From the NCBI GenBank assembly GCA_951812745.1, contig OX638327.1, positions 1,725,914-1,789,913 on the forward strand: a stretch of DNA of 64,000 nucleotides. Reading direction: 5' to 3'. This document shows positions 1 to 64,000 of this stretch, piece after piece. Within the stretch, counting starts at the first letter, position 1, and each line of letters opens with the position of its first letter. The stretch comes from an uncultured Nitrospirales bacterium. GTDB taxonomy: Bacteria; Nitrospirota; Nitrospiria; Nitrospirales; UBA8639. Under the pieces are notes generated by a model. The model saw only the letters and a list, made by a program, of their open reading frames with translations. It had not been told where the DNA came from and did no database searches. The translations under genes were made by a program, and so were the position numbers.

Positions 1-520
1 TTCGCTCACGTCCCCTGGCAAACGGGATCAGACAAAAGGAACACATGAAATTGCAGCCGTCCTGAATTTTCAAATTGGCTCGCGTCGTTGCGTATTCCCC
101 CACCCCATCCTGAACAAAATCTTCCCGGCTCATCGATCCCGAATGCCTGACGAAGGTCAATGAGCGTTTTTGAACGTGCGACATCTCTTCCAAGTAGTCC
201 GGCAGCAACATTTTGTATTGGTTGCCCAACACGAGATCCACCCCCGGCAGGTGCTGCAAGGTGTTGAGCCCGGTTTGCGCATAGCATCCCGTCACCGCGA
301 CGAACGCCTGCGGAGAGTGGCGCAACGTCCGGCGAATGACCCTCCGGCAATCGGCCTCGGCGTTCTCCGTCACGCTGCACGTATTCAGGACGAGCAGATC
401 GGTCGGCTCTCCATAGGCCACCTTTTGGTAACCCATTCTCGTGAACCGGTCGGTCAGGACAGCGGTCTCCGATTGATTGAGACGACATCCGGCCGTGTAA
501 AATGCGACTTTTTTCTTCAT
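1..520 (-). CDS. mtaB: MtaB, tRNA methylthiotransferase (N-terminal part)
   Basis: The gene starts at an ATG (positions 520-518) and runs off the left edge, giving the first 173 residues. Conserved cysteines of the UPF0004 domain are at C12 (GCRLNQSE), C48 (NTCSVTE) and C79 (TGCYAQ). The radical SAM motif CNFMCSFC follows at residues 156-163 and ligates the second 4Fe-4S cluster. This layout, with GCRLNQ near the N-terminus, is that of MtaB, which converts t6A37 to ms2t6A37 in ANN-decoding tRNAs; MiaB is the nearest alternative. The family is normally about 430 residues, so some 60% lies outside the window. It reads divergently from the genes to the right. Confidence 0.93.
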   Translation of the reverse strand, partial: MKKKVAFYTAGCRLNQSETAVLTDRFTRMGYQKVAYGEPTDLLVLNTCSVTENAEADCRRVIRRTLRHSPQAFVAVTGCYAQTGLNTLQHLPGVDLVLGNQYKMLLPDYLEEMSHVQKRSLTFVRHSGSMSREDFVQDGVGEYATTRANLKIQDGCNFMCSFCLIPFARGRER

Positions 521-1244
521 GAGTCCAGGGTCCCGTGCAAGGAGGCCCATTATAGAGAACCCGCCCTCAGACCCACAACCGCCGACTGTTTCTGCGCCGA
601 TACCCCGTGACGTAGAGGGTCCCTTCTGTCATTGGTATGAAAATAGCCATCTGGTTCCCCTCCTTTGTTGTACTGTCCCGTGTGATTGCCTAGACTCGTC
701 TGCTATTATGCGCGGCATCGAGTATGTGCAACATAGGAGGCCAGGGGGGTTCAGTAGGGGCGGACCTGCGTGTCCGCCCTCCCTTCTTGTGGGCAGATCC
801 TCATTCTGTCAACGCCTGTCCTGAGCCTGTCGAAGGAAATGACTGAACATTTACAATTTCCCGACCCCCGATTAAAAACGTCGCGGGCAGGCTATTTTTA
901 ATCGGGAATCCAGGGTTCTGTCTCCGCGTGTCTTTACGAATAGAGGGGCAAAAGAGAAAAACATGGATCCCCGCTAAAAACCGCGAGGATGACAGGAAAG
1001 GAGACTGCGGGCCGCCCCCGAGCACGGACATGCCTCATGGCGCCGTCCTCTGTGCTATCTCCATCACGATGCAAGCCCTCAGCGGTTGACACCAAGGGCG
1101 GCGTGTGCGCTAATAACCCCGCAAGAAAAGCCTGGTCCGCAAGTGTAACCATCCCCAACCACGGCCACTTCGCCAAACCTGCGCCGGTGGATTATGGCTG
1201 GCACAAGCTCTAGCGCGGCGGGACTATGATAAGAAGGTGAGCCC
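521..1244. repeat. Gene-free stretch with two dispersed repeats
   Basis: I see no convincing gene here. Positions 815-836 carry the CCTGAGCCTGTCGAAGG repeat found elsewhere in the window. Positions 867-906 form a perfect 12-bp stem (CCCGATTAAAAA and TTTTTAATCGGG) followed by the ATCCAG-type tail of another dispersed family. A second, weaker copy of that family follows near 964-1000. Confidence 0.6.
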
Positions 1245-1472
1245 ATAAATTGGCGAGACCACATTACCATTGATCCTGAAATCTGCCATGGAAGGGCCTG
1301 CATCACCGGCACCCGAGTCCTGGTGACGACGGTCCTCGACAATTTAGCGGCCGGTCTGAAGTCGGAGGAAATCATGAGAAGCTACCCGTCGATCACCCGA
1401 GAGTCTATCCAGGCGGCGGTATACTATGCCGCGGAGTTGGCAAGCGAACGGGTAGTTTCACTGTCAGAGTAG
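1245..1472 (+). CDS. DUF433 family antitoxin, apparent ATA start
   Basis: The frame reads INWRDHITIDPEICHGRACITGTRV and ends LASERVVSLSE, a textbook DUF433 domain of about 75 residues (winged-helix-like, VapB-type antitoxin). The only in-frame codon at the expected position is ATA (1245), six bases after a good ribosome-binding site (AAGGTGAG, 1234-1241); TAA at 1230 closes the frame upstream. It lies 9 bases ahead of a DUF5615 toxin gene, the usual partner. Either AUA is used as a rare start, or an ancestral ATG has mutated and expression is reduced. The family call is firm; whether it is expressed is open. Confidence 0.8.
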   Translation: MNWRDHITIDPEICHGRACITGTRVLVTTVLDNLAAGLKSEEIMRSYPSITRESIQAAVYYAAELASERVVSLSE

Positions 1473-1481
1473 GACATTCCG

Positions 1482-1835
1482 TTGCGATTCAAGCTGGACG
1501 AGAACCTGCCGGTCGAACTGGCAGATTTGTTCCGCAAGGCCGGCCATGACGCAGTGACGGTTCTCGACCAAGGACTCGGCGGAGCGAGAGATCCCGATCT
1601 CGCATCAGCCTGCGTCCGCGAGGGCCGAGTCATCGTCACGTTCGACACGGACTTTTCAGACATCAGGACGTACCCACCCGGTGCGTATTCCGGGCTTGTC
1701 GTATTTCGACTCAATAGCCAAGCGCGTGATCACGTTTTGGGAATCGGAACGCGGTTTCTCCGGGCGCTGCCCGGTGCCGGACTCGACGGTCAACCATGGA
1801 TCGTAGAAGAGTCGCGCATTCGAGTGCGTGAGTGA
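1482..1835 (+). CDS. DUF5615 PIN-like toxin
   Basis: The protein is 117 residues. It begins MRFKLDENLP, the hallmark of DUF5615, a PIN-fold relative (Mut7-C-like) of toxin nucleases. Acidic residues expected at the metal site are D6 and E7, and the FDTDFSD segment near residue 57. It starts 9 bases after the DUF433 gene. These pairs form toxin-antitoxin modules in which the PIN-like protein is thought to cut RNA. No frame damage is visible. Confidence 0.87.
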   Translation: MRFKLDENLPVELADLFRKAGHDAVTVLDQGLGGARDPDLASACVREGRVIVTFDTDFSDIRTYPPGAYSGLVVFRLNSQARDHVLGIGTRFLRALPGAGLDGQPWIVEESRIRVRE

Positions 1836-2002
1836 GAGAAAGCGCACCAGCGAAGCGGCATTCGAGACCGTCATCAAAACGCATCTCCTGGCTAAGCGTC
1901 AATCACAAAAACAAATTGCCGAGGGGAACAGTTAGGAGTACAATGGACAGAAGAGGTCGCGCGAGCGGCTGCTCGACCTCTCTTCTTGATGGAAGGTGCC
2001 GT

Positions 2003-2413
2003 ATGCCCCACCCTTTTTCGATTGCACCGATCTTTCTCTTATTGCTGCTTGCTGTGTTCCTGCCCGGCTTGAGCGGAGCGCAGCCCAACCTGCCCGTCGA
2101 GCCGGACGAAGAAACCCGACTGGAGGAAATTTATGACCATGAGACGAGCATGGTCATGTTTTTGTATTCACTGAAAGGGACGGAAGAAGTCGATTACGTG
2201 GTCGGGAGAAAAGTGTGGGAGCACCAGAGAAGCGTATACGGGAATCCCGTGTACTATCTTGAGCCCTATCCGTTGTTTTACTGGTGGAACCATAAGATGT
2301 GGAATGATCCCGAACAGGATGGAGTCAATGGCAACGAACTCGTCTATAAAGAAGACGTTGATTTCGACGCGACCCGCTATAAACCCTGCCTGTTCAACGG
2401 GCAACGCTGCTGA
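2003..2413 (+). CDS. Small secreted protein of unknown function
   Basis: Start ATG 2003 is chosen because GGAAGG lies just upstream (1991-1996) and the frame then opens with a signal peptide (MPHPFSIAPIFLLLLLAVFL, cleavage near LSGAQP). The 136-residue product is acidic and rich in Tyr and Trp in its second half (YYLEPYPLFYWWNHKMWND) and ends CLFNGQRC. I recognise no family. Periplasmic or extracellular location is inferred from the signal peptide. The next gene, a potassium channel, begins 89 bases later on the same strand; a link is not established. Confidence 0.65.
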   Translation: MPHPFSIAPIFLLLLLAVFLPGLSGAQPNLPVEPDEETRLEEIYDHETSMVMFLYSLKGTEEVDYVVGRKVWEHQRSVYGNPVYYLEPYPLFYWWNHKMWNDPEQDGVNGNELVYKEDVDFDATRYKPCLFNGQRC

Positions 2414-2502
2414 ACGATTCCGTCCTCCGCATGGCCTTCAGGGGATGGCGGCACTCTCCCGGATGCGAATAGACACCCTCAGAATCACGCGATGCCGGCA
2501 CC

Positions 2503-3897
2503 ATGCCAGCGCTTGAACGATCCCCCACGGCACCATCCTCCCTTCGCAGCCGACTCATGGCCATTCGATTGTTACCCGGTCAGGTCGTGGCGTTAGCCGC
2601 CGCGACCCTGATTTTCATCGGCACGGCCCTCCTCATGCTCCCGTTTGCCACCCCGGAAGGCGTGGCATTGCGGTTCATCGACGCCTTGTTTACCGCGACC
2701 TCGGCCGTATGCGTAACCGGGCTGATCGTGATGGATACCCCTCATGAATTCACCACCTTCGGGCAAATCATCATTTTGCTGCTTATTCAAATCGGCGGAC
2801 TGGGCTATGCCTTGCTGGCGACGATCATCCTCCTGGCCTTGGGGCATCGCATCGGGTTACGCGACCGGATGATGCTGGCCGAAACGTTGAGCACGTTTGA
2901 TATGGCCGGATCGATCCGCTACGTCAAAATCGTGGCCATTGCCACCGTGGCCTTGGAAGGAATGGGGGTTCTTTTTCTCGCCTTACGTTTTTCGCGGGAC
3001 ACGTCGTGGGGGGAAGCCCTCTACTCCGGACTCTTCCATTCCATCTCCGCCTTTAACAACGCAGGATTCGCCCTGTTCTCCGACAGCCTGATTTCCTATC
3101 GAACGGACCTGTCCATCAATCTGATCGTGACGATCCTGGTCATTCTGGGAAGTATCGGATTTCTCGTCTTTCAAGACGGATGGGACAATCTCAAGGGCCA
3201 CCGCTTCCGGCTTCAGACGCATACGAAACTCGTGATCGTGGTCACCCTGATCATTCTCGCGTCAGGCACCTTGGGTATCACGATTCTCGAATGGAACAAT
3301 CCGCAAACGTTTCAACCCATGAGCATCGGAGAACGACTGGCTACGGCGCATTTCCACACGATGTCCCGTACCGCGGGCTTTACGACCATTGATATCAGTG
3401 CGATGAATGACGCCACCCTCTATTTTCTGCTGCTCCTCATGACCATCGGCGGTTCACCCGGCAGTATGTCGGGAGGCATCAAGACGACGACCTTCGCCAT
3501 CATATGGCTGACGATCTGGGCGGTGCTTCGCCGCCGGCACGACGTGGAAGTCTTTCACAGGAGAATACCACGAGAACTGGTGGTCCGGGCGTTTTGTCTT
3601 GCGATCCTGGCATTCACGGCCATCACCCTGTTCACCCTGGCCCTGGCCTTTACGGAAGAACGCCCGTTTTTGAGCATCATGTTCGAAGTCACGTCGGCTA
3701 TGGGAATCGTCGGCATGTCCCTCGGAGACGGGGACGGGCGAAGCTTTTCCGCCCTGTTCACCGACTTCGGCAAGCTGGTGATCATCGCGTCGATGCTGAT
3801 CGGCCGTTTCGGGCCGCTCCTCATCGGCCTGTTTGCCGTTCACACCACGACCACGCCCCGGTATCGCTTTCCGGAGTCCCGGGTCATGATCGGATAA
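2503..3897 (+). CDS. KtrB/TrkH-type potassium channel subunit
   Basis: The 464-residue membrane protein has the four pore-loop repeats of the Trk/Ktr/HKT superfamily: SAVCVTGL (around residue 65), SAFNNAGFAL (around 185), SRTAGFTTID (around 290) and SAMGIVGMSLG (around 395), each with the filter glycine. The length and short N-terminus fit KtrB rather than TrkH. It moves K+ across the inner membrane, normally gated by a KtrA/TrkA RCK subunit. No such gene is adjacent, so its partner must be elsewhere. ATG 2503 leaves a 16-residue polar leader before the first helix. Confidence 0.9.
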   Translation: MPALERSPTAPSSLRSRLMAIRLLPGQVVALAAATLIFIGTALLMLPFATPEGVALRFIDALFTATSAVCVTGLIVMDTPHEFTTFGQIIILLLIQIGGLGYALLATIILLALGHRIGLRDRMMLAETLSTFDMAGSIRYVKIVAIATVALEGMGVLFLALRFSRDTSWGEALYSGLFHSISAFNNAGFALFSDSLISYRTDLSINLIVTILVILGSIGFLVFQDGWDNLKGHRFRLQTHTKLVIVVTLIILASGTLGITILEWNNPQTFQPMSIGERLATAHFHTMSRTAGFTTIDISAMNDATLYFLLLLMTIGGSPGSMSGGIKTTTFAIIWLTIWAVLRRRHDVEVFHRRIPRELVVRAFCLAILAFTAITLFTLALAFTEERPFLSIMFEVTSAMGIVGMSLGDGDGRSFSALFTDFGKLVIIASMLIGRFGPLLIGLFAVHTTTTPRYRFPESRVMIG

Positions 3898-3909
3898 GAG
3901 AGCCCCCCG

Positions 3910-4200
3910 TCACTGCAGGCGTCGCTGAAGCAGCAGAACAAACGCCATCAGGGTGGGCAGCGGAGCCACCAGAAGGGGGAGCAACCAGACCCACGCGTTT
4001 TTCCCGCGGACGCGCGCCTGGTCATACATCCAGACAAAGACCCACACCACCAGCAGGAAATAGTTGATCCCCAACCAGTGCGTGGCGCGCGTGGTGAGTT
4101 CACTGGTACTCCCACCCGTGGCGGTACTCCAGAAGATCATTTGCAAGGCACCGAACGTCACCAATAGGGCGATGACAATCCGTTTACTCCATACGTACAT
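3910..4200 (-). CDS. Small membrane protein, three predicted helices
   Basis: A 96-residue protein convergent with the potassium channel gene. Hydrophobic segments lie at about residues 8-27, 42-60 and 70-92, ending LLQRRLQ. A good ribosome-binding site (GGAGG on the minus strand, near 4210) precedes ATG 4200. I do not recognise the family. Strong codon regularity and the ribosome-binding site support a real gene. Confidence 0.6.
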   Translation of the reverse strand: MYVWSKRIVIALLVTFGALQMIFWSTATGGSTSELTTRATHWLGINYFLLVVWVFVWMYDQARVRGKNAWVWLLPLLVAPLPTLMAFVLLLQRRLQ

Positions 4201-4510
4201 GATTCATGCCTCCTTTTGTGAGAGAGATCATGTTTCGAATGTGCTGGTGGGTCGAAGCCGCTCCCCTTTGGGGGAACCCACAGAATAGTACGGATGCCGG
4301 CAAAAATCGAGATTCAACCGCAACAGGACCACACATTTTCCCCTTGTTCCACCTCTGGCGGCCTGGAATTCGCCACAACCCTGTTGATGAGTGAAAGGAC
4401 TCTTTTCCATCCTATGGATAACATAAGAATTTCCGTTATAAAACTTTGAATTACAAGCGTTTTGTTTGCTCACAGGCTATCAACTTCATCCCCAGTCATT
4501 TAGTCAAAAA
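4201..4510. other. Intergenic region before the nrdJ promoter
   Basis: No gene is supported. The sequence becomes AT-rich from about 4400 onward, in contrast to its surroundings, and leads into the NrdR-box promoter region. Confidence 0.5.
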
Positions 4511-4526
4511 ACACAATATTTAGTAT
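4511..4526 (+). promoter_or_regulatory. NrdR box 1 upstream of nrdJ
   Basis: ACACAATATTTAGTAT matches 14 of 16 positions of the NrdR consensus acaCwAtATaTwGtgt. It sits directly upstream of, and overlaps by one base, a TTGACA -35 element (4526-4531). Confidence 0.8.
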
Positions 4527-4554
4527 TGACAATTCCTTTTCGACTCTATAGATT
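4526..4554 (+). promoter_or_regulatory. Sigma-70 type promoter of nrdJ
   Basis: A perfect TTGACA (4526-4531) is followed after 17 bases by TAGATT (4549-4554); TATAGA at 4547 with a 15-base spacer is the alternative. The -10 lies inside NrdR box 2, so repressor binding would block polymerase. The 5' leader to the GTG start is about 285 nt. Confidence 0.6.
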
Positions 4555-4558
4555 GTGT
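4543..4558 (+). promoter_or_regulatory. NrdR box 2 upstream of nrdJ
   Basis: ACTCTATAGATTGTGT also matches 14 of 16 consensus positions. Its start is 32 bp from the start of box 1, three helical turns, which is the spacing at which NrdR binds paired boxes cooperatively. It overlaps the -10 element. Confidence 0.8.
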
Positions 4559-4848
4559 CACCTCAAGAAGCACTCTCTAGAGTTATAATCCTTAGGTTTT
4601 CCTCTCTAGTGCAGAAATGGATCAGTCACGTATCAGATTGCGCCATAACCCACTGATCGTGCACGCAAGTCGCCTGAGGCACATCCGGCGTTCAGGAAGT
4701 TCCGGCGTCATCCTCGCCCAAGGCCATGAGGCAGCCAAGGAAATCGACCTCCAAAGACAGGGACGAGTAAAGGGGCATTGCCCGGTCCCAGGAACCACAT
4801 GAACTCGGCCTCCTGACCTGCTACCGGTCTGGCCTTGGGAGAATTGTT

Positions 4849-7800
4849 GTGAAAATCGAACGCCGTTTTACCCGAGCCGAAGCATCGCCCTACGAAGGCA
4901 TTCCTTTTTCCACCCGGTCTTCGGAAATCAGGAATCCGGACGGCTCCGTGGTGTTCCGACTCGATGACATTCAAGTCCCCGATCAATGGTCCCAACTGGC
5001 CGTGGACATTCTGGCGCAAAAATACTTCCGGAAAGCCGGAGTGCCGCAATCCGGCACCGATGGGGAACCCGTCAAGGATGAGCAAGGCCACCCGGTTACG
5101 GGTGGCGAACGTGATGCCCGGCAGGTGTTTCATCGCCTGGCAGGTTGCTGGACGCAGTGGGGCGAGACCCATGGGTATTTCGATACGGACCAGGATGCCC
5201 GGGCCTTTTATGCCGAATTGTGTTTCATGCTGGCCAAACAAATGGCCGCCCCCAATTCACCGCAGTGGTTCAACACGGGCCTGCACTATGCGTATGACAT
5301 CAGTGGCCCCTCTCAAGGGCATTATTTCGTCGATCCCCATACCCAAGAGCTGAACCTGTCCGGGAACGCCTACGAACGCCCCCAAGTTCACGCCTGTTTC
5401 ATCCAATCCGTCAATGACGATCTCGTCAACGATGGAGGGATTATGGACTTGTGGGTCCGGGAAGCCCGACTATTCAAATACGGGTCCGGCACCGGGACCA
5501 ATTTTTCCAGGCTTCGAGGAGAAAACGAGCCCTTGTCGGGTGGAGGAAAATCTTCCGGGCTGATGTCCTTCCTCAGGATCGGAGACCGTGCGGCGGGTGC
5601 GATCAAATCGGGCGGGACCACCCGACGGGCCGCCAAAATGGTGTGTCTGGATTTGGACCATCCCGACATCGAAGAGTTCATCGACTGGAAAGTCATCGAG
5701 GAACAAAAGGTGGCCGCCATGGTGACCGGATCCAGGCTATGCGCCGGTCAGTTGAACGCCGTCCTGAAAGCCTGTCGTCAAAAAGACACCGAAGGTCTTG
5801 ATACAGTCGAACTCGACCCCGAACGAAACCGTCCTCTGAAGGACGCCATCCGTTCGGCTCGTCAAGCAGGCGTGCCCGAAGCCTATATCCAACGGATTTT
5901 TGCCTATGCCCAGGAAGGCTATACCCATTTCGTGTTTCATGAATACGACACGAACTGGGACAGCAAAGCCTATCAAACGGTATCCGGACAAAACTCCAAT
6001 AACAGCATTCGGGTACCCAACGGTTTTTTCCAGGCGTTACGGGAAAACGGCGAATGGCACCTCACCCGTCGGACGGACGGAGCCGTGGCCAAGACACTCA
6101 AGGCCAAGGATCTGTGGGATCGCATCTGTTGGGCGGCCTGGATGTGTGCCGACCCGGGCATGCAATACGATACCACGATCAATGAATGGCATACGTGCCC
6201 GGACGACGGGCGCATCAACGCCTCCAATCCATGCAGCGAATACATGTTCCTGGATGATACCGCGTGTAACCTGGCGTCTCTGAATCTGGGCGCTTTCCTC
6301 ACCCCGGAAGGTGAATTCGACGTTCCGGCGTATCGACACGCCATCCGACTCTGGACCATCGTCCTGGAAATCAGCGTACTGATGGCCGGGTTCCCGAGCA
6401 AGCCCATTGCCGAGAAAAGTTTCCGCTTTCGAACGTTGGGGCTGGGGTATGCCAACCTCGGATCCCTGCTCATGCGCATGGGCATTGCCTACGATTCTCC
6501 GAAGGCACTGACGATCTGCGGGGCCCTGACCGCCATTCTGACCGGCGAAGCCTATGTCGCCTCCGCGGAAATGGCGTCGGAACTCGGTCCGTTCCCCGGG
6601 TTTGCAAAAAACCGGGATCACATGCTGCGGGTCATGCGAAACCATCGAAGGGCCGCGTATCAGGCCGAGCCGGACGAGTATGAAGGCCTGACGATGACGC
6701 CGAAGGGCATCGACCCGACATCCGCCCCCGCCGCACTCCTGCGTGCCGCGCAAGAGACCTGGGACCGCGCCATCGAATTGGGAGAAGCCCACGGATTCAG
6801 GAACGCCCAGGCCACGGTGATTGCCCCCACGGGCACCATCGGGTTGGTCATGGACTGTGATACCACGGGGATCGAGCCCGACTTCGCGCTCGTCAAATTC
6901 AAGAAACTGGCCGGAGGCGGGTACTTCAAGATCATCAATCAGAGCCTCCCCCCAGCGTTAAAGAAATTGGGGTATTCCCATGAACAGATCCACGACATCA
7001 TCACCTATGCCACGGGCACCCGAACCCTGAAACAGGCCCCGTTCCTGAATCACGAATCCCTCCGCGCCAAGGGGTTTACGCCGGAAGTGCTCGATCGTCT
7101 GGAATCGACGTTGGACGAGGTCTTTGAAATTCAATTCGCCTTCAATAAATGGACGTTGGGCGAGGAGTTCTGCCGGGACGTCCTGGGCTTCTCCGACGCC
7201 CAACTCAACGATCCCCAGTTCAACGTTCTCAACGCGTTGGGCTTTACCCAGGAAGAAATTCTCGCGGCCAATGATTTTTGTTGCGGGACCATGACCGTGG
7301 AAAAGGCGCCGCATCTCAAAGACGAGCACCTTCCGATTTTCGACTGTGCCAACCGGTGCGGCCGCACCGGGAAACGATACATTTCGACGCAGGCGCACAT
7401 CCGAATGATGGCCGCGGCACAGCCGTTTATCAGTGGGGCCATCAGCAAGACCATCAACATGCCTTCGGATTCCAGGGTCGGTGACGCGGAAGACGCGTAC
7501 CTGATGGGGTGGCAGCATATGCTCAAGGCCGTGGCCTTGTATCGGGACGGGTCTAAACTGAGCCAGCCCCTGAACGCCTCGATCGACTCGAAATCCGAAC
7601 GGCATGACGACGTCATGAAGGCGGCCCAGCAGGTAACGGAACGGGTGATGGTCCGGTATCTCGCCAAACGTCGCCCGCTTCCCTCACGACGCGGGGGGTA
7701 TACGCAAAAGGCCATGATCGGCGGGCACAAGATTTATCTCCGCACCGGTGAATACGAGGATGGGACGCTCGGAGAAATCTTTCTGGACATGCACAAGGAA

Positions 7801-8379
7801 GGGGCCGCGTTTCGCAGCCTTATGAACTGTTTCGCCATTGCCATTTCTTTGGGCCTCCAACACGGCGTCCCGCTCGAAGAATTCGTCGAGGCCTTCCTCT
7901 TCACCCGCTTCGAGCCCAACGGCCCGGTCAACCTCAATGACCATATTAAAATGTCGACGTCGATCATCGACTACATCTTCCGTGAATTGGCCATAACCTA
8001 TCTCGACAAGAAAGAACTCGCACAGGTGAACCAGGACGACCTGCGCGGGGATTCCGTCAAACAGGATCCCGAATGCACGGACGATGAACCGGCCGATCCC
8101 AGAACTATCACGACGACCACCATCAGCCCGGAACTGTTTCCCGCTCGACAGCGAATTCAAAGCGATACCGCGACCGGAAACGGCCAAGGAAGCGGCCAGG
8201 GAAACGGCCAGATCGCACACAAACTCGAGCTAAAGCGGGAAATCCTCACCTATGCCTCTGAAACCTATCGAAAAGGGTTTGAAGGCGACCCCTGTCCCAA
8301 TTGCAAACAGTTCAAATTAGTCCGCAACGGGATGTGCCTGGTCTGCCGAAACTGCGGTGAAACCACGGGGTGTTCGTAA
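4849..8379 (+). CDS. nrdJ: Class II (B12-dependent) ribonucleotide reductase
   Basis: The 1176-residue protein reduces ribonucleotides to deoxyribonucleotides with adenosylcobalamin. Family marks are [20 protein letters not shown], the NPCSEYMF segment carrying an active-site cysteine, and a C-terminal zinc-ribbon-like tail CPNC...CLVCRNC that resupplies reducing equivalents. Start is GTG 4849 with GGGAG upstream; the frame then gives the usual MKIERRFT opening. Two NrdR boxes over the promoter show dNTP-responsive repression. A single-subunit class II enzyme needs no oxygen. The leader between promoter and start contains no recognisable cobalamin riboswitch. Confidence 0.96.
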
Positions 8380-8617
8380 AACAGAAACCGTCCGGCTCTG
8401 CGCCCTCACACTCAGCAACTGCAGTTCGAGTCCTACCCCGGCCCCTCTCACCTCCCGTTCCGTCAATTGTCTGATGGAACAATTTTTCCGTCTTGCCCTG
8501 ACAGGAAGTGGGGAGCCTTTATTAAATTTCCCACTGCCTTGTTCACCACAAGGCGTGACCACAGATGAGGCCTCCTCATCCCCCGGATAGAAACCCAGCA
8601 GCAAAAACTGCCACGCA

Positions 8618-10174
8618 GTGATTGACGCCATCATTATCATTAGCTATTTCGTCGTCATTCTGTTCATTGGCCTGTGGTCGCGGCGCAGGGCCGGGGACGT
8701 ATCCGTCAAGGAGTATTTTCTCAGCTCGAACAGCCTGCGCTGGCCCAGCATCGCCATGTCCACCATCGGCACGAATATTCACGCCGGTCACTTCCTGGGC
8801 ATGATGGGTTCCGCCTACCTCTACGGCCTCGCCCAGGCCAATTTGGAGATCAATGCAATTTTCGGCATTCTCGTAGCCGCGTTCCTGTTCGTCCCCCTCT
8901 ATCTGAAATACAAGGTCATCACCATTTCCCAGTTTTTTGAACGGACGTTCGGTCCCCGGGTTGCGCTCACCTACTCCCTCCTGAGCATGCTGCTCTTTGC
9001 CACCCTGTACCTGGGGTCCACGCTGTTCTGGGGGGCCTATGCGGTCAATGCCGTGTTTGGGGAGCAGTTACGATTCATCAGCGACAACCCCATGATACGG
9101 GTCGCGGTATTGCTCATCGTGTTAGGCACGTTCTCGGCGACCTACACGCTCTTGGGTGGGCTCACGGCCGTCGTGCGCACGGACGTGTTCCAGTTTATCC
9201 TGTTGCTGCTGGCCGGGGGCATACTTCTTGTGCTCTCGGTGAAGGCCGTGGGAGGCTGGACACAGCTATACGTAAAAGCTCCCCACATGATGCACCTCCA
9301 TCTTTCGGCGGATCATCCCGTCTTGCCGTGGACCGCCATTTTCGGCATGCTGCTGCTCAACCTCAACTACTGGGGCTGCAATCAGGTCATCCTCCAAAGA
9401 GCCCTGGCCGCCAGGGATTTACGGGAAGCCCAGATCGGGCTGTTGGTGGGAGGTGTACTCAAATACGTCATGGCCGCGATCATCATTCTCCCCGGGGTGG
9501 CCCTGGCCGGCATGTTGAGCGACCATCCGCTTCAGGACCCGGACCGGAGTTACATCGTCTTGATCGATACCCTCCTCCCGACAGGTTTGAGGGGCATCAT
9601 TCTGGTGGGGTTGTTTGCCTCGCTTATGAGTTCCGTGGATTCCATGTTCAATTCACTGGCGACCCTGTGGTCCATCGACGTGTACAAACGGCATCTCAAT
9701 CCGGCGGCCAGCGATCAAACGGTCGTGCGAGCCGGCAAGGTGGCCATCGTGGTCTGCCTGATGACCGGCATCCTGTTCGGGTTCCTGCAGGTCTTCGTCA
9801 AGTACCAGGACCCCGGCTTTGCCGTCACTCATTGGTTCAACGACATGTCGTACTACATCAAGAACGGCTTTGTGGTGCTCATCAGTGCCGCGGTGTTTCT
9901 GATCAAGCCGTCGCCCCGGCTCGTGCTGTACGCGCTCTTCTTGAGCATCGCGATTTCACTGGGTCTGCAATGGGCGTTTCCCGGGTTGGCGTACTTCAAC
10001 CGCGCCTTGTCTACGATCCTGCTCACCTTTGCCTTTGTGGCAATTCCCACCGTGGCGAAAAACGGTTGGCGGATCAGCATAAAGGATCTCGTCCAAACCG
10101 CCAGCCCCACAATCGGCTACTGTGCCCTCGCCCTGGGCCTGTCCCTGGTGCTGGTCCACGTGGTTCTCCATTAA
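8618..10174 (+). CDS. Sodium:solute symporter family protein
   Basis: The 518-residue protein has about 13-14 membrane segments and the SSS-family opening IIISYFVVILFIGLWSRRR. It also has the SSNSLRWPSIAMSTIGTNIHAGHFLGMMGSAY segment, in which small polar residues line the sodium site, and the GLFASLMSSVDSMFNSLATLWSIDVYKR segment typical of TM8. It resembles SGLT/inositol-type members more than PutP, but the substrate cannot be named. Start is GTG 8618. It is 238 bases from nrdJ and probably has its own promoter. Confidence 0.87.
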   Translation: MIDAIIIISYFVVILFIGLWSRRRAGDVSVKEYFLSSNSLRWPSIAMSTIGTNIHAGHFLGMMGSAYLYGLAQANLEINAIFGILVAAFLFVPLYLKYKVITISQFFERTFGPRVALTYSLLSMLLFATLYLGSTLFWGAYAVNAVFGEQLRFISDNPMIRVAVLLIVLGTFSATYTLLGGLTAVVRTDVFQFILLLLAGGILLVLSVKAVGGWTQLYVKAPHMMHLHLSADHPVLPWTAIFGMLLLNLNYWGCNQVILQRALAARDLREAQIGLLVGGVLKYVMAAIIILPGVALAGMLSDHPLQDPDRSYIVLIDTLLPTGLRGIILVGLFASLMSSVDSMFNSLATLWSIDVYKRHLNPAASDQTVVRAGKVAIVVCLMTGILFGFLQVFVKYQDPGFAVTHWFNDMSYYIKNGFVVLISAAVFLIKPSPRLVLYALFLSIAISLGLQWAFPGLAYFNRALSTILLTFAFVAIPTVAKNGWRISIKDLVQTASPTIGYCALALGLSLVLVHVVLH

Positions 10175-10347
10175 ACTCTCTCTCTTCCACTGGGAGAGGG
10201 CCGGGATGAGAGGATGACCGCCGTGTCCCGAACGAATCCGTTCATTGTGAGAAAGCCGATTTTTCGGTATAACAACCGGGAGACGGCCCTTGAAGCGTGG
10301 CTTCAGGCTCGTTTGCAAATGCGACTCCCATGGTGAAAGGAACGACG

Positions 10348-11127
10348 ATGAGACACCGACTCGGAGTGTTCATGCTGGTTTGGCTGCTCCCCTCGCTCTG
10401 TCTGGCCGAGATTCAAACCAAGACGATTCCCTATCAACACGGCGACGTGCCACTCGAAGGGTTTATGGCGTGGGATGACGCCCGACCGGGGAAACGACCG
10501 GGTGTCCTGGTGGTGCACGAATGGTGGGGCTTGAATGAGTATGCCCGCGACCGGGCCCGCCAACTCGCGGGACTCGGATACGTAGCCTTTGCCGTGGACA
10601 TGTACGGAAAAGGCCAAGTCACCACTCACCCGGACCAGGCAGCAACCTGGATGAAGCAGGTCCAGGCTGACGTGAAACAATGGCAGGCTCGGGCCCTCGA
10701 AGGTTTGGCCGTGCTCAGGAGCCAGGACAACGTCGATCCACAGCGCATGACGGCGATCGGTTACTGCTTCGGTGGGGCCACGGTGCTTCAATTAGCCTAT
10801 AGCGGAGCCGACGTAAAGGGCGTGGTGAGCTTTCACGGCGCTTTGCCGTTCCCTCCGCAGGCTCAAAGCACCAACGCGAAAATCCTGATTGCCCACGGCA
10901 ATGCCGATCCGTTTCTCAACGAGGAGCATGTCCACAAATTTCGGCAAGCGTTGGATGCCGCGAACCTCGATTGGCACATGGTGGTATACGCCGGGGCACG
11001 GCACAGTTTCACCAACCCCGGTGCGGATGCCCACGGCATAGACGCCTTGAAATACGATCGCCAAGCCGACGAGCGGTCCTGGAAACACATGCAACTCTTT
11101 TTTGACGAGATCTTTCACGGTTCCTGA
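10348..11127 (+). CDS. Secreted dienelactone hydrolase family protein
   Basis: ATG 10348 is preferred because GAAAGG lies eight bases upstream and the frame then opens with a signal peptide (MRHRLGVFMLVWLLPSLCLA). The mature alpha/beta hydrolase has the nucleophile motif GYCFGG (C140), the acid in HGNADPFL and the histidine in ARHSFTNP. DLH-family enzymes hydrolyse dienelactones or small esters; a periplasmic copy with a Cys nucleophile is common and its substrate is usually unknown. Length 259 residues fits the family. Downstream genes are unrelated. Confidence 0.88.
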   Translation: MRHRLGVFMLVWLLPSLCLAEIQTKTIPYQHGDVPLEGFMAWDDARPGKRPGVLVVHEWWGLNEYARDRARQLAGLGYVAFAVDMYGKGQVTTHPDQAATWMKQVQADVKQWQARALEGLAVLRSQDNVDPQRMTAIGYCFGGATVLQLAYSGADVKGVVSFHGALPFPPQAQSTNAKILIAHGNADPFLNEEHVHKFRQALDAANLDWHMVVYAGARHSFTNPGADAHGIDALKYDRQADERSWKHMQLFFDEIFHGS

Positions 11128-11204
11128 CCGGTTCCTCACCCGTCTTGGAGCCTCGGGTGCCGGCTCATTGAAACAACAGGCGCACCCCGTTTCTCCTGTC
11201 CACC

Positions 11205-12440
11205 ATGGATTTGTTCGACATCCTCGCCATCGTGCTCACGCTGACGGCCGGATTCTCGTATCTCAACTACCGGTTCATTCGCTTACCCGTCACCATCGGC
11301 GTGATGGTGATCGCCCTGGCCGTCTCTCTCCTGCTGCACGGGATCGATCTCCTGGGATTCCACCTGGAGGCCCAGGCAGCCGGGTGGCTGGAATCCATCG
11401 ATTTCAATAAGACCCTGCTGCACGGCATGTTGAGTTTCTTACTCTTTGCCGGGGCCTTGCACGTCAATCTCAACGACCTGTTCAACCAGAAATGGGCTAT
11501 CGGCTCCCTGGCCACCATCGGCATCCTGCTGTCCACGGTTTTGGTGGGCACCTTCACCTATTGGGTGCTGGCCCTGATCGGCATTCCGCTGTCCTACCTC
11601 ACCTGCTTGGTGTTCGGGGCCCTGATCTCACCGACCGATCCCATCGCCGTCCTGAGCCTGTTGAAAAACGCCGGCGCCCCCAAGAGCCTGGAAGTGAAGA
11701 TTACGGGCGAATCGCTCTTTAACGACGGCGTGGGGGTCGTGGTCTTTTTGGTGCTGGCCGAAGTGGCGGCCGGGACGCATGAGCCCACCGTTGGCTACGT
11801 CGCCGGCTTGTTCGCGCAGGAAGCCGTGGGCGGAGTCATGTTTGGACTGGGGCTGGGCTATCTCGCCTATTGGCTCCTGAAAAGTATCGACCAGTATCAG
11901 ATCGAAGTCCTGATCACCCTGGCGCTCGTCACCGGCGGCTATGCCCTGGCGGGCGCGTTGCACCTCTCCGGTCCCATCGCCGTGGTGGTGGCAGGCTTGA
12001 TGGTGGGCAATCAAGGTCGTGTGCTGGCGATGTCGGATAAAACCCGTGAACACCTGGACACGTTTTGGGAGCTGATCGACGAGATCCTGAATGCGATCCT
12101 GTTCGTGTTGATCGGGCTGGAAGTCCTGGTGCTCACGTTCACCGGGGACTATCTCCTCGCGAGCGCGGTGTTGATTCCGCTCATCCTCCTGTCCCGCCTG
12201 CTGGCGATCGGAGTACCGATCGCGGTGCTGAGCCGCGTGCGGTCATTTACGCCCGGGGCCGTATGGCTGATGACGTGGGGCGGGTTGCGGGGCGGCATCA
12301 GCGTGGCCCTGGCCCTGTCGTTACCGGCCGGCCCGGAGCGCGACGTCATCCTGGCCATGACCTACGTCGTCGTGGTGTTCTCCATCGTGGTCCAAGGCCT
12401 GACCATGGAAAAGCTCGTGAGATACCTCATCCCGCGTTGA
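11205..12440 (+). CDS. CPA1 family cation:proton antiporter (NhaP-like)
   Basis: The 411-residue protein has about 12 membrane segments and the CPA1 ion-binding motifs: SPTDPIAVLSLLKN (around residue 140) and GESLFNDGVGVVVF (around 167), which carry the two key acidic residues. GGLRGGISVALALSLP lies near the C-terminus. It exchanges Na+ or K+ for H+ across the inner membrane. The last 27 codons and stop are repeated perfectly 797 bp downstream, beyond a HigBA module. Confidence 0.92.
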   Translation: MDLFDILAIVLTLTAGFSYLNYRFIRLPVTIGVMVIALAVSLLLHGIDLLGFHLEAQAAGWLESIDFNKTLLHGMLSFLLFAGALHVNLNDLFNQKWAIGSLATIGILLSTVLVGTFTYWVLALIGIPLSYLTCLVFGALISPTDPIAVLSLLKNAGAPKSLEVKITGESLFNDGVGVVVFLVLAEVAAGTHEPTVGYVAGLFAQEAVGGVMFGLGLGYLAYWLLKSIDQYQIEVLITLALVTGGYALAGALHLSGPIAVVVAGLMVGNQGRVLAMSDKTREHLDTFWELIDEILNAILFVLIGLEVLVLTFTGDYLLASAVLIPLILLSRLLAIGVPIAVLSRVRSFTPGAVWLMTWGGLRGGISVALALSLPAGPERDVILAMTYVVVVFSIVVQGLTMEKLVRYLIPR

Positions 12441-12441
12441 T
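12358..12441 (+). repeat. 84-bp direct repeat, copy 1 (end of antiporter gene)
   Basis: This copy codes the C-terminal 27 residues and stop of the antiporter. It is identical over all 84 bp to 13155-13238; the bases just outside (12357 and 12442) differ. Confidence 0.97.
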
Positions 12442-12512
12442 TGAAAGAAACAAATTCTCTCACAAAGATCGACCTGCAAAGAGGGAGTTGTTGAAGCGGC
12501 CTGCTCTGCATG

Positions 12513-12541
12513 TTGTAAGGTGACAGGCGACACGTTATACT
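12513..12541 (+). promoter_or_regulatory. Promoter of higBA, probably leaderless
   Basis: TTGTAA (12513-12518), a 17-bp spacer and TATACT (12536-12541) form a strong promoter. The expected transcription start falls at or within a base or two of the GTG start of higB at 12548, so the message would have no leader. Confidence 0.65.
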
Positions 12542-12547
12542 CTCGTT

Positions 12548-12826
12548 GTGATCGCCTCGTTCAAACACCGAGGCCTGAAAGCCCTCTACGACGGTCGGAC
12601 AACGCGGCGAATCGCGCCGGAGCATATCGGGAAACTTCGGGATATCTTGGCCGCCCTGGATCGAAGTCGCGAACCCGATGGCATGGATTTGCCGGGATTT
12701 CGGCTGCACGCATTGAAGGGCGCGATGAAAGGATACTTTGCCGTCACGGTGTCGGGAAACTGGCGCGTGATCTTTCGCTTTAAGGATGGATCGGCGATCG
12801 ACGTCGATTACACAGACTATCACTGA
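12548..12826 (+). CDS. higB: HigB/RelE-like toxin
   Basis: The 92-residue protein opens MIASFKHRGLKALYDGRTTRRI, contains LPGFRLHALKGAMKGYFAVTVSGNWRVIFRF and ends VDYTDYH, the standard HigB (RelE/ParE fold) mRNA interferase layout, with the basic residues and the C-terminal His/Tyr used in ribosome-dependent mRNA cleavage. It precedes its antitoxin by 14 bases, the order typical of HigBA. The module lies between two 84-bp direct repeats. Confidence 0.93.
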   Translation: MIASFKHRGLKALYDGRTTRRIAPEHIGKLRDILAALDRSREPDGMDLPGFRLHALKGAMKGYFAVTVSGNWRVIFRFKDGSAIDVDYTDYH

Positions 12827-12840
12827 GGAGGAACAGAACC

Positions 12841-13128
12841 ATGGCCATGCACAATCCCCCCCATCCGGGAGGCATCATAAGGCGACAGTGCCTCGAACCG
12901 CTCGGCTTATCCGTGACACGGGCTGCAGAAGGGCTCGGCGTCACGCGTCAAACCCTCTCAGAACTCGTCAATGAGAACGCCGGACTGTCCATCGATATGG
13001 CCATTCGTCTGTCCAAGGCGTTCGGTTCCACCCCGGAAACCTGGCTCGGCATGCAGATGGCCTATGATCTCTGGCAGGCCCGCGACCGGGTCGATCAGAT
13101 CTCGGTGAGGCAGTTCGAGGTGGCCTGA
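12841..13128 (+). CDS. higA: HigA family antitoxin
   Basis: A 95-residue XRE-type protein (HPGGIIRRQCLEPLGLSVTRAAEGLGVTRQTLSELVN) with the HigA signature FGSTPETWLGMQMAYDLWQAR. It binds HigB and represses the shared promoter. A strong GGAGG lies 11 bases upstream of ATG 12841. It is the second gene of the inserted module; only 26 bases separate its stop from the second 84-bp repeat. Confidence 0.94.
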   Translation: MAMHNPPHPGGIIRRQCLEPLGLSVTRAAEGLGVTRQTLSELVNENAGLSIDMAIRLSKAFGSTPETWLGMQMAYDLWQARDRVDQISVRQFEVA

Positions 13129-13154
13129 AGGAAGCCGCTCGATGAGACAACCCC

Positions 13155-13238
13155 TGACCTACGTCGTCGTGGTGTTCTCCATCGTGGTCCAAGGCCTGAC
13201 CATGGAAAAGCTCGTGAGATACCTCATCCCGCGTTGAT
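13155..13238 (+). repeat. 84-bp direct repeat, copy 2 (orphan antiporter 3' end)
   Basis: A perfect second copy of the antiporter gene end, here without the rest of the gene. The spacer between copies holds only HigBA. The following gene starts 33 bp after this copy, so this end probably marks the original junction. Confidence 0.97.
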
Positions 13239-13270
13239 GGTGAAGTGCAGCAATCATCCAAACGGCAGTC

Positions 13271-14437
13271 ATGGACATCCACACCATCCAATACAGTCTC
13301 GCGATCCTGGCCGCGGGGTTTTGGGTGCCGGCCGGCATCTGGCTCATGCTCAACAGGCACGCCTTGACGGTGCTGGCGTCCGTCCCGGTCCATGACGGGC
13401 ATCCTCTCCCGGCCGTCTCGATCGTGATCCCGGCTCGAAACGAAGAACGGAACCTGGAACAGGCCCTGGAATCCGTCCTGACCTTGGACTATCCGAACTT
13501 GGAGACCATCGTGGTCAATGACCGGTCGACCGACCGCACGGGAACGATTCTCGAAAAAATGGCGGACCGGGACCCGCGCCTCACCGTGGTGACGATTGAC
13601 AGCCTGCCGGCCAGCTGGATCGGAAAGCCGTACGCGTTACACATGGGCGCGCAACACGCCTGGGGCGAATTTATCCTGTTCACCGACGCGGATATCGTGT
13701 TTCATCCGTCCGCGCTCCGCAAAGGCATGGCGCACGTACTGGCCCACCAATTCGATCACGTGACCGTGATCCCGCAAAGCGCCATGCCGGGGTTTTTCCT
13801 GAAAACGTTTTCCGCCACGTTCGGCATCTTCATGTTTATCATCTTCAAACCGTGGAAAGCGCGAAACCCGCGGAGTCGGTGCTATATGGGCGTCGGAGCG
13901 TTCAATTTGATCCGCGCGTCGGCCTATCGAGCCATGGGCGGTCATGAACCGGTGGCCCTGCGGCCGGACGACGATCTCAAATTCGGGAAGCTGGTGAAGG
14001 ACCACGGCTACACGCAGGACGTGCTGAACGGGAGGGGGATGGTCACGGTGGAATGGTACCGGTCGGTCGGGGAACTCATCGACGGCCTCATGAAAAACAT
14101 GTTTGCGGGAATGGAGTATCGCGTCTCGTCGGTGATCGCGGCGACGCTCGCCGCCCTGCTCATGCACATCTGGCCGTGGATCGGTGTTTGGGTGGCCGAC
14201 GGATGGCCCCAAGCATGGTATGCCGTGGCAGTGGTCATGATGGTCGGCAGCTTTGGGGTCGCCATGGCGCCGTTCGGAGTGAAATTCCGGCACGGCCTGT
14301 TGCTGCCCCTCACGATCGGTCTGTTGGTCTATATCCAATGCCGTTCGATGGTCCTGGCACTCTGGCAGGGCGGCATCATCTGGCGCGGCACTTTCTATGA
14401 ATTGCGTCAACTGAAAACCGAGGGTAAGGCGGGGTAG
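13271..14437 (+). CDS. Membrane-anchored family 2 glycosyltransferase
   Basis: The 388-residue protein has an N-terminal membrane segment (about residues 8-27), a GT-A catalytic domain (VSIVIPARNEERNLEQALESVL; metal-binding DAD in LFTDADIVFH; RPDDDLKFG as the likely acid loop) and three further membrane segments after residue 280. This is the layout of GT2 enzymes such as hydroxychlorobactene or diglucosyl transferases, which act on lipid or polyisoprenoid acceptors at the cytoplasmic face. The acceptor cannot be read from the sequence. Confidence 0.88.
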   Translation: MDIHTIQYSLAILAAGFWVPAGIWLMLNRHALTVLASVPVHDGHPLPAVSIVIPARNEERNLEQALESVLTLDYPNLETIVVNDRSTDRTGTILEKMADRDPRLTVVTIDSLPASWIGKPYALHMGAQHAWGEFILFTDADIVFHPSALRKGMAHVLAHQFDHVTVIPQSAMPGFFLKTFSATFGIFMFIIFKPWKARNPRSRCYMGVGAFNLIRASAYRAMGGHEPVALRPDDDLKFGKLVKDHGYTQDVLNGRGMVTVEWYRSVGELIDGLMKNMFAGMEYRVSSVIAATLAALLMHIWPWIGVWVADGWPQAWYAVAVVMMVGSFGVAMAPFGVKFRHGLLLPLTIGLLVYIQCRSMVLALWQGGIIWRGTFYELRQLKTEGKAG

Positions 14438-14589
14438 CGCAGCGTCACCCGGCAACCACTTGAAAAAACAACAAATTGTGAGCATTTGGCGCGCCGCTTG
14501 AACCGGGGTGTATACTGTTGATAGAGTCAACCGCGCTTCGTGGCAACGTCACGTCGAACAGCCGAAGAATGCAGAAACGAAATGAAATC

Positions 14590-14958
14590 ATGAAACGCTC
14601 CACACTGGGTGTGTTTTTGGTGTTGTTGGTCCTGACCGCCTCATGGGTCTTGGCCGCGTCGCCACCATTCAGGATTCAAATGGAATCCTGGTCTCCGTAT
14701 TTCGCCCCGGTGGCTGCCACCGTGACGGCCGGCAGCACGATTCGGTGGGAGAATCCCACCGGCTCGCATCACACCATCACCCATGACGGATGCCGGGGAA
14801 CCGGCGCATGCGCCTTCGATTCCGGGGCCATCGGTCCCGATAGCGTGTTTGAACTGTCGGGACTGCCTCCCGGTCTGTATCCGTACCATTGCACGCTGCA
14901 TCCGATCATGCGGGGGACGCTGGCCGTCCTAGATGCGCGGCACCCCTCGGAAATTTAA
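14590..14958 (+). CDS. Periplasmic cupredoxin (plastocyanin-like)
   Basis: From ATG 14590 the 122-residue protein has a signal peptide (MKRSTLGVFLVLLVLTASWVLA) and a single blue-copper domain. The type 1 copper ligands are visible: His in GSHHTITHDG, then Cys, His and Met in YHCTLHPIMRG. A small soluble periplasmic electron carrier is the likely role. An upstream in-frame ATG at 14569 would lengthen the leader by seven residues without altering the signal peptide. A TATACT -10-like element lies at 14512-14517. Confidence 0.88.
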   Translation: MKRSTLGVFLVLLVLTASWVLAASPPFRIQMESWSPYFAPVAATVTAGSTIRWENPTGSHHTITHDGCRGTGACAFDSGAIGPDSVFELSGLPPGLYPYHCTLHPIMRGTLAVLDARHPSEI

Positions 14959-15067
14959 CGTCCCCCCCCCGCCTGCTAAAAAATCCGCCCAATTCCCCTT
15001 GACTCCGGCACACGTGGTCATAGTATGAAACAGGATGGAGAAACCTGAAGAATGCACGGAAAGCACA

Positions 15068-16024
15068 ATGGAATCGATGGTTGAACTGCGACAACTTCGG
15101 AAGACTTTCGGGCCGATCGTTGCGGTGGACGAGGTGTCGTTTACGGTCGGCCAAGGCGAAGTGCTGGGATTTTTAGGGCCCAACGGCGCGGGAAAATCCA
15201 CGACCATGAAAATGATTACGGGTTTTCTGACTCCGACCGGGGGCACTGCCAAGGTCAACGGCTTCAATATACAGGAGCAGCCGCTCGAAGCCAAAAAAAG
15301 CCTGGGGTACCTGCCCGAAGGGGCCCCGGCCTATGGAGAGATGACACCGCTGAGTTTTCTGGTGTTCATTGCCGAAATGCGCGGGTTTCGTGGCGCGGAG
15401 TTGGATTGCCGGGTGGCAGAAACCATGGAAAAAGTGAATCTCGAGGGGGTGGCGCATCAGCCTATTGACACCCTCTCCAAGGGGTTCAAGCGGCGGGTGG
15501 GCCTGGCTCAGGCCATTGTGCACGATCCGGCCGTGTTGATTCTCGACGAACCCACCGACGGGCTCGATCCCAACCAGAAACATGAAGTGCGCGGGCTCAT
15601 CAGGACCATGGCACGGGACAAGGCCATTATCCTGTCCACGCACGTATTGGAAGAAGTCCACGCGGTGTGTACACGCGCCATGATCATCGCCAAGGGCAAA
15701 GTGATCACCGACGGCACGCCGGCCGAGTTGGAGGCCCGGTCCCGCCGGCACAATGCAGTGATCCTGCGATTGCGGGGGCCGCTCCCCGATGGCGTGCAGG
15801 CGGTGCTGGAAGGAGTGCCCGGGGTCAAGCGGGTCGAAGTCATCGACGAGGGCTTGGCGGAGCATGAATATCGGATCCTGCCGGCAGACGGGCAACCGAT
15901 CATCAGTGCGATCAGCCAATGCGTACACCGGCAGGACTGGGACGTGGTCGAGCTATCCGTGGACCGTGGGCATTTGGACGAAGTGTTTCGCTCGTTGACC
16001 ATGCCCGCCCAAGCCCTCACGTAG
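15068..16024 (+). CDS. Gld-type ABC transporter ATP-binding protein
   Basis: The ATPase has Walker A GPNGAGKS, signature LSKGFKRRVGL and Walker B AVLILDEPTDGLDP, followed by a roughly 90-residue C-terminal extension. It resembles GldA and the ATPases paired with GldF/GldG-like proteins, which act in export or surface processes. Start 15068 (MESMVEL) is chosen over an earlier in-frame ATG because homologues begin near MVEL. Its permease partner is at 16811, so the two are separated by an unrelated repeat-protein gene. Confidence 0.92.
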   Translation: MESMVELRQLRKTFGPIVAVDEVSFTVGQGEVLGFLGPNGAGKSTTMKMITGFLTPTGGTAKVNGFNIQEQPLEAKKSLGYLPEGAPAYGEMTPLSFLVFIAEMRGFRGAELDCRVAETMEKVNLEGVAHQPIDTLSKGFKRRVGLAQAIVHDPAVLILDEPTDGLDPNQKHEVRGLIRTMARDKAIILSTHVLEEVHAVCTRAMIIAKGKVITDGTPAELEARSRRHNAVILRLRGPLPDGVQAVLEGVPGVKRVEVIDEGLAEHEYRILPADGQPIISAISQCVHRQDWDVVELSVDRGHLDEVFRSLTMPAQALT

Positions 16025-16081
16025 GAACTGCAAGTTTTCTCTTTTGATGGATACTTTCCACAAGAAAGAGGCTCGAAAAAA

Positions 16082-16747
16082 ATGAGAAACTTCCTCTTCA
16101 GTTTCTTTTTTTGGAAGAATCCCCCTGGCGTCAAAGCCTTATTGAAAGCGTTTGCTTGGAATAAGGCAGCCATACTCGAAAATATAGCCGCACACCACGA
16201 AGCCGAGGTCGAAGCCTTGGATGCATACAAAGCGGCATGGCTCGAAGCCTGGGATGACTATGTGGAATCCTTGGACGAAGCCGGGTCCTGGGACACATAC
16301 GTAGCGGACTGGATCCAAGCTATGGCTGTATACACGGCAGCCAAAGACGAATCTCGGGCCGCCACTGAGGCAGCCTCAGCTGAAGCCTTGGATGCATACA
16401 AAGCTACCTTAGCCGCAGTCGGGCCCGTAGCTGGTTTCGCATTCATGGTAACGGCACCTGCAGCTGTATACAAATCAGCCGAGCTCGAAGCTTGGGTCGC
16501 ATTCGAGGCAGCCGAGGCCGAGGCAAGGTCTGAATTCATGGTAGCCCAAGACGAAGCGATAGCTTCATTCAAGATAGCCAACAACGATGCCAGTCCCCCG
16601 TATAAGGCAGCCGAGGTCTACGTGGATGCCATGGACGCACTCAAGACAGACCTCGTGAACGTCTTTGCTGAATTCAAGGCAGCCAAACTCGAAGCCATGG
16701 CTGCTTTCAACGCAGCCATGTACGAAGTCTTGAACGGGCAACTATGA
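16082..16747 (+). CDS. Novel alanine-rich protein built of 11-residue repeats
   Basis: After a Phe-rich N-terminus (MRNFLFSFFFWK), residues 27-219 are an unbroken 11-residue repeat with consensus (Y/F)-K-A-A-x-x-E-A-x-x-A. Aromatics fall at 49, 60, 73, 84, 106, 119, 130, 141, 152, 163, 174, 198 and 209; three two-residue insertions (before 73, 119 and 198) shift the register. There are no cysteines and few prolines. The pattern predicts one long amphipathic helix, as in apolipoproteins, synuclein or group 3 LEA proteins. Codon use is more AT-rich than in neighbours, and a 23-bp stretch recurs exactly (16211-16233 and 16382-16404), so the gene grew by repeat duplication. It sits between the ATPase and permease genes of one transporter. 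I know no family for it. Confidence 0.75.
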   Translation: MRNFLFSFFFWKNPPGVKALLKAFAWNKAAILENIAAHHEAEVEALDAYKAAWLEAWDDYVESLDEAGSWDTYVADWIQAMAVYTAAKDESRAATEAASAEALDAYKATLAAVGPVAGFAFMVTAPAAVYKSAELEAWVAFEAAEAEARSEFMVAQDEAIASFKIANNDASPPYKAAEVYVDAMDALKTDLVNVFAEFKAAKLEAMAAFNAAMYEVLNGQL

Positions 16748-16810
16748 GGTTCACAAATCATTTTTTGAAGTAATAGAGCATCGCGGAAAGTACCGGCAAA
16801 ACAACAGGAC

Positions 16811-17545
16811 ATGGGCAGAATCGGCGTCATATTCAAACGGGAACTGATCGGGTACTTCGCCACGCCGATCGCCGCGGTGTTCATCATCATCTTCCTGATG
16901 CTGGCCGGCGCCTTTACCTTCTACCTGGGCGACTTCTTTGCCCGTGGCCAGGCGGACCTCATCCCCTTTTTCGACTTTCATCCGTGGCTCTACCTGGTCC
17001 TGATCCCGGCCCTGGCCATGCGGCTCTGGGCGGAGGAGCGGCGAGGGGGCACCATCGAACTGCTGTTCACCCTGCCCGTGACCTTGTGGGAAGCCGTGGC
17101 TGGTAAGTTTCTGGCGGCCTGGTGCTTTACGGGCATTGCCCTCGCGCTGACCTTCCCCACGTGGATCACCGTGAATATCCTGGGAGAGCCGGACAACGGC
17201 GTCATCCTCACAAGCTACCTCGGCAGCTTCTTGATGGCGGGCGGGTTTATGGCCATCGGCTCGTGCGTGTCGGCCCTCACCAAAAACCAGGTGATCGCCT
17301 TTGTGATCAGCGTGGTGGTCGGGTTGGGGTTCGTCCTCAGCGGTTTCCCCATGGTGCTGGATGTGTTCAGTGGATGGGCTCCGCAATTCCTGCTGGAACT
17401 GATCAGCTCCTTCAGTTTCCTGACGCACTTCAATGCTCTGAGTCGCGGGGTCATCGACGTGCGCGACCTGGTGTATTTCCTCTCGCTCATCGGTTTTTGG
17501 TTGTTTGCCACGGCGCTTATGCTGGAATGGAAGAAAGCCGAGTAA
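16811..17545 (+). CDS. Gld-type ABC transporter permease
   Basis: A 244-residue ABC-2 permease with six membrane segments. It has the family segment LYLVLIPALAMRLWAEERRGGTIELLFTLPV, in which EE-RxGTIELL is the coupling motif of the GldF group. It pairs with the ATPase at 15068 and precedes a GldG-like protein by seven bases. The three make the Gld-type complex found well outside gliding bacteria. The substrate is unknown. Confidence 0.9.
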   Translation: MGRIGVIFKRELIGYFATPIAAVFIIIFLMLAGAFTFYLGDFFARGQADLIPFFDFHPWLYLVLIPALAMRLWAEERRGGTIELLFTLPVTLWEAVAGKFLAAWCFTGIALALTFPTWITVNILGEPDNGVILTSYLGSFLMAGGFMAIGSCVSALTKNQVIAFVISVVVGLGFVLSGFPMVLDVFSGWAPQFLLELISSFSFLTHFNALSRGVIDVRDLVYFLSLIGFWLFATALMLEWKKAE

Positions 17546-17552
17546 CGGAACC

Positions 17553-19499
17553 ATGAACACACGGCTCCTGACAGGAAGCGGATTAGCCATTGCGGTGGTC
17601 CTGTTCTTCACGGTGAACGTCCTGAGTCACGTTGCGTTGCGGTCGGCTCGCGTCGATCTCACGGAACAACGGCTCTACACCCTCTCCGAGGGCAGCAGAA
17701 ACATTCTGCAGGGGCTCGACGAGCCGGTAACTTTGCGGTTCTACCTGTCGAAGAAGCTGGTAGTGGAATTGCCCGGCATTCGGGGCTATACCAACCGGGT
17801 GCTGGAATTGTTGCAGGAATACGAGCAGGCCGCCGGGGGGAACCTGGTCCTGCACGTCATCGACCCCGAACCCTTTTCGGAAGAAGAAGACCGCGCCGTG
17901 GGGCATGGACTCCGGGGCGTGCCCCTGAACCAGGGCAACGTGCAGTTCTATTTCGGACTGGTAGGCACCAATGCCACGGACGACCGCGAACTCATCCCGT
18001 TCTTTCAGCAGAGCCGGGAAGAATTTCTCGAATATGACCTCACCAAGCTGGTGTACCGGTTGGCCAATCCCAAACAGAAAATTGTGGGCCTGTTGAGCAC
18101 CCTTCCCGTGGACGGTGGCCCGCAAATGCCGTTTCCGCAGGTCCCCGGCGGTGTCCCGCCCTGGATGATCATGGATAGCATCCGGGAAGTCATGGAAGTC
18201 AAGGTCCTGGACAAAGCCGTCACGGACATCCCCGAAGGCGTGGACGTGCTCATGGTGGTGCATCCCAAGCGGCTGGGAGACCCGACCTTGTACGCCATCG
18301 ACCAGTTCGTCCTGCGGGGCGGCCGCGCCGTGGTCTTCGTAGACCCCCACAGCGAAGCCGACCGCGTGCTGCCCAATCCCCGCAACCCCATGGGTATGCA
18401 AGGGCCGCGCAATTCCGATCTCGGTCCGGTCTTCGACGCCTGGGGCATCGAGTTGGTCGACGGAAAAGTAGTGGGCGACCTCCCCTTGGCCAAACGGGTC
18501 AACTTCCAAAAACAAGCCCGGATGGCGGTCGCGGATTATCCCGTCTGGATCGACCTGACACCCCGGCAACTCAATGCCGAAGACGTCGTCACCGGCAAAC
18601 TCCCGAACCTCACCATGGCCTCGGCCGGGGTCCTGCGCAAAACAGAAGACAGCACGATCGACTGGACACCCCTGGTGGAAACCGATGATCAGGCCATGCA
18701 GATCGATGCCACCCGCCTGCAGTTCATGCCCGACGTCGAAGGCATCCTGCGGGACTACCGGCCGGGAGACGAAACCCTCGTGTTGGCCGCCCGCCTGACG
18801 GGCAAGGTGAAAACCGCCTTCCCCGACGGCAGGCCGCCCGCCGAGGAAGCGGACAAACCGGAGACCAGCGGCGGCGACAAGGAAACCGAACAACCCCCGC
18901 ACCTGACCGAATCCGCGGAGCCCATCAACGTCATCGTGGTGGCGGACACCGACATGCTGCAGGATCGATTTTGGGTGCAGGTCCAAAACTTCCTGGGACA
19001 GCGGATCGGAATCCCCACCGCCGCGAATAACGACTTCGTCACCAATGCCCTGGACAATCTGACCGGCAGTCACGACCTGATCAGCGTCAGGAACCGGGGG
19101 AGCTTCTTGCGCCCCTTCACCCTGGTCAGGGCCATTCAACAGGAAGCCGAAGCGCGGTTCCGGCAAAAAGAACAAGCCCTGCAACAACGCCTGAAAGACA
19201 CCGAACGGAAGATTCAGGAATTACAGAGCGGGAAAGAAGACGAAACGACGATTATATTGAGTGCCGAACAGGAAGACGCGCTCGACGGGTTCCGGCAGGA
19301 ATTGGTGGTGACGAGAAAAGAACTGCGGAACGTACAACATGAATTGCAGAAAAACATCGAGAGTCTCGAAAACGTCGTAAAGTTTCTGAACATAGGATTC
19401 ATGCCTCTGGTGATCGCCGTCGGCAGCGTGGTGTTCAGTGTCTACAACATGCGCCGCCGTCTACGCGGCCATGCACCGGAACCCAAAGTCATCCCATGA
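17553..19499 (+). CDS. GldG-like ABC auxiliary protein
   Basis: From ATG 17553 the 648-residue protein has an N-terminal membrane anchor (residues 6-26), the motif VDLTEQRLYTLSEGSRNILQGLDEPVTLRFYLS that defines the GldG/DUF7088 domain, and a large periplasmic IFT52/ABC-auxiliary domain. An acidic linker follows near residue 430, then a coiled coil (about residues 535-610) and a C-terminal membrane helix. It is translationally linked to the next gene (ATGA overlap at 19496). In this family the protein is thought to bind carbohydrate-like or surface ligands. That is family knowledge, not visible here. Confidence 0.88.
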   Translation: MNTRLLTGSGLAIAVVLFFTVNVLSHVALRSARVDLTEQRLYTLSEGSRNILQGLDEPVTLRFYLSKKLVVELPGIRGYTNRVLELLQEYEQAAGGNLVLHVIDPEPFSEEEDRAVGHGLRGVPLNQGNVQFYFGLVGTNATDDRELIPFFQQSREEFLEYDLTKLVYRLANPKQKIVGLLSTLPVDGGPQMPFPQVPGGVPPWMIMDSIREVMEVKVLDKAVTDIPEGVDVLMVVHPKRLGDPTLYAIDQFVLRGGRAVVFVDPHSEADRVLPNPRNPMGMQGPRNSDLGPVFDAWGIELVDGKVVGDLPLAKRVNFQKQARMAVADYPVWIDLTPRQLNAEDVVTGKLPNLTMASAGVLRKTEDSTIDWTPLVETDDQAMQIDATRLQFMPDVEGILRDYRPGDETLVLAARLTGKVKTAFPDGRPPAEEADKPETSGGDKETEQPPHLTESAEPINVIVVADTDMLQDRFWVQVQNFLGQRIGIPTAANNDFVTNALDNLTGSHDLISVRNRGSFLRPFTLVRAIQQEAEARFRQKEQALQQRLKDTERKIQELQSGKEDETTIILSAEQEDALDGFRQELVVTRKELRNVQHELQKNIESLENVVKFLNIGFMPLVIAVGSVVFSVYNMRRRLRGHAPEPKVIP

Positions 19500-20668
19500 C
19501 CAAGATGCTCAAAACCCTTAGCTCCTTGTCCGTCATTGCAGCAATTCTGATACTGGTGGCGGTGTTCCTGGTCCAACGGGAGGAACTCGCGCCCCCGCGA
19601 ACCGGACAACCCGTCTTCCCGGAATTAAAGGCCGCCATTAACGACGTTACGGAACTCAGCGTAGCGACTCAAAGCGGGAGGATCACGGTTCAGCGGGATA
19701 AAGAAGCCTGGCGCGTCAAGGAAAAACACGACTATCCGGCCGACCTTGGGAAAATACGTGAAGCGCTCATCGGCCTTGCGGAACTGAAAATACTCGAACC
19801 GAAAACCCGGAAACCGGATCTCTACGAGAAGCTGGGGTTGCAGGACGTGGAAGCGGAAGGATCCTTGTCCACGGGAGTCACCCTCAAGGATGCGGAAGGA
19901 AACACCCTGGCCGAGGTCATTCTCGGCAACGATCGACCGGCCAAAGGCAAAAGCGGGTACAAGGAAATCTTTATCCGCAAGCCGGGGACCTCCCTGACCT
20001 GGCTGGTCGAAGGCCGGCTCACGGTGGAAAAGAACCCGGGTGCATGGCTGGACAAGGAACTCGTGCAGATCGACACGAAACGGGTGAGACGTCTGAGCGT
20101 GACCCACCCGGACAAGACCCGGTTGGTCGTGGAGAAAGCCCAGCCCGCGGACCTCGACTATCAGGTGGTCGATCTCCCGGAAGGCCTGGAAATTCAGTCG
20201 CAATTTACCGTGAACAACGTGGTGTCCACGGTCATGTCCCTGTCGTTGGACGACGTCAAACCGCGGAGCGAAGTCCCGTTCGACGACCAACCGGTCGTGA
20301 CCGCCGTATTCGAAACCTTCGACGGCCTCCAAGGGACCGTGCGGCTGCTTCCAAAAGACGAAAAGCATTACGTCACGATCGCCGCGGCATTCAACGCCGA
20401 CCTGATCTGGAAACCGGAGCCTGAAAAAACACCCGAACCGAAAAAAGAATCAGCCTCCCAGGCCGACGAGCAACCGGAGCAAAAAACTCAGGACAAAGAA
20501 GAAGCCACCGAACCCGAACAACCCAAGATGAAACCCGAAGCGGAAGTCAACGCCGAAATTGAGGCACTCAACAAACGCGTCGCCGATTGGGTCTACGTCA
20601 TCCCCAAATTCCGCGCCGACACCCTCCTCAAGAAACCCCAAGACCTCCTCAAAACATCCGACAGCTAA
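19496..20668 (+). CDS. DUF4340 domain protein of the Gld-type operon
   Basis: A 390-residue protein with an N-terminal anchor (residues 11-28) followed by repeated beta-rich segments of the DUF4340 type (ELSVATQSGRITVQRDKEAWRVKEKHDYPAD, then VRRLSVTHPDKTRLVVEKAQP). It ends with a highly charged Glu/Lys/Pro linker (about residues 305-350) and a helical tail. DUF4340 proteins regularly follow GldG-like genes and probably form the periplasmic part of the complex. The start overlaps the previous stop by four bases, so the pair is coupled. Confidence 0.87.
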   Translation: MTKMLKTLSSLSVIAAILILVAVFLVQREELAPPRTGQPVFPELKAAINDVTELSVATQSGRITVQRDKEAWRVKEKHDYPADLGKIREALIGLAELKILEPKTRKPDLYEKLGLQDVEAEGSLSTGVTLKDAEGNTLAEVILGNDRPAKGKSGYKEIFIRKPGTSLTWLVEGRLTVEKNPGAWLDKELVQIDTKRVRRLSVTHPDKTRLVVEKAQPADLDYQVVDLPEGLEIQSQFTVNNVVSTVMSLSLDDVKPRSEVPFDDQPVVTAVFETFDGLQGTVRLLPKDEKHYVTIAAAFNADLIWKPEPEKTPEPKKESASQADEQPEQKTQDKEEATEPEQPKMKPEAEVNAEIEALNKRVADWVYVIPKFRADTLLKKPQDLLKTSDS

Positions 20669-20869
20669 CCGCTATTCCCCTCCTTTGTAAGGAGGGGCAA
20701 GGGGAGGTAGAGGCCTTCGTAGCCGCGCTATCTCATGCCGCTTTATGCCAAGTGGTCATTCCGAGCAACCCACCAGCAGATCCTACGTGACAAGACGCCG
20801 CCTTGCGTCACGGGACGCCGCCTACTTACACTTCCGCCAGTCAATCCGTCTTTCCGCTGAACCGGTGGG

Positions 20870-23065
20870 GTGAAGACCGTGCTCCGAAACCTTGCATCAG
20901 AGTTGCGCGCCGACATCCTGTCCGCGAAGGCCGTTCCAGCGTTATCAGCCGGCTTCACCTCGGGGCTGGGTCTGCTCGTCGCCCAAGTAGCCTTCGGGAC
21001 GTTCATCTTCTCCGGACCATTGGCTCCATATGCCTCCCAGGGCGTCGGCTTGGTGCTGTTCGGGAACTTTGCCGCCTGTTTGGTCATCGCCCTTACCAGC
21101 GGCTATCGCGGGGCGATTGCAGGGCTGTCGCCCGCACTTGTCATCGTGATGGCCTCCATCGGATCCACGATCGACGCCGAGGGCGACGCGCGGTTCGTCA
21201 CCATGGTGGTCGCGCTCATGATCAGTGCAATGGCCACAGGCGCGTGCTGTTTCATCATCGGCCGGTTTCGACTGGTCAACCTCGTGCGCTTCACCCCCTA
21301 TCCGGTGGCAGGTGGATTCGTGGCGGGCATCGGGGGCGCCGTGTGTCTGGCGGCCATGTCCGTGATGGGGACCGAACTGGAGTGGCGGACGATGCCGACG
21401 CTTCTGGAGCCCGCCGTGCTGTGGACGTGGGGACCGGGCGTGGCGTATGGAATCGCCCTCTACCTGTCGATGAAACGCTGGGGCAATCCGCTGATCCTGC
21501 CGATCAGTGTCGCGCTCGCCGTGGGGGCCTACCACTTCGGCCTCGCCACGGTCGGCATGCCGGTCGACGAAGCGAGGGCGGCGGGGCTGCTGTTGACGAG
21601 CACGGCGGACGGGAGCCTGTGGCCGGTTCTGGTGCCGGCAGACGTGATGCAGGCGCAATGGGCCGAGATAGCCAGGCAGATCCCCAACATGCTGACGCTG
21701 ATACTGGTCGCGGTCATCAGCGTCATCATGAACTTCGCCGGGCTCGAGGTAGTCGCGAATAAGGACTTGGACTGGGAGTGGGAGTTCAAGACCTCGGGGG
21801 TCGCCAGCGTGCTTGCCGGTCTGGGCGGTGGCACGGTGGGAACCATGATCGTGCCCGCATCGCTACGCAGCAAGCTGTTCGGCGCCGCCACCCGCTTGAC
21901 CGGCGTGGTTGCCGCTCTCGTCATCGGGAGCGCGTTGGTACTGGGCGACGGAATGTTGGAACTCGTCCCGACGGCGCTCGTCGGAGGCATACTCGTCTTT
22001 GCCGGCCTGGGCATGATGGACGAAGGGCTGGTGCGAAGCTGCAAGCGGCTCCCCTTGTTGGAGTATGGCGTCATTCTTCTGATCTTCGTGACCATCATGG
22101 CCTTCGGCCTGTTCGAGGGAGTGGGCGCCGGGATGCTGGCCACCCTCGTATTCTTCGCCGTACGCCTGAGCCGTGTGAATCCGATAGCAGCACAGTTCAC
22201 GGCGCGCGAACGCCGCAGCAACAAAGTCCGGCCCGTCACCGAGCGCACCATTCTGCTGGAGGAAGGAGACAGGGTGCGAGTGTACCGGCTGCAAGGGTAT
22301 ATCTTCTTCGGCAGCGTCTCCCCGTTGACCGATCAGCTCAAGCAAACCCTGAGCGGCGCGCCCCGTCCGTCATGTCTCATGCTGGACTTCGGCGGCGTCT
22401 CCGGGTTCGACGTCTCGGCGGTGAATGTCCTGGGCAGGTTCCTGCAGACCGCGAACACGGCGGGGGTGCAGGTCGTGTTGAGCGCGGTGTCCGAGCAGTT
22501 GAAGACCGAGCTTGAGCGCAATCTGCCGCCGACCGTCTTCGCAGGATTGTGGGTGGAGCCGAATGCGGATCACGCCCTGGAGCGCTGTGAGGACATCATC
22601 ATCACGGAATGGAAAGCGGAGGTCGCCGCGGCAAGCGAACGACGGGCCGCGCTGCTGGAAAACGTCGCCGATGACCTCGATCGCCACTTGGAGCGGCAAA
22701 TCCAATTCGAGGACCTCATGGAGGAACTGCAAGATTGGCTCAACCCGCGCCAGTATGCCGCCGGGGAGATCCTCGCCGGACCTGGCTCGCCGCAGGAAGG
22801 TCTGCAACTGCTGCTGTCAGGCCGTGCGTCAGCCTACGATGCCGCGGGGACGCGGCTCTACCAGTGCAGCCCTGGCGATGCCATATGGCCGGCTGGCGCG
22901 TCGGACGAAAAAAAGACCGTCATGGTGGCGGACGAACCCTGCCGCACGATGGAACTCACGCCCGCCTCCCGGCGCAAATTGGAAACGCACGAAGAGCGGC
23001 TGGCCCTTAAGCTGTATCGGTACCTTCTCGCCGGGCGGTTTCAGGCCGGATCGGGAGCCGGATAA
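20870..23065 (+). CDS. SulP anion transporter with STAS and cNMP-binding domains
   Basis: The 731-residue protein starts at GTG 20870. Residues 15-420 are the SulP (SLC26) membrane domain with about 12-14 helices (AVPALSAGFTSGLGLLVAQVAFG; TPYPVAGGFVAGIGG). Residues 445-560 are a STAS domain (LMLDFGGVSGFDVSAVNVLGR), and residues 615-731 form a cyclic-nucleotide-binding beta barrel (AAGEILAGPGSPQEGLQLLLSGRAS). SulP members carry sulfate, bicarbonate or other anions; the substrate is not assignable. The added cNMP domain suggests second-messenger gating, although the barrel lacks a clear canonical phosphate-binding cassette arginine motif. Confidence 0.88.
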   Translation: MKTVLRNLASELRADILSAKAVPALSAGFTSGLGLLVAQVAFGTFIFSGPLAPYASQGVGLVLFGNFAACLVIALTSGYRGAIAGLSPALVIVMASIGSTIDAEGDARFVTMVVALMISAMATGACCFIIGRFRLVNLVRFTPYPVAGGFVAGIGGAVCLAAMSVMGTELEWRTMPTLLEPAVLWTWGPGVAYGIALYLSMKRWGNPLILPISVALAVGAYHFGLATVGMPVDEARAAGLLLTSTADGSLWPVLVPADVMQAQWAEIARQIPNMLTLILVAVISVIMNFAGLEVVANKDLDWEWEFKTSGVASVLAGLGGGTVGTMIVPASLRSKLFGAATRLTGVVAALVIGSALVLGDGMLELVPTALVGGILVFAGLGMMDEGLVRSCKRLPLLEYGVILLIFVTIMAFGLFEGVGAGMLATLVFFAVRLSRVNPIAAQFTARERRSNKVRPVTERTILLEEGDRVRVYRLQGYIFFGSVSPLTDQLKQTLSGAPRPSCLMLDFGGVSGFDVSAVNVLGRFLQTANTAGVQVVLSAVSEQLKTELERNLPPTVFAGLWVEPNADHALERCEDIIITEWKAEVAAASERRAALLENVADDLDRHLERQIQFEDLMEELQDWLNPRQYAAGEILAGPGSPQEGLQLLLSGRASAYDAAGTRLYQCSPGDAIWPAGASDEKKTVMVADEPCRTMELTPASRRKLETHEERLALKLYRYLLAGRFQAGSGAG

Positions 23066-23100
23066 GAGCACACGGAAACCCGCAGCCGGGAGGAATAGAC

Positions 23101-23238
23101 GTGGTAGCCCAAAAAGTAATCGGCGAAATATCTTTTCTCTGGCTTGCGGTCGAGAAAGAGCCCGGAACGAACAACCGGCGGGGGTATGTCGAAAAGAACG
23201 CGATCGCCCTCCCGAGCAAAGTTGAGCCTAAAAATTGA
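23101..23238 (+). CDS. Possible 45-residue protein
   Basis: GTG 23101 follows a well-spaced GGAGG (23089-23093) just after the SulP gene. The product, MVAQKVIGEISFLWLAVEKEP..., has no recognisable family. The ribosome-binding site and position suggest translation coupled to the SulP gene, but it is short and could be chance. Confidence 0.3.
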   Translation: MVAQKVIGEISFLWLAVEKEPGTNNRRGYVEKNAIALPSKVEPKN

Positions 23239-23370
23239 TCCAGAGTTGGGTGTAGCCCCAGGTTTGGGTCATGGCATCCCCGCTGACTACGGCGTTTCTA
23301 TCAATTAATTCGCCGGGGAGGAAGACCCCCGCGACCATTCGGCAAACGGCACGCGTCGCGATCCAAACTT
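23228..23370 (-). pseudogene. Possible remnant of an outer-membrane beta-barrel C-terminus
   Basis: On the minus strand the frame ends DAMTQTWGYTQLWINF and a stop. Alternating aromatic residues and a terminal phenylalanine are the signature of the last strand of outer-membrane porins. Upstream the frame runs into the 3' end of another gene (23371), so at most a fragment remains. This is pattern recognition on a short stretch only. Confidence 0.25.
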
Positions 23371-24021
23371 TCATTCGGACGATGCGACCTGCGAAGAGCC
23401 GGCAGGGGGCTGATGCGGATTTCGCCACACGTCCTGTAGTTCTTGATATACCTGCATCAATCGTGAATCTTCAAGCCGGTAGGCCAGGGACACCATGATC
23501 AACCCGAAGAGCAGGACCAGAGTGCCGAGTCCCCCCACGCCCAGGGCCAGGGCCCAGCCGCCCGCCGAACCGAATCCCCCGTCGATCCCGAACGTGACCA
23601 GAAACGCCACGGTGCCGATCGCCACGAGTCCCAACCAGATCAGGGTGAGCAGGCCCGAAGACCAAGGCACGCGTTTGGTCAGGTGCAATTCCACGCCGGA
23701 CTCGGTGGGATGGAGCGTGATGGTGCCTTTCAACGGCCACGCCGTGCGGAACCGCATGGAGAATAATTGGTACGAGGGCCGAAGAGAAATGACCTCCTGC
23801 ACGCCAAACCAGCGGGCCACGCCGTGCGGCAGGGGAATCGTATCGTGTTGGCCAAATTGCGCGAGCAAGGCTTGACTTGTAAGGTTGTCGAGGCAGTCAC
23901 GACGACGGGCAATGCCGAATCCGTATTGCGCGGCAAAGGGACGAAGACTGGTGAACTGATACCAGTCCCCGAGGAGCAGCAGCACAAACAGGATGCCTCC
24001 GAAGACTCCGGCCAGAATCAT
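23371..24021 (-). CDS. Membrane protein of unknown function
   Basis: A 216-residue protein with an N-terminal helix (ILAGVFGGILFVLLLLGDW), a soluble segment of about 90 residues (FRTAWPLKGTITLHPTESGVELHLTKRVPWSSG) and a C-terminal pair of helices (LIWLGLVAIGTVAFLVTFG and LGVGGLGTLVLLFGLIMVSLA). The middle section looks like a beta-rich domain facing the cytoplasm or periplasm. I do not recognise the family. It stands alone, convergent with the SulP gene. Confidence 0.65.
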   Translation of the reverse strand: MILAGVFGGILFVLLLLGDWYQFTSLRPFAAQYGFGIARRRDCLDNLTSQALLAQFGQHDTIPLPHGVARWFGVQEVISLRPSYQLFSMRFRTAWPLKGTITLHPTESGVELHLTKRVPWSSGLLTLIWLGLVAIGTVAFLVTFGIDGGFGSAGGWALALGVGGLGTLVLLFGLIMVSLAYRLEDSRLMQVYQELQDVWRNPHQPPAGSSQVASSE

Positions 24022-24086
24022 GGTTCACGCACCATAGCACAACCGACCCTGCTCCTGTGAAGCCGTCCGTGTGCGGAACGGGTGAT

Positions 24087-24116
24087 TTGACTTTGTTTGT
24101 CACGCTTCGCTACCAT
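24087..24116 (+). promoter_or_regulatory. Promoter of the split initiator tRNA gene
   Basis: TTGACT (24087-24092), an 18-base spacer and TACCAT (24111-24116) end six bases before the tRNA 5' end at 24122. Confidence 0.5.
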
Positions 24117-24121
24117 GCCAC

Positions 24122-24481
24122 TGCGGGGTGGAGCAGTCTGGTAGCTCGTTGGGCTCAATGTTGTGGGGAGCGATCCGCTGGTTGCTTGAGAGATTGAGCA
24201 GCCCCTCCTCACGATCCATGGGCTGTGCAGAAGGAAACTTCTGTACGATCACCTGTCAAATTCGGGGAAGCCGGTAGCGGGGTAATCCCGAGCCAAGCTT
24301 ACAGAGCCGGCACGCTCGGTAAGAAGGTGTAGAGACTTGATGGCAGGCATCCTAACGGCGGCAAAGCCGGTCCGAGGATGAAGAGAAAGTCCGGACCACA
24401 AACTGGATTCACCAGGCAGCGAAAGCTGTAGTGGTACGCATAACCCAAAGGTCGAGGGTTCAAATCCCTCCCCCGCAACCA
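24122..24481 (+). tRNA. tRNA-fMet(CAU) interrupted by a group I intron
   Basis: Exon 1 (24122-24155) holds the acceptor strand TGCGGGG, D-arm GAGC/GCTC, anticodon stem TTGGG and loop bases C32-U33. Exon 2 (24439-24481) holds CATAA, stem CCCAA, variable loop AGGTC, T-arm GAGGG-TTCAAAT-CCCTC, acceptor CCCCGCA, A73 and an encoded CCA. Joined, they give a 77-nt tRNA that follows the bacterial initiator tRNA closely, including three G:C pairs next to the CAU loop. Pair 1-72 is U-A rather than the C-A mismatch of E. coli. Without splicing the gene cannot yield a tRNA, so simple tRNA scans may miss it. Confidence 0.93.
24156..24438 (+). ncRNA. Group I (IC3-like) self-splicing intron in tRNA-fMet
   Basis: The intron is 283 nt with no reading frame. 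The core elements are in order: P near 24256-24272 (TTCGGGGAAGCC), Q at 24283-24296 (AATCCCGAGCCAAG), R at 24328-24343 (GTGTAGAGACTTGATGG region) and S at 24380-24392 (AAGAGAAAGTCC). P7 forms from GACTT and AAGTC, P4 from TCGGG and CCCGA. The preceding exon ends in U and the intron ends in G, as group I requires. A guide at 24218-24224 (ATG then GGCT) can pair with exon 2 CAU (P10) and exon 1 GGCU (P1). P2 is the hairpin CAGAAGGAAACTTCTG just after it. Confidence 0.93.
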
Positions 24482-24673
24482 ACGCTCTCATCAGTCTGAC
24501 GGGATCGTCCTCTTGGGACGGTCCCATTTTTTTGGCGTGAACACGACCGTGACGGTTAGTGACATTGGATGGAATCCTCTCCGGTATCCAGGCGGGTTCG
24601 CACCGGGGCGGAATTTTTTATAGAAGACCCCGAAGCGCGGTCCGGGGTAGGTGGGGAAAACACGGAGGCAAGA

Positions 24674-24922
24674 GTGGTCAACATCCGATGGTTATGGATT
24701 CCTATGGTGGGGGCGAGCGTGTTTTTGGCTCTGCCAGGCAACTCGACGATTGAAGGGGTGCTGGGCGACGTGGTGGGGCATTTTTTTTCGGCTGCGCTGG
24801 TGGCCGTCGTGCCGATCGCCGGGTATCGCCTGATTTACAAATACATTGGTGAAAAGGAAATCACCTACATCTTTGCGGCTGCATGGGCCTATCTCGTGAT
24901 CTCGCAACTTTTGAAATTGTAG
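24674..24922 (+). CDS. Small membrane protein of unknown function
   Basis: GTG 24674 is chosen over upstream starts because GGAGG lies five bases before it (24664-24668). The 82-residue product has three hydrophobic stretches (WLWIPMVGASVFLALP, HFFSAALVAVVPIAGYRLIY, ITYIFAAAWAYLVISQLL). No family is recognised. Confidence 0.55.
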   Translation: MVNIRWLWIPMVGASVFLALPGNSTIEGVLGDVVGHFFSAALVAVVPIAGYRLIYKYIGEKEITYIFAAAWAYLVISQLLKL

Positions 24923-25077
24923 AAACCCGTTCCCTCTCCTTGTCACGAGCCCCCACAAACTTTCGCAAAACCCCCTTTTTTACATGTTCATTAAGCGACG
25001 TTAACGGAACCGACATCCACAGCCTGTACCCTTCCCACCATGCAAGTGAACCCCAGCCGTCATGAGACGACGAAACC

Positions 25078-25380
25078 ATGGTAAGATTAAATATGAGCAG
25101 GTACCGGCCATGTTCCCAATGCCAGGGCTGGATGGTCCTCGAAGATCAGGGCGAATTCCTCGAAGCCCTTGACGTGATGAGTCTCTTCGAGTATCGGTGC
25201 CGCGCCTGCGGCCATCTCGAACGATCCGGGACGGGTTCTGTTCACACGGAGACGAAGGACCGACTGCACGACGGAGGTGCGATTCAACACCGCTGGTGGG
25301 AATCGGATCCCTGCTTTACGCGTAGACCTGTCCGAAGCGATTCGAGAGAACCATTGTTTCACCCCACCACGGAAACGTAA
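25078..25380 (+). CDS. Small zinc-ribbon-like hypothetical protein
   Basis: The 100-residue frame contains two CxxC pairs, CSQC (around residue 12) and CRAC (around residue 40), spaced as in a zinc ribbon, with CQGWMVLEDQGEFLEALDVMSLFEYRCRACGH between them. The rest is polar and probably disordered. An alternative start is ATG 25093. No ribosome-binding site is strong and no neighbour helps. The evidence for a real gene is the ribbon pattern alone. Confidence 0.5.
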   Translation: MVRLNMSRYRPCSQCQGWMVLEDQGEFLEALDVMSLFEYRCRACGHLERSGTGSVHTETKDRLHDGGAIQHRWWESDPCFTRRPVRSDSREPLFHPTTET

Positions 25381-25584
25381 ATCAGGACAACATCTTGTTC
25401 GGTTTTGAGAACGGCGTTCTCAAGCAGATGTTTGAGGGTCTCCCGTTGTGCTGATGAGCGCGCACTTCTCAATGCCACAAGGAAGGGACGTTTTAGTGAA
25501 GTACGGGATGAGTGGAGATGAGAAGAGAAAGCCTGGGTGTTTAAGCGAAGTTGAGTATAGACGGTCTTGGCGAAAACGTGTTGA

Positions 25585-26454
25585 TCAGGAGAACCGGCGC
25601 AGAGAACTGGTGAGTCCCATGCGGGAAAGACCGTAGATGAGCCACTTTGACGGGTCGAAATTGTACCACTTGGGGCCATTCCGATAATCACTTTGATACA
25701 TGTGGTGGTAATTATGGTAGCCCTCGCCGAAAGTGATGAGCGAGACCCACCAACTGTCACGACTGGAATCGGAGTCTCCGTGCGGTTGGGCGCCCCACAG
25801 GTGGCAAATGGAATTGATGCAAAACGTGGAATTTAAGACGAAAAAGGTTCGCCCGACTCCGGCGAGTAAGAAACAGCCCAGTCCCTCAATCCAGCCGCCG
25901 TACAACAATCCCACCACGAAGGGCAGCGCCAAGCCGGAAAGGACAATGGGAATATAATACCGATTTTGCCACACGACCACGGGATCCTGTTTCAGCTTGG
26001 TGGCATATTTGTCGTCTTTATGGGGATCCTTCCAGAACAGCCACCCGCAATGACTGTACCAGAAACCTAGCTGCGCATTATAAGGATCCTCTTCCTGGTC
26101 GCACCGGGCGTGATGGCGGATATGATCCGCTGCCCATTTCAGGCCGGAATTTTGTAGCGCCCATCCACCTGCTACCAAGAACGCGCCTTTCACCCAATTG
26201 GGGCACGAAAAACTTCGATGGGCGAGTAAGCGGTGGTACCCCACCGTGATGCCCAGTCCCGTGATGACATAGAGCAGGACAAACATGGTCCACGCGAGCC
26301 ACGAATAATCATAAAGATACGCGTAGATCGGCAACCCGACGATCGCACCGGCTGAGACGGTGCAAAACATCGTCAAGGTCAGGTAATCAGTTGGACGCGG
26401 CAGGGAGACTGCGGGTTTTGAATCGGTCAGAGTCGTCATGGCATTGTTATCCAT
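25585..26454 (-). CDS. Membrane fatty acid (delta-9 type) desaturase
   Basis: The protein has the three histidine boxes of membrane di-iron desaturases: HRLLAH, HIRHH and HNYHH, with hydrophobic pairs between them (FCTVSAGAIVGLPIYAYLYDYSWLAWTMFVLLYVITGLG; YYIPIVLSGLALPFVVGLLYGG). The box spacing and the WGAQPHGDSDSSRDSWW segment fit acyl-CoA/acyl-lipid delta-9 desaturases, which add a cis double bond at the cost of O2. Start ATG 26454 gives 289 residues; the frame extends 13 codons further to a TTG. An O2-using desaturase implies the organism meets oxygen. Confidence 0.93.
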   Translation of the reverse strand: MDNNAMTTLTDSKPAVSLPRPTDYLTLTMFCTVSAGAIVGLPIYAYLYDYSWLAWTMFVLLYVITGLGITVGYHRLLAHRSFSCPNWVKGAFLVAGGWALQNSGLKWAADHIRHHARCDQEEDPYNAQLGFWYSHCGWLFWKDPHKDDKYATKLKQDPVVVWQNRYYIPIVLSGLALPFVVGLLYGGWIEGLGCFLLAGVGRTFFVLNSTFCINSICHLWGAQPHGDSDSSRDSWWVSLITFGEGYHNYHHMYQSDYRNGPKWYNFDPSKWLIYGLSRMGLTSSLRRFS

Positions 26455-26786
26455 CGAACGATGAGTCGCGATTGAGAAAAAACCGGCATTCAAAAATTTG
26501 AATGATTGCTGAAACGGACGGTGCTGCTCTTCACTCGCGTCAGTCTCTTCTTCTCGATAACGGGTCCACCTTTTTGATGAAGCAGCACTCCAAAAGGCAG
26601 GTTCTCTAAGGATACCTTCCCGAGCATGGATTGTAAAGGCCTAACCCCGCTCTTCGTTGAAATAGTTCGGCTCAATGGCAAGGAATCGCACGGGAAAACG
26701 TTGGGGCGTCTCTTTCGCGCGGGTGTTGAGGCAACCCCGCTTTCGGTAAGGGACTGAAAAGGTACCGGGAGCCACGCCGTCAGGCG

Positions 26787-27059
26787 TTACCTTCGTGGGC
26801 GGAACGATTTTTCTTTGGGCCTTGCCTCGTTTACCACGAGATTTCTGTCCTGGAAGTCTGTTCCATTGAGCGCCTCAATGGCTTTCTGCGCTTCCTCTCC
26901 GCTCCCCATTTCCACAAATCCGAACCCTCTGGACCGTCCGGTATATCGATCCGTGACCACGTTGGCGGATTGGACGGTGCCATGTTGTGCAAACAAATCC
27001 TTTAATTCCTCGTCCGTTGTGGAATAGGACAGATTCCCAACATATAACTTCTGATTCAC
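26787..27059 (-). CDS. RRM domain RNA-binding protein
   Basis: A 90-residue single-RRM protein with RNP2 LYVGNL (residues 5-10) and RNP1 RGFGFVEM (residues 44-51), followed by a short basic tail ending SFRPRR. This is the compact Rbp type found in cyanobacteria and other bacteria, often cold-induced, which binds RNA as a chaperone. GGAGG precedes ATG 27059 on the minus strand. It stands alone. Confidence 0.95.
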   Translation of the reverse strand: MNQKLYVGNLSYSTTDEELKDLFAQHGTVQSANVVTDRYTGRSRGFGFVEMGSGEEAQKAIEALNGTDFQDRNLVVNEARPKEKSFRPRR

Positions 27060-27233
27060 TCATGCCTCCATTTTGTCAAATTGCAAAAAAGGCAACGAAC
27101 GAAGGGGTGTACGATCAGGAAAAGGCCAACGCAGGAACTTCCTTTTGGAGGATACGGTCAAGCAACCCAATGCTTTTTCTTCCACCTCGCCAAGCCCCTT
27201 GGCGATCAGTAGCCTGACGTCTTGCAAGAAGGG

Positions 27234-27578
27234 TCATAGCACCCCGTGTAGGATCGTGTCAAGCTTCTGTATGGGTTGGCCCTCGGGTTGGTGTTGAAGC
27301 AGGAATGGGCCCGGAGCTTGGCGGCCCAGGCGATGGTGGGGCAACACGATCTTGTCAGCCAGCAGCCAAGCGGCGAGGTCGTCGAACCGCACATCCTCGG
27401 GGAAGGCCACGAAGGTCTCTGGGAGGGGGCGCTTGAACCGTTCGGCGTGGGTGGCGTGGCAGCGGAACACGGTGGCCACGGCGACGCGGCTGTGGGGATC
27501 ACTGAACATGAACAGGGAGCGGCGAAGCCCGGCGTGCAGCCGCAACATCAGATGACGCTCCACTACTCCGACCTTCAT
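27234..27578 (-). CDS. Uncharacterised open frame, possibly a decayed gene
   Basis: A 114-residue minus-strand frame. The stretch SRVAVATVFRCHATHAERFKRPLPETFVAFPEDVRFDDLAAWLLADKIVLPHHRL looks protein-like, but no family is recognised, both ends are ragged and overlapping frames on the other strand are about as long. It may be the end of an old mobile-element gene. Confidence 0.25.
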   Translation of the reverse strand: MKVGVVERHLMLRLHAGLRRSLFMFSDPHSRVAVATVFRCHATHAERFKRPLPETFVAFPEDVRFDDLAAWLLADKIVLPHHRLGRQAPGPFLLQHQPEGQPIQKLDTILHGVL

Positions 27579-27700
27579 AGCTACAAGGCTGCAAGCAAAA
27601 GCTTGAGAAGAGTGCGTGGCCGTGATGTGAAGACCCCGACGGGATCCCCGGCGGGGTCTTCTGTGAACTTAGCAACCGCAGCCGTCCGCGGTGGAAGGGT

Positions 27701-28059
27701 TGGCTCCCCGGGCAGGACTCGAACCTGCGACCAATCGGTTACGAGTTTCCCGGTATTTCTACCGGGCTCGGACTATCTCATCACCCGCCTGACGAATCAG
27801 GGAAGGGTGTCGGGCGCTTGTGAGGTCTTATTGGCTTGGGTTCCTCAACCTCTAGTCTCTGCACGTTCTTGCCTACCCAAGACCCTTCGGCAAGCTTCGC
27901 TCAGGATTCCCTTTCCGAGTTCGCCCCGAACCCGGGGAAGGCTTCCCTGAATTCACCCGATTTTTCAACCACAGTTTCCTGTGGAAGCTGCAAGCCGGCG
28001 TGCATTTCCTACACGCCTCCCTTTACAGCCGACCGCTCTACCAACTGAGCTACCGAGGA
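27701..28059 (-). tRNA. tRNA-Asn(GUU) interrupted by a group I intron
   Basis: On the minus strand exon 1 (28059-28025) holds acceptor TCCTCGG, D-stem GCTC/GAGC, anticodon stem GTCGG and loop bases C-U-G-U. Exon 2 (27741-27701) holds U-A-A, stem CCGAT, variable loop TGGTC, T-arm GCAGG-TTCGAGT-CCTGC, acceptor CCGGGGA, G73 and encoded CCA. Joined, they give a 76-nt tRNA with loop CUGUUAA, that is anticodon GUU. All four stems pair. The interruption lies between the second and third anticodon bases. Confidence 0.93.
27742..28024 (-). ncRNA. Group I (IC3-like) self-splicing intron in tRNA-Asn
   Basis: Also 283 nt and without a reading frame. Minus-strand core elements in order are a P element (TTCAGGGAAGCC, about 27951-27940), Q (AATCCTGAGC, about 27908-27899), R (GTGCAGAGACTAGA, about 27864-27851) and S (GAGATAGTCC, 27779-27770); R and S are near-exact to consensus. 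Exon 1 ends in U and the intron ends in G. The guide GCAGCT at 27991-27986 pairs with exon 1 (GGCUGU, including the U.G at the splice site). P2 CCACAGG-AAA-CTGTGG follows. A hairpin GGCGTG/CACGCC extends P1. Confidence 0.94.
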
Positions 28060-28160
28060 ACACGATCGTTGGCTTCTTTTCCACAATGGTGGAGTCAAAA
28101 ACTGATCATAACATAATTTTGAAATGGAGCAATAGCTCCTGCCGACAACGGTTTCATATA

Positions 28161-28424
28161 CTAAAACTGAAAATCGTCGGAATCCTCTTCGCCTTCTTCG
28201 GCTTCCGCGGCGCCGCCTTCGGATAACGCGACGTAATGCCGCGCCCACGATAAATAGATATTGGCGCTGTCTTTCATGGCATCGGCACCCATGGTCAACT
28301 TCTTGACGACGTCGGGATCTCCGCCCGTGAGTTCCATTTCCTTGGCACGACTCTCCAACCGGTCGTGGAATTGGCTCATGCTATAGTTGATCTCGCCCAT
28401 GAGTTCTCTGAGGTCATCGCTCAT
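28161..28424 (-). CDS. Small acidic protein at the end of the oxidoreductase cluster
   Basis: ATG 28424 is chosen over the longer frame because GAGGGTG precedes it. The 87-residue protein (MSDDLRELMGEINYSMSQFHDRLESRAKEM...) is helical with a strongly acidic tail (EAEEGEEDSDDFQF) and has no cysteines. It is the last gene of the minus-strand run that encodes the 2-oxoacid oxidoreductase, though 386 bases of repeats separate it from the ferredoxin-type subunit. A role as an accessory subunit is a guess from position. Confidence 0.55.
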   Translation of the reverse strand: MSDDLRELMGEINYSMSQFHDRLESRAKEMELTGGDPDVVKKLTMGADAMKDSANIYLSWARHYVALSEGGAAEAEEGEEDSDDFQF

Positions 28425-28810
28425 GTCCACACCCTCTGGTTCACGCCAATCCCCCCCCATGCAGGCTGCCGCCTGCACACCAAGAGATGAAAATGGGATA
28501 CCTCGGCAACCATTATTGTATCAAGAATCTCCTTCTGTCATCCCTGTATGTGTTCACTCATTCCCTTCGACTTCGCTCTGCTACGCTCAGGATAGACTTT
28601 TGTGCCCCAGTGTCCCGCCCCTTCGACAGACTCAGGACAGGCTTTGGAAGACAACCCCCTCAATCCCCCTTATCAGGGGGACGGCACAGAGCCCTCTCCC
28701 CCCTGATAAGGGGGGCCAGGGGGGTTCCGACACACAAGAAAAAATAAAGCCCCGCGACATGCAAAAGGAGTCTGCCGCAGGGCCCTTATGCCGATATCTG
28801 ATGTGTGAGA
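28425..28810. repeat. Repeat-rich gap
   Basis: No gene. It holds two copies of the CTTCG...GCTCAGG family (28559-28590 and 28620-28642) and an inverted pair of the CCCCTTATCAGGGG family (28652-28680 against 28698-28726). Confidence 0.8.
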
Positions 28811-29089
28811 TTACCCCTGATAGGCTTGTCCCAAACCCGCGGCCTCACCGGCCTTGTTCATCAGGGTGCCGTCGGCGCTCACCGCCACCATGTCGATCGC
28901 CTCATGTTTTGCCGCGTCGCACACGACCTTGCACAACTCACAGCCCTTACACCGATTGATGAACACTTCCGCCACCAATTTCTCGACGTTCAGGTCCAGG
29001 CAATTGGCCTCAGGGCAGTACATGATGCACAACCGGCAGCCCTTCTTGGCGACACATTTCTCATCGGTGACTTTCGCTACGTTATACAT
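28811..29089 (-). CDS. 2-oxoacid:ferredoxin oxidoreductase, ferredoxin-type delta subunit
   Basis: A 92-residue protein with two 4Fe-4S motifs: CxxxxxCxxCxxxCP (CVAKKGCRLCIMYCPE) and CxxCxxCxxxC (CKGCELCKVVC). It carries electrons from the catalytic subunits to external ferredoxin. It follows the gamma subunit gene by 21 bases in the same operon. The unusual first motif, with five residues between the first two cysteines, is typical of these delta subunits. Confidence 0.9.
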   Translation of the reverse strand: MYNVAKVTDEKCVAKKGCRLCIMYCPEANCLDLNVEKLVAEVFINRCKGCELCKVVCDAAKHEAIDMVAVSADGTLMNKAGEAAGLGQAYQG

Positions 29090-29110
29090 GAAGACTCCTG
29101 TTTATCATAT

Positions 29111-29806
29111 TTATGCCGCCGCGACGGCCAACTCGATGTTGTTCTTTTCCGCCCATTCAGACGCCATTTCGTATGCCCGGACAACCGTCTCCAGGTTCTT
29201 CTTCAACAGCATTTCTTTCTTGGCAAACTTTTTCTTGATGGCTTCATCCAAGGTGGCCGTTCCACCGGAGGCCACGAACTTCTTCCCGAACCGCTCCTGT
29301 AGCGCCCCTTCAAGTCCCTGCAGGGACACGCATTTGGTAATACCGGCAACCGACCCGATCATGGTCATGTTCGTGGAAAGCTCCGTCCCCGCCACTTCCA
29401 ACGCGACCTGGGTGCCTTTGATGTAAAACACCGCCACGTCCAGATCCTCCAACCGCTTCACGTCTTCATCCGACAACAGCGGCACGTCCGAATTGATGAC
29501 GACGACGCCGTTTTCCTTGATGCCCGAGTAAAACGGCATGGTGTAACTCTTGCCCATCGTGATCACCTGCGGATGAAACACTTCGATCACGTCGGGAAAC
29601 ACCAACTCCCCCCGATCGTAGATCCGGCTCACACCGATCCGGCAATAACTCTCGGCCGGCGCCATCCGTTTTTCCGCGCCGAAAAAGGGATTCGAGATCG
29701 CAAACTTTCCATCGCGAGACGCCGCCATGGCCAACACGTGTGCGGCGGTCACGGCGCCTTGTCCACCAAGCCCCGACATGCGAATATTCAATCTCCGCTT
29801 GATCAT
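29111..29806 (-). CDS. 2-oxoacid:ferredoxin oxidoreductase, gamma subunit
   Basis: A 231-residue protein with the gamma-domain opening IRMSGLGGQGAVTAAHVLAMAA and the segment FFGAEKRMAPAESYCRI. This domain (POR family) binds the CoA substrate side of the enzyme. It lies 28 bases downstream of the beta subunit gene. A C-terminal helical extension of about 40 residues follows the core domain. Confidence 0.92.
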   Translation of the reverse strand: MIKRRLNIRMSGLGGQGAVTAAHVLAMAASRDGKFAISNPFFGAEKRMAPAESYCRIGVSRIYDRGELVFPDVIEVFHPQVITMGKSYTMPFYSGIKENGVVVINSDVPLLSDEDVKRLEDLDVAVFYIKGTQVALEVAGTELSTNMTMIGSVAGITKCVSLQGLEGALQERFGKKFVASGGTATLDEAIKKKFAKKEMLLKKNLETVVRAYEMASEWAEKNNIELAVAAA

Positions 29807-29834
29807 GACGATGTCCCCTTTCCGTAGGGAGGGT

Positions 29835-30755
29835 TCAGGCCTGTCCCGCCAGTTGCTTGTCCGCCAATTGCTTTTTCGCGGCGGCCTTTCTCTCTTTTTC
29901 CTTGGCTGCCAGTTCGGTCAACAACTCTTTGGCTTGATCGCTGACGTACTCTTTATACGCGAAGCGTTCGGTCGGCTTTTCGGAGTCCCGCATTTCCTGC
30001 AGGCCTTCCATGCTGTTCTTCCCGATTTCCAGGATACACGGGGTGTAAAGCTGGAGATAGGTGGGGCCGATTTCGCGAGCTACGTGGATCGCATTCTTGA
30101 TGACTTTTTCCACCAGGTTCGGTTTGCTGACCGTACAATTCACCACGTAATGGCATCCGGATTCACGCGCGATCTCCGGCAATTTGACCTTTTCAAAAGT
30201 TTTGCCCACGGGCGCCATCTTGGCCACGAACCCCTTTTGCATCAACCCGCTCTCTTGGCCGCCCGTGTTGGCGTAGAGCTCGTTGTCGAAACAAATGGTC
30301 GTGAATTTCTCCTGCCGGAACCAGGCTTGCAGCGTCATATCGAGGCCGATATCCACCGTGGCCCCGTCACCCGCCAACACCACCACGTCCTTGACCTGTC
30401 CGGGGAATCGCACGCTGAGGGCGCGTTTGAGGCCGGAGGCAATGGCGTTCTGGTTGCCGAAGAGGGAGTGAATATTGTGGACACCCACGTGCGGGAAGAC
30501 CAGGCTGGTACAGCCGGTCGAACCCACCATGACGGTATCTTCCGGAGCGGGCAAAGACGCCAGGATGTACCGGAACGCCATGGACTCCGGACACCCGGCG
30601 CACAAGGAATGCTCTTCAATCAATTCCTTCGAGGTCCCGATATCCTTCCACCCGCGGCCCTCCTTCCCATAGGTCGCGCGTTCAACCAGATCCTGATACT
30701 CCTCTGGCATGATATCGAACATTTCCGGAGCTATTTTAATTCGTTCCTTACTCAT
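29835..30755 (-). CDS. 2-oxoacid:ferredoxin oxidoreductase, beta (TPP) subunit
   Basis: The 306-residue protein binds thiamine diphosphate (GDGATVDIGLDMT, then FDNELYANTGGQ) and a 4Fe-4S cluster (first two cysteines in SLCAGCPES). A charged C-terminal tail of about 35 residues (KEKERKAAAKKQLADKQ) is extra. AGGAGG precedes the ATG. The five-subunit set is that of the pyruvate and 2-oxoglutarate synthases of the reductive TCA cycle (Hydrogenobacter type). The sequence seen does not let me decide between the two substrates. Confidence 0.93.
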   Translation of the reverse strand: MSKERIKIAPEMFDIMPEEYQDLVERATYGKEGRGWKDIGTSKELIEEHSLCAGCPESMAFRYILASLPAPEDTVMVGSTGCTSLVFPHVGVHNIHSLFGNQNAIASGLKRALSVRFPGQVKDVVVLAGDGATVDIGLDMTLQAWFRQEKFTTICFDNELYANTGGQESGLMQKGFVAKMAPVGKTFEKVKLPEIARESGCHYVVNCTVSKPNLVEKVIKNAIHVAREIGPTYLQLYTPCILEIGKNSMEGLQEMRDSEKPTERFAYKEYVSDQAKELLTELAAKEKERKAAAKKQLADKQLAGQA

Positions 30756-30835
30756 GGTCGCCTCCTAGCGCATATTCAGAATTATTACGTTCATTCCGCA
30801 TGCCGGGCCGACAGCAGTGACGGGCACGTGCCGTC

Positions 30836-32044
30836 TCAACTCCCGCGTCCGGCCAGGCTTTCGGATTTCAGGCCCAAATGCTTTTTCAGGTCGGCCGCGA
30901 TGACTTCCGGCGGCATGGTCATGCCTCCGCACACGTGAGGACCGGCATACACGCGATCCGCATCAGGAATCGTGGCACGAATTTCTTTGGCAAGCCACCC
31001 CGTGACGTTGAACTCCGGCACGATGATGTGCTTGGCATTTTTGGTGGCTTCCCGAATTTCGTCTCCCGGCCACGGTCGCAGGGATTTGATTTTGACGATG
31101 CCCACGTCGATGCCGTCCTCTTCCAGGAGGGCTTGGGCTTCACGACCCTGGGATACCGCGGTGCCGGATGAGACGATCAATATCTCGGCATCGGGCCGGT
31201 CCACTTCGATCAGGCCGTCCAACCACCGAATGGTGTGCTTTCTGGACCGCTCTATCGCCGCCCACACTTCCTGCTGCCAACTCGCATGCGTGGCATAACT
31301 GATATAGTTACTCTTCATGACAAACGGATCACGCATCATCCGAACCGGCGGGCATTCCATATCCATGCACGGCACGGGCGACCGATACGGGTCATAGGGC
31401 GGCAGGCACATGTCGGCGGGCGTCAGGTTCACCACGTCCTTGGTATGGGTCACGAAGAACCCGTCACAGCACAGCGCCAGCGGCAAATGCACGTCCGGCT
31501 CTTCCGACACCATGTATCCTTTGAGAATCCAGTCATAAAAATCCTGCGCCGTCTCGGCGTGCCAGACCAGCATCCCCGTGTTCAAGAGATACGAGATTTC
31601 CAACGTATCCGGCTGGATGGAGAGAGGGGAGTTGATTCCCCGGCAGGTCACGATCATCTGAATGGGCAGCCTCGCTCCGGCCCACATCGGAAAGTTCTCC
31701 ATGGCGCGCATGGTGCCCGGGCCCGCGGTCGTGGTGAACACCCGCGCGCCGCCGAAGGCCGCCCCGGCACATTGGGACATCACCGCGAACTCGCTTTCCC
31801 CGCGGAAGTAGTCGCCGATAAACCCTTCGGCAAACAATTCTCCGATCAACGCCGCGGCTTCACTTTGCGGGGTAATCGGATACGCAATCATCACGTCGCA
31901 GTTCGCACGACGGACCGCTTCTTTAATGACTTCACTGCCCGTATAAAAACAGGGAGTTCGCTCGGCTTCATGCAACAGCTTCCAGGCATCAGCCACCACC
32001 TGCCCGGCTCTGTTTTTTGTCCCGATTAACGATTGCGTTGCCAT
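30836..32044 (-). CDS. 2-oxoacid:ferredoxin oxidoreductase, alpha subunit
   Basis: The 402-residue alpha subunit has the pyrimidine-binding domain start MIAYPITPQSEAAALIGEL, then TTTAGPGTMRAMENFPMWAG, and a C-terminal domain II (ILIVSSGTAVSQGREAQALLEEDGIDVGIVKIKSLRPWPG). With beta, gamma and delta it makes the catalytic core. An AAGGAGG site precedes the ATG. The operon order is epsilon-like, alpha, beta, gamma, delta. CO2 fixation is the likely use if the host runs the reductive TCA cycle. Confidence 0.94.
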   Translation of the reverse strand: MATQSLIGTKNRAGQVVADAWKLLHEAERTPCFYTGSEVIKEAVRRANCDVMIAYPITPQSEAAALIGELFAEGFIGDYFRGESEFAVMSQCAGAAFGGARVFTTTAGPGTMRAMENFPMWAGARLPIQMIVTCRGINSPLSIQPDTLEISYLLNTGMLVWHAETAQDFYDWILKGYMVSEEPDVHLPLALCCDGFFVTHTKDVVNLTPADMCLPPYDPYRSPVPCMDMECPPVRMMRDPFVMKSNYISYATHASWQQEVWAAIERSRKHTIRWLDGLIEVDRPDAEILIVSSGTAVSQGREAQALLEEDGIDVGIVKIKSLRPWPGDEIREATKNAKHIIVPEFNVTGWLAKEIRATIPDADRVYAGPHVCGGMTMPPEVIAADLKKHLGLKSESLAGRGS

Positions 32045-32168
32045 GACTGCGCCTCCTTCTGTATTAGGCCTACCGGCTTTGTCTCACAGGGCGTTTCATC
32101 TGAACAGCATATGTCTATAGTATTGTAGCGTCTCACGAATGGTAAATAAATGAAAAAATGCCGTCGTT

Positions 32169-32783
32169 TCAGTCTTTCGGCGGCTCAACCGACCCTTTGA
32201 GTTTTTTCACCCAATCGGCCAATTTCCTGATCTTGTCGGCCGTGGCATCCCGGAAAGACACCATGGCATCTTCATGGCCCGCCTGGGCGCACATGGCGAT
32301 GGTATAACAATAGGTGCCGCCCCGGATAATCTTGAGGGACAGGTTCGCCTGGTGGCAGTGCACGCCGACGAACATGCAGGTGTCGATCTTGTTATGCCAA
32401 ATGGTGAGATTGGGATGGTTGGGATTGATTTCGATTTCAGGGTTGATTTTCGGATACTTGGGCCGGTAATCGGGCATGGGAATGAGCATCGCCTGCTGGG
32501 ACGGCGTGACGCATTCCTTCAGCGTCTCATACAAATGCCTGATCGCCGTGGCCTTTCCGGCCGCTTTTTCGTTCCAGGCCCACAGGACGAGCGGACCGGG
32601 GAAAATCGTCGGCACTTTGGCCGACAAAAACTGGCGCGCCGCCACTTCCATGGCCTCATCCTCATTGACGATTTTCCCATGAATATGAGCCTGTCCCGGA
32701 TCCGGCAGGCGAATGCCCATACTGGCTGCCGCCGGGGGGAGAAAATGTTCCGGACCTCGCAAAACCTGATACATTGTCGACAT
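32169..32783 (-). CDS. Probable epsilon subunit of the 2-oxoacid oxidoreductase
   Basis: A 204-residue soluble protein (MSTMYQVLRGPEHFLPPAAASMGIRLPDPGQ...) directly upstream of the alpha gene, 124 bases away on the same strand. Size and position match the extra E subunit of Hydrogenobacter-type enzymes. Four cysteines near the C-terminal half (CMFVGVHCHQAN, TYCYTIAMCAQAGH) could bind metal. The assignment rests mainly on context and length; the fold is unknown to me. Confidence 0.6.
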   Translation of the reverse strand: MSTMYQVLRGPEHFLPPAAASMGIRLPDPGQAHIHGKIVNEDEAMEVAARQFLSAKVPTIFPGPLVLWAWNEKAAGKATAIRHLYETLKECVTPSQQAMLIPMPDYRPKYPKINPEIEINPNHPNLTIWHNKIDTCMFVGVHCHQANLSLKIIRGGTYCYTIAMCAQAGHEDAMVSFRDATADKIRKLADWVKKLKGSVEPPKD

Positions 32784-33244
32784 AGGCTTCTTTCCCTACT
32801 CCATGCAGAATATAAATGTGTCCCGCTGACGCAATCGTTCAAGTACTGTATGCCGGTCCACGGAATTTCGCAACCTGGAAAAAGCCCCAACAAGCCGGAT
32901 ATTTAGGCCATTTCCGAGCTCGGCTGCATGAGGCTTTTGACCCAGCATTCCCCGTGCTGCGCCAGAGCATCACTATAGGAATTTCCGGAAGATCCTGTCA
33001 ATTCGCAAAAGGAGGAACGGGCGGTATGGAACACGACCCGCCTTGGGCGCGGCTGCGCTCCAGTGCCGAATCGTTATGGGACGGCGAGGATGGTTTGAGC
33101 GAAGACCGTCGGGTTACGCCTACGTCTAACCCGACCTACGAATCTGAACCCCCCTTGCCCCCCTTATCAGGGAGGCGGGGAACTCTGCCATCCCCCTGAT
33201 AAGGGGGATTGAGGGGGTTGCCTGACAAAGCCAGCGCGCGACGA
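32784..33244. repeat. Gap with an inverted pair of CCCCTTATCAGGGG repeats
   Basis: No gene is supported. Positions 33148-33219 are a facing pair of the family whose core is CCCCTTATCAGGG and CCCCCTGATAAGGGGG. The promoter of the oxidoreductase operon should lie between about 32790 and 32900 but I see no clear hexamers. Confidence 0.7.
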
Positions 33245-34633
33245 TCAGTACCGGTAGGTCTCCGGCTTGTACGGGCCTTCGACCGGCACGTTGATGTAAG
33301 CGGCTTGCTCCTGGGTGAGTTTGGTCAGGGTCCCGCCGAACCCGCGCACCATATGGCCGGCCACTTCCTCATCGAGCTTCTTCGGCAGCACTTCGACCGT
33401 CACGGGCGCGCCCGGGGTGTCGGCGAATTTCTTCCCGAATAAGTAAATTTGCGCGAGGACCTGGTTGGAAAAGGACCCGTCCATAATCCGGGAGGGATGA
33501 CCGGTCGCATTGCCCAGGTTCACCAGGCGCCCTTCGGACAAGAGGAGCAGGTGGTCGTTGGCGAGCGCGCTGCGATAGATTTTATGAACTTGCGGCTTCA
33601 CCTCTTCCCATTCCCAATGTTTGCGCATGTAGGCCGTATCGATTTCATTGTCGAAGTGGCCGATATTGCAGACCACGGCACCCGGTTTGAGGGCTTGCAA
33701 CATGGCGGAATCACAGACGTTGTAATTGCCGGTGGACGTTACGATCAGGTCCGTATTGCCCAAAAGCGCTTTGTTCAGATCTTCGACTTTCCCCGTATTG
33801 ATGCCGTCGTTGTAAGGCGACACGACTTCAAAGCCGTCCATGCAGGCCTGCATCCCGCAAATGGGGTCGATTTCCGCCACACGCACGATCATGCCTTCCT
33901 GGCGCAGGGATTGCGCCGACCCTTTGCCGACGTCGCCATACCCGATCACCAGGGCCTTCTTCCCGGACAACAAATGGTCCGTGCCGCGCTTGATCGCATC
34001 GTTCAAACTGTGCCGGCACCCGTATTTATTATCGTTTTTCGATTTCGTGACCGAATCGTTCACGTTGATGACCGGCACTTTCAGGGTGCCGTTGTCCATC
34101 CGCTCCTGAAGGCGATGCACCCCCGTGGTGGTCTCTTCCGTGATGCCGTGGATTTTGTCCAACATCGCCGGGTACTTGTCATGGAGCATCAGGGTCAAAT
34201 CGCCCCCGTCGTCCAGGACCATGTTGGCATCCCAGGGACGGCCATCCTTCACAATGGTTTGTTCGATGCACCAGTCATATTCTTCCAGCGTCTCGCCTTT
34301 CCACGCGTACACCGGGATACCCCGGCTCGCGATCGCGGCCGCGGCATGATCCTGTGTAGAGAAAATGTTACAGGAGGACCACCGGACTTCCGCCCCCAAC
34401 TCCATCAGGGTCTCAATCAAGACGGCCGTCTGGATCGTCATATGAATACACCCGAGAATCCTGGCGCCTTTGAGGGGTTGTGTCGAACGATATTTTTCCC
34501 TCAACGCCATCAGCCCGGGCATCTCCGTTTCGGCGATTTGAATCTCTTTTCGACCCCAATCCGCCAGGCTGATATCCGCCACCTTATAATCACACACCGG
34601 TTTTTCCAGTTGTGTAGCCATACCCATATTCAT
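33245..34633 (-). CDS. ahcY: Adenosylhomocysteinase
   Basis: The 462-residue enzyme hydrolyses S-adenosylhomocysteine to adenosine and homocysteine with tightly bound NAD. The Rossmann motif is [11 protein letters not shown]. Active-site segments include [31 protein letters not shown] and the terminal KPETYRY that completes the partner subunit's NAD site. ATG 34633 is chosen because AAGGGAG precedes it by four bases; an earlier ATG at 34660 lacks this. It lies 37 bases after metK on the same strand, making a two-gene methyl-cycle operon. Confidence 0.97.
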
Positions 34634-34670
34634 CGCTCCCTTCTGCTTGGACTCGACCAACCCCTCAACC

Positions 34671-35828
34671 TCACAGATGCACGTCGACGGATTGCTTCAA
34701 AATCGAGGTCTTATCCGTTTTTTCCCAGGTGAACCCCGGGCCGCTCCGCCCAAAATGCCCGTAGGCTGCCGTCTGTTTATAAATAGGACGTCGCAGTTTC
34801 AAATGATCGATGATGCCACGCGGGGTCATCGGAAAATGCTTTCTGATCAATTTATCGATGACCTCGATCGCGACTTTCTCCGTCCCTTTCGCATCGACGA
34901 GCACGGAAACGGGTTCCGGCACCCCGATCGCGTACGCCAACTGCACTTCACATTTCTCGGCCAATTTCGCCGCCACGATATTCTTGGCAATATACCGGGC
35001 CATATACGACGCCGACCGGTCCACCTTGCTGGGATCCTTTCCGGAAAAGGCGCCGCCGCCGTGGCTTCCCACGCCCCCATAGGTATCCACAATGATCTTG
35101 CGCCCGGTCAACCCGGTATCGCCCATGGGTCCCCCCGTCACGAACCGGCCCGTCGGGTTGATGTGAAACGTCACCCGGTTCGGGTTGAAGATCCCTCTCG
35201 GCATCACGGGTTTAATGACTTTTTCCTTGATCTCCTGCTCGATTTTCTTGGACGTCACCTTGTCACTATGCTGGGTGGAGACCACGATCGTATCGATCCG
35301 AACCGGTTTCCCGTTCTTGTATTCGATGGTCACCTGAGATTTCCCGTCGGGACGCACCCAGGGCAACAGGTTCGTTTTGCGCACCTCAGCCAGGCGTTTC
35401 GTCAGGCGATGGGCCAACACGATCGGCATGGGCATCAATTCGGTCGTCTCGTTGGTGGCGTAGCCGAACATCAACCCCTGATCACCCGCCCCCCCCGTAT
35501 CCACGCCCATGGCGATATCGCCCGACTGGGCGTCGATCGCCGTCAGCACCGAGCAGGTGCGGTGGTCAAACCCCCAGGTGGCATCGCTATAGCCCACGTC
35601 ACGAATGGTTTGCCGAATGATATCGGGGATTTCCACGTACGCCTTCGTGGAAATTTCTCCCGCCACGAACGCCAAGCCGGTCGTGAGAATCGTCTCACAC
35701 GCCACCCGGCAGTTTTTATCTTTCGCCATAATGGCATCCAGGATGCCATCGGATATTTGGTCGGCAATCTTGTCCGGATGCCCTTCGGTCACGGACTCGG
35801 AGGTAAACAAAAAGTTCTGTTGACTCAT
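34671..35828 (-). CDS. metK: S-adenosylmethionine synthetase
   Basis: The 385-residue enzyme makes SAM from methionine and ATP. Motifs are [22 protein letters not shown] at the N-terminus, [13 protein letters not shown] (signature 1) and [23 protein letters not shown] (signature 2, P-loop-like). GGAAGGG lies about eight bases before the ATG. It heads the metK-ahcY operon. A leader ending in an intrinsic terminator precedes it, so transcription attenuation is possible. Confidence 0.98.
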
Positions 35829-35855
35829 TACGATGACCCTTCCGTATCAAGAAAC

Positions 35856-35897
35856 AAAAAGGCATCTCCCGCTCTGCTTGTCGGAGAGGAATGCCTT
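35856..35897 (-). terminator. Intrinsic terminator inside the metK leader
   Basis: Minus strand: AAGGCAT (35897-35891) pairs with ATGCCTT (35865-35859), with an inner CTC.CCG/CGGGAG helix, followed by five T. It ends 27 bases before the metK start and reads in the metK direction, with no minus-strand gene known upstream. Confidence 0.75.
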
Positions 35898-35958
35898 AGT
35901 GAGGTGTTAAAGAATTGGAACGTCCAAAACCCTCAGACGGACAGCCTGAAGTCGTACT

Positions 35959-35989
35959 ACCATAAAAAGAAAACAGGTAGATTTGTCAA
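35959..35989 (-). promoter_or_regulatory. Candidate promoter of metK-ahcY
   Basis: TTGACA at 35989-35984 on the minus strand, with TATGGT at 35964-35959 (19-base spacer) or TTTATG at 35966-35961 (17 bases). Transcription would begin about 55 bases before the terminator stem. Confidence 0.45.
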
Positions 35990-36332
35990 ACAAAAAACAC
36001 CCATTCCAGAAAAACCTCATTTTTTCAATTGGTTAGAAACTTCTTGGGCATGGACGGAAACAGGGTGTCCAAACAGGAGCCATCCATACGGGCAGAACAA
36101 AGCCCCTCCGGTCACCCCCCAAGCGCCCCGCAACGCCGCCACACTCCGGATTTCGAAGATCCTAAACGGATTTCAAAGATTTTTCAATGCCGAGCCGGGA
36201 ACGCTCGGCTACAAAGATTTGGGGCCGGGGGCCGGAACCCCCTCTTCCTGCCGGAAGCTCTGGGTTTCGCGACCAATGACGGCGACAAGCATAAAATTAA
36301 TTTTCCATAATACAGTATACTTATATTAAGAA
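35990..36332. other. Intergenic region between metK and the XRE genes
   Basis: No gene is supported. A strong hairpin GCCGAGC/GCTCGGC lies near 36190-36210. The sequence turns AT-rich from 36290 towards the promoter of the first XRE gene. Confidence 0.5.
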
Positions 36333-36356
36333 AATGTATGTTAAAAAGTGTACATT
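36317..36356 (+). promoter_or_regulatory. Operator-like region of the first XRE gene
   Basis: AATGTA (36333-36338) and TACATT (36351-36356) form an inverted repeat with a 12-base spacer. Just upstream is ATACTTAT (36317-36324), which recurs as ATACTTAT (36967-36974) before the second XRE gene in similar surroundings. Confidence 0.5.
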
Positions 36357-36379
36357 AAAGGTAGGAGGTTAAGGGTCCA

Positions 36380-36775
36380 ATGATGAGCACGCTGACAGAT
36401 AGAATTCGAGCCGCCCGGAAAAAGGCGGGCTTGACCCAATCGGACGTCGCCAAGGCACTCCGCATCTCGGCGTCTGCGGTCAATCAGTGGGAGCAAGGCT
36501 TCACTAAAAGCATCAAATTGAATCATTTCTTCGCCCTCGCCAGGTTACTGGGCCAGGACCCGCAATGGCTGGCGACCGGCAAAGCGGACGTCCGAGCGCG
36601 AGCGACAGCGCTGATGCCCCAGACGCCGGACACGCCTGCCCCCACCAGCGAAGAGAGAGCACTCCTGCACTATATTCGCCAAATGCCCGACACCCTGCGA
36701 AAACTAGTACTCCGGTTCCTGGGAGGATTGAGCAACCTCTCCATGTCTCATGACAAACCCAGCCACGGAGCCTGA
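36380..36775 (+). CDS. XRE family transcriptional regulator, paralogue 1
   Basis: A 131-residue protein with a helix-turn-helix at residues 7-60 (RIRAARKKAGLTQSDVAKALRISASAVNQWEQG) and a short C-terminal helical region (EERALLHYIRQMPDTLRKLVLRFLGG). Such small HTH proteins resemble prophage or plasmid repressors. A GGAGG lies at 36363-36367, 12 bases ahead of the double ATG. About 70% of the HTH region is identical to the gene at 37029, so the two arose by duplication. Confidence 0.87.
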   Translation: MMSTLTDRIRAARKKAGLTQSDVAKALRISASAVNQWEQGFTKSIKLNHFFALARLLGQDPQWLATGKADVRARATALMPQTPDTPAPTSEERALLHYIRQMPDTLRKLVLRFLGGLSNLSMSHDKPSHGA

Positions 36776-36966
36776 TTTTTCTCTGCCCCTCCCCCCTCCC
36801 CCTTCTGCCCTGTTGTCATCCCTAACGCGTGTTCTCGATATCCTTGATTGAGGATCTAACCGAGAATCCAGCGTCTTGGCCGTGGGAGCTTTCGAACAAG
36901 GCGGCATGCCCCGCCTGCCCGGCACAGCGTCACAAAAAACTTCACATAAAATTGTTTTATTCAAGC
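36776..36966. repeat. Dispersed repeat between the XRE paralogues
   Basis: A degenerate member of the GTCATCC...AATCCAGCGTCTT family occupies about 36815-36880. No gene is seen. Confidence 0.5.
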
Positions 36967-37028
36967 ATACTTATTTCAAAATGGCGGATACTTGGTCCAT
37001 TCTGGAAGAAGGAGGGGGAAGACCCGTC

Positions 37029-37385
37029 ATGAATACGTTGACAGAAAGAATTCGAGCCGCCCGGAAAGAGGCGGGCCTGTCCCAGGCGGACGTCGCCAAG
37101 GCGCTCCGCATCTCGGCGTCTGCGGTCAATCAGTGGGAACAAGGTTTCACCAAAAACGTCAAACTGGAGCATTTCTTCACCCTCGCCGCGCTGCTGGGCC
37201 AGGACCCGCGATGGCTCGCCACCGGCAAGGTTCCCCCGCGCGCGCGGGAATCGGTGGGCAAGTCGCCGAAACCGGACCATGTGGCCGTCACCAGCGAAGA
37301 AAAAGCTTTGCTGCACTATATCCGCCGAATGTCCGGCAAGCGACGCAGATCGCTCCTGCAATTCCTCAGAGCCCTCGAAGACTGA
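37029..37385 (+). CDS. XRE family transcriptional regulator, paralogue 2
   Basis: ATG 37029 aligns with the start of the upstream paralogue. The 118-residue protein shares its HTH (RIRAARKEAGLSQADVAKALRISASAVNQWEQG) and the GQDPRWLATGK and SEEKALLHYIRRM segments. A GGAGGGGG lies 12-14 bases upstream. Promoter sequences of the two genes also share an ATACTTAT word. Targets are unknown; autoregulation or cross-regulation is likely. Confidence 0.87.
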   Translation: MNTLTERIRAARKEAGLSQADVAKALRISASAVNQWEQGFTKNVKLEHFFTLAALLGQDPRWLATGKVPPRARESVGKSPKPDHVAVTSEEKALLHYIRRMSGKRRRSLLQFLRALED

Positions 37386-37755
37386 GCGACGCCTACGCTT
37401 CGTCTTCGCCCGCTGAAATTGATGCGCGCCAGAACTCTCGCTCCGTCTATATGCTATTCCGCCTCCATTCGGAAACCTTCGGCACTCCGACCCAAGCGGA
37501 ATGCCAGAGCCCGTGCCCGACGCATTTCCTCGACCCTTGTCCCCGCAGGCGTTAGCGGGGATCTAATCGGGAATCTTACCGGAGGTCCGGTGTCATCGGG
37601 GAGTAGTGGCCCCATCCATCAATCCGGTTGCATTGCCCAAACACCAGGTGCTAAGATCAGCCTCCAATTTTTTGGCACTCGTGGTGTGACTTCTCGTCTT
37701 CCAGTGAAGGTGTGAGACCCGATTCGACTCGTGAAGTTTCGTAGGGAGGCTTCTC
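37386..37755. repeat. Gap before the Usp operon
   Basis: No gene is supported. A member of the CCCCGCAGGCG/GCGGGGATC dispersed family lies at about 37528-37590. The remainder up to a GGGAGG ribosome-binding site (37743-37748) presumably holds the operon promoter, not identified. Confidence 0.5.
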
Positions 37756-39813
37756 ATGTATAAAACCATCTACATCCCGGTCGACAATTCGGACCATTCC
37801 AATACGGCCGTTGACCTGGGTGTGCGGTTGGCACAGGAATTTGGATCAAAAATCGTCGGCAGCCACGTCTACGCCGCCAAGATGCACGACAAGCGGTTCA
37901 AGCAGATGGAAGCCGGGTTGCCCGAGGAATATCACGACGAAAAAGAACTCGACCGCCAGCGCAAGATTCACGACTCCCTCATCACGCGCGGGCTCCAGAT
38001 CATCACCGATTCCTATCTCGACTACGTGGATCAGCGGTGTACCGAGTCCAATCTCCCCCTGGAACGCCGGTCCCTGGAAGGTCGCAACTGGAAGGTGTTG
38101 GCGGAAGACATCAATACCAACGCCTACGACCTGACCATTATGGGCTCGCTGGGAGTGGGCGCCGTGAAGGATTCCGTGATCGGCAGCAATACCGAACGGG
38201 TCCTGCGCCGGGTCCGCAATTCGGACATGTTTATCGTGAAAGACCTGAAGCCCATGAACGGGGGGAAAATCGTCGTGGCCGTGGACGGCAGCCCCTACAG
38301 CTTCGGCGGGCTGAAAACCGGGCTGGCCCTGGGGAAGGCGCTGAACAAGCCGGTGGAAGCCATTTCCGCGTTCGATCCGTATTTCCATTATGCCGCGTTC
38401 CACAGCATTTCCGGGGTCCTGAACGAAGAGGCCGGCAAGGTCTTTCGCTTCAAGGAACAGGAAAAGCTCCACGAGGAAGTCATCGACAGCGGCTTGGCCA
38501 AAATCTACCAGTCGCATCTGGATATTTCCCGCGAAGTGGCCCAGGAGGAAGGCTCGGATATCCGCACGACCCTCCTGGACGGCAAGGCGTTTGAAAAAGT
38601 GCTGCAGTACGTGCGCAAGGAACAACCCTGGCTGCTGATCGTCGGGCGCATCGGCGTGCACAGCGACGACGACATGGACATCGGCAGCAACACCGAGAAC
38701 CTGCTCCGGGCGGCCTCGTGTAACGTCCTGATTTCCAACAAGAAATTCGTGCCGCCCATCGACACCCAGGCGGAATACACCATCGCCTGGACCGAGGAAG
38801 CCCTGCTGCGGATGGAAAAAGTGCCGGTGTTCGCGCGTGGCGTCGCCAAGACCGCCATTCACCGCTATGCCATTGAAAAAGGGCACACCATCATCAGCAA
38901 TTCGGTGGTCGATGACGCGGTCGGCGACATCCTGCCGAAAGGCGCCATGGATGCGATGAAAGCCCTGGGCGGCCAGCTCGACGACGCGGGCATCGACCGC
39001 AATCAAATGCAGGCCGACGACGCCGTGGCCCAGGACCTGATGGGCTCGACCCTCAGCGGCATGGTCAACCAGGTGGTCGAGGAAACGGAGCCCGTGGCGA
39101 ATCCGGCGGTAAGCGCGTCCACGCAATCCTATCTGGACCGCATGGCTCAGCCCTATTACGTCTGCGACGGATGCGGCTACATCGGAAAAGGCGCCCAACC
39201 CGTGAAGTGCCCGATTTGCGGCGGAGCGGGCGACGGATTCAAAACGGTCGATAAAAGCATGTTCGACGCCGCGGCCAAGCAGGAAGGGGTCCTGGAAACG
39301 CAACTGGCGTATGACGACGTACCTATGCAATGGACCAAGGACGCCAAGGAAGCCATCCGGGCGGTCCCTGCGGGCTTCCAACGCCGCCGCGCCAAAGCCA
39401 AGATCGAAAAGACCGCGAGAAAACTCGGCATGACCACGATCACTCTGGAGTATGCCTCGCCCATGATTGATGAAGCCGCCAACGAAGATTACACCCCGAT
39501 TTTCGCCAACAAGGAGGCGGAAGTGGAACAACCTGCCCCTCAGCCGAACGGACCGGCGCCGATACCCGACTCGCCCTACGATTGGGAGCCCGAAGCCTTG
39601 CAACGGTTGGAACGCGCGCCCGAAGGGTTCATGCGCGATTGCACCCGGGCCCTCATCATCAAGCACGCCGACAAGCTGGGGACCACCCGGATCACCATCG
39701 ACGTGGCGAACGAAGGGATCGAGCAGGCCAAGCAGACCATGGAAGAGGCCATGAAGTCCGGCAACGTCAAGGACATCATCGCCAAACTGACCGGCGCGGG
39801 CGCTCAGCAATAG
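37756..39813 (+). CDS. Tandem universal-stress protein fused to three PCP_red domains
   Basis: The 685-residue protein has two Usp domains (residues 1-163 and 168-330), each with the ATP-binding pattern GxxGxG/GSNTE (SLGVGAVKDSVIGSNTERVL; RIGVHSDDDMDIGSNTENLL). A PCP_red domain follows (about 342-390), a linker, a rubredoxin-like knuckle (CDGCGYIGKGAQPVKCPICGG, 470-490) and two more PCP_red domains (524-570 and 608-655). PCP_red is the small C-terminal domain of the BchB subunit of dark protochlorophyllide reductase. No photosynthesis gene is present. It is followed by a radical SAM protein with its own PCP_red domain. A tetrapyrrole or redox-sensing role is an inference from these domains. 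Confidence 0.88.
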   Translation: MYKTIYIPVDNSDHSNTAVDLGVRLAQEFGSKIVGSHVYAAKMHDKRFKQMEAGLPEEYHDEKELDRQRKIHDSLITRGLQIITDSYLDYVDQRCTESNLPLERRSLEGRNWKVLAEDINTNAYDLTIMGSLGVGAVKDSVIGSNTERVLRRVRNSDMFIVKDLKPMNGGKIVVAVDGSPYSFGGLKTGLALGKALNKPVEAISAFDPYFHYAAFHSISGVLNEEAGKVFRFKEQEKLHEEVIDSGLAKIYQSHLDISREVAQEEGSDIRTTLLDGKAFEKVLQYVRKEQPWLLIVGRIGVHSDDDMDIGSNTENLLRAASCNVLISNKKFVPPIDTQAEYTIAWTEEALLRMEKVPVFARGVAKTAIHRYAIEKGHTIISNSVVDDAVGDILPKGAMDAMKALGGQLDDAGIDRNQMQADDAVAQDLMGSTLSGMVNQVVEETEPVANPAVSASTQSYLDRMAQPYYVCDGCGYIGKGAQPVKCPICGGAGDGFKTVDKSMFDAAAKQEGVLETQLAYDDVPMQWTKDAKEAIRAVPAGFQRRRAKAKIEKTARKLGMTTITLEYASPMIDEAANEDYTPIFANKEAEVEQPAPQPNGPAPIPDSPYDWEPEALQRLERAPEGFMRDCTRALIIKHADKLGTTRITIDVANEGIEQAKQTMEEAMKSGNVKDIIAKLTGAGAQQ

Positions 39814-39827
39814 AGAGTCGCCACCGT

Positions 39828-41186
39828 ATGGGCAAATCACTCCCTGTCATCAATGCCCCGCAAGGGGAAGGACTCGACCCCCGCGTGACCGGGTTTACCT
39901 CTCCCGGGCCCGGTGACGGCCGGACCGTCGATGATTTCAAGCCCTACCTCGTCGCCCTGAACCTCACCAAACGCTGCAACCTGAAATGCGACCACTGTTA
40001 TCTGGACGCCACCACCAAGGCCGGCGGGGGCTCCGACGAGCTCTCGACCGAAGAATGTTATCGGCTGATCGACCAGATCGCCGAGGTCAATAAAGGCTGC
40101 CTGCTGGTCATCACCGGTGGCGAACCCCTCGTCAGACCGGACATCCTGGACATCGCCCGTCACGCCGTGGGCCAAGGGTTCATGGTCGTCTTCGGCACCA
40201 ATGGGATGCTGATCAACGATCGCCTGGCCCAAGAACTCGTCGAAATCGGCGTCATGGGCATGGGCATCAGCATCGACTCCCTCGACGCGGGCAAACATGA
40301 CGCGTTTCGCGGCATACCCGGGGCCTGGGAAGCCGCGGTGGCAGGGATCGAAGCCTGCAAACGGAACGGCCTGCAGTTTCAGGTGCACTTCAGCGCCCAA
40401 CCCATGAACTACAAGGAACTGCCGGACGTGATCGACTGGGCCCACGGCCTGGGCGCCCGCGTGCTGAACGTCTTCTTCATGGTGTGCACGGGCCGCGGCG
40501 AGGAACTGACGGACATTACCCCCGAGCAGTACGAGGAGGTGCTGGCCTTCCTGGTGGACTCCCAGGACCGGTACTCGGACATGCTGGTGCGCGCGCGGTG
40601 CGCCCCGCACTTCAAACGCCTCGCCTATGAAAAAGACCCCGACTCCCCGATCACCAAGGCCCAGGGCTACATGGGCGGGGGCTGCCTGGCCGGGACGAAC
40701 TACGCGCGGGTTACGCCCAACGGCGACCTGACCCCCTGTCCCTACATGCCCTTGTCCGCCGGGAACATCCGAGACACGAGTTTCGTGGACCTGTGGGAAA
40801 AGTCGGACATTTTCGACTCGTTCCGGTACCCCCACCTGAAGGGCAAATGCGGCGACTGCGAATACAGCGAGATCTGCGGTGGCTGCCGGGCCCGCCCCTA
40901 CGTGGATCACGGGGACTGGATGGACGAGGACGAATGGTGCCTGTACACGCCCAAGGGCGGAGAAAAAATCCAGGTCGCGTTCAACGTGCCCGAGGAGGTT
41001 GAGGTGGAATGGGACGACGCCGCGCAGACGCGGTTGAGCCGGATCCCCTACTTCCTGCGCGCCATGGTGAAAAAAGGCACCGAACGGCACGCCCGCGAGC
41101 ACAACATCCCGCGTATCACCGTCGAGTTGATGGAAGAGCTTCGCCAAAAACGCTTCGGTAACGAGAAACCGGTGTTCAAATTCTGA
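39828..41186 (+). CDS. Radical SAM/SPASM protein with C-terminal PCP_red domain
   Basis: ATG 39828 lies 15 bases after the previous gene. The 452-residue protein has the radical SAM motif CNLKCDHC (C50, C54, C57), TGGEPLVRPDI, and a SPASM-type region (CLAGTNYARVTPNGDLTPCPYMP...CGDCEYSEICGGCRARPY) binding extra Fe-S clusters. A PCP_red domain closes it (about 393-445, VEWDDAAQTRLSRIPYFLRAMVKKGTERHAREHNIPRITVE). The core resembles AhbC/AhbD and NirJ, which act on siroheme-derived tetrapyrroles; PqqE-like peptide-modifying enzymes are the alternative. Linkage with a second PCP_red protein supports tetrapyrrole chemistry. Confidence 0.9.
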   Translation: MGKSLPVINAPQGEGLDPRVTGFTSPGPGDGRTVDDFKPYLVALNLTKRCNLKCDHCYLDATTKAGGGSDELSTEECYRLIDQIAEVNKGCLLVITGGEPLVRPDILDIARHAVGQGFMVVFGTNGMLINDRLAQELVEIGVMGMGISIDSLDAGKHDAFRGIPGAWEAAVAGIEACKRNGLQFQVHFSAQPMNYKELPDVIDWAHGLGARVLNVFFMVCTGRGEELTDITPEQYEEVLAFLVDSQDRYSDMLVRARCAPHFKRLAYEKDPDSPITKAQGYMGGGCLAGTNYARVTPNGDLTPCPYMPLSAGNIRDTSFVDLWEKSDIFDSFRYPHLKGKCGDCEYSEICGGCRARPYVDHGDWMDEDEWCLYTPKGGEKIQVAFNVPEEVEVEWDDAAQTRLSRIPYFLRAMVKKGTERHAREHNIPRITVELMEELRQKRFGNEKPVFKF

Positions 41187-41713
41187 TGGATGCCCTCCTG
41201 GCCACGCTGTCCGATCTCAATAAAATCATTCCCATTGTCAATCACTGGTTGCACCTGCTCTCGGCCGTCGTGTGGATCGGCGGGCTCGCTTTCCTGGTCA
41301 TGGCGGTGACGCCGGGGCTCAAATCGTCCGTGCCCAGGGAATACATCAAACCCATCTGCGACGTTTTCTACAAACAGTATCGCAAGGTGGTCGGCATCCT
41401 GCTCGTGGTGATCCTGTTCACCGGCGGCATCAACCTGCATTACGTCAGCGAAGCCATGCAAATGCAGACAGGCTTCGGCCTGTCCAACAACGCCAAATAT
41501 TTGACCGTCTTCTTCATCAAGCTCACCCTGGTGCTCGGCATCCTGACCTTATTCCTCTATACCGTCATCTTCCGCATCGAACCCACGGGCGACGAAGACG
41601 AACAGGAAAAAGAAGAACAGATCGTCGAACCCATCCCCTTCCAAAAAGCCGGCCTCTGGATAGGCGTCCTCATCATCCTCTGCGCCGCCGCCATGAAACA
41701 CCTGCATTTGTAA
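41186..41713 (+). CDS. CopD-like four-helix membrane protein
   Basis: The start ATG overlaps the stop of the radical SAM gene by one base, so the genes are coupled. The 175-residue protein has four membrane segments, with HWLHLLSAVVWIGGLAFLVMAV typical of the CopD/DUF2269 group whose conserved His residues (H20, H23 and the pair near the C-terminal MKHLHL) can bind heme b or copper. An acidic loop (GDEDEQEKEEQ) joins helices 3 and 4. It may be the membrane heme partner of the two upstream proteins. Confidence 0.82.
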   Translation: MDALLATLSDLNKIIPIVNHWLHLLSAVVWIGGLAFLVMAVTPGLKSSVPREYIKPICDVFYKQYRKVVGILLVVILFTGGINLHYVSEAMQMQTGFGLSNNAKYLTVFFIKLTLVLGILTLFLYTVIFRIEPTGDEDEQEKEEQIVEPIPFQKAGLWIGVLIILCAAAMKHLHL

Positions 41714-41923
41714 GTTCCCCTTCCCCTTTCTGTCATCCTCGACATTTTTAATCGAGGATCCAGTGTCTTTTCTCTTGTCTATGCTTTTTGTCTGTCATCC
41801 TCGACGCTTGTCCCCGACTTGATCGGGGATCCGGCGTCTTTTCTTTGCCTTTTGCAATGGTCAGCCAAAGAGTGACAACATCGCCTGTTGACAAAAGGCA
41901 CACAACATGAGACGGTTTCGTTT
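41714..41923. repeat. Two tandem dispersed palindromes
   Basis: Copies of the GTCATCCTCGAC...GGATCC(A/G)G(T/C)GTCTTTT family lie at about 41733-41770 and 41793-41845. They mark the left edge of the toxin-antitoxin and defence island. Confidence 0.8.
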
Positions 41924-42193
41924 ATGCAGGAATTTGACTGGGACGATGAAAAGAATGCGTTTCTTGAAAAGACACGAGGCGTCAGTTTTGAAGACGTCGT
42001 CTTTCACATCCAGAACGGCGACGTCCTGGATATTGTCAGGCATCCCAATGAGTCCCGCTATCCGAACCAACGGATCATTGTGCTGAACGTGGAAGGGTAC
42101 GTGTACTTGGTCCCGTACGTGAAGCAGAAAGGAACACGGTTTCTCAAAACCATTATCCCAAGCAGGAAAGCGACAAAGGAGTACCTCAAATGA
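41924..42193 (+). CDS. brnT: BrnT family toxin
   Basis: ATG 41924 gives the standard BrnT opening MQEFDWDDEKNAFLEKTRGVSFEDVV. The 89-residue protein has the RelE-like fold with the conserved R in NESRYPNQRIIVLNVEGYVYLVPYV and the basic C-terminal helix. It is a ribonuclease toxin. The stop overlaps the start of the antitoxin gene by four bases, the usual BrnTA arrangement. Confidence 0.92.
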   Translation: MQEFDWDDEKNAFLEKTRGVSFEDVVFHIQNGDVLDIVRHPNESRYPNQRIIVLNVEGYVYLVPYVKQKGTRFLKTIIPSRKATKEYLK

Positions 42194-42471
42194 AAGACTC
42201 CCTCAAATTAGACCGGGAAGAAGTAAAGATCCTTCAGGACTTTGAACGCGGGGAATTGACGAGCATCAACAACTTCAAAGACGCTAAGCGTCAACTGGAA
42301 GAGGCGGCCCGCGAGTTCCTTCAAAAGGACAAGCGAATCAACATTCGGATCTCGTCCCGCGACTTGAGCAGCCTGCAAAAAAAGGCCGCAAAGGAAGGGA
42401 TGCCCTACCAAACCCTCATTTCAAGCACCCTCCACAAATTCGTGACGGGGAAATTGAAAAGTATCGAGTAA
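42190..42471 (+). CDS. brnA: BrnA-like antitoxin (CopG/RHH)
   Basis: A 93-residue protein whose C-terminal half (KRINIRISSRDLSSLQKKAAKEGMPYQTLISSTLHKFVTGKL) is a ribbon-helix-helix DNA-binding domain of the CopG/BrnA type. The N-terminal half should wrap the BrnT toxin. It overlaps brnT by four bases and probably represses their promoter. Confidence 0.9.
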   Translation: MKDSLKLDREEVKILQDFERGELTSINNFKDAKRQLEEAAREFLQKDKRINIRISSRDLSSLQKKAAKEGMPYQTLISSTLHKFVTGKLKSIE

Positions 42472-42634
42472 CGGATCAGATCAAACCGCCCTCTCCCCTT
42501 TCTGTCATCCTCGACATCTTTAATCGGGAATCCAGTGTCTTTTCTTAGTCTTTCTTTATTGTCGTCGTAGCTACGCCATCTCATGGCGCTATTCCACCCT
42601 CGCCCTCTTCGTAAGGGTAGTGCGGAGCATTGCA
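42472..42634. repeat. Two dispersed repeats between TA modules
   Basis: One GTCATCCTCGAC...AATCCAGTGTCTTTT copy (about 42505-42545) is followed by one TCGTAGCTACGCCATCTCATGGCGC copy (about 42564-42595). Confidence 0.75.
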
Positions 42635-42660
42635 ACATAGTAGCCTATACGCTACTATGT
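42635..42660 (+). promoter_or_regulatory. 10-bp perfect palindromic operator
   Basis: ACATAGTAGC (42635-42644) and GCTACTATGT (42651-42660) are a perfect inverted repeat with a 6-base spacer, ending 19 bases before the next ATG. It is a likely binding site for the HTH antitoxin it precedes. Confidence 0.7.
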
Positions 42661-42679
42661 CATATTGTGAGATAAGCCG

Positions 42680-42988
42680 ATGGCAAGACGAACCATTCCC
42701 TACGAAGAGATCCTCTCCCGCGATCTCCAAGACCCTGAAGAAGCCGCAGCATATTTGAATGCTGCCTTGGAGGACGCATCCGAAAATGGGGCAGATGTTT
42801 TCCTGTTGGCCCTACGCGACGTCGCCAAGGCCCGAGGCATGAGACAACTCGCTGAGGAAACACAACTGAGCCGTGAAAGCTTGTACCGAACGCTGTCCCC
42901 CAAGGGCAATCCTCGCTTTTCCACCCTTGAGGCCGTGTTGGAGAGCGTTGGGCTGAAGCTTGCCGTGGAGGTCAAGCCCCTTGCCTAA
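42680..42988 (+). CDS. Orphan HigA-like addiction-module antidote protein
   Basis: A 102-residue protein of the addiction-module antidote family: NAALEDASENGADVFLLALRDVAKARGMRQLAEETQLSRESLYRTLSPKGNPRFSTLEAVLESVGLKL. The C-terminal HTH binds DNA. Such genes normally follow a RelE/HigB-type toxin gene. None is present upstream, where only dispersed repeats and a palindromic operator lie, so the toxin appears to have been lost. Confidence 0.88.
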   Translation: MARRTIPYEEILSRDLQDPEEAAAYLNAALEDASENGADVFLLALRDVAKARGMRQLAEETQLSRESLYRTLSPKGNPRFSTLEAVLESVGLKLAVEVKPLA

Positions 42989-43080
42989 CTAATAGGTCAG
43001 ATTAGCCGAAGGCGTAATCCGACAATTTCTGTGTCTTTGTTTTTGTAGTCGCGCGATCTCATCGCGCTTTCTCGCTTGCC

Positions 43081-43272
43081 TCCGGAAGTAGCGACCAAAC
43101 GCACCCTCGGCAAAATCGGTTGGTGCACGAATACCGCACGCGGTTGATTGCCGACGTGGTTACTGGCAAACTTGACGTGCGCAAGGTGGAGACCAACCTA
43201 CCAGACGGAGCCGATGCCCGCCTGACGACCAACGGCGTTATCCACACAGATCAGAAACGAGTGAGCGTATGA
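43081..43272 (+). pseudogene. C-terminal remnant of a type I restriction HsdS subunit
   Basis: The frame reads NRLVHEYRTRLIADVVTGKLDVRKVETNLPDG and ends at TGA 43270-43272. The phrase EYRTRLIADVVTGKLDVR is diagnostic of the C-terminus of HsdS specificity subunits. Everything before it is missing; the left break falls next to a TCTCATCGCGCTTT dispersed repeat (43045-43075). The stop overlaps the next gene's ATG by four bases, so the neighbour once belonged to a type I restriction operon. Confidence 0.8.
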
Positions 43273-44138
43273 CGTATTTCAGTGAGAGAGAAAAAGGGGA
43301 ACTTCCTTGCGACAAGGAAGAAATCGACGACAGGATCTGGAAAGGCATTGAGGTGCTTATCAAAGGTAGGATTGATGACGGTTCATTCGGTAAAAAGTAT
43401 CCAACACGCTGCTTTGGCGGAGAAGGAATCACAGGTAGCGATGCAGACGCTGTCTGGCAGGCCATAAGAGCAGAGATTCCGAATTTGTGGTACCGGTCAA
43501 AGCCGCCCCAAACCTTAGATATCCTCAATCTGATTGAGTTCTGCTGGCGGTGTATTGCCCAGCCTAGTAGCAAAGGCTTGCACGCTTATTTTGAGCATGA
43601 TCATCTGGACTTCAATATTCAAGCTGGCCAAGACACATTCCGAGACGACATCAATCGTATATTTCGCTGCAACGGTCTTGCCTATGAACTTAAAGAGGAC
43701 GGTTGCATCGAACGGCTCGCGCCGCCGATATTGCGGGAACAACTTGTTTCGGCTCAATTCCACACAGGCGATGACGATCTTGATCGCATGTTGGAAACGG
43801 CGCGAGGCAAATTTCTCAATCGCAATGAGGCAACGCGGCGTGAAGCGCTGGAGTCTCTCTGGCATGCGTGGGAGCGGCTGAAGACGCTGGGCAATGGATC
43901 AGACAAAAAATCCCAGGTGATAACTCTGCTTGACGATACGACAGGTTCATCTTCTCCTAAATTCCGACAAGCGCTAGAGCAGGAGGCCAAGGAACTGACG
44001 AGCATTGGCAATAGCCTTCAGATACGCCATTCAGAGACAAACCAGGAGCGACTCGCCAGTAGCGCGCATGTCGACTATCTCTTCCATCGTCTGTTTGCGT
44101 TTATTTACATGATTCTTCGGACGAATGGCCGCTTGTGA
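43269..44138 (+). CDS. Uncharacterised protein formerly linked to hsdS
   Basis: A 289-residue protein (MTYFSEREKGELPCDKEEIDDRIWKGIEVLIKGRIDDGSFG...). Its C-terminus (SIGNSLQIRHSETNQERLASSAHVDYLFHRLFAFIYMILRTNGRL) resembles the end of abortive-infection or HEPN-type proteins of restriction loci, but I cannot name the family. The ATGA overlap with the HsdS remnant shows an operonic origin. It appears intact although its partners are gone, which suggests that it still functions or was retained with DarTG downstream. Confidence 0.7.
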   Translation: MTYFSEREKGELPCDKEEIDDRIWKGIEVLIKGRIDDGSFGKKYPTRCFGGEGITGSDADAVWQAIRAEIPNLWYRSKPPQTLDILNLIEFCWRCIAQPSSKGLHAYFEHDHLDFNIQAGQDTFRDDINRIFRCNGLAYELKEDGCIERLAPPILREQLVSAQFHTGDDDLDRMLETARGKFLNRNEATRREALESLWHAWERLKTLGNGSDKKSQVITLLDDTTGSSSPKFRQALEQEAKELTSIGNSLQIRHSETNQERLASSAHVDYLFHRLFAFIYMILRTNGRL

Positions 44139-44227
44139 TGCAATGGAACCCATTTCCGTTTGCCGTTCATACGCTTCCGGGCCACCCATCAGATGTGGCA
44201 TGCCAAGCTGTCTGGAGAATCTGACAC

Positions 44228-44872
44228 ATGACCATACCGGTACCGGATGAGCCCAGAACCTACCACATCGTCCATATAGACCGGCTCGCCTCCATCGTAG
44301 CAGACGACTGTCTTTGGTGCGACGCGAAGATGGCAACGAGAGCGCCAAGTGGCACGACAATCGGCATGAACGAGATCAAGCAGCGGCGTCGCACGAATGC
44401 CCTGAACAGCCATCCGGACGTGTGCGTGGGCGATTGCGTGCCATTCTATTTCTGCCCGCGATCCGTCATGCTCTATGTCATCTATCAGGCTAACCATCCT
44501 GAATTGGAGTATCGCGATGGACAAGACCCGATTGTGCATCTGGAAGCAGATTTGCGGCAGACTGTGGTTTGGGCCGAGCGACAGCAACGGCGTTGGGCAT
44601 TTACGACGTCAAATGCCGGCTCTCGGTTCTTTGACGACTATGCCGATCTCGCCGACTTGGACAAGGTCGACTGGGACGCCGTGCAAGCCAATAACTGGCA
44701 AGGCTGCAAGGATGGTAAGCAGGCGGAATTCCTCGTCGAAGCCTCATTCCCGTGGGAGATGGTGTCGCGGGTTGGTATCAAGTCACAAGGGATGTATGCT
44801 AAAGTGCAGCGTGTGTTGAATGGGGCGCGCCATCGCCCAACCGTAGAAGTCAAGCCGGACTGGTATTACTGA
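44228..44872 (+). CDS. darT: DarT DNA ADP-ribosyltransferase toxin
   Basis: A 214-residue DUF4433 protein. The opening YHIVHIDRLASIVADDCLWCDAKM, the NAD-binding ARTT-like H and R residues, and the region RTNALNSHPDVCVGDCVPFYFCPRSVMLYVIY (with VxVGDxVPFYFxPRSxMLY) are diagnostic. The catalytic glutamate falls in QAEFLVEASFPW (AEFLVE). DarT attaches ADP-ribose to thymidine in single-stranded DNA and is reversed by DarG. The pair acts as a toxin-antitoxin and anti-phage system. DarG starts 23 bases downstream. Confidence 0.96.
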   Translation: MTIPVPDEPRTYHIVHIDRLASIVADDCLWCDAKMATRAPSGTTIGMNEIKQRRRTNALNSHPDVCVGDCVPFYFCPRSVMLYVIYQANHPELEYRDGQDPIVHLEADLRQTVVWAERQQRRWAFTTSNAGSRFFDDYADLADLDKVDWDAVQANNWQGCKDGKQAEFLVEASFPWEMVSRVGIKSQGMYAKVQRVLNGARHRPTVEVKPDWYY

Positions 44873-44895
44873 TCTAGGGAAGGAGGATCCCGACA

Positions 44896-45945
44896 ATGAT
44901 CGAATACAAGACTGGCGATATTCTTGCCGAAGAAGCCGAAGCCCTGGTCAATACCGTCAACTGCGTGGGTTTCATGGGGCGCGGCATCGCGCTACAATTT
45001 AAAAAAGCCTTCCCCGAGAACTTCAACGCCTACGTTACTCGATGCAAGCGCAATGAGATGCAGCCCGGGCACGTGTTCGTCTTCGAGACGGGCGAAACGG
45101 TTCCGCCGCGCTACATCATTAACTTCCCCACCAAACGGCATTGGCGAGGCAAAAGTCGCATTGAGGACATTGAATCCGGGTTGGCATCATTAACGAAGGC
45201 GATCCGGTCGCACGACATCCGTTCGATTGCTATCCCGCCGCTCGGCAGCGGTTTGGGCGGATTGCACTGGCCGGAGGTGCGTGCCCGCTTAGAGGCGGCG
45301 CTGAAGGCATGCGAAGACGTCAAGGTCGTGATATTTGAGCCGGGCGGTGGACCGGTGGACGAACGAGCCAACCGTTCGAGTGACATTCCGAAAATGACGG
45401 CCGCGCGAGCTGCGCTGGTCGGGCTGATGGATCGCTATCGTTTGGCCCTACTTGACCCATTCGTGACGCTACTGGAAGTGCACAAGCTCATGTATTTCAT
45501 GCAGGAAGCTGGCGAGCGGTTGCGGCTCAAATATCAAAAGGCAGCGTATGGACCGTACGCCGAGAATCTACGGCACGTTCTGCAAAGAATTGAAGGCCAT
45601 TACATCTCGGGGTACGCCGATGGCGGTGATGCGCCGGAGAAGCAATTGGAACTGGTGCCGGGTGCCATTGAAGTTGCGACCGACTTCTTGGCGGGTCAGC
45701 CGGAAACGCACCGACATTTCAATAAAGTCGTTGATCTCATCGAAGGATTCGAGTCGTCATTCGGCCTGGAACTTCTGTCCACGGTCCACTGGCTCGCCAG
45801 CAAAGAACAAGCCAAAACCCTGGATGATGTGGTGCAACGCACCTACGCATGGAATGACCGGAAGAAGCAATTTTCTCGGCGTCAAATTGCGCTTGCGGTT
45901 GATGTGCTGTCACAGAAGAAGTGGATCGACACCCTGAACACATGA
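44896..45945 (+). CDS. darG: DarG macrodomain antitoxin
   Basis: The 349-residue protein has an N-terminal macrodomain (MIEYKTGDILAEEAEALVNTVNCVGFMGRGIALQFKKAFP; GSGLGGLHWPEVRARL) that removes ADP-ribose from thymidine. Its C-terminal domain (about 170-349; HKLMYFMQEAGERLRLKYQKAAYGPYAENLRHVL) binds and neutralises DarT. GGAGG precedes ATG 44896. The operon order darT-darG and full lengths indicate an intact module. Confidence 0.96.
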   Translation: MIEYKTGDILAEEAEALVNTVNCVGFMGRGIALQFKKAFPENFNAYVTRCKRNEMQPGHVFVFETGETVPPRYIINFPTKRHWRGKSRIEDIESGLASLTKAIRSHDIRSIAIPPLGSGLGGLHWPEVRARLEAALKACEDVKVVIFEPGGGPVDERANRSSDIPKMTAARAALVGLMDRYRLALLDPFVTLLEVHKLMYFMQEAGERLRLKYQKAAYGPYAENLRHVLQRIEGHYISGYADGGDAPEKQLELVPGAIEVATDFLAGQPETHRHFNKVVDLIEGFESSFGLELLSTVHWLASKEQAKTLDDVVQRTYAWNDRKKQFSRRQIALAVDVLSQKKWIDTLNT

Positions 45946-46271
45946 GTCAGGCATGACCTCCACCGGTGAATAAGGCCTTGAAAGCCTTATCGCGCCTTTT
46001 CTTCTATCCTTCCTGCTTTTCCCTCTTGCTGTCATCCCCGACCTGATCGGGGATCCAGCGTCTTTGTTTTGACTCTGTTTTTTGTCGTCGTAGCTGCGCC
46101 ATATTGTTCGCTCATCTTCCAAGTGGTCTTCTCCGCTTCGCGCCTGTCCTTAACGGCTTTAGCAGGGACCTATCGTGGAAGGGCGGCCCATACCTTTGCT
46201 TGTCTCATCCTTTACATTGCGGTAGACTTCTTACTTGTCGTACACCCTTCCCTAAATGGCATGTCATTGCT
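45946..46271. repeat. Gap with dispersed repeats
   Basis: A GTCATCCCCGAC...GGATCCAGCGTCTT copy (46030-46065) is followed by a degenerate TCGTAGCTGCGCCAT copy (46085-46110). No gene is supported between darG and the tRNA-like sequence. Confidence 0.7.
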
Positions 46272-46346
46272 GTCCCCTAGCTCAGTTGGATTGAGCAATC
46301 GTTACCTAAACCTCAGGCCTGATGTTCAATTGTCTCACGGACACCA
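46272..46346 (+). pseudogene. Degenerate tRNA-like sequence
   Basis: A 75-base stretch reads GTCC at the 5' end, a perfect D-arm (TAGCTCAGTTGGATTGAGC), an anticodon-like loop TACCTAA, a variable loop AGGCC, a TTCAATT T-loop and GGAC-A-CCA at the 3' end. GTCC/GGAC pair, but the anticodon and T stems do not. It looks like a decayed tRNA, perhaps of Arg(CCU) type, just before the DUF5343/HEPN genes. Confidence 0.4.
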
Positions 46347-46518
46347 TGATTATTGCAGGCTTTGGCTGAGAGAATTTAGGGAGGTTTTCTGTCAGAAAAA
46401 ACCAATTCTTCTATTTCCCTAAATTTGGATTGTAAGGCCAGAAGTCCAACGCTGTGCAGGCAGCCTGCAGTTAATGACGAAGCAGAGTTTCCTTTTGAAT
46501 AATCATGAGAGGTGACAA

Positions 46519-47145
46519 ATGGCAACAACCCTTCCTTACCTGAACGCATACGGTAACATCCAAAAAGTATTGAAAAAGATCCAAGAAGCAGCTACTCCGC
46601 CTTCTTTCACTCACGACTTCCTTGCGACAAAACTGAACCTTAAAGGTGGATCTGCTAAGCCCTTGATACCTTTCCTCAAAAGGACAGGATTTCTTGGAAG
46701 TGATGGCGTACCTTCTAACTTATACAAGAGGTTCCGTAATCAAGGCCAATCTGGAAGAGCTGCTGCTGAAGCCCTTCGGAAAGGTTACTCACCCCTCTAC
46801 GAAGTAAATGAGTACATTCATGATGCTTCAGATAAGGATCTACGCGGTGTAGTCGTTCAAGTCACTGGATTCGATGCAGACTCCCCTAACGTTCGGGCAA
46901 TTATGAATTCTTTTAAGGCGCTAAAGGAGTTTGCGGTATTTGACGGTGAGGAGGAGAACGGCTATGAAGAGGATGGCCAAGAGAGGGCTGATGAGATTCT
47001 CGAATCAGCCGATGAAATTTCAGAGGACAACTTCAGACGGAAACTTGGTCTCTCATATACCATTAACTTAAATTTGCCTCCTACATCAGACATCGCTGTG
47101 TTTGATGCAATTTTCAAGAGTCTTAAAAACAATATTCTGCAATGA
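46519..47145 (+). CDS. DUF5343 family protein
   Basis: A 208-residue protein opening MATTLPYLNAYGNIQKVLKKIQEAATPPSFTHDFLATKLNLKGGSAKPLIPFLKRTGFLG, characteristic of DUF5343: a winged-helix-like N-terminal domain. It ends with an acidic linker and a short module (RKLGLSYTINLNLPPTSDIAVFDAIFKSLKNNI). Members occur in defence islands with unknown function. Its stop overlaps the start of a HEPN protein by four bases. Codon use is more AT-rich than in the flanking housekeeping genes, a sign of recent transfer. Confidence 0.85.
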   Translation: MATTLPYLNAYGNIQKVLKKIQEAATPPSFTHDFLATKLNLKGGSAKPLIPFLKRTGFLGSDGVPSNLYKRFRNQGQSGRAAAEALRKGYSPLYEVNEYIHDASDKDLRGVVVQVTGFDADSPNVRAIMNSFKALKEFAVFDGEEENGYEEDGQERADEILESADEISEDNFRRKLGLSYTINLNLPPTSDIAVFDAIFKSLKNNILQ

Positions 47146-47735
47146 AAAGGCAAAGCTTCGAAGATCTCTTCAAGTTATTCGGGATCAGCAATCAGTTGCT
47201 AGAAAACGATCTTGACCGGTTGGAGCGTGAGTTGGGTATCAACCTCGCGAGAGGTCATCAGAAAACCCTTGAAAAAGATCAAGTCTACTATCCGCAGATC
47301 GAGCAGGACATCCGGCAGGACGCTTCTGCCATGGCCCTTCAATATGAAGTTTTTTACTCTTTGGAAAAATCCATTCGAAGACTCATCGCAGAGACGCTTG
47401 ACGCAGCTAAACCCAGCGGTTGGTGGGCTAGCGGGTGTGTTCCAGAGAAGGTCAAGACGGAAGCTGAGGGTCGAATGAAGAAAGAAATTGATTCGGGCGT
47501 CACCCCCCGCTCTTCTGAACCCATTGACTTTACTACCTTCGGAGAGCTTGGCGAGATCATTAAATCCAACTGGGATATATTCGGTGGAATTTTCAATAGC
47601 CAGAAAGCCGTCGAGCGTGTGATGACTAATTTGAATACTCTACGAGGACCAATTGCCCACTGTGGGGTTCTCGCTGAGGACGAGGTAGTGCGACTTCAGC
47701 TAAGTGTACGAGATTGGTTTAGACTGATGGAATAG
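47142..47735 (+). CDS. Swt1-like HEPN domain protein
   Basis: A 197-residue protein (MKRQSFEDLFKLFGISNQLLENDLDRLERELGINLARG...). The C-terminal half is a HEPN domain of the Swt1 type with the motif RGPIAH (Rx4H), as in LNTLRGPIAHCGVLAEDEVVRLQL. Rx4-6H is the catalytic signature of HEPN ribonucleases, so this may be an RNase toxin. It is translationally coupled to the DUF5343 gene, its likely regulator or antitoxin. Confidence 0.82.
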   Translation: MKRQSFEDLFKLFGISNQLLENDLDRLERELGINLARGHQKTLEKDQVYYPQIEQDIRQDASAMALQYEVFYSLEKSIRRLIAETLDAAKPSGWWASGCVPEKVKTEAEGRMKKEIDSGVTPRSSEPIDFTTFGELGEIIKSNWDIFGGIFNSQKAVERVMTNLNTLRGPIAHCGVLAEDEVVRLQLSVRDWFRLME

Positions 47736-47888
47736 TGTCTCCAATTTCCTAACAACAAACCCATGACGCCAATGTAGCATTTGGCAACCAGGACGCCCCA
47801 AGCCATTCATGCAGCGTGGCACTGACCGTCTCCGGGACGTGATGATCCAACCCTTGTAAAGGCGACGGCCGACGCAAGGAGTATTTTA

Positions 47889-48932
47889 GTGACAACCCTT
47901 TTCAGAGTCGAGAATGGCAAGCTTGTGAAAGCAGCGCCCCGGCCGTTGTCGAAAGAAAGCCTGATCGAGGACTGGGTTGCAGCCGATCCCGGACTGCTAG
48001 GCCTGGACGCTATAATCATTGGCCGTCAGGTCGTCACAGACCAAGGCAAGTATATCGATCTGTTGGCGCTCGACCGCTCTGGCGGGCTCATCATCATTGA
48101 GCTGAAGAAAGACAGGACCCCGCGAGAGATCGTTGCCCAGGTCCTTGACTACGCATCGTGGGTGCGCACGTTAACGACTCCACAGATTTATCAGTTAGCG
48201 GAACTGTACCGTGAAGAACGGCTGAGCACGATATACCAGGATCATTTCGATGACCGTATCCCTGAGCGGCTCAACGGGTCACATTCCATGCTTATCGTAG
48301 CCAGTGAACTCGATCCGGCATCCAAACGGATCGTCGAGTATCTGTCCGATGAGCACGGCGTCGCCATCAATACAGCGTTCTTCAATGTCTTCGAATCTGA
48401 CGGGCAGGAGTGGCTGACGACCGATTTCTTGCTTGACCAAGCCGAGGTCGAGGAACGATCAGAGCGCAAAGTTCAACCACCATGGTCCGGCTACTATTTT
48501 GTCAATGTCGGACAGGGGGATCATCGCTGCTGGGCCGACATGGTGCGCTATGGCTTCATCGCCGCTGGCCACGGCAGCTTCTATTCCAAGCGTCTCGATC
48601 AGCTTAAGCCCGGAGATAAGATATTCGCCTACCAGAAAGGGGCTGGCTATGTCGGCTACGGGGTTGTAACGGCAGCCAAGGTGACGGCGGCAGAGTTTCA
48701 GACGTCTTCAGGTGCGTTATTTGAACAGTTGCTCGACCAACCGGGTATCAGGGATAAAGCGGATGACCCTGAATTAGCTGAATATACCGTCGCTGTGAAC
48801 TGGCAAAAGACTTTTGACATCGACGACGCCCAGACATTCAGAGGCGTCTTCGCCAACCAGAACATCGTCTGCAAGCTACGTGACCAAGCGACTGTCGATT
48901 TTCTCCTTGAGAAGTTTGAAGTTGAAGATTGA
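47889..48932 (+). CDS. PD-(D/E)XK nuclease fused to an EVE-like domain
   Basis: The start is GTG 47889 with AAGGAG upstream. Residues 1-190 form a NucS/DUF91-like nuclease with the core GKYIDLLALDRSGGLIIIELKKDRTPREIVAQVLDY (D, E-L-K catalytic triad). Residues 195-347 (WSGYYFVNVGQGDHRCWADMVRYGFIAAGHGSFYSKRLDQLKPGDKIFAYQKGAGYVGYG) resemble an EVE/PUA-type reader that recognises modified bases. Such fusions are expected to cut DNA carrying base modifications (type IV-like restriction). The protein is complete and stands alone in the defence island. Confidence 0.83.
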   Translation: MTTLFRVENGKLVKAAPRPLSKESLIEDWVAADPGLLGLDAIIIGRQVVTDQGKYIDLLALDRSGGLIIIELKKDRTPREIVAQVLDYASWVRTLTTPQIYQLAELYREERLSTIYQDHFDDRIPERLNGSHSMLIVASELDPASKRIVEYLSDEHGVAINTAFFNVFESDGQEWLTTDFLLDQAEVEERSERKVQPPWSGYYFVNVGQGDHRCWADMVRYGFIAAGHGSFYSKRLDQLKPGDKIFAYQKGAGYVGYGVVTAAKVTAAEFQTSSGALFEQLLDQPGIRDKADDPELAEYTVAVNWQKTFDIDDAQTFRGVFANQNIVCKLRDQATVDFLLEKFEVED

Positions 48933-48993
48933 GGGTGTGGACTGATTCCGGACCCGACCAGGTGGCGATTGTCGATTATCATTGAAAAATGAC

Positions 48994-49009
48994 CCTATGA
49001 CGTTATAGG
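48994..49009 (+). promoter_or_regulatory. Palindromic operator before the higA gene
   Basis: CCTATGACGTTATAGG is palindromic except at two inner positions. It lies eight bases before the ATG and overlaps the expected promoter, so autorepression by the HigA protein is likely. Confidence 0.55.
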
Positions 49010-49017
49010 ATATAAAC

Positions 49018-49308
49018 ATGGACACGCCCATCACACCCGGTGAGATTTTGCTTGAGGAGTACCTGAAGCCGATGGGGATTTCGCAGAACGCCATGGCACG
49101 CGCCATCGGTGTCGCCCCGCGCGCGATCAATGAAATCGTGCATGGCCGCCGGTCGATCACGCCGGCCATGTCGATTCGATTCGGCGCCTTCTTCGGCCAG
49201 TCAGACCAGTTCTGGCATGGCATCCAGGTCGAGTGCGACTTTCGCAAGCTGGCCGAGAAAAAACACCGGCTAACCGACGGCGTCCAACCGGCTGCGGCGC
49301 TGGGATAG
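49018..49308 (+). CDS. Orphan HigA family antitoxin
   Basis: A 96-residue Hig[78 protein letters not shown]. The residues match HigA antitoxins that normally follow higB by a few bases. No toxin gene lies in the 85 bases upstream, so this is a second toxin-less antitoxin in the island. It may act as an anti-addiction factor or as a free regulator. Confidence 0.92.
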
Positions 49309-49604
49309 CCCGCATTCTTTTCATTTGTAGCGGCAGCCTCTAGCGGAAAGCGCCATGAGATGGCGAGGCTACGAATACAAAGGGAAAAGACAAAGACGCT
49401 GGATCCCCGATCAGGTCGGGGATGACAGGATGGGGAAAGACGACAACACTGGATTCCCGATTAAGGATGTCGGGAATAGCGGGAAGGGAGCGGAAAAAAA
49501 GCGCTCAATCTCCCGACTTTTCCCCTTCGGAAAAAATCCCCGTCCTTACAAAGGGAATTATATACTTAACGGCTTCGGGTCCTCTATAAATCTTGTTCAC
49601 GCCC
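49309..49604. repeat. Dispersed repeats at the right edge of the defence island
   Basis: A reversed GCGCCATGAGATGGCG copy (about 49348-49378) is followed by a reversed AGACGCTGGATCCCCGATC...GGGGATGACAG copy (49394-49435) and a further related copy (49441-49480). No gene is seen. Confidence 0.8.
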
Positions 49605-50105
49605 TTACTCTTGACACTCTTCGCCGTCTGGACAGGAGTCATCATCTGCATCTGCGTTCGCCTCGGCTTCAAGTTTGTCCTTCCATTTCTGATACTCATC
49701 ATGCGCCGCTTGTGGGGCCTTTTTAACTGGTTTCATGACAAGACGAACCTGCGACGGGTACTCTTGGGCTGCTCCACTCATTGTGTCAACCAGGATACCT
49801 ATGCCCCCGCCAATGAGGATATTGCCAAATGTCGCGCCCGTCAGTCCTTCATCAAAGGTCATTGTTGTTTTTTCAAAGCCCTCTTTCTCACAAATCAAGG
49901 TCATGGGTCCGTCACCCTTGTGGACCGTCGCCGAAGCTGGAGTTTCAACCCACATATACTGCCGTCCTTTGTTATCGGTGCCTCGACAGATTGATCCTGG
50001 AGCATTGATAACATCAACTAAGATGGATTGTGACGTGCCTGAGGTGATTGTTGCGCATTGCGTCAAAAAGAATGGCAGGAGTGTTACAAGAAAAAATCGT
50101 CTCAT
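49605..50105 (-). CDS. Putative lipoprotein
   Basis: A 166-residue protein with a lipobox signal (MRRFFLVTLLPFFLTQCATI; lipidated C17). The body has the pattern SGTSQSILVDVINAPGSICRGTDNKGRQYMWVETPASATVHKGDGPMTLICEKEGFEKTTMTF, a PEGA-like small beta domain. A glycine-rich segment (FGNILIGGGIGILVDTMSGAAQEYP) typical of this lipoprotein group follows, then an acidic tail. It is predicted to be anchored in the cell envelope. Function unknown. Confidence 0.8.
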   Translation of the reverse strand: MRRFFLVTLLPFFLTQCATITSGTSQSILVDVINAPGSICRGTDNKGRQYMWVETPASATVHKGDGPMTLICEKEGFEKTTMTFDEGLTGATFGNILIGGGIGILVDTMSGAAQEYPSQVRLVMKPVKKAPQAAHDEYQKWKDKLEAEANADADDDSCPDGEECQE

Positions 50106-50293
50106 TTTTATGGTTCCTTTCGCATAAGGATAAATGACCGAACGGTTTACTATATGTTAGGCCTCGTCTGGTGTAAAGGGCTGGAAAGTTGTCAAACCGA
50201 GTATAGTATGGGTAAGGAAACGAAGGACGCCGTTGAGTATATGAATCCCCTCACAAAGGAGGGGAATCAGAAAGACGTGACCACCCCCTTGCT

Positions 50294-51667
50294 ATGAAAC
50301 GAAAAACCCCAGCGCGATCGAGCCGGCAGACGTTCCTGCCTGGGTTGCGGCCATCGGGTGTGCCGCTTGTCGCGGTGATCGGGCGACCGAACGTCGGCAA
50401 GTCCACCCTGTTCAACCGGATTCTGGGGACCAGGAACGCCATCGTGGACGACCGGCCTGGGGTCACCCGGGACCGGATTTATGCCGAGTGCACGTATCAG
50501 GGGCGTCGCTTTCAGGTGGTCGATACCGGCGGGCTCGATCCTACGTCCACCGACGACATGCTCGGGCTCATCCGCCGGCAGTCGCAGGCCGCGCTCGCCG
50601 CCGCGGATATTCTGCTCGTGATCATGGACGGCCGCGACGGGCTCACGCCGATGGACCGGGAGATCGTGGACGGGCTCCAGGGGGTGGACAAACCCACGTT
50701 CTGGGTGGTCAATAAAGTCGATACCCCGGCCCTCGAAACTCTGCTGGCGGACTTTTATCATCTCGGCAAGGACACGCTGTTCCCCATCTCGGCGGAGCAC
50801 GGCCACGGGGTGGATGAATTGCTCGAGGCGTTCCTGCATCTCCTGCCGTCGCATGACGAAGACTTGACGGAAACCGCCACAACCCGGGTGGCCATGGTCG
50901 GGCGGCCCAACGTCGGGAAATCCACGCTGGTGAATACCATCCTGGGAGAGGAACGCGCCGTCGTCAGCGACGTGCCCGGCACCACGCGCGACCCCATTGA
51001 CACACACCTGGAGCGCGAGGGCCGGCAATTTCTGTTGACGGATACCGCGGGGTTGCGGCGTCGCGGCCGCGTGGAGCCCGGCATCGAGGGCTACAGCGTG
51101 GCCAGGACCATGAGGGCATTGGGGCGGTCGGATATCGGCGTGTTGTTACTCGATGGAGTCGAGGGCGTCACGGACCAGGACACCAAGATCGCGGGGTTGA
51201 TCCAACGGCAAGGGCGTGGCTGCGTGATGCTCGTCAATAAATGGGATCTGCGCCGGGATCAACCCGACGCCAAAAAGAAATTCTCTCTGGAGTTGCAGCG
51301 CCAATTCCCCTTCTTCACCTTCGTGCCCATTCTCTTCGGATCGGCACTGGCGCCCAAGACCGTCGATCAGGTGTTCAGCGCCGTCACCCGGGTCATGGAG
51401 GCGTTCTCGTACCGGGTACCGACCGGTCGACTCAATCAATTTCTCCAAAAGGCGCTCACGGACAATCCCCTTACCGTGAAAAAAGGGAACCCGCCGAAAT
51501 CGCTCTATATGACCCAGGTCGCGACCAAACCGCCCACGTTCGCGCTCTTTGCGGGCAAGTCGGCCGTGCTCACCCCCGCGTACCTGCGTTACCTGGAAAA
51601 CCAACTCCGGGCCACGTTCGGATTCGAAGGGACACCCTTACGGATTTTAGTCCGAAAGAAAGCGTGA
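50294..51667 (+). CDS. der: Ribosome assembly GTPase Der (EngA)
   Basis: A 457-residue protein with two tandem GTPase domains, each with G1 GRPNVGKST (around residues 31 and 204), G3 DTGG/DTAG and G4 NKVD/NKWD, and a C-terminal KH-like domain ([31 protein letters not shown]). Der drives late assembly of the 50S subunit. The N-terminus has 20 extra basic residues ([21 protein letters not shown]). It is a housekeeping gene next to mobile-element debris. Confidence 0.97.
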
Positions 51668-51794
51668 AGAGCAAGGGATAAGAACTGAATCCCCGCTCAC
51701 GACTGCGGGGACGGATCCAGGGGACCGACGGGCTTGTCTCTTTCTGTCATACCTGTATGTGTTCAGCCATTCGTTGACAACGATTCATTCATGG

Positions 51795-51957
51795 ATTCGG
51801 GCGTTTTCCCCGCAACGCCTGATGGGGGTACACCTCATTGTGGTAGAGTAAGTCGAGCTTCAATTCGTCCCGAAATTCTGCCAGGGAGTCAAACGTGGTG
51901 CCGTCGATCAGGTCGTCGTTGAGGGTCCTCCACCATCCCATTGGTCTGCGGCTGGTA
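51795..51957 (-). pseudogene. C-terminal remnant of an IS481/IS3-like transposase
   Basis: Minus-strand frames read RYQPQTNGMVE and, after a frameshift, RTLNDDLIDGTTFDSLAEFRDELKLDLLYHNEVYPHQALRGKRPNP and a stop. This is the end of a DDE integrase core (PQTNGMVER is the usual phrase). It is cut at 51957/51958 by a smaller IS-derived element and may continue at 52514-52620 (FRRSDIPCKKVAVYSM region). Confidence 0.7.
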
Positions 51958-52513
51958 GCGTAAGCTTCCCCGTCAAGAAGACAGTTCTAAACTAGAACTT
52001 TTGGCATTGTGGTTGATGCACTCGGCTGGCGTACGCCCCCCAAGGCATCATGAGGCCGGCGCTCCTTGTAGTCGATTCGCCACCAGTGCGTGGGTTCTCG
52101 CACCTCGGCTAAATTGCGAAACAGGGACAAGTTCAGCACCTCGGCCCGGTAGGGGCGGTTAAAGCGTTCCATGTAGGCATTCTGGTTCGGCTCGCCTTTC
52201 GGGATAGACTGGATGGCCAGCCCGGCCGAGTCAGCCCAGGCCACGAAAGCCGCGCTGAGAAATTCCGGGCCGTTATCGACGTGAAGGCGCTGGGCGCTCA
52301 TCCCTCCGTACCGCGCCTTCCAGTTGTAGAACGTGGCCTCGCTGATCCCGTGTAGGCGGCAAAGCTCCTTCACCCCACCCCCCGCATCCGCCTCCTTTAA
52401 AATCGCGACGATCGGTGTCTCCGTAAATCGGGACTTTTTCATCGGGAACTCCTGTCTGCATTCTGCCAGAAAGCTCCATGTATCACATGTCTCTTAAACA
52501 GGGAAGCTTACGC
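51958..52513 (-). mobile_element. Internally deleted IS3-family element (556 bp)
   Basis: The ends are inverted repeats: GCGTAAGCTTCCC at 51958-51970 and its complement GGGAAGCTTACGC at 52501-52513, with further similarity inward (CGT(C/T)AAGA). Between them is a single minus-strand frame joining the two ends of an IS3 transposase. The element lies inside an older transposase remnant. I see no target duplication. Confidence 0.75.
51987..52442 (-). pseudogene. Fused, internally deleted IS3 transposase
   Basis: The 151-residue frame begins like OrfA (MKKSRFTETPIVAILKEADAGGGVKELCRLHGISEATFYNWKARYGGM) and jumps without a break to the end of OrfB (QRLHVDNGPEFLSAAFVAWADSAGLAIQSIPKGEPNQNAYMERFNRPYR...). 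About 250 residues are missing, including the first catalytic Asp, so it cannot catalyse transposition. The second Asp (VDNG) and the Glu (ERFN) remain. The in-frame junction keeps the HTH intact, so it could act as a repressor, though simple decay is more likely. Confidence 0.85.
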
Positions 52514-52828
52514 ATAGAGTATACGGCCACCTTCTTGCAGGGAATGTCCGATCGCCGGAAATTGATGTTCAATTGCCGGAGCGCGATCAGGTTGATGCGG
52601 GATTGCCGATCTAAGAAAAGAGCATGAGAAACCATGGTATCCTCATAAGAATGACAGCTATGACGTTTGGGGCCTTGGGACCATCTTGTGAGTGGACACG
52701 TGCGTGACCGTCCAGTATAGTGTTTCGTTCAGACGACCCGGGCATACGACGGTTGTCCGACGCGGTAACCCCTGGGCGCGTTCTTTCCTGATTTTCCCTA
52801 ACCGGCATTAACGGCATACTCCCTTTCG
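52514..52828. other. Gap before the ccm operon
   Basis: The first 100 bases may be the continuation of the interrupted transposase remnant on the minus strand. The rest contains no supported gene; the ccm promoter should lie here but I see no clear hexamers. Confidence 0.45.
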
Positions 52829-53497
52829 ATGATTGCTTGTCACGGTATCGGCAAATCCTACGGGCATTTTCAGGTGCTGCACGACGTGAACCTGACCGTC
52901 GCGGAGGGTGAATGTTTTGCCCTGTTGGGGCCCAACGGCGCAGGCAAAACCACGTTGTTGAAAATCCTGGCCACGCTGGAACGACCCAGTACGGGGCACT
53001 ATGAAATACTCGGCATGCACGGGCTCAAGGACAAAGACGCGATTCGGGCCAACCTCATGTTTTTGGCCCACGGCACGCATTTGTATGATGAATTGAATGC
53101 CAAGGAGAATTTGGCGTTTGCCCTCGCGCTACGGGGACAACACCCCACGGACCTGGAGGTGAAGCAGGCGCTAGACCGCGTAGCCATCGGCGCCTTTACT
53201 GACATGAAGGTGCGGTACTACTCCGCGGGCATGAAGAAACGCTTGGCGCTGGCCAAAGCCATGTTGGCGAAACCCAAGATCCTCTTGTTGGACGAGCCCT
53301 TTACCGCGCTGGATACGGCCGGGACCGACATCCTGCGAGAGTACGTTCGGGAACGGCTCTCGGAAAACGGCACCGTGCTCCTGTCCACGCACGATTACGA
53401 CAAAACGCGTCCCATTGCCGGCCGGGCCGGCATCCTGCGGCACGGGGCGTTAGAGGAAATCGCCGTCGAGGCGCTGATGTCCGATGACCTCGTTTAA
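52829..53497 (+). CDS. ccmA: Heme exporter ATP-binding protein CcmA
   Basis: A 222-residue ABC ATPase with Walker A GPNGAGKTT, signature YSAGMKKRLALAKAM, Walker B ILLLDEPFTALD and H-loop STHD. Length and order (ccmA-ccmB-ccmC) identify it as the ATPase that releases holo-CcmE during cytochrome c maturation. It overlaps ccmB by 14 bases. Confidence 0.95.
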   Translation: MIACHGIGKSYGHFQVLHDVNLTVAEGECFALLGPNGAGKTTLLKILATLERPSTGHYEILGMHGLKDKDAIRANLMFLAHGTHLYDELNAKENLAFALALRGQHPTDLEVKQALDRVAIGAFTDMKVRYYSAGMKKRLALAKAMLAKPKILLLDEPFTALDTAGTDILREYVRERLSENGTVLLSTHDYDKTRPIAGRAGILRHGALEEIAVEALMSDDLV

Positions 53498-54161
53498 CGT
53501 CATCCGCTGGATCGTGTGGAAGGATTTCGTCACCGAGCTGCGAAGCCGTGAGACGATCTCCTCCATGGTGTTTTTTGCGCTCATCGTCATCCTGATTTTC
53601 AGCTTCAGCTTTTCCATGGACCAGCAAGCCGCGCGCGAAGTCATTGCGGGGATTATGTGGGTCGCCTTTGCCTTTACCGGGATTATCGGGTTGGGCAAGT
53701 CGTTTTCCTCCGAGCTGCAGAATGATTGCCTGGAGGCCTTACAGATGGTGCCGGAGGCCAAGGGGGCGATCTACCTCGGAAAGGTCGCGGCGAATTTCGC
53801 GTTCATGTTCCTGGTGGAAATCCTTTTATTTCCGATGTTTGTGATCCTGTTCAATTTGGAGGTCGTTGAAGGGATTTCGATCCTTCTGTTAATATTTTTC
53901 TTGGCAACTCTGGGACTGTCCGCCATAGGGACGCTGTTTTCGGCTCTGACGGTACAAATTCGGGCACGTGAAGTCATGCTCCCGATCCTCCTCCTTCCCT
54001 TGGTAGTCCCCGTCATGATCGCTGCGGTCGAAGCCACAAAGGGCGCTCTCAACGGGGACCCGCTGGCCATGTACGAACAGTGGCTGAAACTCCTGGCCGT
54101 GTACGACGTGGTCTTTACGGTCGTGTCGTTTTGGATGTTTGAATTTGTGATGGATTCATAA
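53484..54161 (+). CDS. ccmB: Heme exporter membrane protein CcmB
   Basis: The 225-residue protein has six membrane helices and the CcmB opening WKDFVTELRSRETISSMVFFALIVILIFSFSF, with GIMWVAFAFTGIIGLGKSF and EVMLPILLLPLVVPVMIAAVEAT. It forms the ABC channel with CcmA. The 14-base overlap with ccmA implies translational coupling. Confidence 0.95.
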   Translation: MTSFNVIRWIVWKDFVTELRSRETISSMVFFALIVILIFSFSFSMDQQAAREVIAGIMWVAFAFTGIIGLGKSFSSELQNDCLEALQMVPEAKGAIYLGKVAANFAFMFLVEILLFPMFVILFNLEVVEGISILLLIFFLATLGLSAIGTLFSALTVQIRAREVMLPILLLPLVVPVMIAAVEATKGALNGDPLAMYEQWLKLLAVYDVVFTVVSFWMFEFVMDS

Positions 54162-54167
54162 GTCACG

Positions 54168-54896
54168 ATGACGATTCATCGGGTTATCCGAAAAGTTCAA
54201 CGGTTTCAAGGCTGGTTCGGGAGTGGAGCCGCCCTGTGCCTCGGGGCCGGGCTCTACCTCGGGCTCATCGGGTCCCCTGCGGATTATTACCAGGGCGAAG
54301 TGGTGCGGATCATGTACATTCACGTGCCTCTCGCCCATACGTCCCTGATCGGGTATACCGTGTTGGCGCTGGGTAGCCTCTGGTACTTGTGGAAACGGGA
54401 CCCGATCGTGGACAACATGTGTCAGGCCGTGGCCGCCCTCAGCGCCGTCTTTACCGCGCTTGCCCTGGGGACCGGGATGATTTGGGGCAAACCCACGTGG
54501 GACACCTGGTGGACGTGGGACGCCCGCCTGACCTCCTTTACGGTGTTGTTATTGATTTTGGTCGGCTATCTCATGCTGCGGACCTTTGTGGATGATCCCG
54601 AGAAGGAGGCTCGCTATGGCGCCATCCTGGCCATTGTCGGGTTCGTCGATCTGCCGATCATTCATTTTTCAGTGGAATGGTGGCGAACCCTGCACCAACC
54701 GCAATCCATTTCCATGCGCGGGGTGAGCATTTCTTCGGGCCTCCTGGTGCCCCTGGTGTTCATGAGCATTGGCATGTCCTTGCTGTTCTCGTATATGTTG
54801 ATGGTCCGCACGCAGTTACTCTATCTCGATCGCTTGCTGCACGCGAAAAAAGGACGCCTCTTGAGCCAATTTCACCTGTCGAAATCCGATTCATGA
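54168..54896 (+). CDS. ccmC: Heme-handling membrane protein CcmC
   Basis: The 242-residue protein has six helices and the tryptophan-rich heme-binding motif (WGKPTWDTWWTWDARLTSFTVLLLILVGYL), flanked by the conserved histidines in MYIHVPLAHTSLIGYT and in the PIIHFSVEWWRTLHQPQSI loop. It loads heme onto CcmE. Its stop overlaps the next start by four bases. Confidence 0.95.
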   Translation: MTIHRVIRKVQRFQGWFGSGAALCLGAGLYLGLIGSPADYYQGEVVRIMYIHVPLAHTSLIGYTVLALGSLWYLWKRDPIVDNMCQAVAALSAVFTALALGTGMIWGKPTWDTWWTWDARLTSFTVLLLILVGYLMLRTFVDDPEKEARYGAILAIVGFVDLPIIHFSVEWWRTLHQPQSISMRGVSISSGLLVPLVFMSIGMSLLFSYMLMVRTQLLYLDRLLHAKKGRLLSQFHLSKSDS

Positions 54897-55375
54897 CGAA
54901 CTTCTATCTCCGATGGGGAGGCGTGCTCATTGTCGCGATCGTGTTCATCGTGCTCACCTATAACCACTATCGTGACAACTTGGCCAGTCTTGTCCCCCAA
55001 CAGGTCAAACAGGAGGCGCCCACCGGCGACGTCCGGGTCCTGGGCATGGTGCAAGGCGGAACGCTCGAGACCCGTGAAGCCGGAGAAGCCACGTTCACCC
55101 TGCTTGGGAAAAACGCCACGCTTCCCGTTCACTATCAAGGCCCGCCCCCGGATAATCTTCGGGAATTGAAAATTCTGATCCTGATCGGGACGTGGAACGC
55201 GGCCACGCAAGTTTTCGAGGCCCGCGACATCGGAATCGTCCCGAACTATGGATTTATTGCCGGCGCCTATCTTCTGGGCCTCTTGCCGTTGGCGCTGTTT
55301 CTGTTTGCCATGGCTCGGCGAGTCAACTTCTTGTATGAAGAAATCAAAGCCTCCAAACTGTATGAGGAAGATTGA
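54893..55375 (+). CDS. CcmE-like OB-fold protein with CcmD-like tail
   Basis: The 160-residue protein has an N-terminal helix, a periplasmic OB-fold similar to CcmE (GDVRVLGMVQGGTLETREAGEATFTLLGKNATLPVHYQGPPPD) and a C-terminal helix with a charged end (GAYLLGLLPLALFLFAMARRVNFLYEEIKASKLYEED) recalling CcmD. The histidine that binds heme covalently in CcmE is absent; the true CcmE is at 57183. No separate ccmD exists in the operon, so this protein may do its job. It overlaps ccmC by four bases. Confidence 0.7.
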   Translation: MTNFYLRWGGVLIVAIVFIVLTYNHYRDNLASLVPQQVKQEAPTGDVRVLGMVQGGTLETREAGEATFTLLGKNATLPVHYQGPPPDNLRELKILILIGTWNAATQVFEARDIGIVPNYGFIAGAYLLGLLPLALFLFAMARRVNFLYEEIKASKLYEED

Positions 55376-55381
55376 GTGACG

Positions 55382-55412
55382 CACCCTCACCCCAGCCCTC
55401 TCCCGTTGTACG
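55382..55412. repeat. Left half of a CCCTCACC palindrome split by IS481
   Basis: CCCTCACCCCAGCCCTCTCCC is one arm of the palindromic repeat. The other arm (GGGAGAGG) resumes after the IS at 56695-56704. Confidence 0.7.
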
Positions 55413-56681
55413 GACCGGAGAGATAGGTAACAGGTGTTCGGGGACATGGGTAACACATTGTGCCTTAGTGAGCGGGGTGGTGTAAATCGAGATCCGCTAC
55501 ATGTTGATGACAAAAATACACCCGCCAGAGCCCATCGTGGGGCGTCGGGCGGAGCGCGACGGGGTAGCCCCGGAACGCTTTGCAGACGCGAAAGAGCCGT
55601 CCACGATACGAGACTTCGCCTTGGGCCTGGACCTTGCGCACGATATCGGTGGCGCCATACTCAATGGGCGGCAGGCTTTCGGGGAACCCGCGGGGACTCG
55701 GCTGATAGCGCGACGCGGGGACGGCCATCGCCAAGGCTTCATGGGGGCGGTCCAAGTTATAGAGGGCGCGCCAGCGGTCAAAGTGCTGTTGGCAGTGCGC
55801 CAGATCGAGAAAGAGGCGCTGGTGGAGCAGCTCCGCTTTGAGGGTGCGATGAAAGCGTTCGTCTTTGCCCAACGTCTGGGGATGCGCGGGTCGGGCATGG
55901 CTGATCGCAATGCCGAGGCGGATGCACCAGACGGTCAGGGGCGTGAAGGGGCGGCCGGCCCGATCGCCCCAGGGGGCGCCGTTATCCATCAGCAGGCGGG
56001 CGGGCAAGCCATACCGCCGGAAGGTGGCGGTCAAGTGCGCCTGGACCGTGGCCGTTTGTTCATTGGCACAGGCTTGCAGACACAGGGCAAACCGGGAACA
56101 GTCATCCAAGATGGTCAGGGGGTGACAGCGGCCCGGCCCCACGGCGAAATGGCCTTTGAAATCCATTTGCCACAAGGCATTGGGCGTGGTGTGTTCGAAG
56201 CGCTGCCAAGCCTTGGGGGCGGCGGCGGGTGCGAGGCACCCGTGCCGGCGCAGAATGGCGGTAATGGTGCTCGGTGCCGGGACCGCGGGATAGCCCAACG
56301 CCTGCAAGCGGGCGTGCAGCTTCCGGCCGCCCCACGCCGGCTGGGCTGCGCGCAGTTGGAGAATCGCCTGCTCGAGCGCTTCCGGCGTACGCTGGGGCAT
56401 CTGGTGGGGGCGCCGGGAGCGGGCCTGCAACCCCGGCGCGCCCTCGACCGCATACCGGGCCAGCCATTTATACCCGGTCTTGGGGCTGATGGCGAACGCG
56501 CGACACAGGGCGCGGACGTTGCGGGCGGGCTGCGTGGCTAACACGATGAACTCTTTGCGTTGCGACATAGTGGACACCTCTTTCCATGGCATGGTCGGTC
56601 TCCCTTTCGATTTGGGGGTGAACCATGCACTCTACAGGTGTTACCTATGTCTCCGAACAGGTGTTACCCATGTCCCCGGTC
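55413..56681 (-). mobile_element. IS481-family insertion sequence
   Basis: The element is about 1.27 kb and carries one transposase gene. Its ends are imperfect inverted repeats beginning GACCGG (55413 on the plus strand, 56681 on the minus strand) and containing two copies each of a GACAT(A/G)GGTAACA-type word. It is inserted in the loop of a dispersed palindrome between the ccmE-like gene and ccmE. No clean target duplication is evident. Confidence 0.85.
55465..56568 (-). CDS. IS481 family transposase
   Basis: From ATG 56568 (GAGGTG seven bases upstream) the 367-residue protein has an N-terminal HTH (RNVRALCRAFAISPKTGYKWLARY), a linker and a DDE integrase core: Asp in WQMDFKG, Asp in LLMDNGAPWG and Glu in KDERFHRT. 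A C-terminal beta region follows. All catalytic residues are present and the frame is intact, so the element may be active. Confidence 0.95.
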   Translation of the reverse strand: MSQRKEFIVLATQPARNVRALCRAFAISPKTGYKWLARYAVEGAPGLQARSRRPHQMPQRTPEALEQAILQLRAAQPAWGGRKLHARLQALGYPAVPAPSTITAILRRHGCLAPAAAPKAWQRFEHTTPNALWQMDFKGHFAVGPGRCHPLTILDDCSRFALCLQACANEQTATVQAHLTATFRRYGLPARLLMDNGAPWGDRAGRPFTPLTVWCIRLGIAISHARPAHPQTLGKDERFHRTLKAELLHQRLFLDLAHCQQHFDRWRALYNLDRPHEALAMAVPASRYQPSPRGFPESLPPIEYGATDIVRKVQAQGEVSYRGRLFRVCKAFRGYPVALRPTPHDGLWRVYFCHQHVADLDLHHPAH

Positions 56682-56741
56682 TATACACCCGTCAAGGGAG
56701 AGGGGATTTGAAGAAAAGAGAGGGGAAGTGGAGGAGAATTT

Positions 56742-56778
56742 CCTCTCCCTTGATGGGAGAGGATTAAGGTGAGGGTGA
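56742..56778 (+). repeat. Left inverted repeat of the DUF559 cassette
   Basis: A hairpin CCTCTCCC-ttgat-GGGAGAGG (56742-56762) is followed by ATTAAGGTGAGGGTGA, which contains the ribosome-binding site of the gene. It is inverted relative to 57126-57162. Confidence 0.85.
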
Positions 56779-57173
56779 TGAACAATCCGGCAAAGGCCCA
56801 AGAGCTTCGGCAACATTCAACCGATGCCGAACAGGCACTGTGGAAACGACTTCGAAACCGTCAACTGGCAGGTTACAAATTTCGCCGACAAGTGCCTATC
56901 GGCAAGTATATCGTCGACTTTGTCTGCTTCGAACCAAAAGTGGTCATTGAGGTGGATGGCGGCCACCACCAAGAACAAGCCCGGTACGACACCGCCCGGA
57001 CCACCTGGCTGGAGTCGCAAGGTTTCCAGGTGTTACGGTTTTGGAATCACGAAGTCCTGACCGACGCAGAGGCTGTACAAGAGGCGCTGCTTGGGGCCTT
57101 GCAGGAGGATTCACTTTCTCCTCAATCACCCTCACCCCAACCCTCTCCCGTCAAGGGAGAGGGAGGAAGATGA
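56778..57173 (+). CDS. DUF559 (Vsr-like) endonuclease domain protein
   Basis: ATG 56778 gives a protein opening NNPAKAQELRQHSTDAEQALWKRLRNRQLAGYKFRRQVPIGKYIVDFVCFEPKVVIEVDGGHH, the DUF559 signature. It has the PD-(D/E)XK-like residues in DFVCFEPKVVIEVDG and RFWNHEV. The family resembles Vsr mismatch nucleases; biochemical roles are poorly known. Its C-terminal tail (SPSPQPSPVKGEGGR) is translated from the right-hand palindrome, and its ribosome-binding site lies in the left-hand one. Confidence 0.9.
   Translation: MNNPAKAQELRQHSTDAEQALWKRLRNRQLAGYKFRRQVPIGKYIVDFVCFEPKVVIEVDGGHHQEQARYDTARTTWLESQGFQVLRFWNHEVLTDAEAVQEALLGALQEDSLSPQSPSPQPSPVKGEGGR
57126..57162 (-). repeat. Right inverted repeat of the DUF559 cassette
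   Basis: TCACCCTCACCCC is followed by the hairpin CCCTCTCCC-gtcaa-GGGAGAGGG. It mirrors 56742-56778 and provides the last codons of the gene. Confidence 0.85.
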
Positions 57174-57182
57174 AAAAAGGAA

Positions 57183-57638
57183 ATGAGGCCTGGAAGAAAA
57201 AAAGTCGGAATGATGGTCAGCATCCTCTTGGTGGGCGGAGCCTTGGCCTACCTCGCCCTGGGGAACTTCGGAGAAAACGTGGTATACTTTTTTACCCCCT
57301 CTGAAGTGACAGCCTTTTCCCCCGACTACTATCAAAAGAAGGTGCGCGTGGGGGGCATGGTCGTCGAAGGGAGCATGCAAACGTATCCCGATCGACTGGG
57401 GTTGACCTTTCAGTTGACCGATGGGGAAGCGACGATTCCCGTGACCTTCGAAGGCATCCCACCGGATCTGTTCAAGGAAGGCCAGGGCGCCGTGGTCGAA
57501 GGGTATTGGACCGGCGAACATCGATTCGAATCCAACCTGATCATGGCCAAACATTCCGAAGACTACATGCCCATTGAATTGAAACGCGCGGGCGTGGAAC
57601 TGCCCCGCAAGGATTTCATGAAATCGTTGGTGGAATAA
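57183..57638 (+). CDS. ccmE: Heme chaperone CcmE
   Basis: The 151-residue protein has an N-terminal anchor (VGMMVSILLVGGALAYLALG), an OB-fold (YYQKKVRVGGMVVEGSMQ...FQLTDGEATIPVTFEGIPPDLFKEGQGAVVEGYW) and the heme-binding motif AKHSEDYMP, whose His carries heme covalently. Start 57183 has little room for a ribosome-binding site; ATG 57210 is an alternative. It is separated from ccmC by the IS481 and DUF559 insertions, so its promoter may now lie in or after these. Confidence 0.94.
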   Translation: MRPGRKKVGMMVSILLVGGALAYLALGNFGENVVYFFTPSEVTAFSPDYYQKKVRVGGMVVEGSMQTYPDRLGLTFQLTDGEATIPVTFEGIPPDLFKEGQGAVVEGYWTGEHRFESNLIMAKHSEDYMPIELKRAGVELPRKDFMKSLVE

Positions 57639-57664
57639 ACCGCCGCACCCCGTTAACGCATCCC

Positions 57665-59614
57665 ATGATCATTGAAATCGGACATTTTTCCACTGTTATC
57701 GCCTTAGTGCTTGCGGTGTTCGGTATCGTGTCGTCCGGTCTGGCGCTCCGGACGCGCGATGCGGACTGGGTCCGCGCCGGGCGCATGGCCCTGACGCTCA
57801 TTTTTGTGCTCCTGTCCGTAGGCATGGCCGCGTTGATCTATTCGTTCCTGGCTCGCGACTTTTCCGTCCATTACGTCGCCACCAATTCGAATTCGCAACT
57901 CCCCTTGTTTTACACCATCGCCGCGGTCTGGGGCGGCCACGAAGGCTCTTTGCTGTTGTGGGTGTTCATTCTGTCCACGTTCAGCACGATTGCCGTGTGG
58001 CTTCATTGGCGAACCCAGCCGGCCATCATGCCGTACCTCATCGGCATGGAATGCCTGGTCATCCTGGGGTTCCTTCTCCTGATTCTCTTTCTTTCGAGCC
58101 CCTTCGACCGGCTGATCCCCGCCCCGCCGGACGGCAAGGACTTGAACCCGTTGCTCCAGGACCCGGCCATGGTCATGCACCCGCCGATGCTGTACATGGG
58201 CTACGTGGGGTTTTCGATTCCTTTTTCCTTTGCCATGGCGGCGTTGCTCTCCGGCCGGCTGGGCGAGGAATGGATCAAGGTCACCCAACGGTGGACGATC
58301 TTTGCGTGGGTCTGCCTGACCACGGGAATACTCCTGGGCGGCTACTGGGCCTATTATGAATTGGGCTGGGGCGGCTACTGGGGGTGGGACCCGGTGGAAA
58401 ACGCCTCGTTTATGCCGTGGCTGGTCGGGACCGCGTTCCTGCATTCCGTGATGGTTCAGGAGAAGCGGAAGATGTTCAAGGTCTGGAACCTGTTCCTCAT
58501 TATCGTCACGTTCTCGCTTTCGCTGATCGGCACGTTTCTGGTGCGCAGCGGGGTGCTCACGTCGGTCCATACGTTCGCCACCGATCCTGAACGGGGACTC
58601 TACATCCTGATTTTTGTGACTTTGATCATCGGCATCGCCTTTGGTGCCCTGATGCTGAGAGCCAACAAATTGAAGAGTCAGATCGAAATGGATTCCATGG
58701 TTTCACGGGAGTCGGTGTTTCTCTTCAATAACTTGTTCTTCCTGGTGGCGGCGGCCACCGTCTTTCTCGGCACCCTGTATCCGCTCATGATCGAAACCTG
58801 GCAGGGCGCGAAGGTTACCGTGGGCCCCCCGTATTACAATGCGGTGTTCATGCCGATCGCGCTCGGACTCCTGTTTTTGATGGGTGTCGGCCCCTATATT
58901 CCGTGGCGCAAGGCGTCCCGCGCCAGTCTCAAGAAAAACTTTCTGATCCCCGTGGGCGTGGGTGTCGTCTCCACCGTCGTGTTGTTCGCCCTGGGCATCC
59001 GCAGTCTCTTTGCCTTGACCGGTGCGTTCGTCGTGGGATTTTCGGGCGCGGCCATCTTTATCGACGTCGGCAAAATTTCCTCGCTGTACGCCCGCAGAGA
59101 GTCCATCAACCTGCTGAAGGGTTTTCTCTCGGCGTTTACCGCCAACCAACGTCGCTACTCGGGCCTTGTGACCCACGTCGGGGTGCTGATCCTGGTCATC
59201 GGCATTATTGCGTCGACCGTGTATCAAACCGAAAAAGTGGTGTCGTTACGCGTCGGGGATGAGTTCGTCATCGACGACTATCGGGTGAAGCTCGAACGGA
59301 TTCACGACGTACGGGGGAAAAACTGGAGCGCGCAGGAAGGCGTGTTTGAAGTGTATGAAGGCGACGTCCTGCTGACCAAATTACGCCCTCAAAAACGCGT
59401 GTACGATGCTTCGCAGACCCCGACGACCGAATCCGCCATTTTCGCGAAAAACATGGGGCATATTTTTCTCACTATGCCGGACGTGTCGGCGGACGGCGTG
59501 GCGGTCGCCCGTGGCGTGATCAATCCCCTGATTCTGTGGGTGTGGGGCGGCGGCGGTATCATGGGACTCGGGGTCCTGCTCAACATTTTCCGGCCACGAA
59601 AACGGGATGAATAG
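57665..59614 (+). CDS. ccmF: Cytochrome c heme lyase CcmF
   Basis: The 649-residue protein has about 15 membrane helices and the CcmF heme-handling motif WGGYWGWDPVENASFMPWLVGTAFLHSVMVQ. Conserved histidines lie in GGHEGSLLLWV and MHPPMLYMGYVG. A large periplasmic domain lies near the C-terminus. It joins heme to apocytochrome c together with CcmH/I. The ATG is 27 bases after ccmE. Confidence 0.97.
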   Translation: MIIEIGHFSTVIALVLAVFGIVSSGLALRTRDADWVRAGRMALTLIFVLLSVGMAALIYSFLARDFSVHYVATNSNSQLPLFYTIAAVWGGHEGSLLLWVFILSTFSTIAVWLHWRTQPAIMPYLIGMECLVILGFLLLILFLSSPFDRLIPAPPDGKDLNPLLQDPAMVMHPPMLYMGYVGFSIPFSFAMAALLSGRLGEEWIKVTQRWTIFAWVCLTTGILLGGYWAYYELGWGGYWGWDPVENASFMPWLVGTAFLHSVMVQEKRKMFKVWNLFLIIVTFSLSLIGTFLVRSGVLTSVHTFATDPERGLYILIFVTLIIGIAFGALMLRANKLKSQIEMDSMVSRESVFLFNNLFFLVAAATVFLGTLYPLMIETWQGAKVTVGPPYYNAVFMPIALGLLFLMGVGPYIPWRKASRASLKKNFLIPVGVGVVSTVVLFALGIRSLFALTGAFVVGFSGAAIFIDVGKISSLYARRESINLLKGFLSAFTANQRRYSGLVTHVGVLILVIGIIASTVYQTEKVVSLRVGDEFVIDDYRVKLERIHDVRGKNWSAQEGVFEVYEGDVLLTKLRPQKRVYDASQTPTTESAIFAKNMGHIFLTMPDVSADGVAVARGVINPLILWVWGGGGIMGLGVLLNIFRPRKRDE

Positions 59615-59638
59615 GGGAAGCCGCGGTTTGATTTTCTC

Positions 59639-60217
59639 ATGACTCGTACCACGCAGATCACCATTCTCGTCGTGCTCTTCGCCCTGCTCGCGTTGTTTTA
59701 TCAAGGACTGTGGGGCGATCCACGGCATATCCCGCCGGTCCTGGTGGATACCCGCGCCCCCGTGTTCGAGGGCCCCGACGTGGAATCCGGCGACCCGTTG
59801 TCCTCCGAACAGTACAAAGGCAAGGTCATCCTCGTAAACTTCTGGGCCTCCTGGTGTCAGGAATGCAAGGTCGAGCACGAGAACCTGCTGAGACTGTACG
59901 ACGAGTTTAAAGATCACCCCGAATTCGTGATGGTGGGGATCAACTACCAGGACGAGATTCCCAAGGCTCGCGCGTATTTACAACGCTACGGGTCAAGTTT
60001 CCCGCACATGCAAGACGTCAAAGGTGCGTTAGCCATCGATTTCGGCGTCTACGGCGTGCCGGAAACGTTCGTCATCGACAAGCAGGGCATTATCCGCCAC
60101 AAATGGATCGGCCCGATCGTGGACGGGGTGTATGCCAATCTGACGCAAAACGTGCTGACCCCATTATTGTCCGATCCAACCCCCGCCCTTCGACAAGGCT
60201 CAGGGCAGGCAACCTGA
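59639..60217 (+). CDS. ccmG: Thioredoxin-like CcmG (DsbE) with repeat-coded tail
   Basis: The 192-residue protein has an N-terminal membrane anchor and a thioredoxin domain with active site WASWCQECKVEHENL and the cis-Pro loop GVPETFVIDKQG. It keeps apocytochrome cysteines reduced. The last ten or so residues (PALRQGSGQAT) are translated from a dispersed CTTCGACAAGGCTCAGG repeat, so the original stop has been replaced. ccmH begins immediately after the stop. Confidence 0.95.
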   Translation: MTRTTQITILVVLFALLALFYQGLWGDPRHIPPVLVDTRAPVFEGPDVESGDPLSSEQYKGKVILVNFWASWCQECKVEHENLLRLYDEFKDHPEFVMVGINYQDEIPKARAYLQRYGSSFPHMQDVKGALAIDFGVYGVPETFVIDKQGIIRHKWIGPIVDGVYANLTQNVLTPLLSDPTPALRQGSGQAT

Positions 60218-60682
60218 ATGTTTCGTCTTCTCCCTATTCCGATCCTTCTGTGTTTCGTCTTTCCGATTGCGGGCACGGCCAAAGTCGTGGATGAAACGGG
60301 AATCGATCAACAGGTGCGCGAAATTGCCAAGACGCTTCGATGCACCGTGTGCCAGACGGAAAATATTTGGGAATCGGGGGCGCCCCTGGCCCATCAGATG
60401 CGGGACGCCATTCGAGAACGCGTGATGCAAGGCCAATCCGCCGAGGAAATCCGGGCGTACTTTCACAGCCGCTACGGCAGTTACATCATGATGGAACCAC
60501 CGAAACAGGGAATCAACTGGCTGATCTGGCTGGCGCCGTTTCTGTTGCTGTTCGGCGGTGGAGCCCTGCTCTGGAGAGAAATCAAAGGATGGGTGATGAA
60601 GACCCCCGCACCTCAGCCCCCTCCCACACTCGATGAAACCTCCCGGCGCCGAATAGAGCGGGAATTGCACGAAAATCAATGA
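60218..60682 (+). CDS. ccmH: Cytochrome c maturation protein CcmH
   Basis: The 154-residue protein has a signal peptide, the three-helix CcmH domain with the redox motif LRCTVCQ, the conserved segment SAEEIRAYFHSRYGSYIMMEPPKQGIN, and a C-terminal membrane helix (WLIWLAPFLLLFGGGALLWREI). It presents apocytochrome to CcmF. The ATG abuts the ccmG stop. Confidence 0.95.
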   Translation: MFRLLPIPILLCFVFPIAGTAKVVDETGIDQQVREIAKTLRCTVCQTENIWESGAPLAHQMRDAIRERVMQGQSAEEIRAYFHSRYGSYIMMEPPKQGINWLIWLAPFLLLFGGGALLWREIKGWVMKTPAPQPPPTLDETSRRRIERELHENQ

Positions 60683-60729
60683 TCTCCCGTTAGCCGTTCC
60701 ACACGCCACACTGCTCCTGGAAACACTTC

Positions 60730-61650
60730 ATGTCGACCATCTTCTTCTTTGTCTGTCTCACGATCCTCGTCGGGGTCATTGCCGCGATTTCTTCTCCTTT
60801 TTGGCGGAAGGACCCCACGGCATCCGGACTGATTAGCCGGGACGCCGAGGAAGACCAGGAACGGGCCGATCTTTCCGTCGAACGCGAGGTCCTCCTCCAG
60901 TCACTTCAGGAACTCGACGTCGAATTGGCGCAAGGCCGGTTGGAACCGGAGGATTATGAACGCTTGAAAGCCACAGATGAGCAGCGCCTGCTGGGTGTCA
61001 TGGATCGACTCGAAGCTCTGACCGCCACTGCACAGCCCGACTTGTCCGCCGAGCCAGCCGGGCCACCGGCGAGTGCCTGGGGCCCGGCGATCGCGGTCAG
61101 CCTGGTGGTGGTCATCTTGTCAGTCGGGACCTACAGTTTTCTGCAATGGCGGACCATCAACCGGCTCGTGGGCATCCAAACTGAAAGGGCCGGTCAAATG
61201 CCCGACCCGCGGGAAATGGTCGCGCGGTTGGAAGCCAGGCTCAAAGAAAACCCCGACGACGTACAAGGCCAGATGATGGCGGGTCGCTCCTATATGGTCA
61301 TGGAACGCAGGGATGACGCGAAGAAGGCTTACGAGAAGGTCCTGGCACTGGACCCTCGCAATCATGAAGCGCATTACAACCTGGGCGTCATCATGATCGA
61401 AGAACGAAAATTCGACGATCCCAAAATCTTCGAAGCCGCGCTCAAGCATTTCGACCGGGTGTTGGTCGATCGTCCCAACGAACCCGGTGTGAATTGGTAC
61501 AAGGGGTTGGCCCTCTGGTATTTGAAGCGGTATCGGGAAACCGAAGAATTTTGGGCCACCGCGTACAAGAACCTGGATCCCGGCAGCCAGGACGCCGATT
61601 TCGTCAAACAAGCTCTCGCCAAATTGCGTAACGGAGAGACGCCGTTTTAG
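60730..61650 (+). CDS. ccmI: CcmI-like TPR protein
   Basis: The 306-residue protein begins with a membrane helix (FFFVCLTILVGVIAAISSPFW), then a helical region (EREVLLQSLQELDVELAQGRLEPEDYERLKATDEQRLL) typical of CcmI. A second helix (AIAVSLVVVILSVGTYSFL) follows, then TPR repeats (from about residue 165: MVARLEARLKENPDDVQGQMMAGRSYMVMERRDDAKKAYEKVLALDP). CcmI binds the C-terminus of apocytochrome c. It closes the ccm operon. Confidence 0.9.
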   Translation: MSTIFFFVCLTILVGVIAAISSPFWRKDPTASGLISRDAEEDQERADLSVEREVLLQSLQELDVELAQGRLEPEDYERLKATDEQRLLGVMDRLEALTATAQPDLSAEPAGPPASAWGPAIAVSLVVVILSVGTYSFLQWRTINRLVGIQTERAGQMPDPREMVARLEARLKENPDDVQGQMMAGRSYMVMERRDDAKKAYEKVLALDPRNHEAHYNLGVIMIEERKFDDPKIFEAALKHFDRVLVDRPNEPGVNWYKGLALWYLKRYRETEEFWATAYKNLDPGSQDADFVKQALAKLRNGETPF

Positions 61651-61865
61651 TCTTCCCCGATAAAAGACAACCCCCTCAATCCCCCTTATCAGGGGGACTT
61701 CATGCGACTAAGCGGAGAGTCGAACCGACGATGAACAGGATCTCATACCCCCCTGATAAGGGGGACCAGAAGAGCAAAACTCAACGTGACACCTCCAAGA
61801 AACCCAAGCCACTAGCCAACCCCCCTGATAAGGGGGGCGGGGGGGTTGGGGGCCAGGGGGGTTTT
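61651..61865. repeat. Cluster of CCCCTTATCAGGGG palindromes
   Basis: Copies at about 61666-61698, 61748-61770 and 61818-61865 lead directly into the coding part of the DUF559 gene and supply its N-terminal codons (PPDKG phrases). Confidence 0.85.
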
Positions 61866-62276
61866 ATCCCTTACAACAAGGACCTGACCGACAAGGCGCG
61901 TGAAAACCGAAAAAATCCAACACCTGCAGAAAAAAGACTCTGGTTTGAAATATTGCAGAACAAACGGCTTGGCAAATTCAAATTCATCCGGCAAAAACCG
62001 ATCGATCAATATATAGTCGATTTTTATTGCTCAGAATTAATGCTTGCTATCGAGATAGACGGCGATACACATGCCGAACAACAACGATACGACGCAACCA
62101 GAACCCAAAGACTGAATAAGCTGGGCATCGAAGTCTTTCGCTATCCAAACACGGAGATACTGAATAATCTTGAAGGCGTTTATGAAGATCTCCTGAAACG
62201 TGTTGCCGAAAGAACATCCCCCCGAACAGGCTACAGGACGCTAGACGAACAGGCAGGCCTCTCCTGTCCCCCCTGA
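61731..62276 (+). CDS. Second DUF559 protein with repeat-coded N-terminus
   Basis: The frame opens at ATG 61731, but its first 45 residues (PPDKGDQKS...NPPDKGGGGVGGQGG) are translated palindromes. The real DUF559 domain starts at FIPYNKDLTDKARENRKNPTPAEKRLWFEILQNKRLGKFKFIRQKPIDQYIVDFYCSELMLAIEIDGDTHAEQ. Nuclease-like residues D, E and D match the other copy. No start codon lies close to the domain boundary. Either the long form is made, or the native start has been overwritten by repeats. It ends at another palindrome (62262-62300). Confidence 0.8.
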   Translation: MNRISYPPDKGDQKSKTQRDTSKKPKPLANPPDKGGGGVGGQGGFIPYNKDLTDKARENRKNPTPAEKRLWFEILQNKRLGKFKFIRQKPIDQYIVDFYCSELMLAIEIDGDTHAEQQRYDATRTQRLNKLGIEVFRYPNTEILNNLEGVYEDLLKRVAERTSPRTGYRTLDEQAGLSCPP

Positions 62277-62374
62277 TAAGGGGAGCCAGGGGGGTTCTCT
62301 CTTACGACAAGCATAAACCGAATTAATTTTCGCCAGATACGAAAATAGGGCCGCCCAAAGGTCTGATTCCTCCC

Positions 62375-63811
62375 ATGAACCTTGACCAACACATTGATGA
62401 AGCGATCTCGCCGATTACGGGTGCCCTCTCCGACGTCATATTTTTTTCGGTCACTATTGCCGGTCTTGACGTGCCGGTGATCGCCTTTTGGCTGATTACG
62501 GCTGGATTCATTTTCTCGCTGTATTTCCGCTTTCCGAATATCCGCCATTTCGGTTTGGCGCTGAGAATTGTGCGCGGCCAGTACACGCGTGCCGACGAGC
62601 CCGGCGACCTCACCCATTTCCAGGCGTTAAGCGCGGCTCTGTCCGGAACGGTCGGGGTCGGAAACATCGCGGGAGTCGCCGTGGCTATTTCGATCGGCGG
62701 TCCCGGCGCCATGTTCTGGATGATCCTGGCAGGCCTCCTCGGCATGACGACCAAGATGGTGGAATGCACGCTCGGGGTCGCCTACCGCCGGATCAATGCC
62801 GACGGTACCGTATCGGGAGGCCCCATGCATTACATTCACAAGGGGCTCGCAGAGCGCGGCTTTGCGAAACTCGGGCCATTCCTTGCCACCCTCTTTGCCG
62901 TTTTCGGCATCGGGGCCAGTATTACGCTCTTCCAGGTCAACCAGGCGTTTACCCAATTTTCGGAAGCCACGGGCGTACAAAACGGCCTTGCGTTTGGGAT
63001 TATCATCGCGTTCGCGGTCGGATTCGTGATCATCGCCGGCGTCCGCGTGATCGGAGTGGTCGCCCAGGCACTCGTTCCCCTGATGGCCTTCCTCTACCTA
63101 GCGGCTGGCTTCATCATCCTCTGCCTGCACGTCGAACAGGTGCCGGCGGCGTTTGTCAGCATTTTTGTCGGGGCCTTCGCCCCGGAAGGGGTGAGCGGCG
63201 GGGTCATCGGCGCCACGATCATCGGCCTCCAACGAGCCGTGTATTCGAACGAGGCCGGCATCGGTTCCGCCGCGATTGCGCATTCCGCCGTGAAGACGAG
63301 GGAACCGTCGAGCGAAGGGCTCGTGGCCTTGCTCGAACCGTTTATCGACACGATTGTCGTCAGCACGATGACCGCGCTCATCGTGATCGTCACCGGGGCC
63401 TACAAGATTCAGGGGCTTTCGGGGATTGAGATTACGTCGGCGGCCTATGCCTCCGTGTTTCCATGGTTTCCAAACATTCTTGCGGTGGCCGTCATCCTCT
63501 TTGCCTATACGACGATGCTCACCTGGTCCTATTACAGCGTCAAATGTTGGACCTATCTCGCGGGTGAATCGTACTGGACCGATCTCGGGTACAAGCTTGT
63601 CTACTGCCTGCTCTTGTCGACGGGCGCCGTCGTCTCCATGAAGGCGGCGCTCGAGTTCGCCGATGCGATGTTTTTTGCCATGGCCATCCCGAACGTGATC
63701 GCCCTGTATATTTTAGGGCCTCGAGTCAAACGCGAGATCGAAGGGTACGTCGCCCGTATCAAAAGCGGTGAAATCCGGCGCGTCGAAGACGTTACCGGGA
63801 ATGCCGATTGA
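62375..63811 (+). CDS. AGCS family sodium:amino-acid (alanine/glycine) symporter
   Basis: The 478-residue protein has about 11-12 helices and the AGCS signature: GDLTHFQALSAALSGTVGVGNIAGVAVAI, PGAMFWMILAGLLGMTTKMVECTLGVAYR and YSNEAGIGSAAIAHSAVKTREPSSEGLVAL. It couples Na+ to uptake of alanine, glycine or related amino acids. ATG 62375 lies among repeat sequences with weak GG-rich context. It stands alone. Confidence 0.93.
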   Translation: MNLDQHIDEAISPITGALSDVIFFSVTIAGLDVPVIAFWLITAGFIFSLYFRFPNIRHFGLALRIVRGQYTRADEPGDLTHFQALSAALSGTVGVGNIAGVAVAISIGGPGAMFWMILAGLLGMTTKMVECTLGVAYRRINADGTVSGGPMHYIHKGLAERGFAKLGPFLATLFAVFGIGASITLFQVNQAFTQFSEATGVQNGLAFGIIIAFAVGFVIIAGVRVIGVVAQALVPLMAFLYLAAGFIILCLHVEQVPAAFVSIFVGAFAPEGVSGGVIGATIIGLQRAVYSNEAGIGSAAIAHSAVKTREPSSEGLVALLEPFIDTIVVSTMTALIVIVTGAYKIQGLSGIEITSAAYASVFPWFPNILAVAVILFAYTTMLTWSYYSVKCWTYLAGESYWTDLGYKLVYCLLLSTGAVVSMKAALEFADAMFFAMAIPNVIALYILGPRVKREIEGYVARIKSGEIRRVEDVTGNAD

Positions 63812-63821
63812 ATGCGAAAAA

Positions 63822-64000
63822 GACAACCCCCTCAATCCCCCTTATCAGGGGGACTTCAGTTCAGGCAACCGGAAGTTCGTCTACAATACACCACCTCCCT
63901 TCTCCTTCCGCCTTTTCAGGGGGACTTCATGCAACAACCTGGGGGAGAGGCTCGGCGACTTTTTTCCCTGCAATCCCCCTTATCAGGGAGCTTCATGCAA
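63822..64000. repeat. CCCCTTATCAGGGG repeats to the window edge
   Basis: Copies at about 63828-63856, 63905-63930 (degenerate) and 63970-64000. No gene is seen. Confidence 0.85.

Follow-up and report, generated by a model that had tools for sequence, protein, structure and literature searches.

A candidate tetrapyrrole-processing cassette of Usp, radical SAM and CopD-like proteins with PCP_red domains and its linkage to a cytochrome bd-like oxidase

Introduction

The PCP_red domain belongs to BchB/ChlB of the dark protochlorophyllide reductase, and its combination with a universal stress protein (USP plus LI-POR_suB-like_C) appears as an unusual automatic annotation in Methanomicrobiaceae in part of the text of PMC12159084. 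Among radical SAM enzymes of tetrapyrrole metabolism, NirJ2/NirJ act in haem d1 biosynthesis, and AhbD (TIGR04545) has a radical SAM/SPASM fold with CAPH and SPASM cysteines and HemY as operon partner. Clusters of a little-understood cytochrome bd-like oxidase (TO) occur in Nitrospira, Nitrospina, anammox bacteria and Manganitrophaceae, and the relevant sections of PMC3578206, PMC6606698 and PMC9040806 give similarity to PF01654 and c-type and EB_dh partners as shared traits. The term 'radical SAM' is absent from the main text of these three papers, and their relevant sections describe no tetrapyrrole cassette. For N. marina, a cbb3 type is reported in part of PMC8115632. Here we describe an operon, apparently undescribed so far, which resembles these systems in its single parts and occurs together with a bd-like oxidase of the same kind.

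Results

The operon lies on the forward strand of the window, which is the whole stretch of 64,000 nucleotides analysed, from a nitrite-oxidiser-like bacterium, at 37,756-41,713. Pfam and NCBIfam bore out the original prediction, in which one protein combines tandem Usp domains, a knuckle and three copies of PCP_red, a radical SAM/SPASM enzyme bears another PCP_red, and a membrane protein is CopD-like, the last similarity being weak. Coordinates and gene order agreed with the prediction; 14 bases separate genes 1 and 2, and genes 2 and 3 overlap by one base (TGA/ATG). Upstream and divergent on the reverse strand are, by inspection of the translations, genes for a metK-like SAM synthetase (34,671-35,828) and an ahcY-like adenosylhomocysteinase (33,245-34,660), which also adjoin the cassette in another genome of the same family (locus L047, genome G024).

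Gene 1 (37,756-39,813; 685 aa), assigned from the ORF call, Pfam/NCBIfam and a structure model, encodes the tandem universal stress protein. Its first Usp domain covers roughly residues 1-163 and its second residues 171-326 (38,266-38,733), both by Pfam and alignment, and the two stretches score 109 bits against a cut-off of 24. By inspection, both contain G-2x-G-9x-G-S, which we take to be the nucleotide motif of Usp proteins, and each half has an invariant His/Glu-rich site; H44, H72, H211 and H239 are the invariant His residues. PCP_red domains were detected at 38,788-38,919 (residues 345-388; 52.3 bits), 39,331-39,450 (41.6 bits) and 39,583-39,708 (31.4 bits alone, just below the cut-off of 32.5), with 106.9 bits for the three together. 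The rubredoxin-like knuckle CxxC...CxxC at 39,148-39,243 (residues 465-496) remains below the Pfam cut-off (RUBY_RBDX, 18.9 against 26.5) and gives 29.7 bits with the nigerythrin knuckle of NCBIfam. A fold search with the model led to tandem Usp structures such as Rv2623 and identified no ligand.

Gene 2 (39,828-41,186; 452 aa) encodes a radical SAM/SPASM enzyme with a C-terminal PCP_red according to Pfam/NCBIfam (Pfam: Radical_SAM 82 bits, SPASM 39.5, PCP_red 56 bits). The radical SAM domain at 39,960-40,439 carries CxxxCxxC (C50, C54 and C57), invariant in the alignment. The SPASM domain called by Pfam at 40,683-40,862 (residues 286-345) includes C286, C304, C341 and C344; the additional SPASM cysteines C350, C353 and C371 lie downstream of it and C258 of the CAPH motif upstream. 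The PCP_red stretch at 41,010-41,144 reached 60.9 bits, and the solved PCP_red structures 2kru, 2l09 and 2xdq match it by sequence. Gene 3 (41,186-41,713; 175 aa) is predicted to have four membrane helices with invariant H20, H23 and H174, and its score of 24.2 bits with CopD (PF05425) is below the gathering cut-off of 32.1. The membrane haem protein assumed as the end point of the pathway would correspond to this CopD-like protein, which has conserved His residues and is at most a putative haem protein.

The PCP_red assignment itself holds by HMM. Pfam matched no nitrogenase-like catalytic domain in gene 1 or gene 2, and where the BchB models score highest in gene 1 they cover a PCP_red stretch. 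The earlier statement that chlorophyll genes are missing was confirmed for BchB only, which is not among the five PCP_red proteins encoded by the complete genome.

Comparison of gene 2 with curated families placed NirJ2 (TIGR04055; 330 bits) and AhbD (317 bits) at the top, both below their cut-off of 500, and WgkB, the first clearly peptide-linked family, at rank 9 with 139 bits; the enzyme scores below every curated family cut-off. The same two families ranked first for members from other lineages. In the alignment the radical SAM, SPASM and CAPH cysteines are kept in 43/43 PCP_red-bearing rows, and the motif V(C/P)TGR has Cys in 40 of these 43 and Pro in 13 of the 14 other rows. Since one of the short patterns by which the named loci were scanned contains this VCTGR cysteine, its conservation is biased in rows from these loci; it was also found in 14/15 rows not fetched by that pattern. 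The model of gene 2 (pLDDT 82) matched PqqE, SkfB, SuiB and anSME in the PDB, a result that reflects the radical SAM/SPASM family in general, with no ligand identified.

The gene set extends beyond this one genome to several groups of bacteria. PCP_red was found in 59/59 relatives, usually with 10-12 copies per genome, and the succession Usp, radical SAM, CopD-like recurs at 18/20 loci within the window's order, at 46-97% identity. A PCP_red-bearing radical SAM enzyme is present in 74/80 named loci from several phyla, a count that excludes 4 of 78 proteins of the radical SAM cluster as free of PCP_red and leaves uncounted three of the 80 loci (L125, L179 and L193) without a radical SAM ORF under the ORF rule. 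Several lineages have a Usp partner without PCP_red in the alignment (L106-L113), so PCP_red on the Usp protein is not essential. In a tree obtained by a quick method only, the PCP_red-bearing enzymes did not form one clean clade, and we claim no single origin because an AhbD-like group without PCP_red falls among them with moderate support. The spread over many phyla and the pairing with a bd-like oxidase go beyond what a single sequence could reveal.

The original prediction of a tetrapyrrole pathway was supported in its direction by the kinship with NirJ2 and AhbD and by haem genes at the loci. HemY (protoporphyrinogen oxidase) follows the radical SAM gene directly in 23 of the 74 PCP_red-bearing named loci, mostly with a 4-base overlap; two of these HemY proteins were checked and scored 258-291 bits, with a cut-off of 97.85. 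HemL adjoins the cassette once (L110; 620 bits, cut-off 527). PF17805, the AhbA/B-NirDLGH family, gave 0 matches in the window's own genome (control positive in 4/14); the siroheme route was rejected there as unlikely because of this absence. General supply of haem b was likewise rejected as unlikely, because most carriers tested have HemQ or HemN elsewhere: HemQ-family proteins are present in 40/41 Nitrospirales, and a search of 26 genomes found HemN above its cut-off in six, each of them proteobacterial, so that 6/7 proteobacterial carriers tested have true HemN. The ferrochelatase HemH was found in 0/36 members of the window's family; replacement of HemH by the cassette was rejected, because relatives which keep HemH carry the cassette equally.

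A bd-like oxidase is located at 19 of the 74 PCP_red-bearing named loci, and the oxidase or its c-type/EB_dh partners at 22/74, in five phyla. When the same 295 Nitrospirota genomes were searched for both, genomes outside the window's class had both the radical SAM enzyme and the oxidase in 21 cases, only the former in 4, only the latter in 3 and neither in 154, with a Fisher p of about 1e-20, which is overstated because related genomes are not independent. For these counts, PCP_red-bearing status outside the class was read from score and coverage (E <= 1e-80 and a match extending through the PCP_red region). Within the window's class, seven genomes gave matches in two pieces and were counted as positive, one of them (L114) having been inspected, and genomes without a match (24 for the radical SAM enzyme, 138 for the oxidase) were entered as negatives. 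In Nitrospirales, a ribbon-PCP_red gene forms part of the bd-like oxidase cluster both in the genome of the window (L011) and at 8/9 further loci.

Discussion

Therefore, from the kinship of the radical SAM enzyme, the linkage to HemY and the co-occurrence with the oxidase, the three genes are probably (roughly 0.55) the core of an undescribed cassette that processes a tetrapyrrole and provides a haem-type cofactor to, or inserts it into, a bd-like oxidase module in nitrite-oxidising and related bacteria. Substrate, reaction and carrier roles we infer as follows. HemY, which Proteobacteria and some Nitrospirota encode within the operon and Nitrospirales elsewhere in the genome, would provide an oxidised porphyrin, followed by iron insertion. 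The radical SAM enzyme, as a relative of AhbD and NirJ2, would then modify the iron porphyrin by radical chemistry; by analogy with AhbD and NirJ, the likeliest site would be a propionate side chain. The tandem Usp protein, with PCP_red repeats in many lineages, would hold or hand on the tetrapyrrole, perhaps with ATP, and the CopD-like protein would help its transfer to the membrane oxidase. Against this reading, 42 of the 74 PCP_red-bearing named loci have neither HemY nor the bd-like set within reach, the HemY link is limited to Pseudomonadota and one Nitrospirota locus in the named set plus L101 outside it, the Nitrospirales cassette itself adjoins neither HemY nor the oxidase, and several lineages have a Usp partner free of PCP_red. 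More tentative is the idea that the cassette makes a new haem or chlorin for the bd-like oxidases found in nitrite oxidisers, anammox bacteria and other lithotrophs; the PCP_red-tagged enzyme would alter an iron porphyrin, and the PCP_red repeats, on Usp as well as on ribbon proteins, would hold and deliver the tetrapyrrole.

Alternatively, the radical SAM enzyme could be one more AhbD-type coproheme decarboxylase, producing ordinary haem b from coproheme that HemY (CgoX-like) and ferrochelatase supply. This fits its kinship to AhbD, the AhbD-like enzymes without PCP_red (452 bits to AhbD) which adjoin hemE in Nitrospirota relatives, with hemH and hemY also near in some loci, and the colocalization of ahbD with hemY/hemH/hemQ or ahbABC in part of PMC10548856. 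We consider it rather unlikely, as the HemQ and HemN present in most carriers make a second haem b route unnecessary there, and both the sub-cut-off AhbD score and the cysteine in V(C/P)TGR speak against it. Maturation of molybdenum enzymes (NXR, Idr/Aio-like) or their Fe-S clusters instead of a tetrapyrrole appears improbable. Genes for Mo enzymes are often near the cassette (L108, L167, L188 and L194), which also weighs against the preferred reading, and an Mrp/NUBPL-type ATPase has a ribbon-PCP_red protein as neighbour at L009 of the window's genome and at 9/9 further loci, but the partners are HemY and HemL, the radical SAM enzyme is kin to haem enzymes, and at many loci the oxidase set has no recognised Mo enzyme nearby.

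The Usp family and the rubredoxin-like knuckle might also suggest a sensor or storage system in which Usp-PCP_red detects free tetrapyrrole or the redox state and the radical SAM enzyme is accessory; universal stress proteins, not tied to gene 1, are among the most increased proteins of Nitrospira marina at low oxygen in part of PMC8115632. With the catalytic residues of the radical SAM enzyme very highly conserved and the operon coupled to HemY, this is quite improbable. Finally, the SPASM domain and the nearest solved folds (PqqE, SkfB and SuiB) could indicate a peptide-modifying RiPP maturase, which we regard as hardly credible because peptide families score far below NirJ2/AhbD and the 14-base gap and one-base overlap leave no room for a precursor or peptide substrate gene within the operon (ORFs of at least 80 aa were considered in the flanks).

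If the preferred reading of a tetrapyrrole cassette for the bd-like oxidase is true, PCP_red would have a role outside chlorophyll synthesis, and the co-occurrence offers a concrete handle on the identity of the oxidase cofactor. Compared with BchB/ChlB, the cassette carries PCP_red as a repeat on other proteins and without the nitrogenase-like subunit domain. Compared with tandem universal stress proteins (Rv2623, UspE and TTHA0350), gene 1 shares the fold and, by inspection, the nucleotide motif, and differs by the His/Glu-rich site that is invariant in each half and by its PCP_red repeats. NirJ2/NirJ include the best-scoring curated family for gene 2, although the enzyme stays below the cut-off and its genome lacks the NirDLGH-type PF17805. 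AhbD shares the fold, the CAPH and SPASM cysteines and the HemY partner, whereas the enzyme described here has an added PCP_red, Cys for Pro in V(C/P)TGR, a score below the family cut-off, a Usp partner and a link to a bd-like oxidase.

The cassette in the window and its own genome

Three forward-strand genes form the operon in the window: gene 1 (37756-39813; USP) encodes a pair of Usp domains together with a rubredoxin-like knuckle and PCP_red in three stretches, gene 2 (39828-41186; rSAM) combines Radical_SAM, SPASM and one PCP_red, and gene 3 (41186-41713) encodes a protein with a CopD likeness below the cut-off and four predicted membrane helices. Genes 1 and 2 are 14 bases apart, and genes 2 and 3 overlap by one base. 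Upstream lies a tandem of mutually similar XRE-type helix-turn-helix genes (36380-36775 and 36876-37385); downstream, at 41888-42471, a BrnT-like toxin gene slightly under the Pfam cut-off has a small gene, possibly for its antitoxin, next to it on the far side, and two genes at 44228-45945 resemble, judged by eye, a DarT/DarG-type pair with a macro domain.

The genome itself is a single contig of 2,346,994 bases with a completeness rating of 100%. PCP_red occurs in it 12 times, with 10 of these stretches scoring above the cut-off, and is spread over five genes; BchB is not among them. Outside the operon, one gene carries four copies (L010), and two encode ribbon proteins with PCP_red. The first of these adjoins a gene for an Mrp/NUBPL-type ATPase (L009), a pairing repeated in 9/9 further Nitrospirales loci; the second (L011) shares a cluster with DUF420 and a pair of bd-like oxidases, and the order methyltransferase-DUF420-PCP_red (ribbon)-membrane protein-bd-like recurs in 8/9 further loci. 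The best curated match of this methyltransferase is BchU at 80 bits, far under the cut-off of 276.

Conservation and spread

The cassette is real and conserved. PCP_red was found in 59/59 relatives; for the rSAM, counting matches with E no higher than 1e-60, the figure was 69/78, with rSAM identities of 80-99% inside families f1 and f3; the 20 fetched loci all contained the rSAM, and 18 each the USP and the CopD-like gene, the two exceptions being the divergent family f4. In the f2 and f3 loci read, an slr0320-related gene for a B12-binding radical SAM protein (446 bits, cut-off 775) lies directly upstream of USP, for example at L052:11532-13187 (-); in the window this position is not occupied by such a gene. 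The predicted model of USP shows a tandem Usp fold, and residues invariant across 29 sequences from several phyla include H37, H44, E52 and H72 in the first half and D207, H211, E236 and H239 in the second, from which we infer a putative ligand site in each half.

The best 80 of 567 confirmed candidates in the genome_contigs collection, assigned by record titles and ranks, came from Nitrospirota, Nitrospinota, Planctomycetota including anammox genera, Poribacteria, Pseudomonadota, Chloroflexota, Gemmatimonadota, Myxococcota and Thermodesulfobacteriota. The nearest named rSAM among them was a 'Nitrospirales bacterium' record (L126, 96% identity); several records of Nitrospira and its relatives came next at about 82%, and we accordingly place the window in the Nitrospirales. 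PCP_red was present on 74/78 of their rSAM-cluster proteins; of the 4 that lack it, 3 are archaeal.

Haem genes and the bd-like oxidase

Within the 74 PCP-bearing loci of these best 80, USP lay immediately upstream in the same orientation in 41 and anywhere in the locus in 47, the CopD-like gene occurred in 17, and HemY followed the rSAM immediately in 23, in most cases overlapping it by 4 bases. The identity of HemY was firm in both loci checked (TIGR00562, 258 and 291 bits; cut-off 97.85). The bd-like oxidase was found in 19 of the 74, its membrane cytochrome c in 17 and the cytochrome c-EB_dh protein in 16, with at least one of the three in 22; HemY or this oxidase set occurred in 32, both in 13 and neither in 42. 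At L110, HemL (620 bits, cut-off 527) precedes USP. At four loci, USP-rSAM-HemY adjoins genes for a di-haem peroxidase and/or an arsenite-oxidase-like, perhaps also iodate-reductase-like, Mo enzyme (neighbours checked at L167, assigned by sequence cluster at L174, L184 and L189).

Because Nitrospirales already possess HemY and genes of the HemQ family (hemE, too, by inspection), and HemN is present in 6/7 proteobacterial carriers tested, plain haem b supply is an unlikely role for the cassette, and the additional operon HemY points either to a distinct product or to dedicated supply. Ferrochelatase (PF00762) was detected in 0/36 genomes of the window's family, compared with 19/23 in sister families; the former nevertheless retain HemQ-family genes. 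In the own genome (C1:901000-919000, L202) and at L203-L207, hemE and hemY are still neighbours, and hemH is gone from between them.

Both linked oxidases checked matched PF01654, and the linked oxidases could be aligned with both bd-like oxidases encoded in the own genome. When rSAM and oxidase were each searched in one set of 295 Nitrospirota genomes, the window's class had the oxidase in 113/113 and the rSAM in 108/113; outside it, 21 genomes had both, 4 only the rSAM, 3 only the oxidase and 154 neither, a co-occurrence whose p value is not literal, as the genomes share kinship. Families f29, f30 and f33 each mix genomes with rSAM and oxidase and genomes without. The best reading of the cassette is tetrapyrrole chemistry serving the bd-like oxidase, to which we give somewhat better than even odds (about 0.55). 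A search of the open-access literature found no paper on the PCP_red/radical SAM/USP/HemY/bd-like oxidase set, and the cassette is apparently undescribed.

Relation to known haem enzymes

The closest curated families of the rSAM are NirJ2 (330) and AhbD (317), against a cut-off of 500 each, and members from other lineages score similarly. In a quick tree, PCP-bearing and AhbD-like proteins were close, the latter nested among the former with moderate support. AhbD-like proteins of Nitrospirota relatives that have no PCP_red (L216-L225) adjoin hemE, with hemH and hemY likewise close by in some loci (at L217, ferrochelatase and HemY confirmed by HMM, hemE by eye). These surroundings are in line with the colocalisation of ahbD with hemY/hemH/hemQ or ahbABC described in PMC10548856.

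Follow-up and report, generated by a model that had tools for sequence, protein, structure and literature searches.

Why does a gene for a DUF559 protein start and end within two mirror-image palindromes, and could its product mobilise or maintain such palindromes, as was proposed in a preliminary description by analogy with REP sequences and the RAYT transposases? The question is raised by a locus in a stretch of 64,000 nucleotides ('the window'; G000:C1:1725914-1789913) from the complete 2.35-Mb genome of an uncultured Nitrospirales bacterium (G000), whose closest named relatives in a contig scan are metagenome bins of Nitrospirales and Nitrospira. The palindromes and the gene, together referred to as the package, are found in a cytochrome c maturation operon, between a ccmD-like gene (end at 55375) and ccmE (57183).

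The package and its surroundings

The features of the locus, including a palindrome upstream that is split by an insertion element, are the following:

55382-55406, plus strand: left half of a split type-B palindrome (leader and 5' arm)
55407-56687, minus strand: IS481-family insertion in the hairpin loop of that palindrome (transposase at 55465-56592, minus strand)
56688-56705, plus strand: right half of the split type-B palindrome (loop and 3' arm)
about 56741-56777, minus strand: left palindrome, type A; hairpin CCTCTCCC-TTGAT-GGGAGAGG (56742-56762), then leader ATTAAGGTGAGGGTGA
56778-57173, plus strand: DUF559 gene (PF04480, E 3e-45); stand-alone nuclease gene of the YcjD/PRK09767 type
about 57126-57163, plus strand: right palindrome, type B; leader TCACCCTCACCCCAA and hairpin CCCTCTCCC-GTCAA-GGGAGAGGG

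The mirror-image relation of the bracketing palindromes is real: the arms (56742-56779 and 57125-57162) are 89% complementary and make up an inverted repeat of 38 nt, with the left copy reading hairpin then leader and the right copy leader then hairpin. The gene indeed begins and ends inside them, as had been claimed. The Shine-Dalgarno-like AAGGTGAGGG lies within the leader of the left palindrome, directly upstream of the ATG at 56778 (an alternative GTG start is present at 56769), and the C-terminus of the protein (...SPSPQPSPVKGEGGR) is encoded by the right palindrome, which supplies the final 15-20 codons together with the stop (57171-57173).

The type-A/B hairpin was recovered in 65 copies from G000 and in none for a reversed-pattern control, and because of this difference the bracketing is not a matter of chance. 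As is characteristic of REP-like repeats, the genome holds multi-copy intergenic palindromes as well as inverted pairs; the solo copies include B/A pairs with the leaders outward and the hairpins facing each other, 36-80 nt apart, which is the topology of a REPIN. Judging from the copy coordinates, no gene-sized interval of less than 2 kb other than the DUF559 package lies between inward-facing leaders in G000.

The gene-less palindrome copies that had been reported nearby, at 55382 and 56695, do correspond to a type-B palindrome, but they are not separate copies. They represent the two halves of a single palindrome that was split by the IS481-family element, which is flanked by a 5-bp target duplication (CCCGT; 55402-55406 and 56688-56692) copied from the hairpin loop. 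The order before this insertion is B-A-gene-B.

The only other DUF559 domain of G000, overlooked in the preliminary description, is located 5 kb downstream and is packaged as well:

61821-61865, minus strand: left palindrome of the second package, CCCCCTGATAAGGGGG, then a G-rich leader
61881-62204, plus strand: second DUF559 domain (E 1.3e-32), within the ORF 61731-62276; different clade
62269-62296, plus strand: right palindrome of the second package, CCCCCTGATAAGGGGAGCCAGGGGGGTT

The window contains 11 copies of the palindrome family of this package (CCCCCTNATNAGGGGG), where 0.37 would be expected, and the whole genome contains 51. Further inverted pairs of this family, around 34 nt apart and REPIN-like, occur at 28665-28714, 33159-33207 and 63837-63990. 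Several members of the genus have the second package (61821-62296) in the same position behind ccmI, and its right palindrome was seen only in G000.

Generality and inheritance of the package

The bracketing of DUF559 by inverted palindromes is general. Pyrimidine-armed hairpins were found on both sides of 85 of the 123 DUF559 loci (>10 phyla) against 5 of the 351 control ORFs, in a sequence-blind test that counts any pyrimidine-armed hairpin within about 200 nt. Within 59 relatives DUF559 genes lie between palindromes whose sequence varies from clade to clade, and a flank-to-flank inverted-repeat score of at least 20 was reached by 29 of 48 DUF559s and by none of 61 control ORFs. A contig scan of 84,980 species genomes, in which three DUF559 sequences served as the query (a nine-sequence alignment being too diverse), yielded 80 loci from Chloroflexota, Proteobacteria, Nitrospirota, Nitrospinota, Actinomycetota, Elusimicrobia, Armatimonadetes, Aminicenantes, Bipolaricaulota, Desantisbacteria and others, and the same score was attained at 56 of 77 loci versus 9 of 257 control ORFs. 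The placement of type A to the left and type B to the right of the gene is clear in the Nitrospira family of G000 and weak overall (27:19 vs 16:32, p 0.02). A leader pattern with 3 mismatches was equally common in the control and was dropped. Relatives of DUF559 in phages numbered only three, all weak, one of which is annotated as a homing endonuclease. A search of Rfam gave no match and a PADLOC search only marginal matches to large proteins. Two DUF559-like domains (loci L051 and L052) form the C-terminus of very large proteins, and both are without flanking palindromes.

To establish how gene and palindromes are related, we compared 44 pairs of related DUF559s (60-93% identity) from different genomes and non-orthologous sites. 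Both palindromes were common to each pair (mean scores of the adjacent flanks 39.2 and 39.3, versus a background of 12.6 and 12.7), and the outer flanks did not align. One pair with matching flanks was even present within a single genome (L027/L055), and where one genome has several DUF559 clades, their palindromes differ. These matches at non-orthologous sites imply that palindrome, gene and palindrome are inherited and displaced as a unit, and that the palindrome belongs to the protein clade and not to the genome. When DUF559s from one genome were given each other's flanks at random, the observed match was reached in 0 of 2000 cases, a signal that stems in part from orthologous sites, which the 44-pair comparison excludes. 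Finally, the DUF559 gene has a dN/dS of 0.09-0.24 and is therefore under purifying selection.

Relation to triplex motifs, copy number and site occupancy

In three consecutive blocks (leader, 5' arm and 3' arm), and for both types A and B, the palindromes of G000 match the intrastrand triplex motif (TM/PIT). The E. coli representatives, TM_ECO, were described by Holder et al. in 2015, who also cite the PIT elements of Hoyne et al. (PMC4666352). They have the same sequence, CCCTCACCC-(TAA or CGG type spacer)-CCCTCTCCC-loop-GGGAGAGGG, likewise come in types A and B, and in K-12 each of the five close pairs is an inverted A+B pair, an arrangement also found here; triplex formation in vitro has been demonstrated for TM_ECO only (PMC4666352). 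The describers found no mobility gene near the motifs and do not mention DUF559 (PMC4666352), whereas in our data the motif brackets DUF559, including ycjD, the DUF559 gene of E. coli. In the open-access literature we found no paper that joins DUF559 with palindromes or hairpins.

Presence of ycjD is polymorphic among E. coli genomes: 3,333 of 5,426 contain at least 80% of the query. Strain KE47 has an intact type-B motif and then a type-A motif behind the gene, and in K-12 (L194 831-1184) the palindrome at its right end is shortened and the type-B leader deleted. The ycjD-less allele of SCU-306 is rearranged. In strain 167 a deletion extends from ycjD into the palindrome.

Counting palindromes across genomes showed that their copies track DUF559, and that they are not equally frequent in genomes without it. 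In the Gammaproteobacteria (321 genomes), 10 or more net copies were present in 18 of 69 with a strong stand-alone DUF559, in 1 of 31 with only weak DUF559-like matches (many in large proteins) and in 7 of 221 without (Fisher p 1e-7). For the Nitrospirota relatives, 15 of 26 genomes with DUF559 reached this number versus 4 of 33 without (p 3e-4). Palindrome-rich genomes are around 10 times likelier to carry DUF559; the association tests include no correction for phylogeny. Exceptions occur: DUF559 was not detected in 13 gammaproteobacterial genomes with at least 5 net TM copies (e.g. 49 and 32), and a looser search of these gave no convincing remnant; either they have lost the gene, or a different enzyme takes its place. 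Remnants were found in other genomes, namely in G007, which combines 59 palindromes with a 29-residue DUF559 stub behind an intact left palindrome, and in G092, which has a DUF559 fragment with a stop. Palindromes are therefore likely to persist after loss of the gene, though perhaps not in every DUF559-less genome.

A comparison of the ccmD-ccmE junction across 14 genomes of the genus confirmed the expectation that empty sites exist. The junction is empty, with a tight spacer of 10-20 nt, in G001, G002, G003 and G004. A solo palindrome is present in G006 and G012 (type A) and in G007 (type B), B plus A without a gene in G009 and G013, A-DUF559-B plus A in G011, B(IS)-A-DUF559-B in G000 and a palindrome from another family in G005. 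We found no recent insertion whose ends are exact and whose empty counterpart is clean, and no target duplication was recognised at the palindromes. In E. coli a clean insertion point cannot be read, because at three TM loci the alternative alleles carry RAYT-type REPs and not an empty site. These loci (gldA-yijF, gabP-gabT and yraQ-dolP; L180, L183 and L191 vs L195 and L198-L202) have triplex motifs in one strain and RAYT-type REP/BIME in others, such that two unrelated palindrome systems alternate.

The nuclease, its possible role and alternative explanations

The product of 56778-57173 matches DUF559 (PF04480) with 153 bits, well above the curated cut-off of 20.6. Its AlphaFold2 model (pLDDT 89) is closest to the solved structures of NGO0050 of Neisseria gonorrhoeae (3HRL, Z 16.3) and I-Bth0305I (3R3P, Z 11.8), followed by Vsr with DNA (1cw0, Z 10.3) and TnsA (7.5). 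E18 and D47 do not vary across 42 sequences, and conservation is at least 90% for E58, D60 and H64. Judged by the modelled fold and this conserved acidic/His site, the protein is a Vsr-like PD-(D/E)XK nuclease, the superfamily in which YcjD had been placed before 2005. Vsr, VsrA of Caulobacter, YcjD and the gonococcal NGO0050 share fold and family with the DUF559 of the window, but they have been discussed only in terms of mismatch repair or as proteins without known function, and we found no report of the palindrome package in the open-access literature.

We consider it probable that palindromes and DUF559 constitute one two-part element, selfish or domesticated, with a Vsr-fold nuclease in the place of RAYT. 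The palindromes, with a hairpin and a leader able to pair as a third strand, would be the ends of the element; palindrome-DUF559-palindrome would be the full unit, from which the solo copies and inverted pairs would derive as non-autonomous forms. The nuclease would most likely nick the structured palindrome when it is single-stranded, for instance at the replication fork, after which the freed hairpin-ended strand, or a copy of it, would be pasted by host repair at another exposed intergenic spot. The working would thus resemble that of REP/REPIN and RAYT with an unrelated enzyme. We infer the nicking at forks and the repair-mediated pasting from four features: the fold of the enzyme, the hairpins at the ends, the lack of a visible target duplication at the palindromes and the REPIN-like topology. 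More tentatively, and as a serious possibility, DUF559 proteins could be the mobility enzymes of the triplex/PIT palindromes throughout bacteria, from E. coli to Nitrospirota and Chloroflexota, and these palindromes a class of miniature mobile elements that move through the nicking of hairpin or triplex DNA by a Vsr-fold PD-(D/E)XK nuclease, without any known class of transposase.

The proposed parallel with REP and RAYT, with a mobilising or maintaining role for DUF559, is thus partly supported. It held in each of the comparative tests (the generality of the package, the clade-matched palindromes, the copy-number link, the empty sites and the absence of RAYT) and is opposed by the palindrome-rich genomes without detectable DUF559; that the protein itself recognises and nicks the palindrome, and by cutting or moving it drives its spread, is what we infer. 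With REP/REPIN and RAYT (TnpA-REP) the system has in common that the palindromes are short, intergenic and present in tens to hundreds of copies, also as inverted pairs, that one small enzyme gene is flanked by inverted cognate repeats (DUF559 replacing RAYT) and that the repeat class follows the enzyme clade. It differs in that the enzyme is a PD-(D/E)XK Vsr-fold nuclease and not an HUH Y1 transposase, and in that a C-rich leader (TCACCCTCACC) mirrors the hairpin arm and the GTAG/CGTC tag beside the hairpin is absent. The gene-less end pairs recall the non-autonomous copies of MITEs, and TnsA of Tn7 is a PD-(D/E)XK nuclease that acts in transposition, but here there is no DDE partner enzyme and no recognised target duplication. 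Similarly, the EDxHD homing endonuclease I-Bth0305I is a Vsr-like nuclease tied to the mobility of its own gene; it homes, however, into one intronless site via a double-strand break, and palindrome ends or non-autonomous copies are not known for it.

The chief rival explanation is that DUF559 is a Vsr-type nuclease for T:G mismatch repair, and that the palindromes are hitch-hiking mobile or recombinogenic repeats that carry the gene between genomes and are not its substrate. Considering that the fold is close to Vsr (see the Z-score above) and that VsrA of Caulobacter, which contains DUF559, was proposed to be a mismatch nicking/repair enzyme and causes SOS once a cytosine methyltransferase is lost (PMC12907096), this explanation has to be taken into account, yet we deem it unlikely, as it accounts neither for clade-specific palindromes at unrelated sites, even within one genome, nor for the near-absence of packaging for other genes (the 5 control ORFs in 351) or the copy-number association. 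The nuclease might also act as a guardian that cuts or resolves hairpins or triplexes at forks and renders the palindromes tolerable or addictive, with mutual selection and no movement of the repeat. TM motifs do block polymerase and mark unstable loci (PMC4666352), and the purifying selection on DUF559 is consistent with such a task; the prediction would then be one gene per genome at any position, in conflict with genes inside palindromes at many sites, and the existence of palindrome-rich genomes without DUF559 also makes this improbable.

If the palindromes were ordinary terminators or expression signals, a reading suggested for Enterobacter sp. 638, where 100 such repeats are reported at gene 3' ends (PMC2869309), their position around DUF559 would be a coincidence or would serve expression of the gene. 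Control genes at these loci lack such flanks, however, the ccmD-ccmE junction of close relatives is unoccupied and the palindromes follow the DUF559 clade, so that we hold out little prospect for this reading. Mobilisation by RAYT (Y1/HUH) transposases, with DUF559 as a passenger, would fit the REPIN-like topology of the solo inverted pairs, but is highly improbable: matches to Y1_Tnp (PF01797) are lacking in G000 and in five palindrome-rich congeners, and at least 10 palindromes were found in 5 of 31 genomes with RAYT-type proteins versus 14 of 28 without, an inverse association. For G000 the lack of PF01797 matches refutes RAYT mobilisation, unless its RAYT were too diverged for the Pfam model.

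A two-part element of palindromes and DUF559 would bear on two questions at once. Catalogues of triplex/PIT palindromes exist for hundreds of bacterial genomes, K-12 among them, with their mover not known, and DUF559 (ycjD in K-12) has no known cellular task; the connection supplies a hypothesis for both that lends itself to testing in a laboratory strain, and puts DUF559 forward as the first good candidate for an enzyme behind the spread of these repeats. If true, REP-like repeats arose at least two times around unrelated DNA-nicking enzymes, and the repeat-derived C-termini of many 'hypothetical proteins' would be explained. Finally, in G010 the ccmD-ccmE site (L172 2035-2724) harbours a GIY-YIG nuclease gene (2277-2606, PF01541) between long direct repeats of the GTCATTCTGAGCGAAGCG type, which is possibly another system of a nuclease plus repeats.
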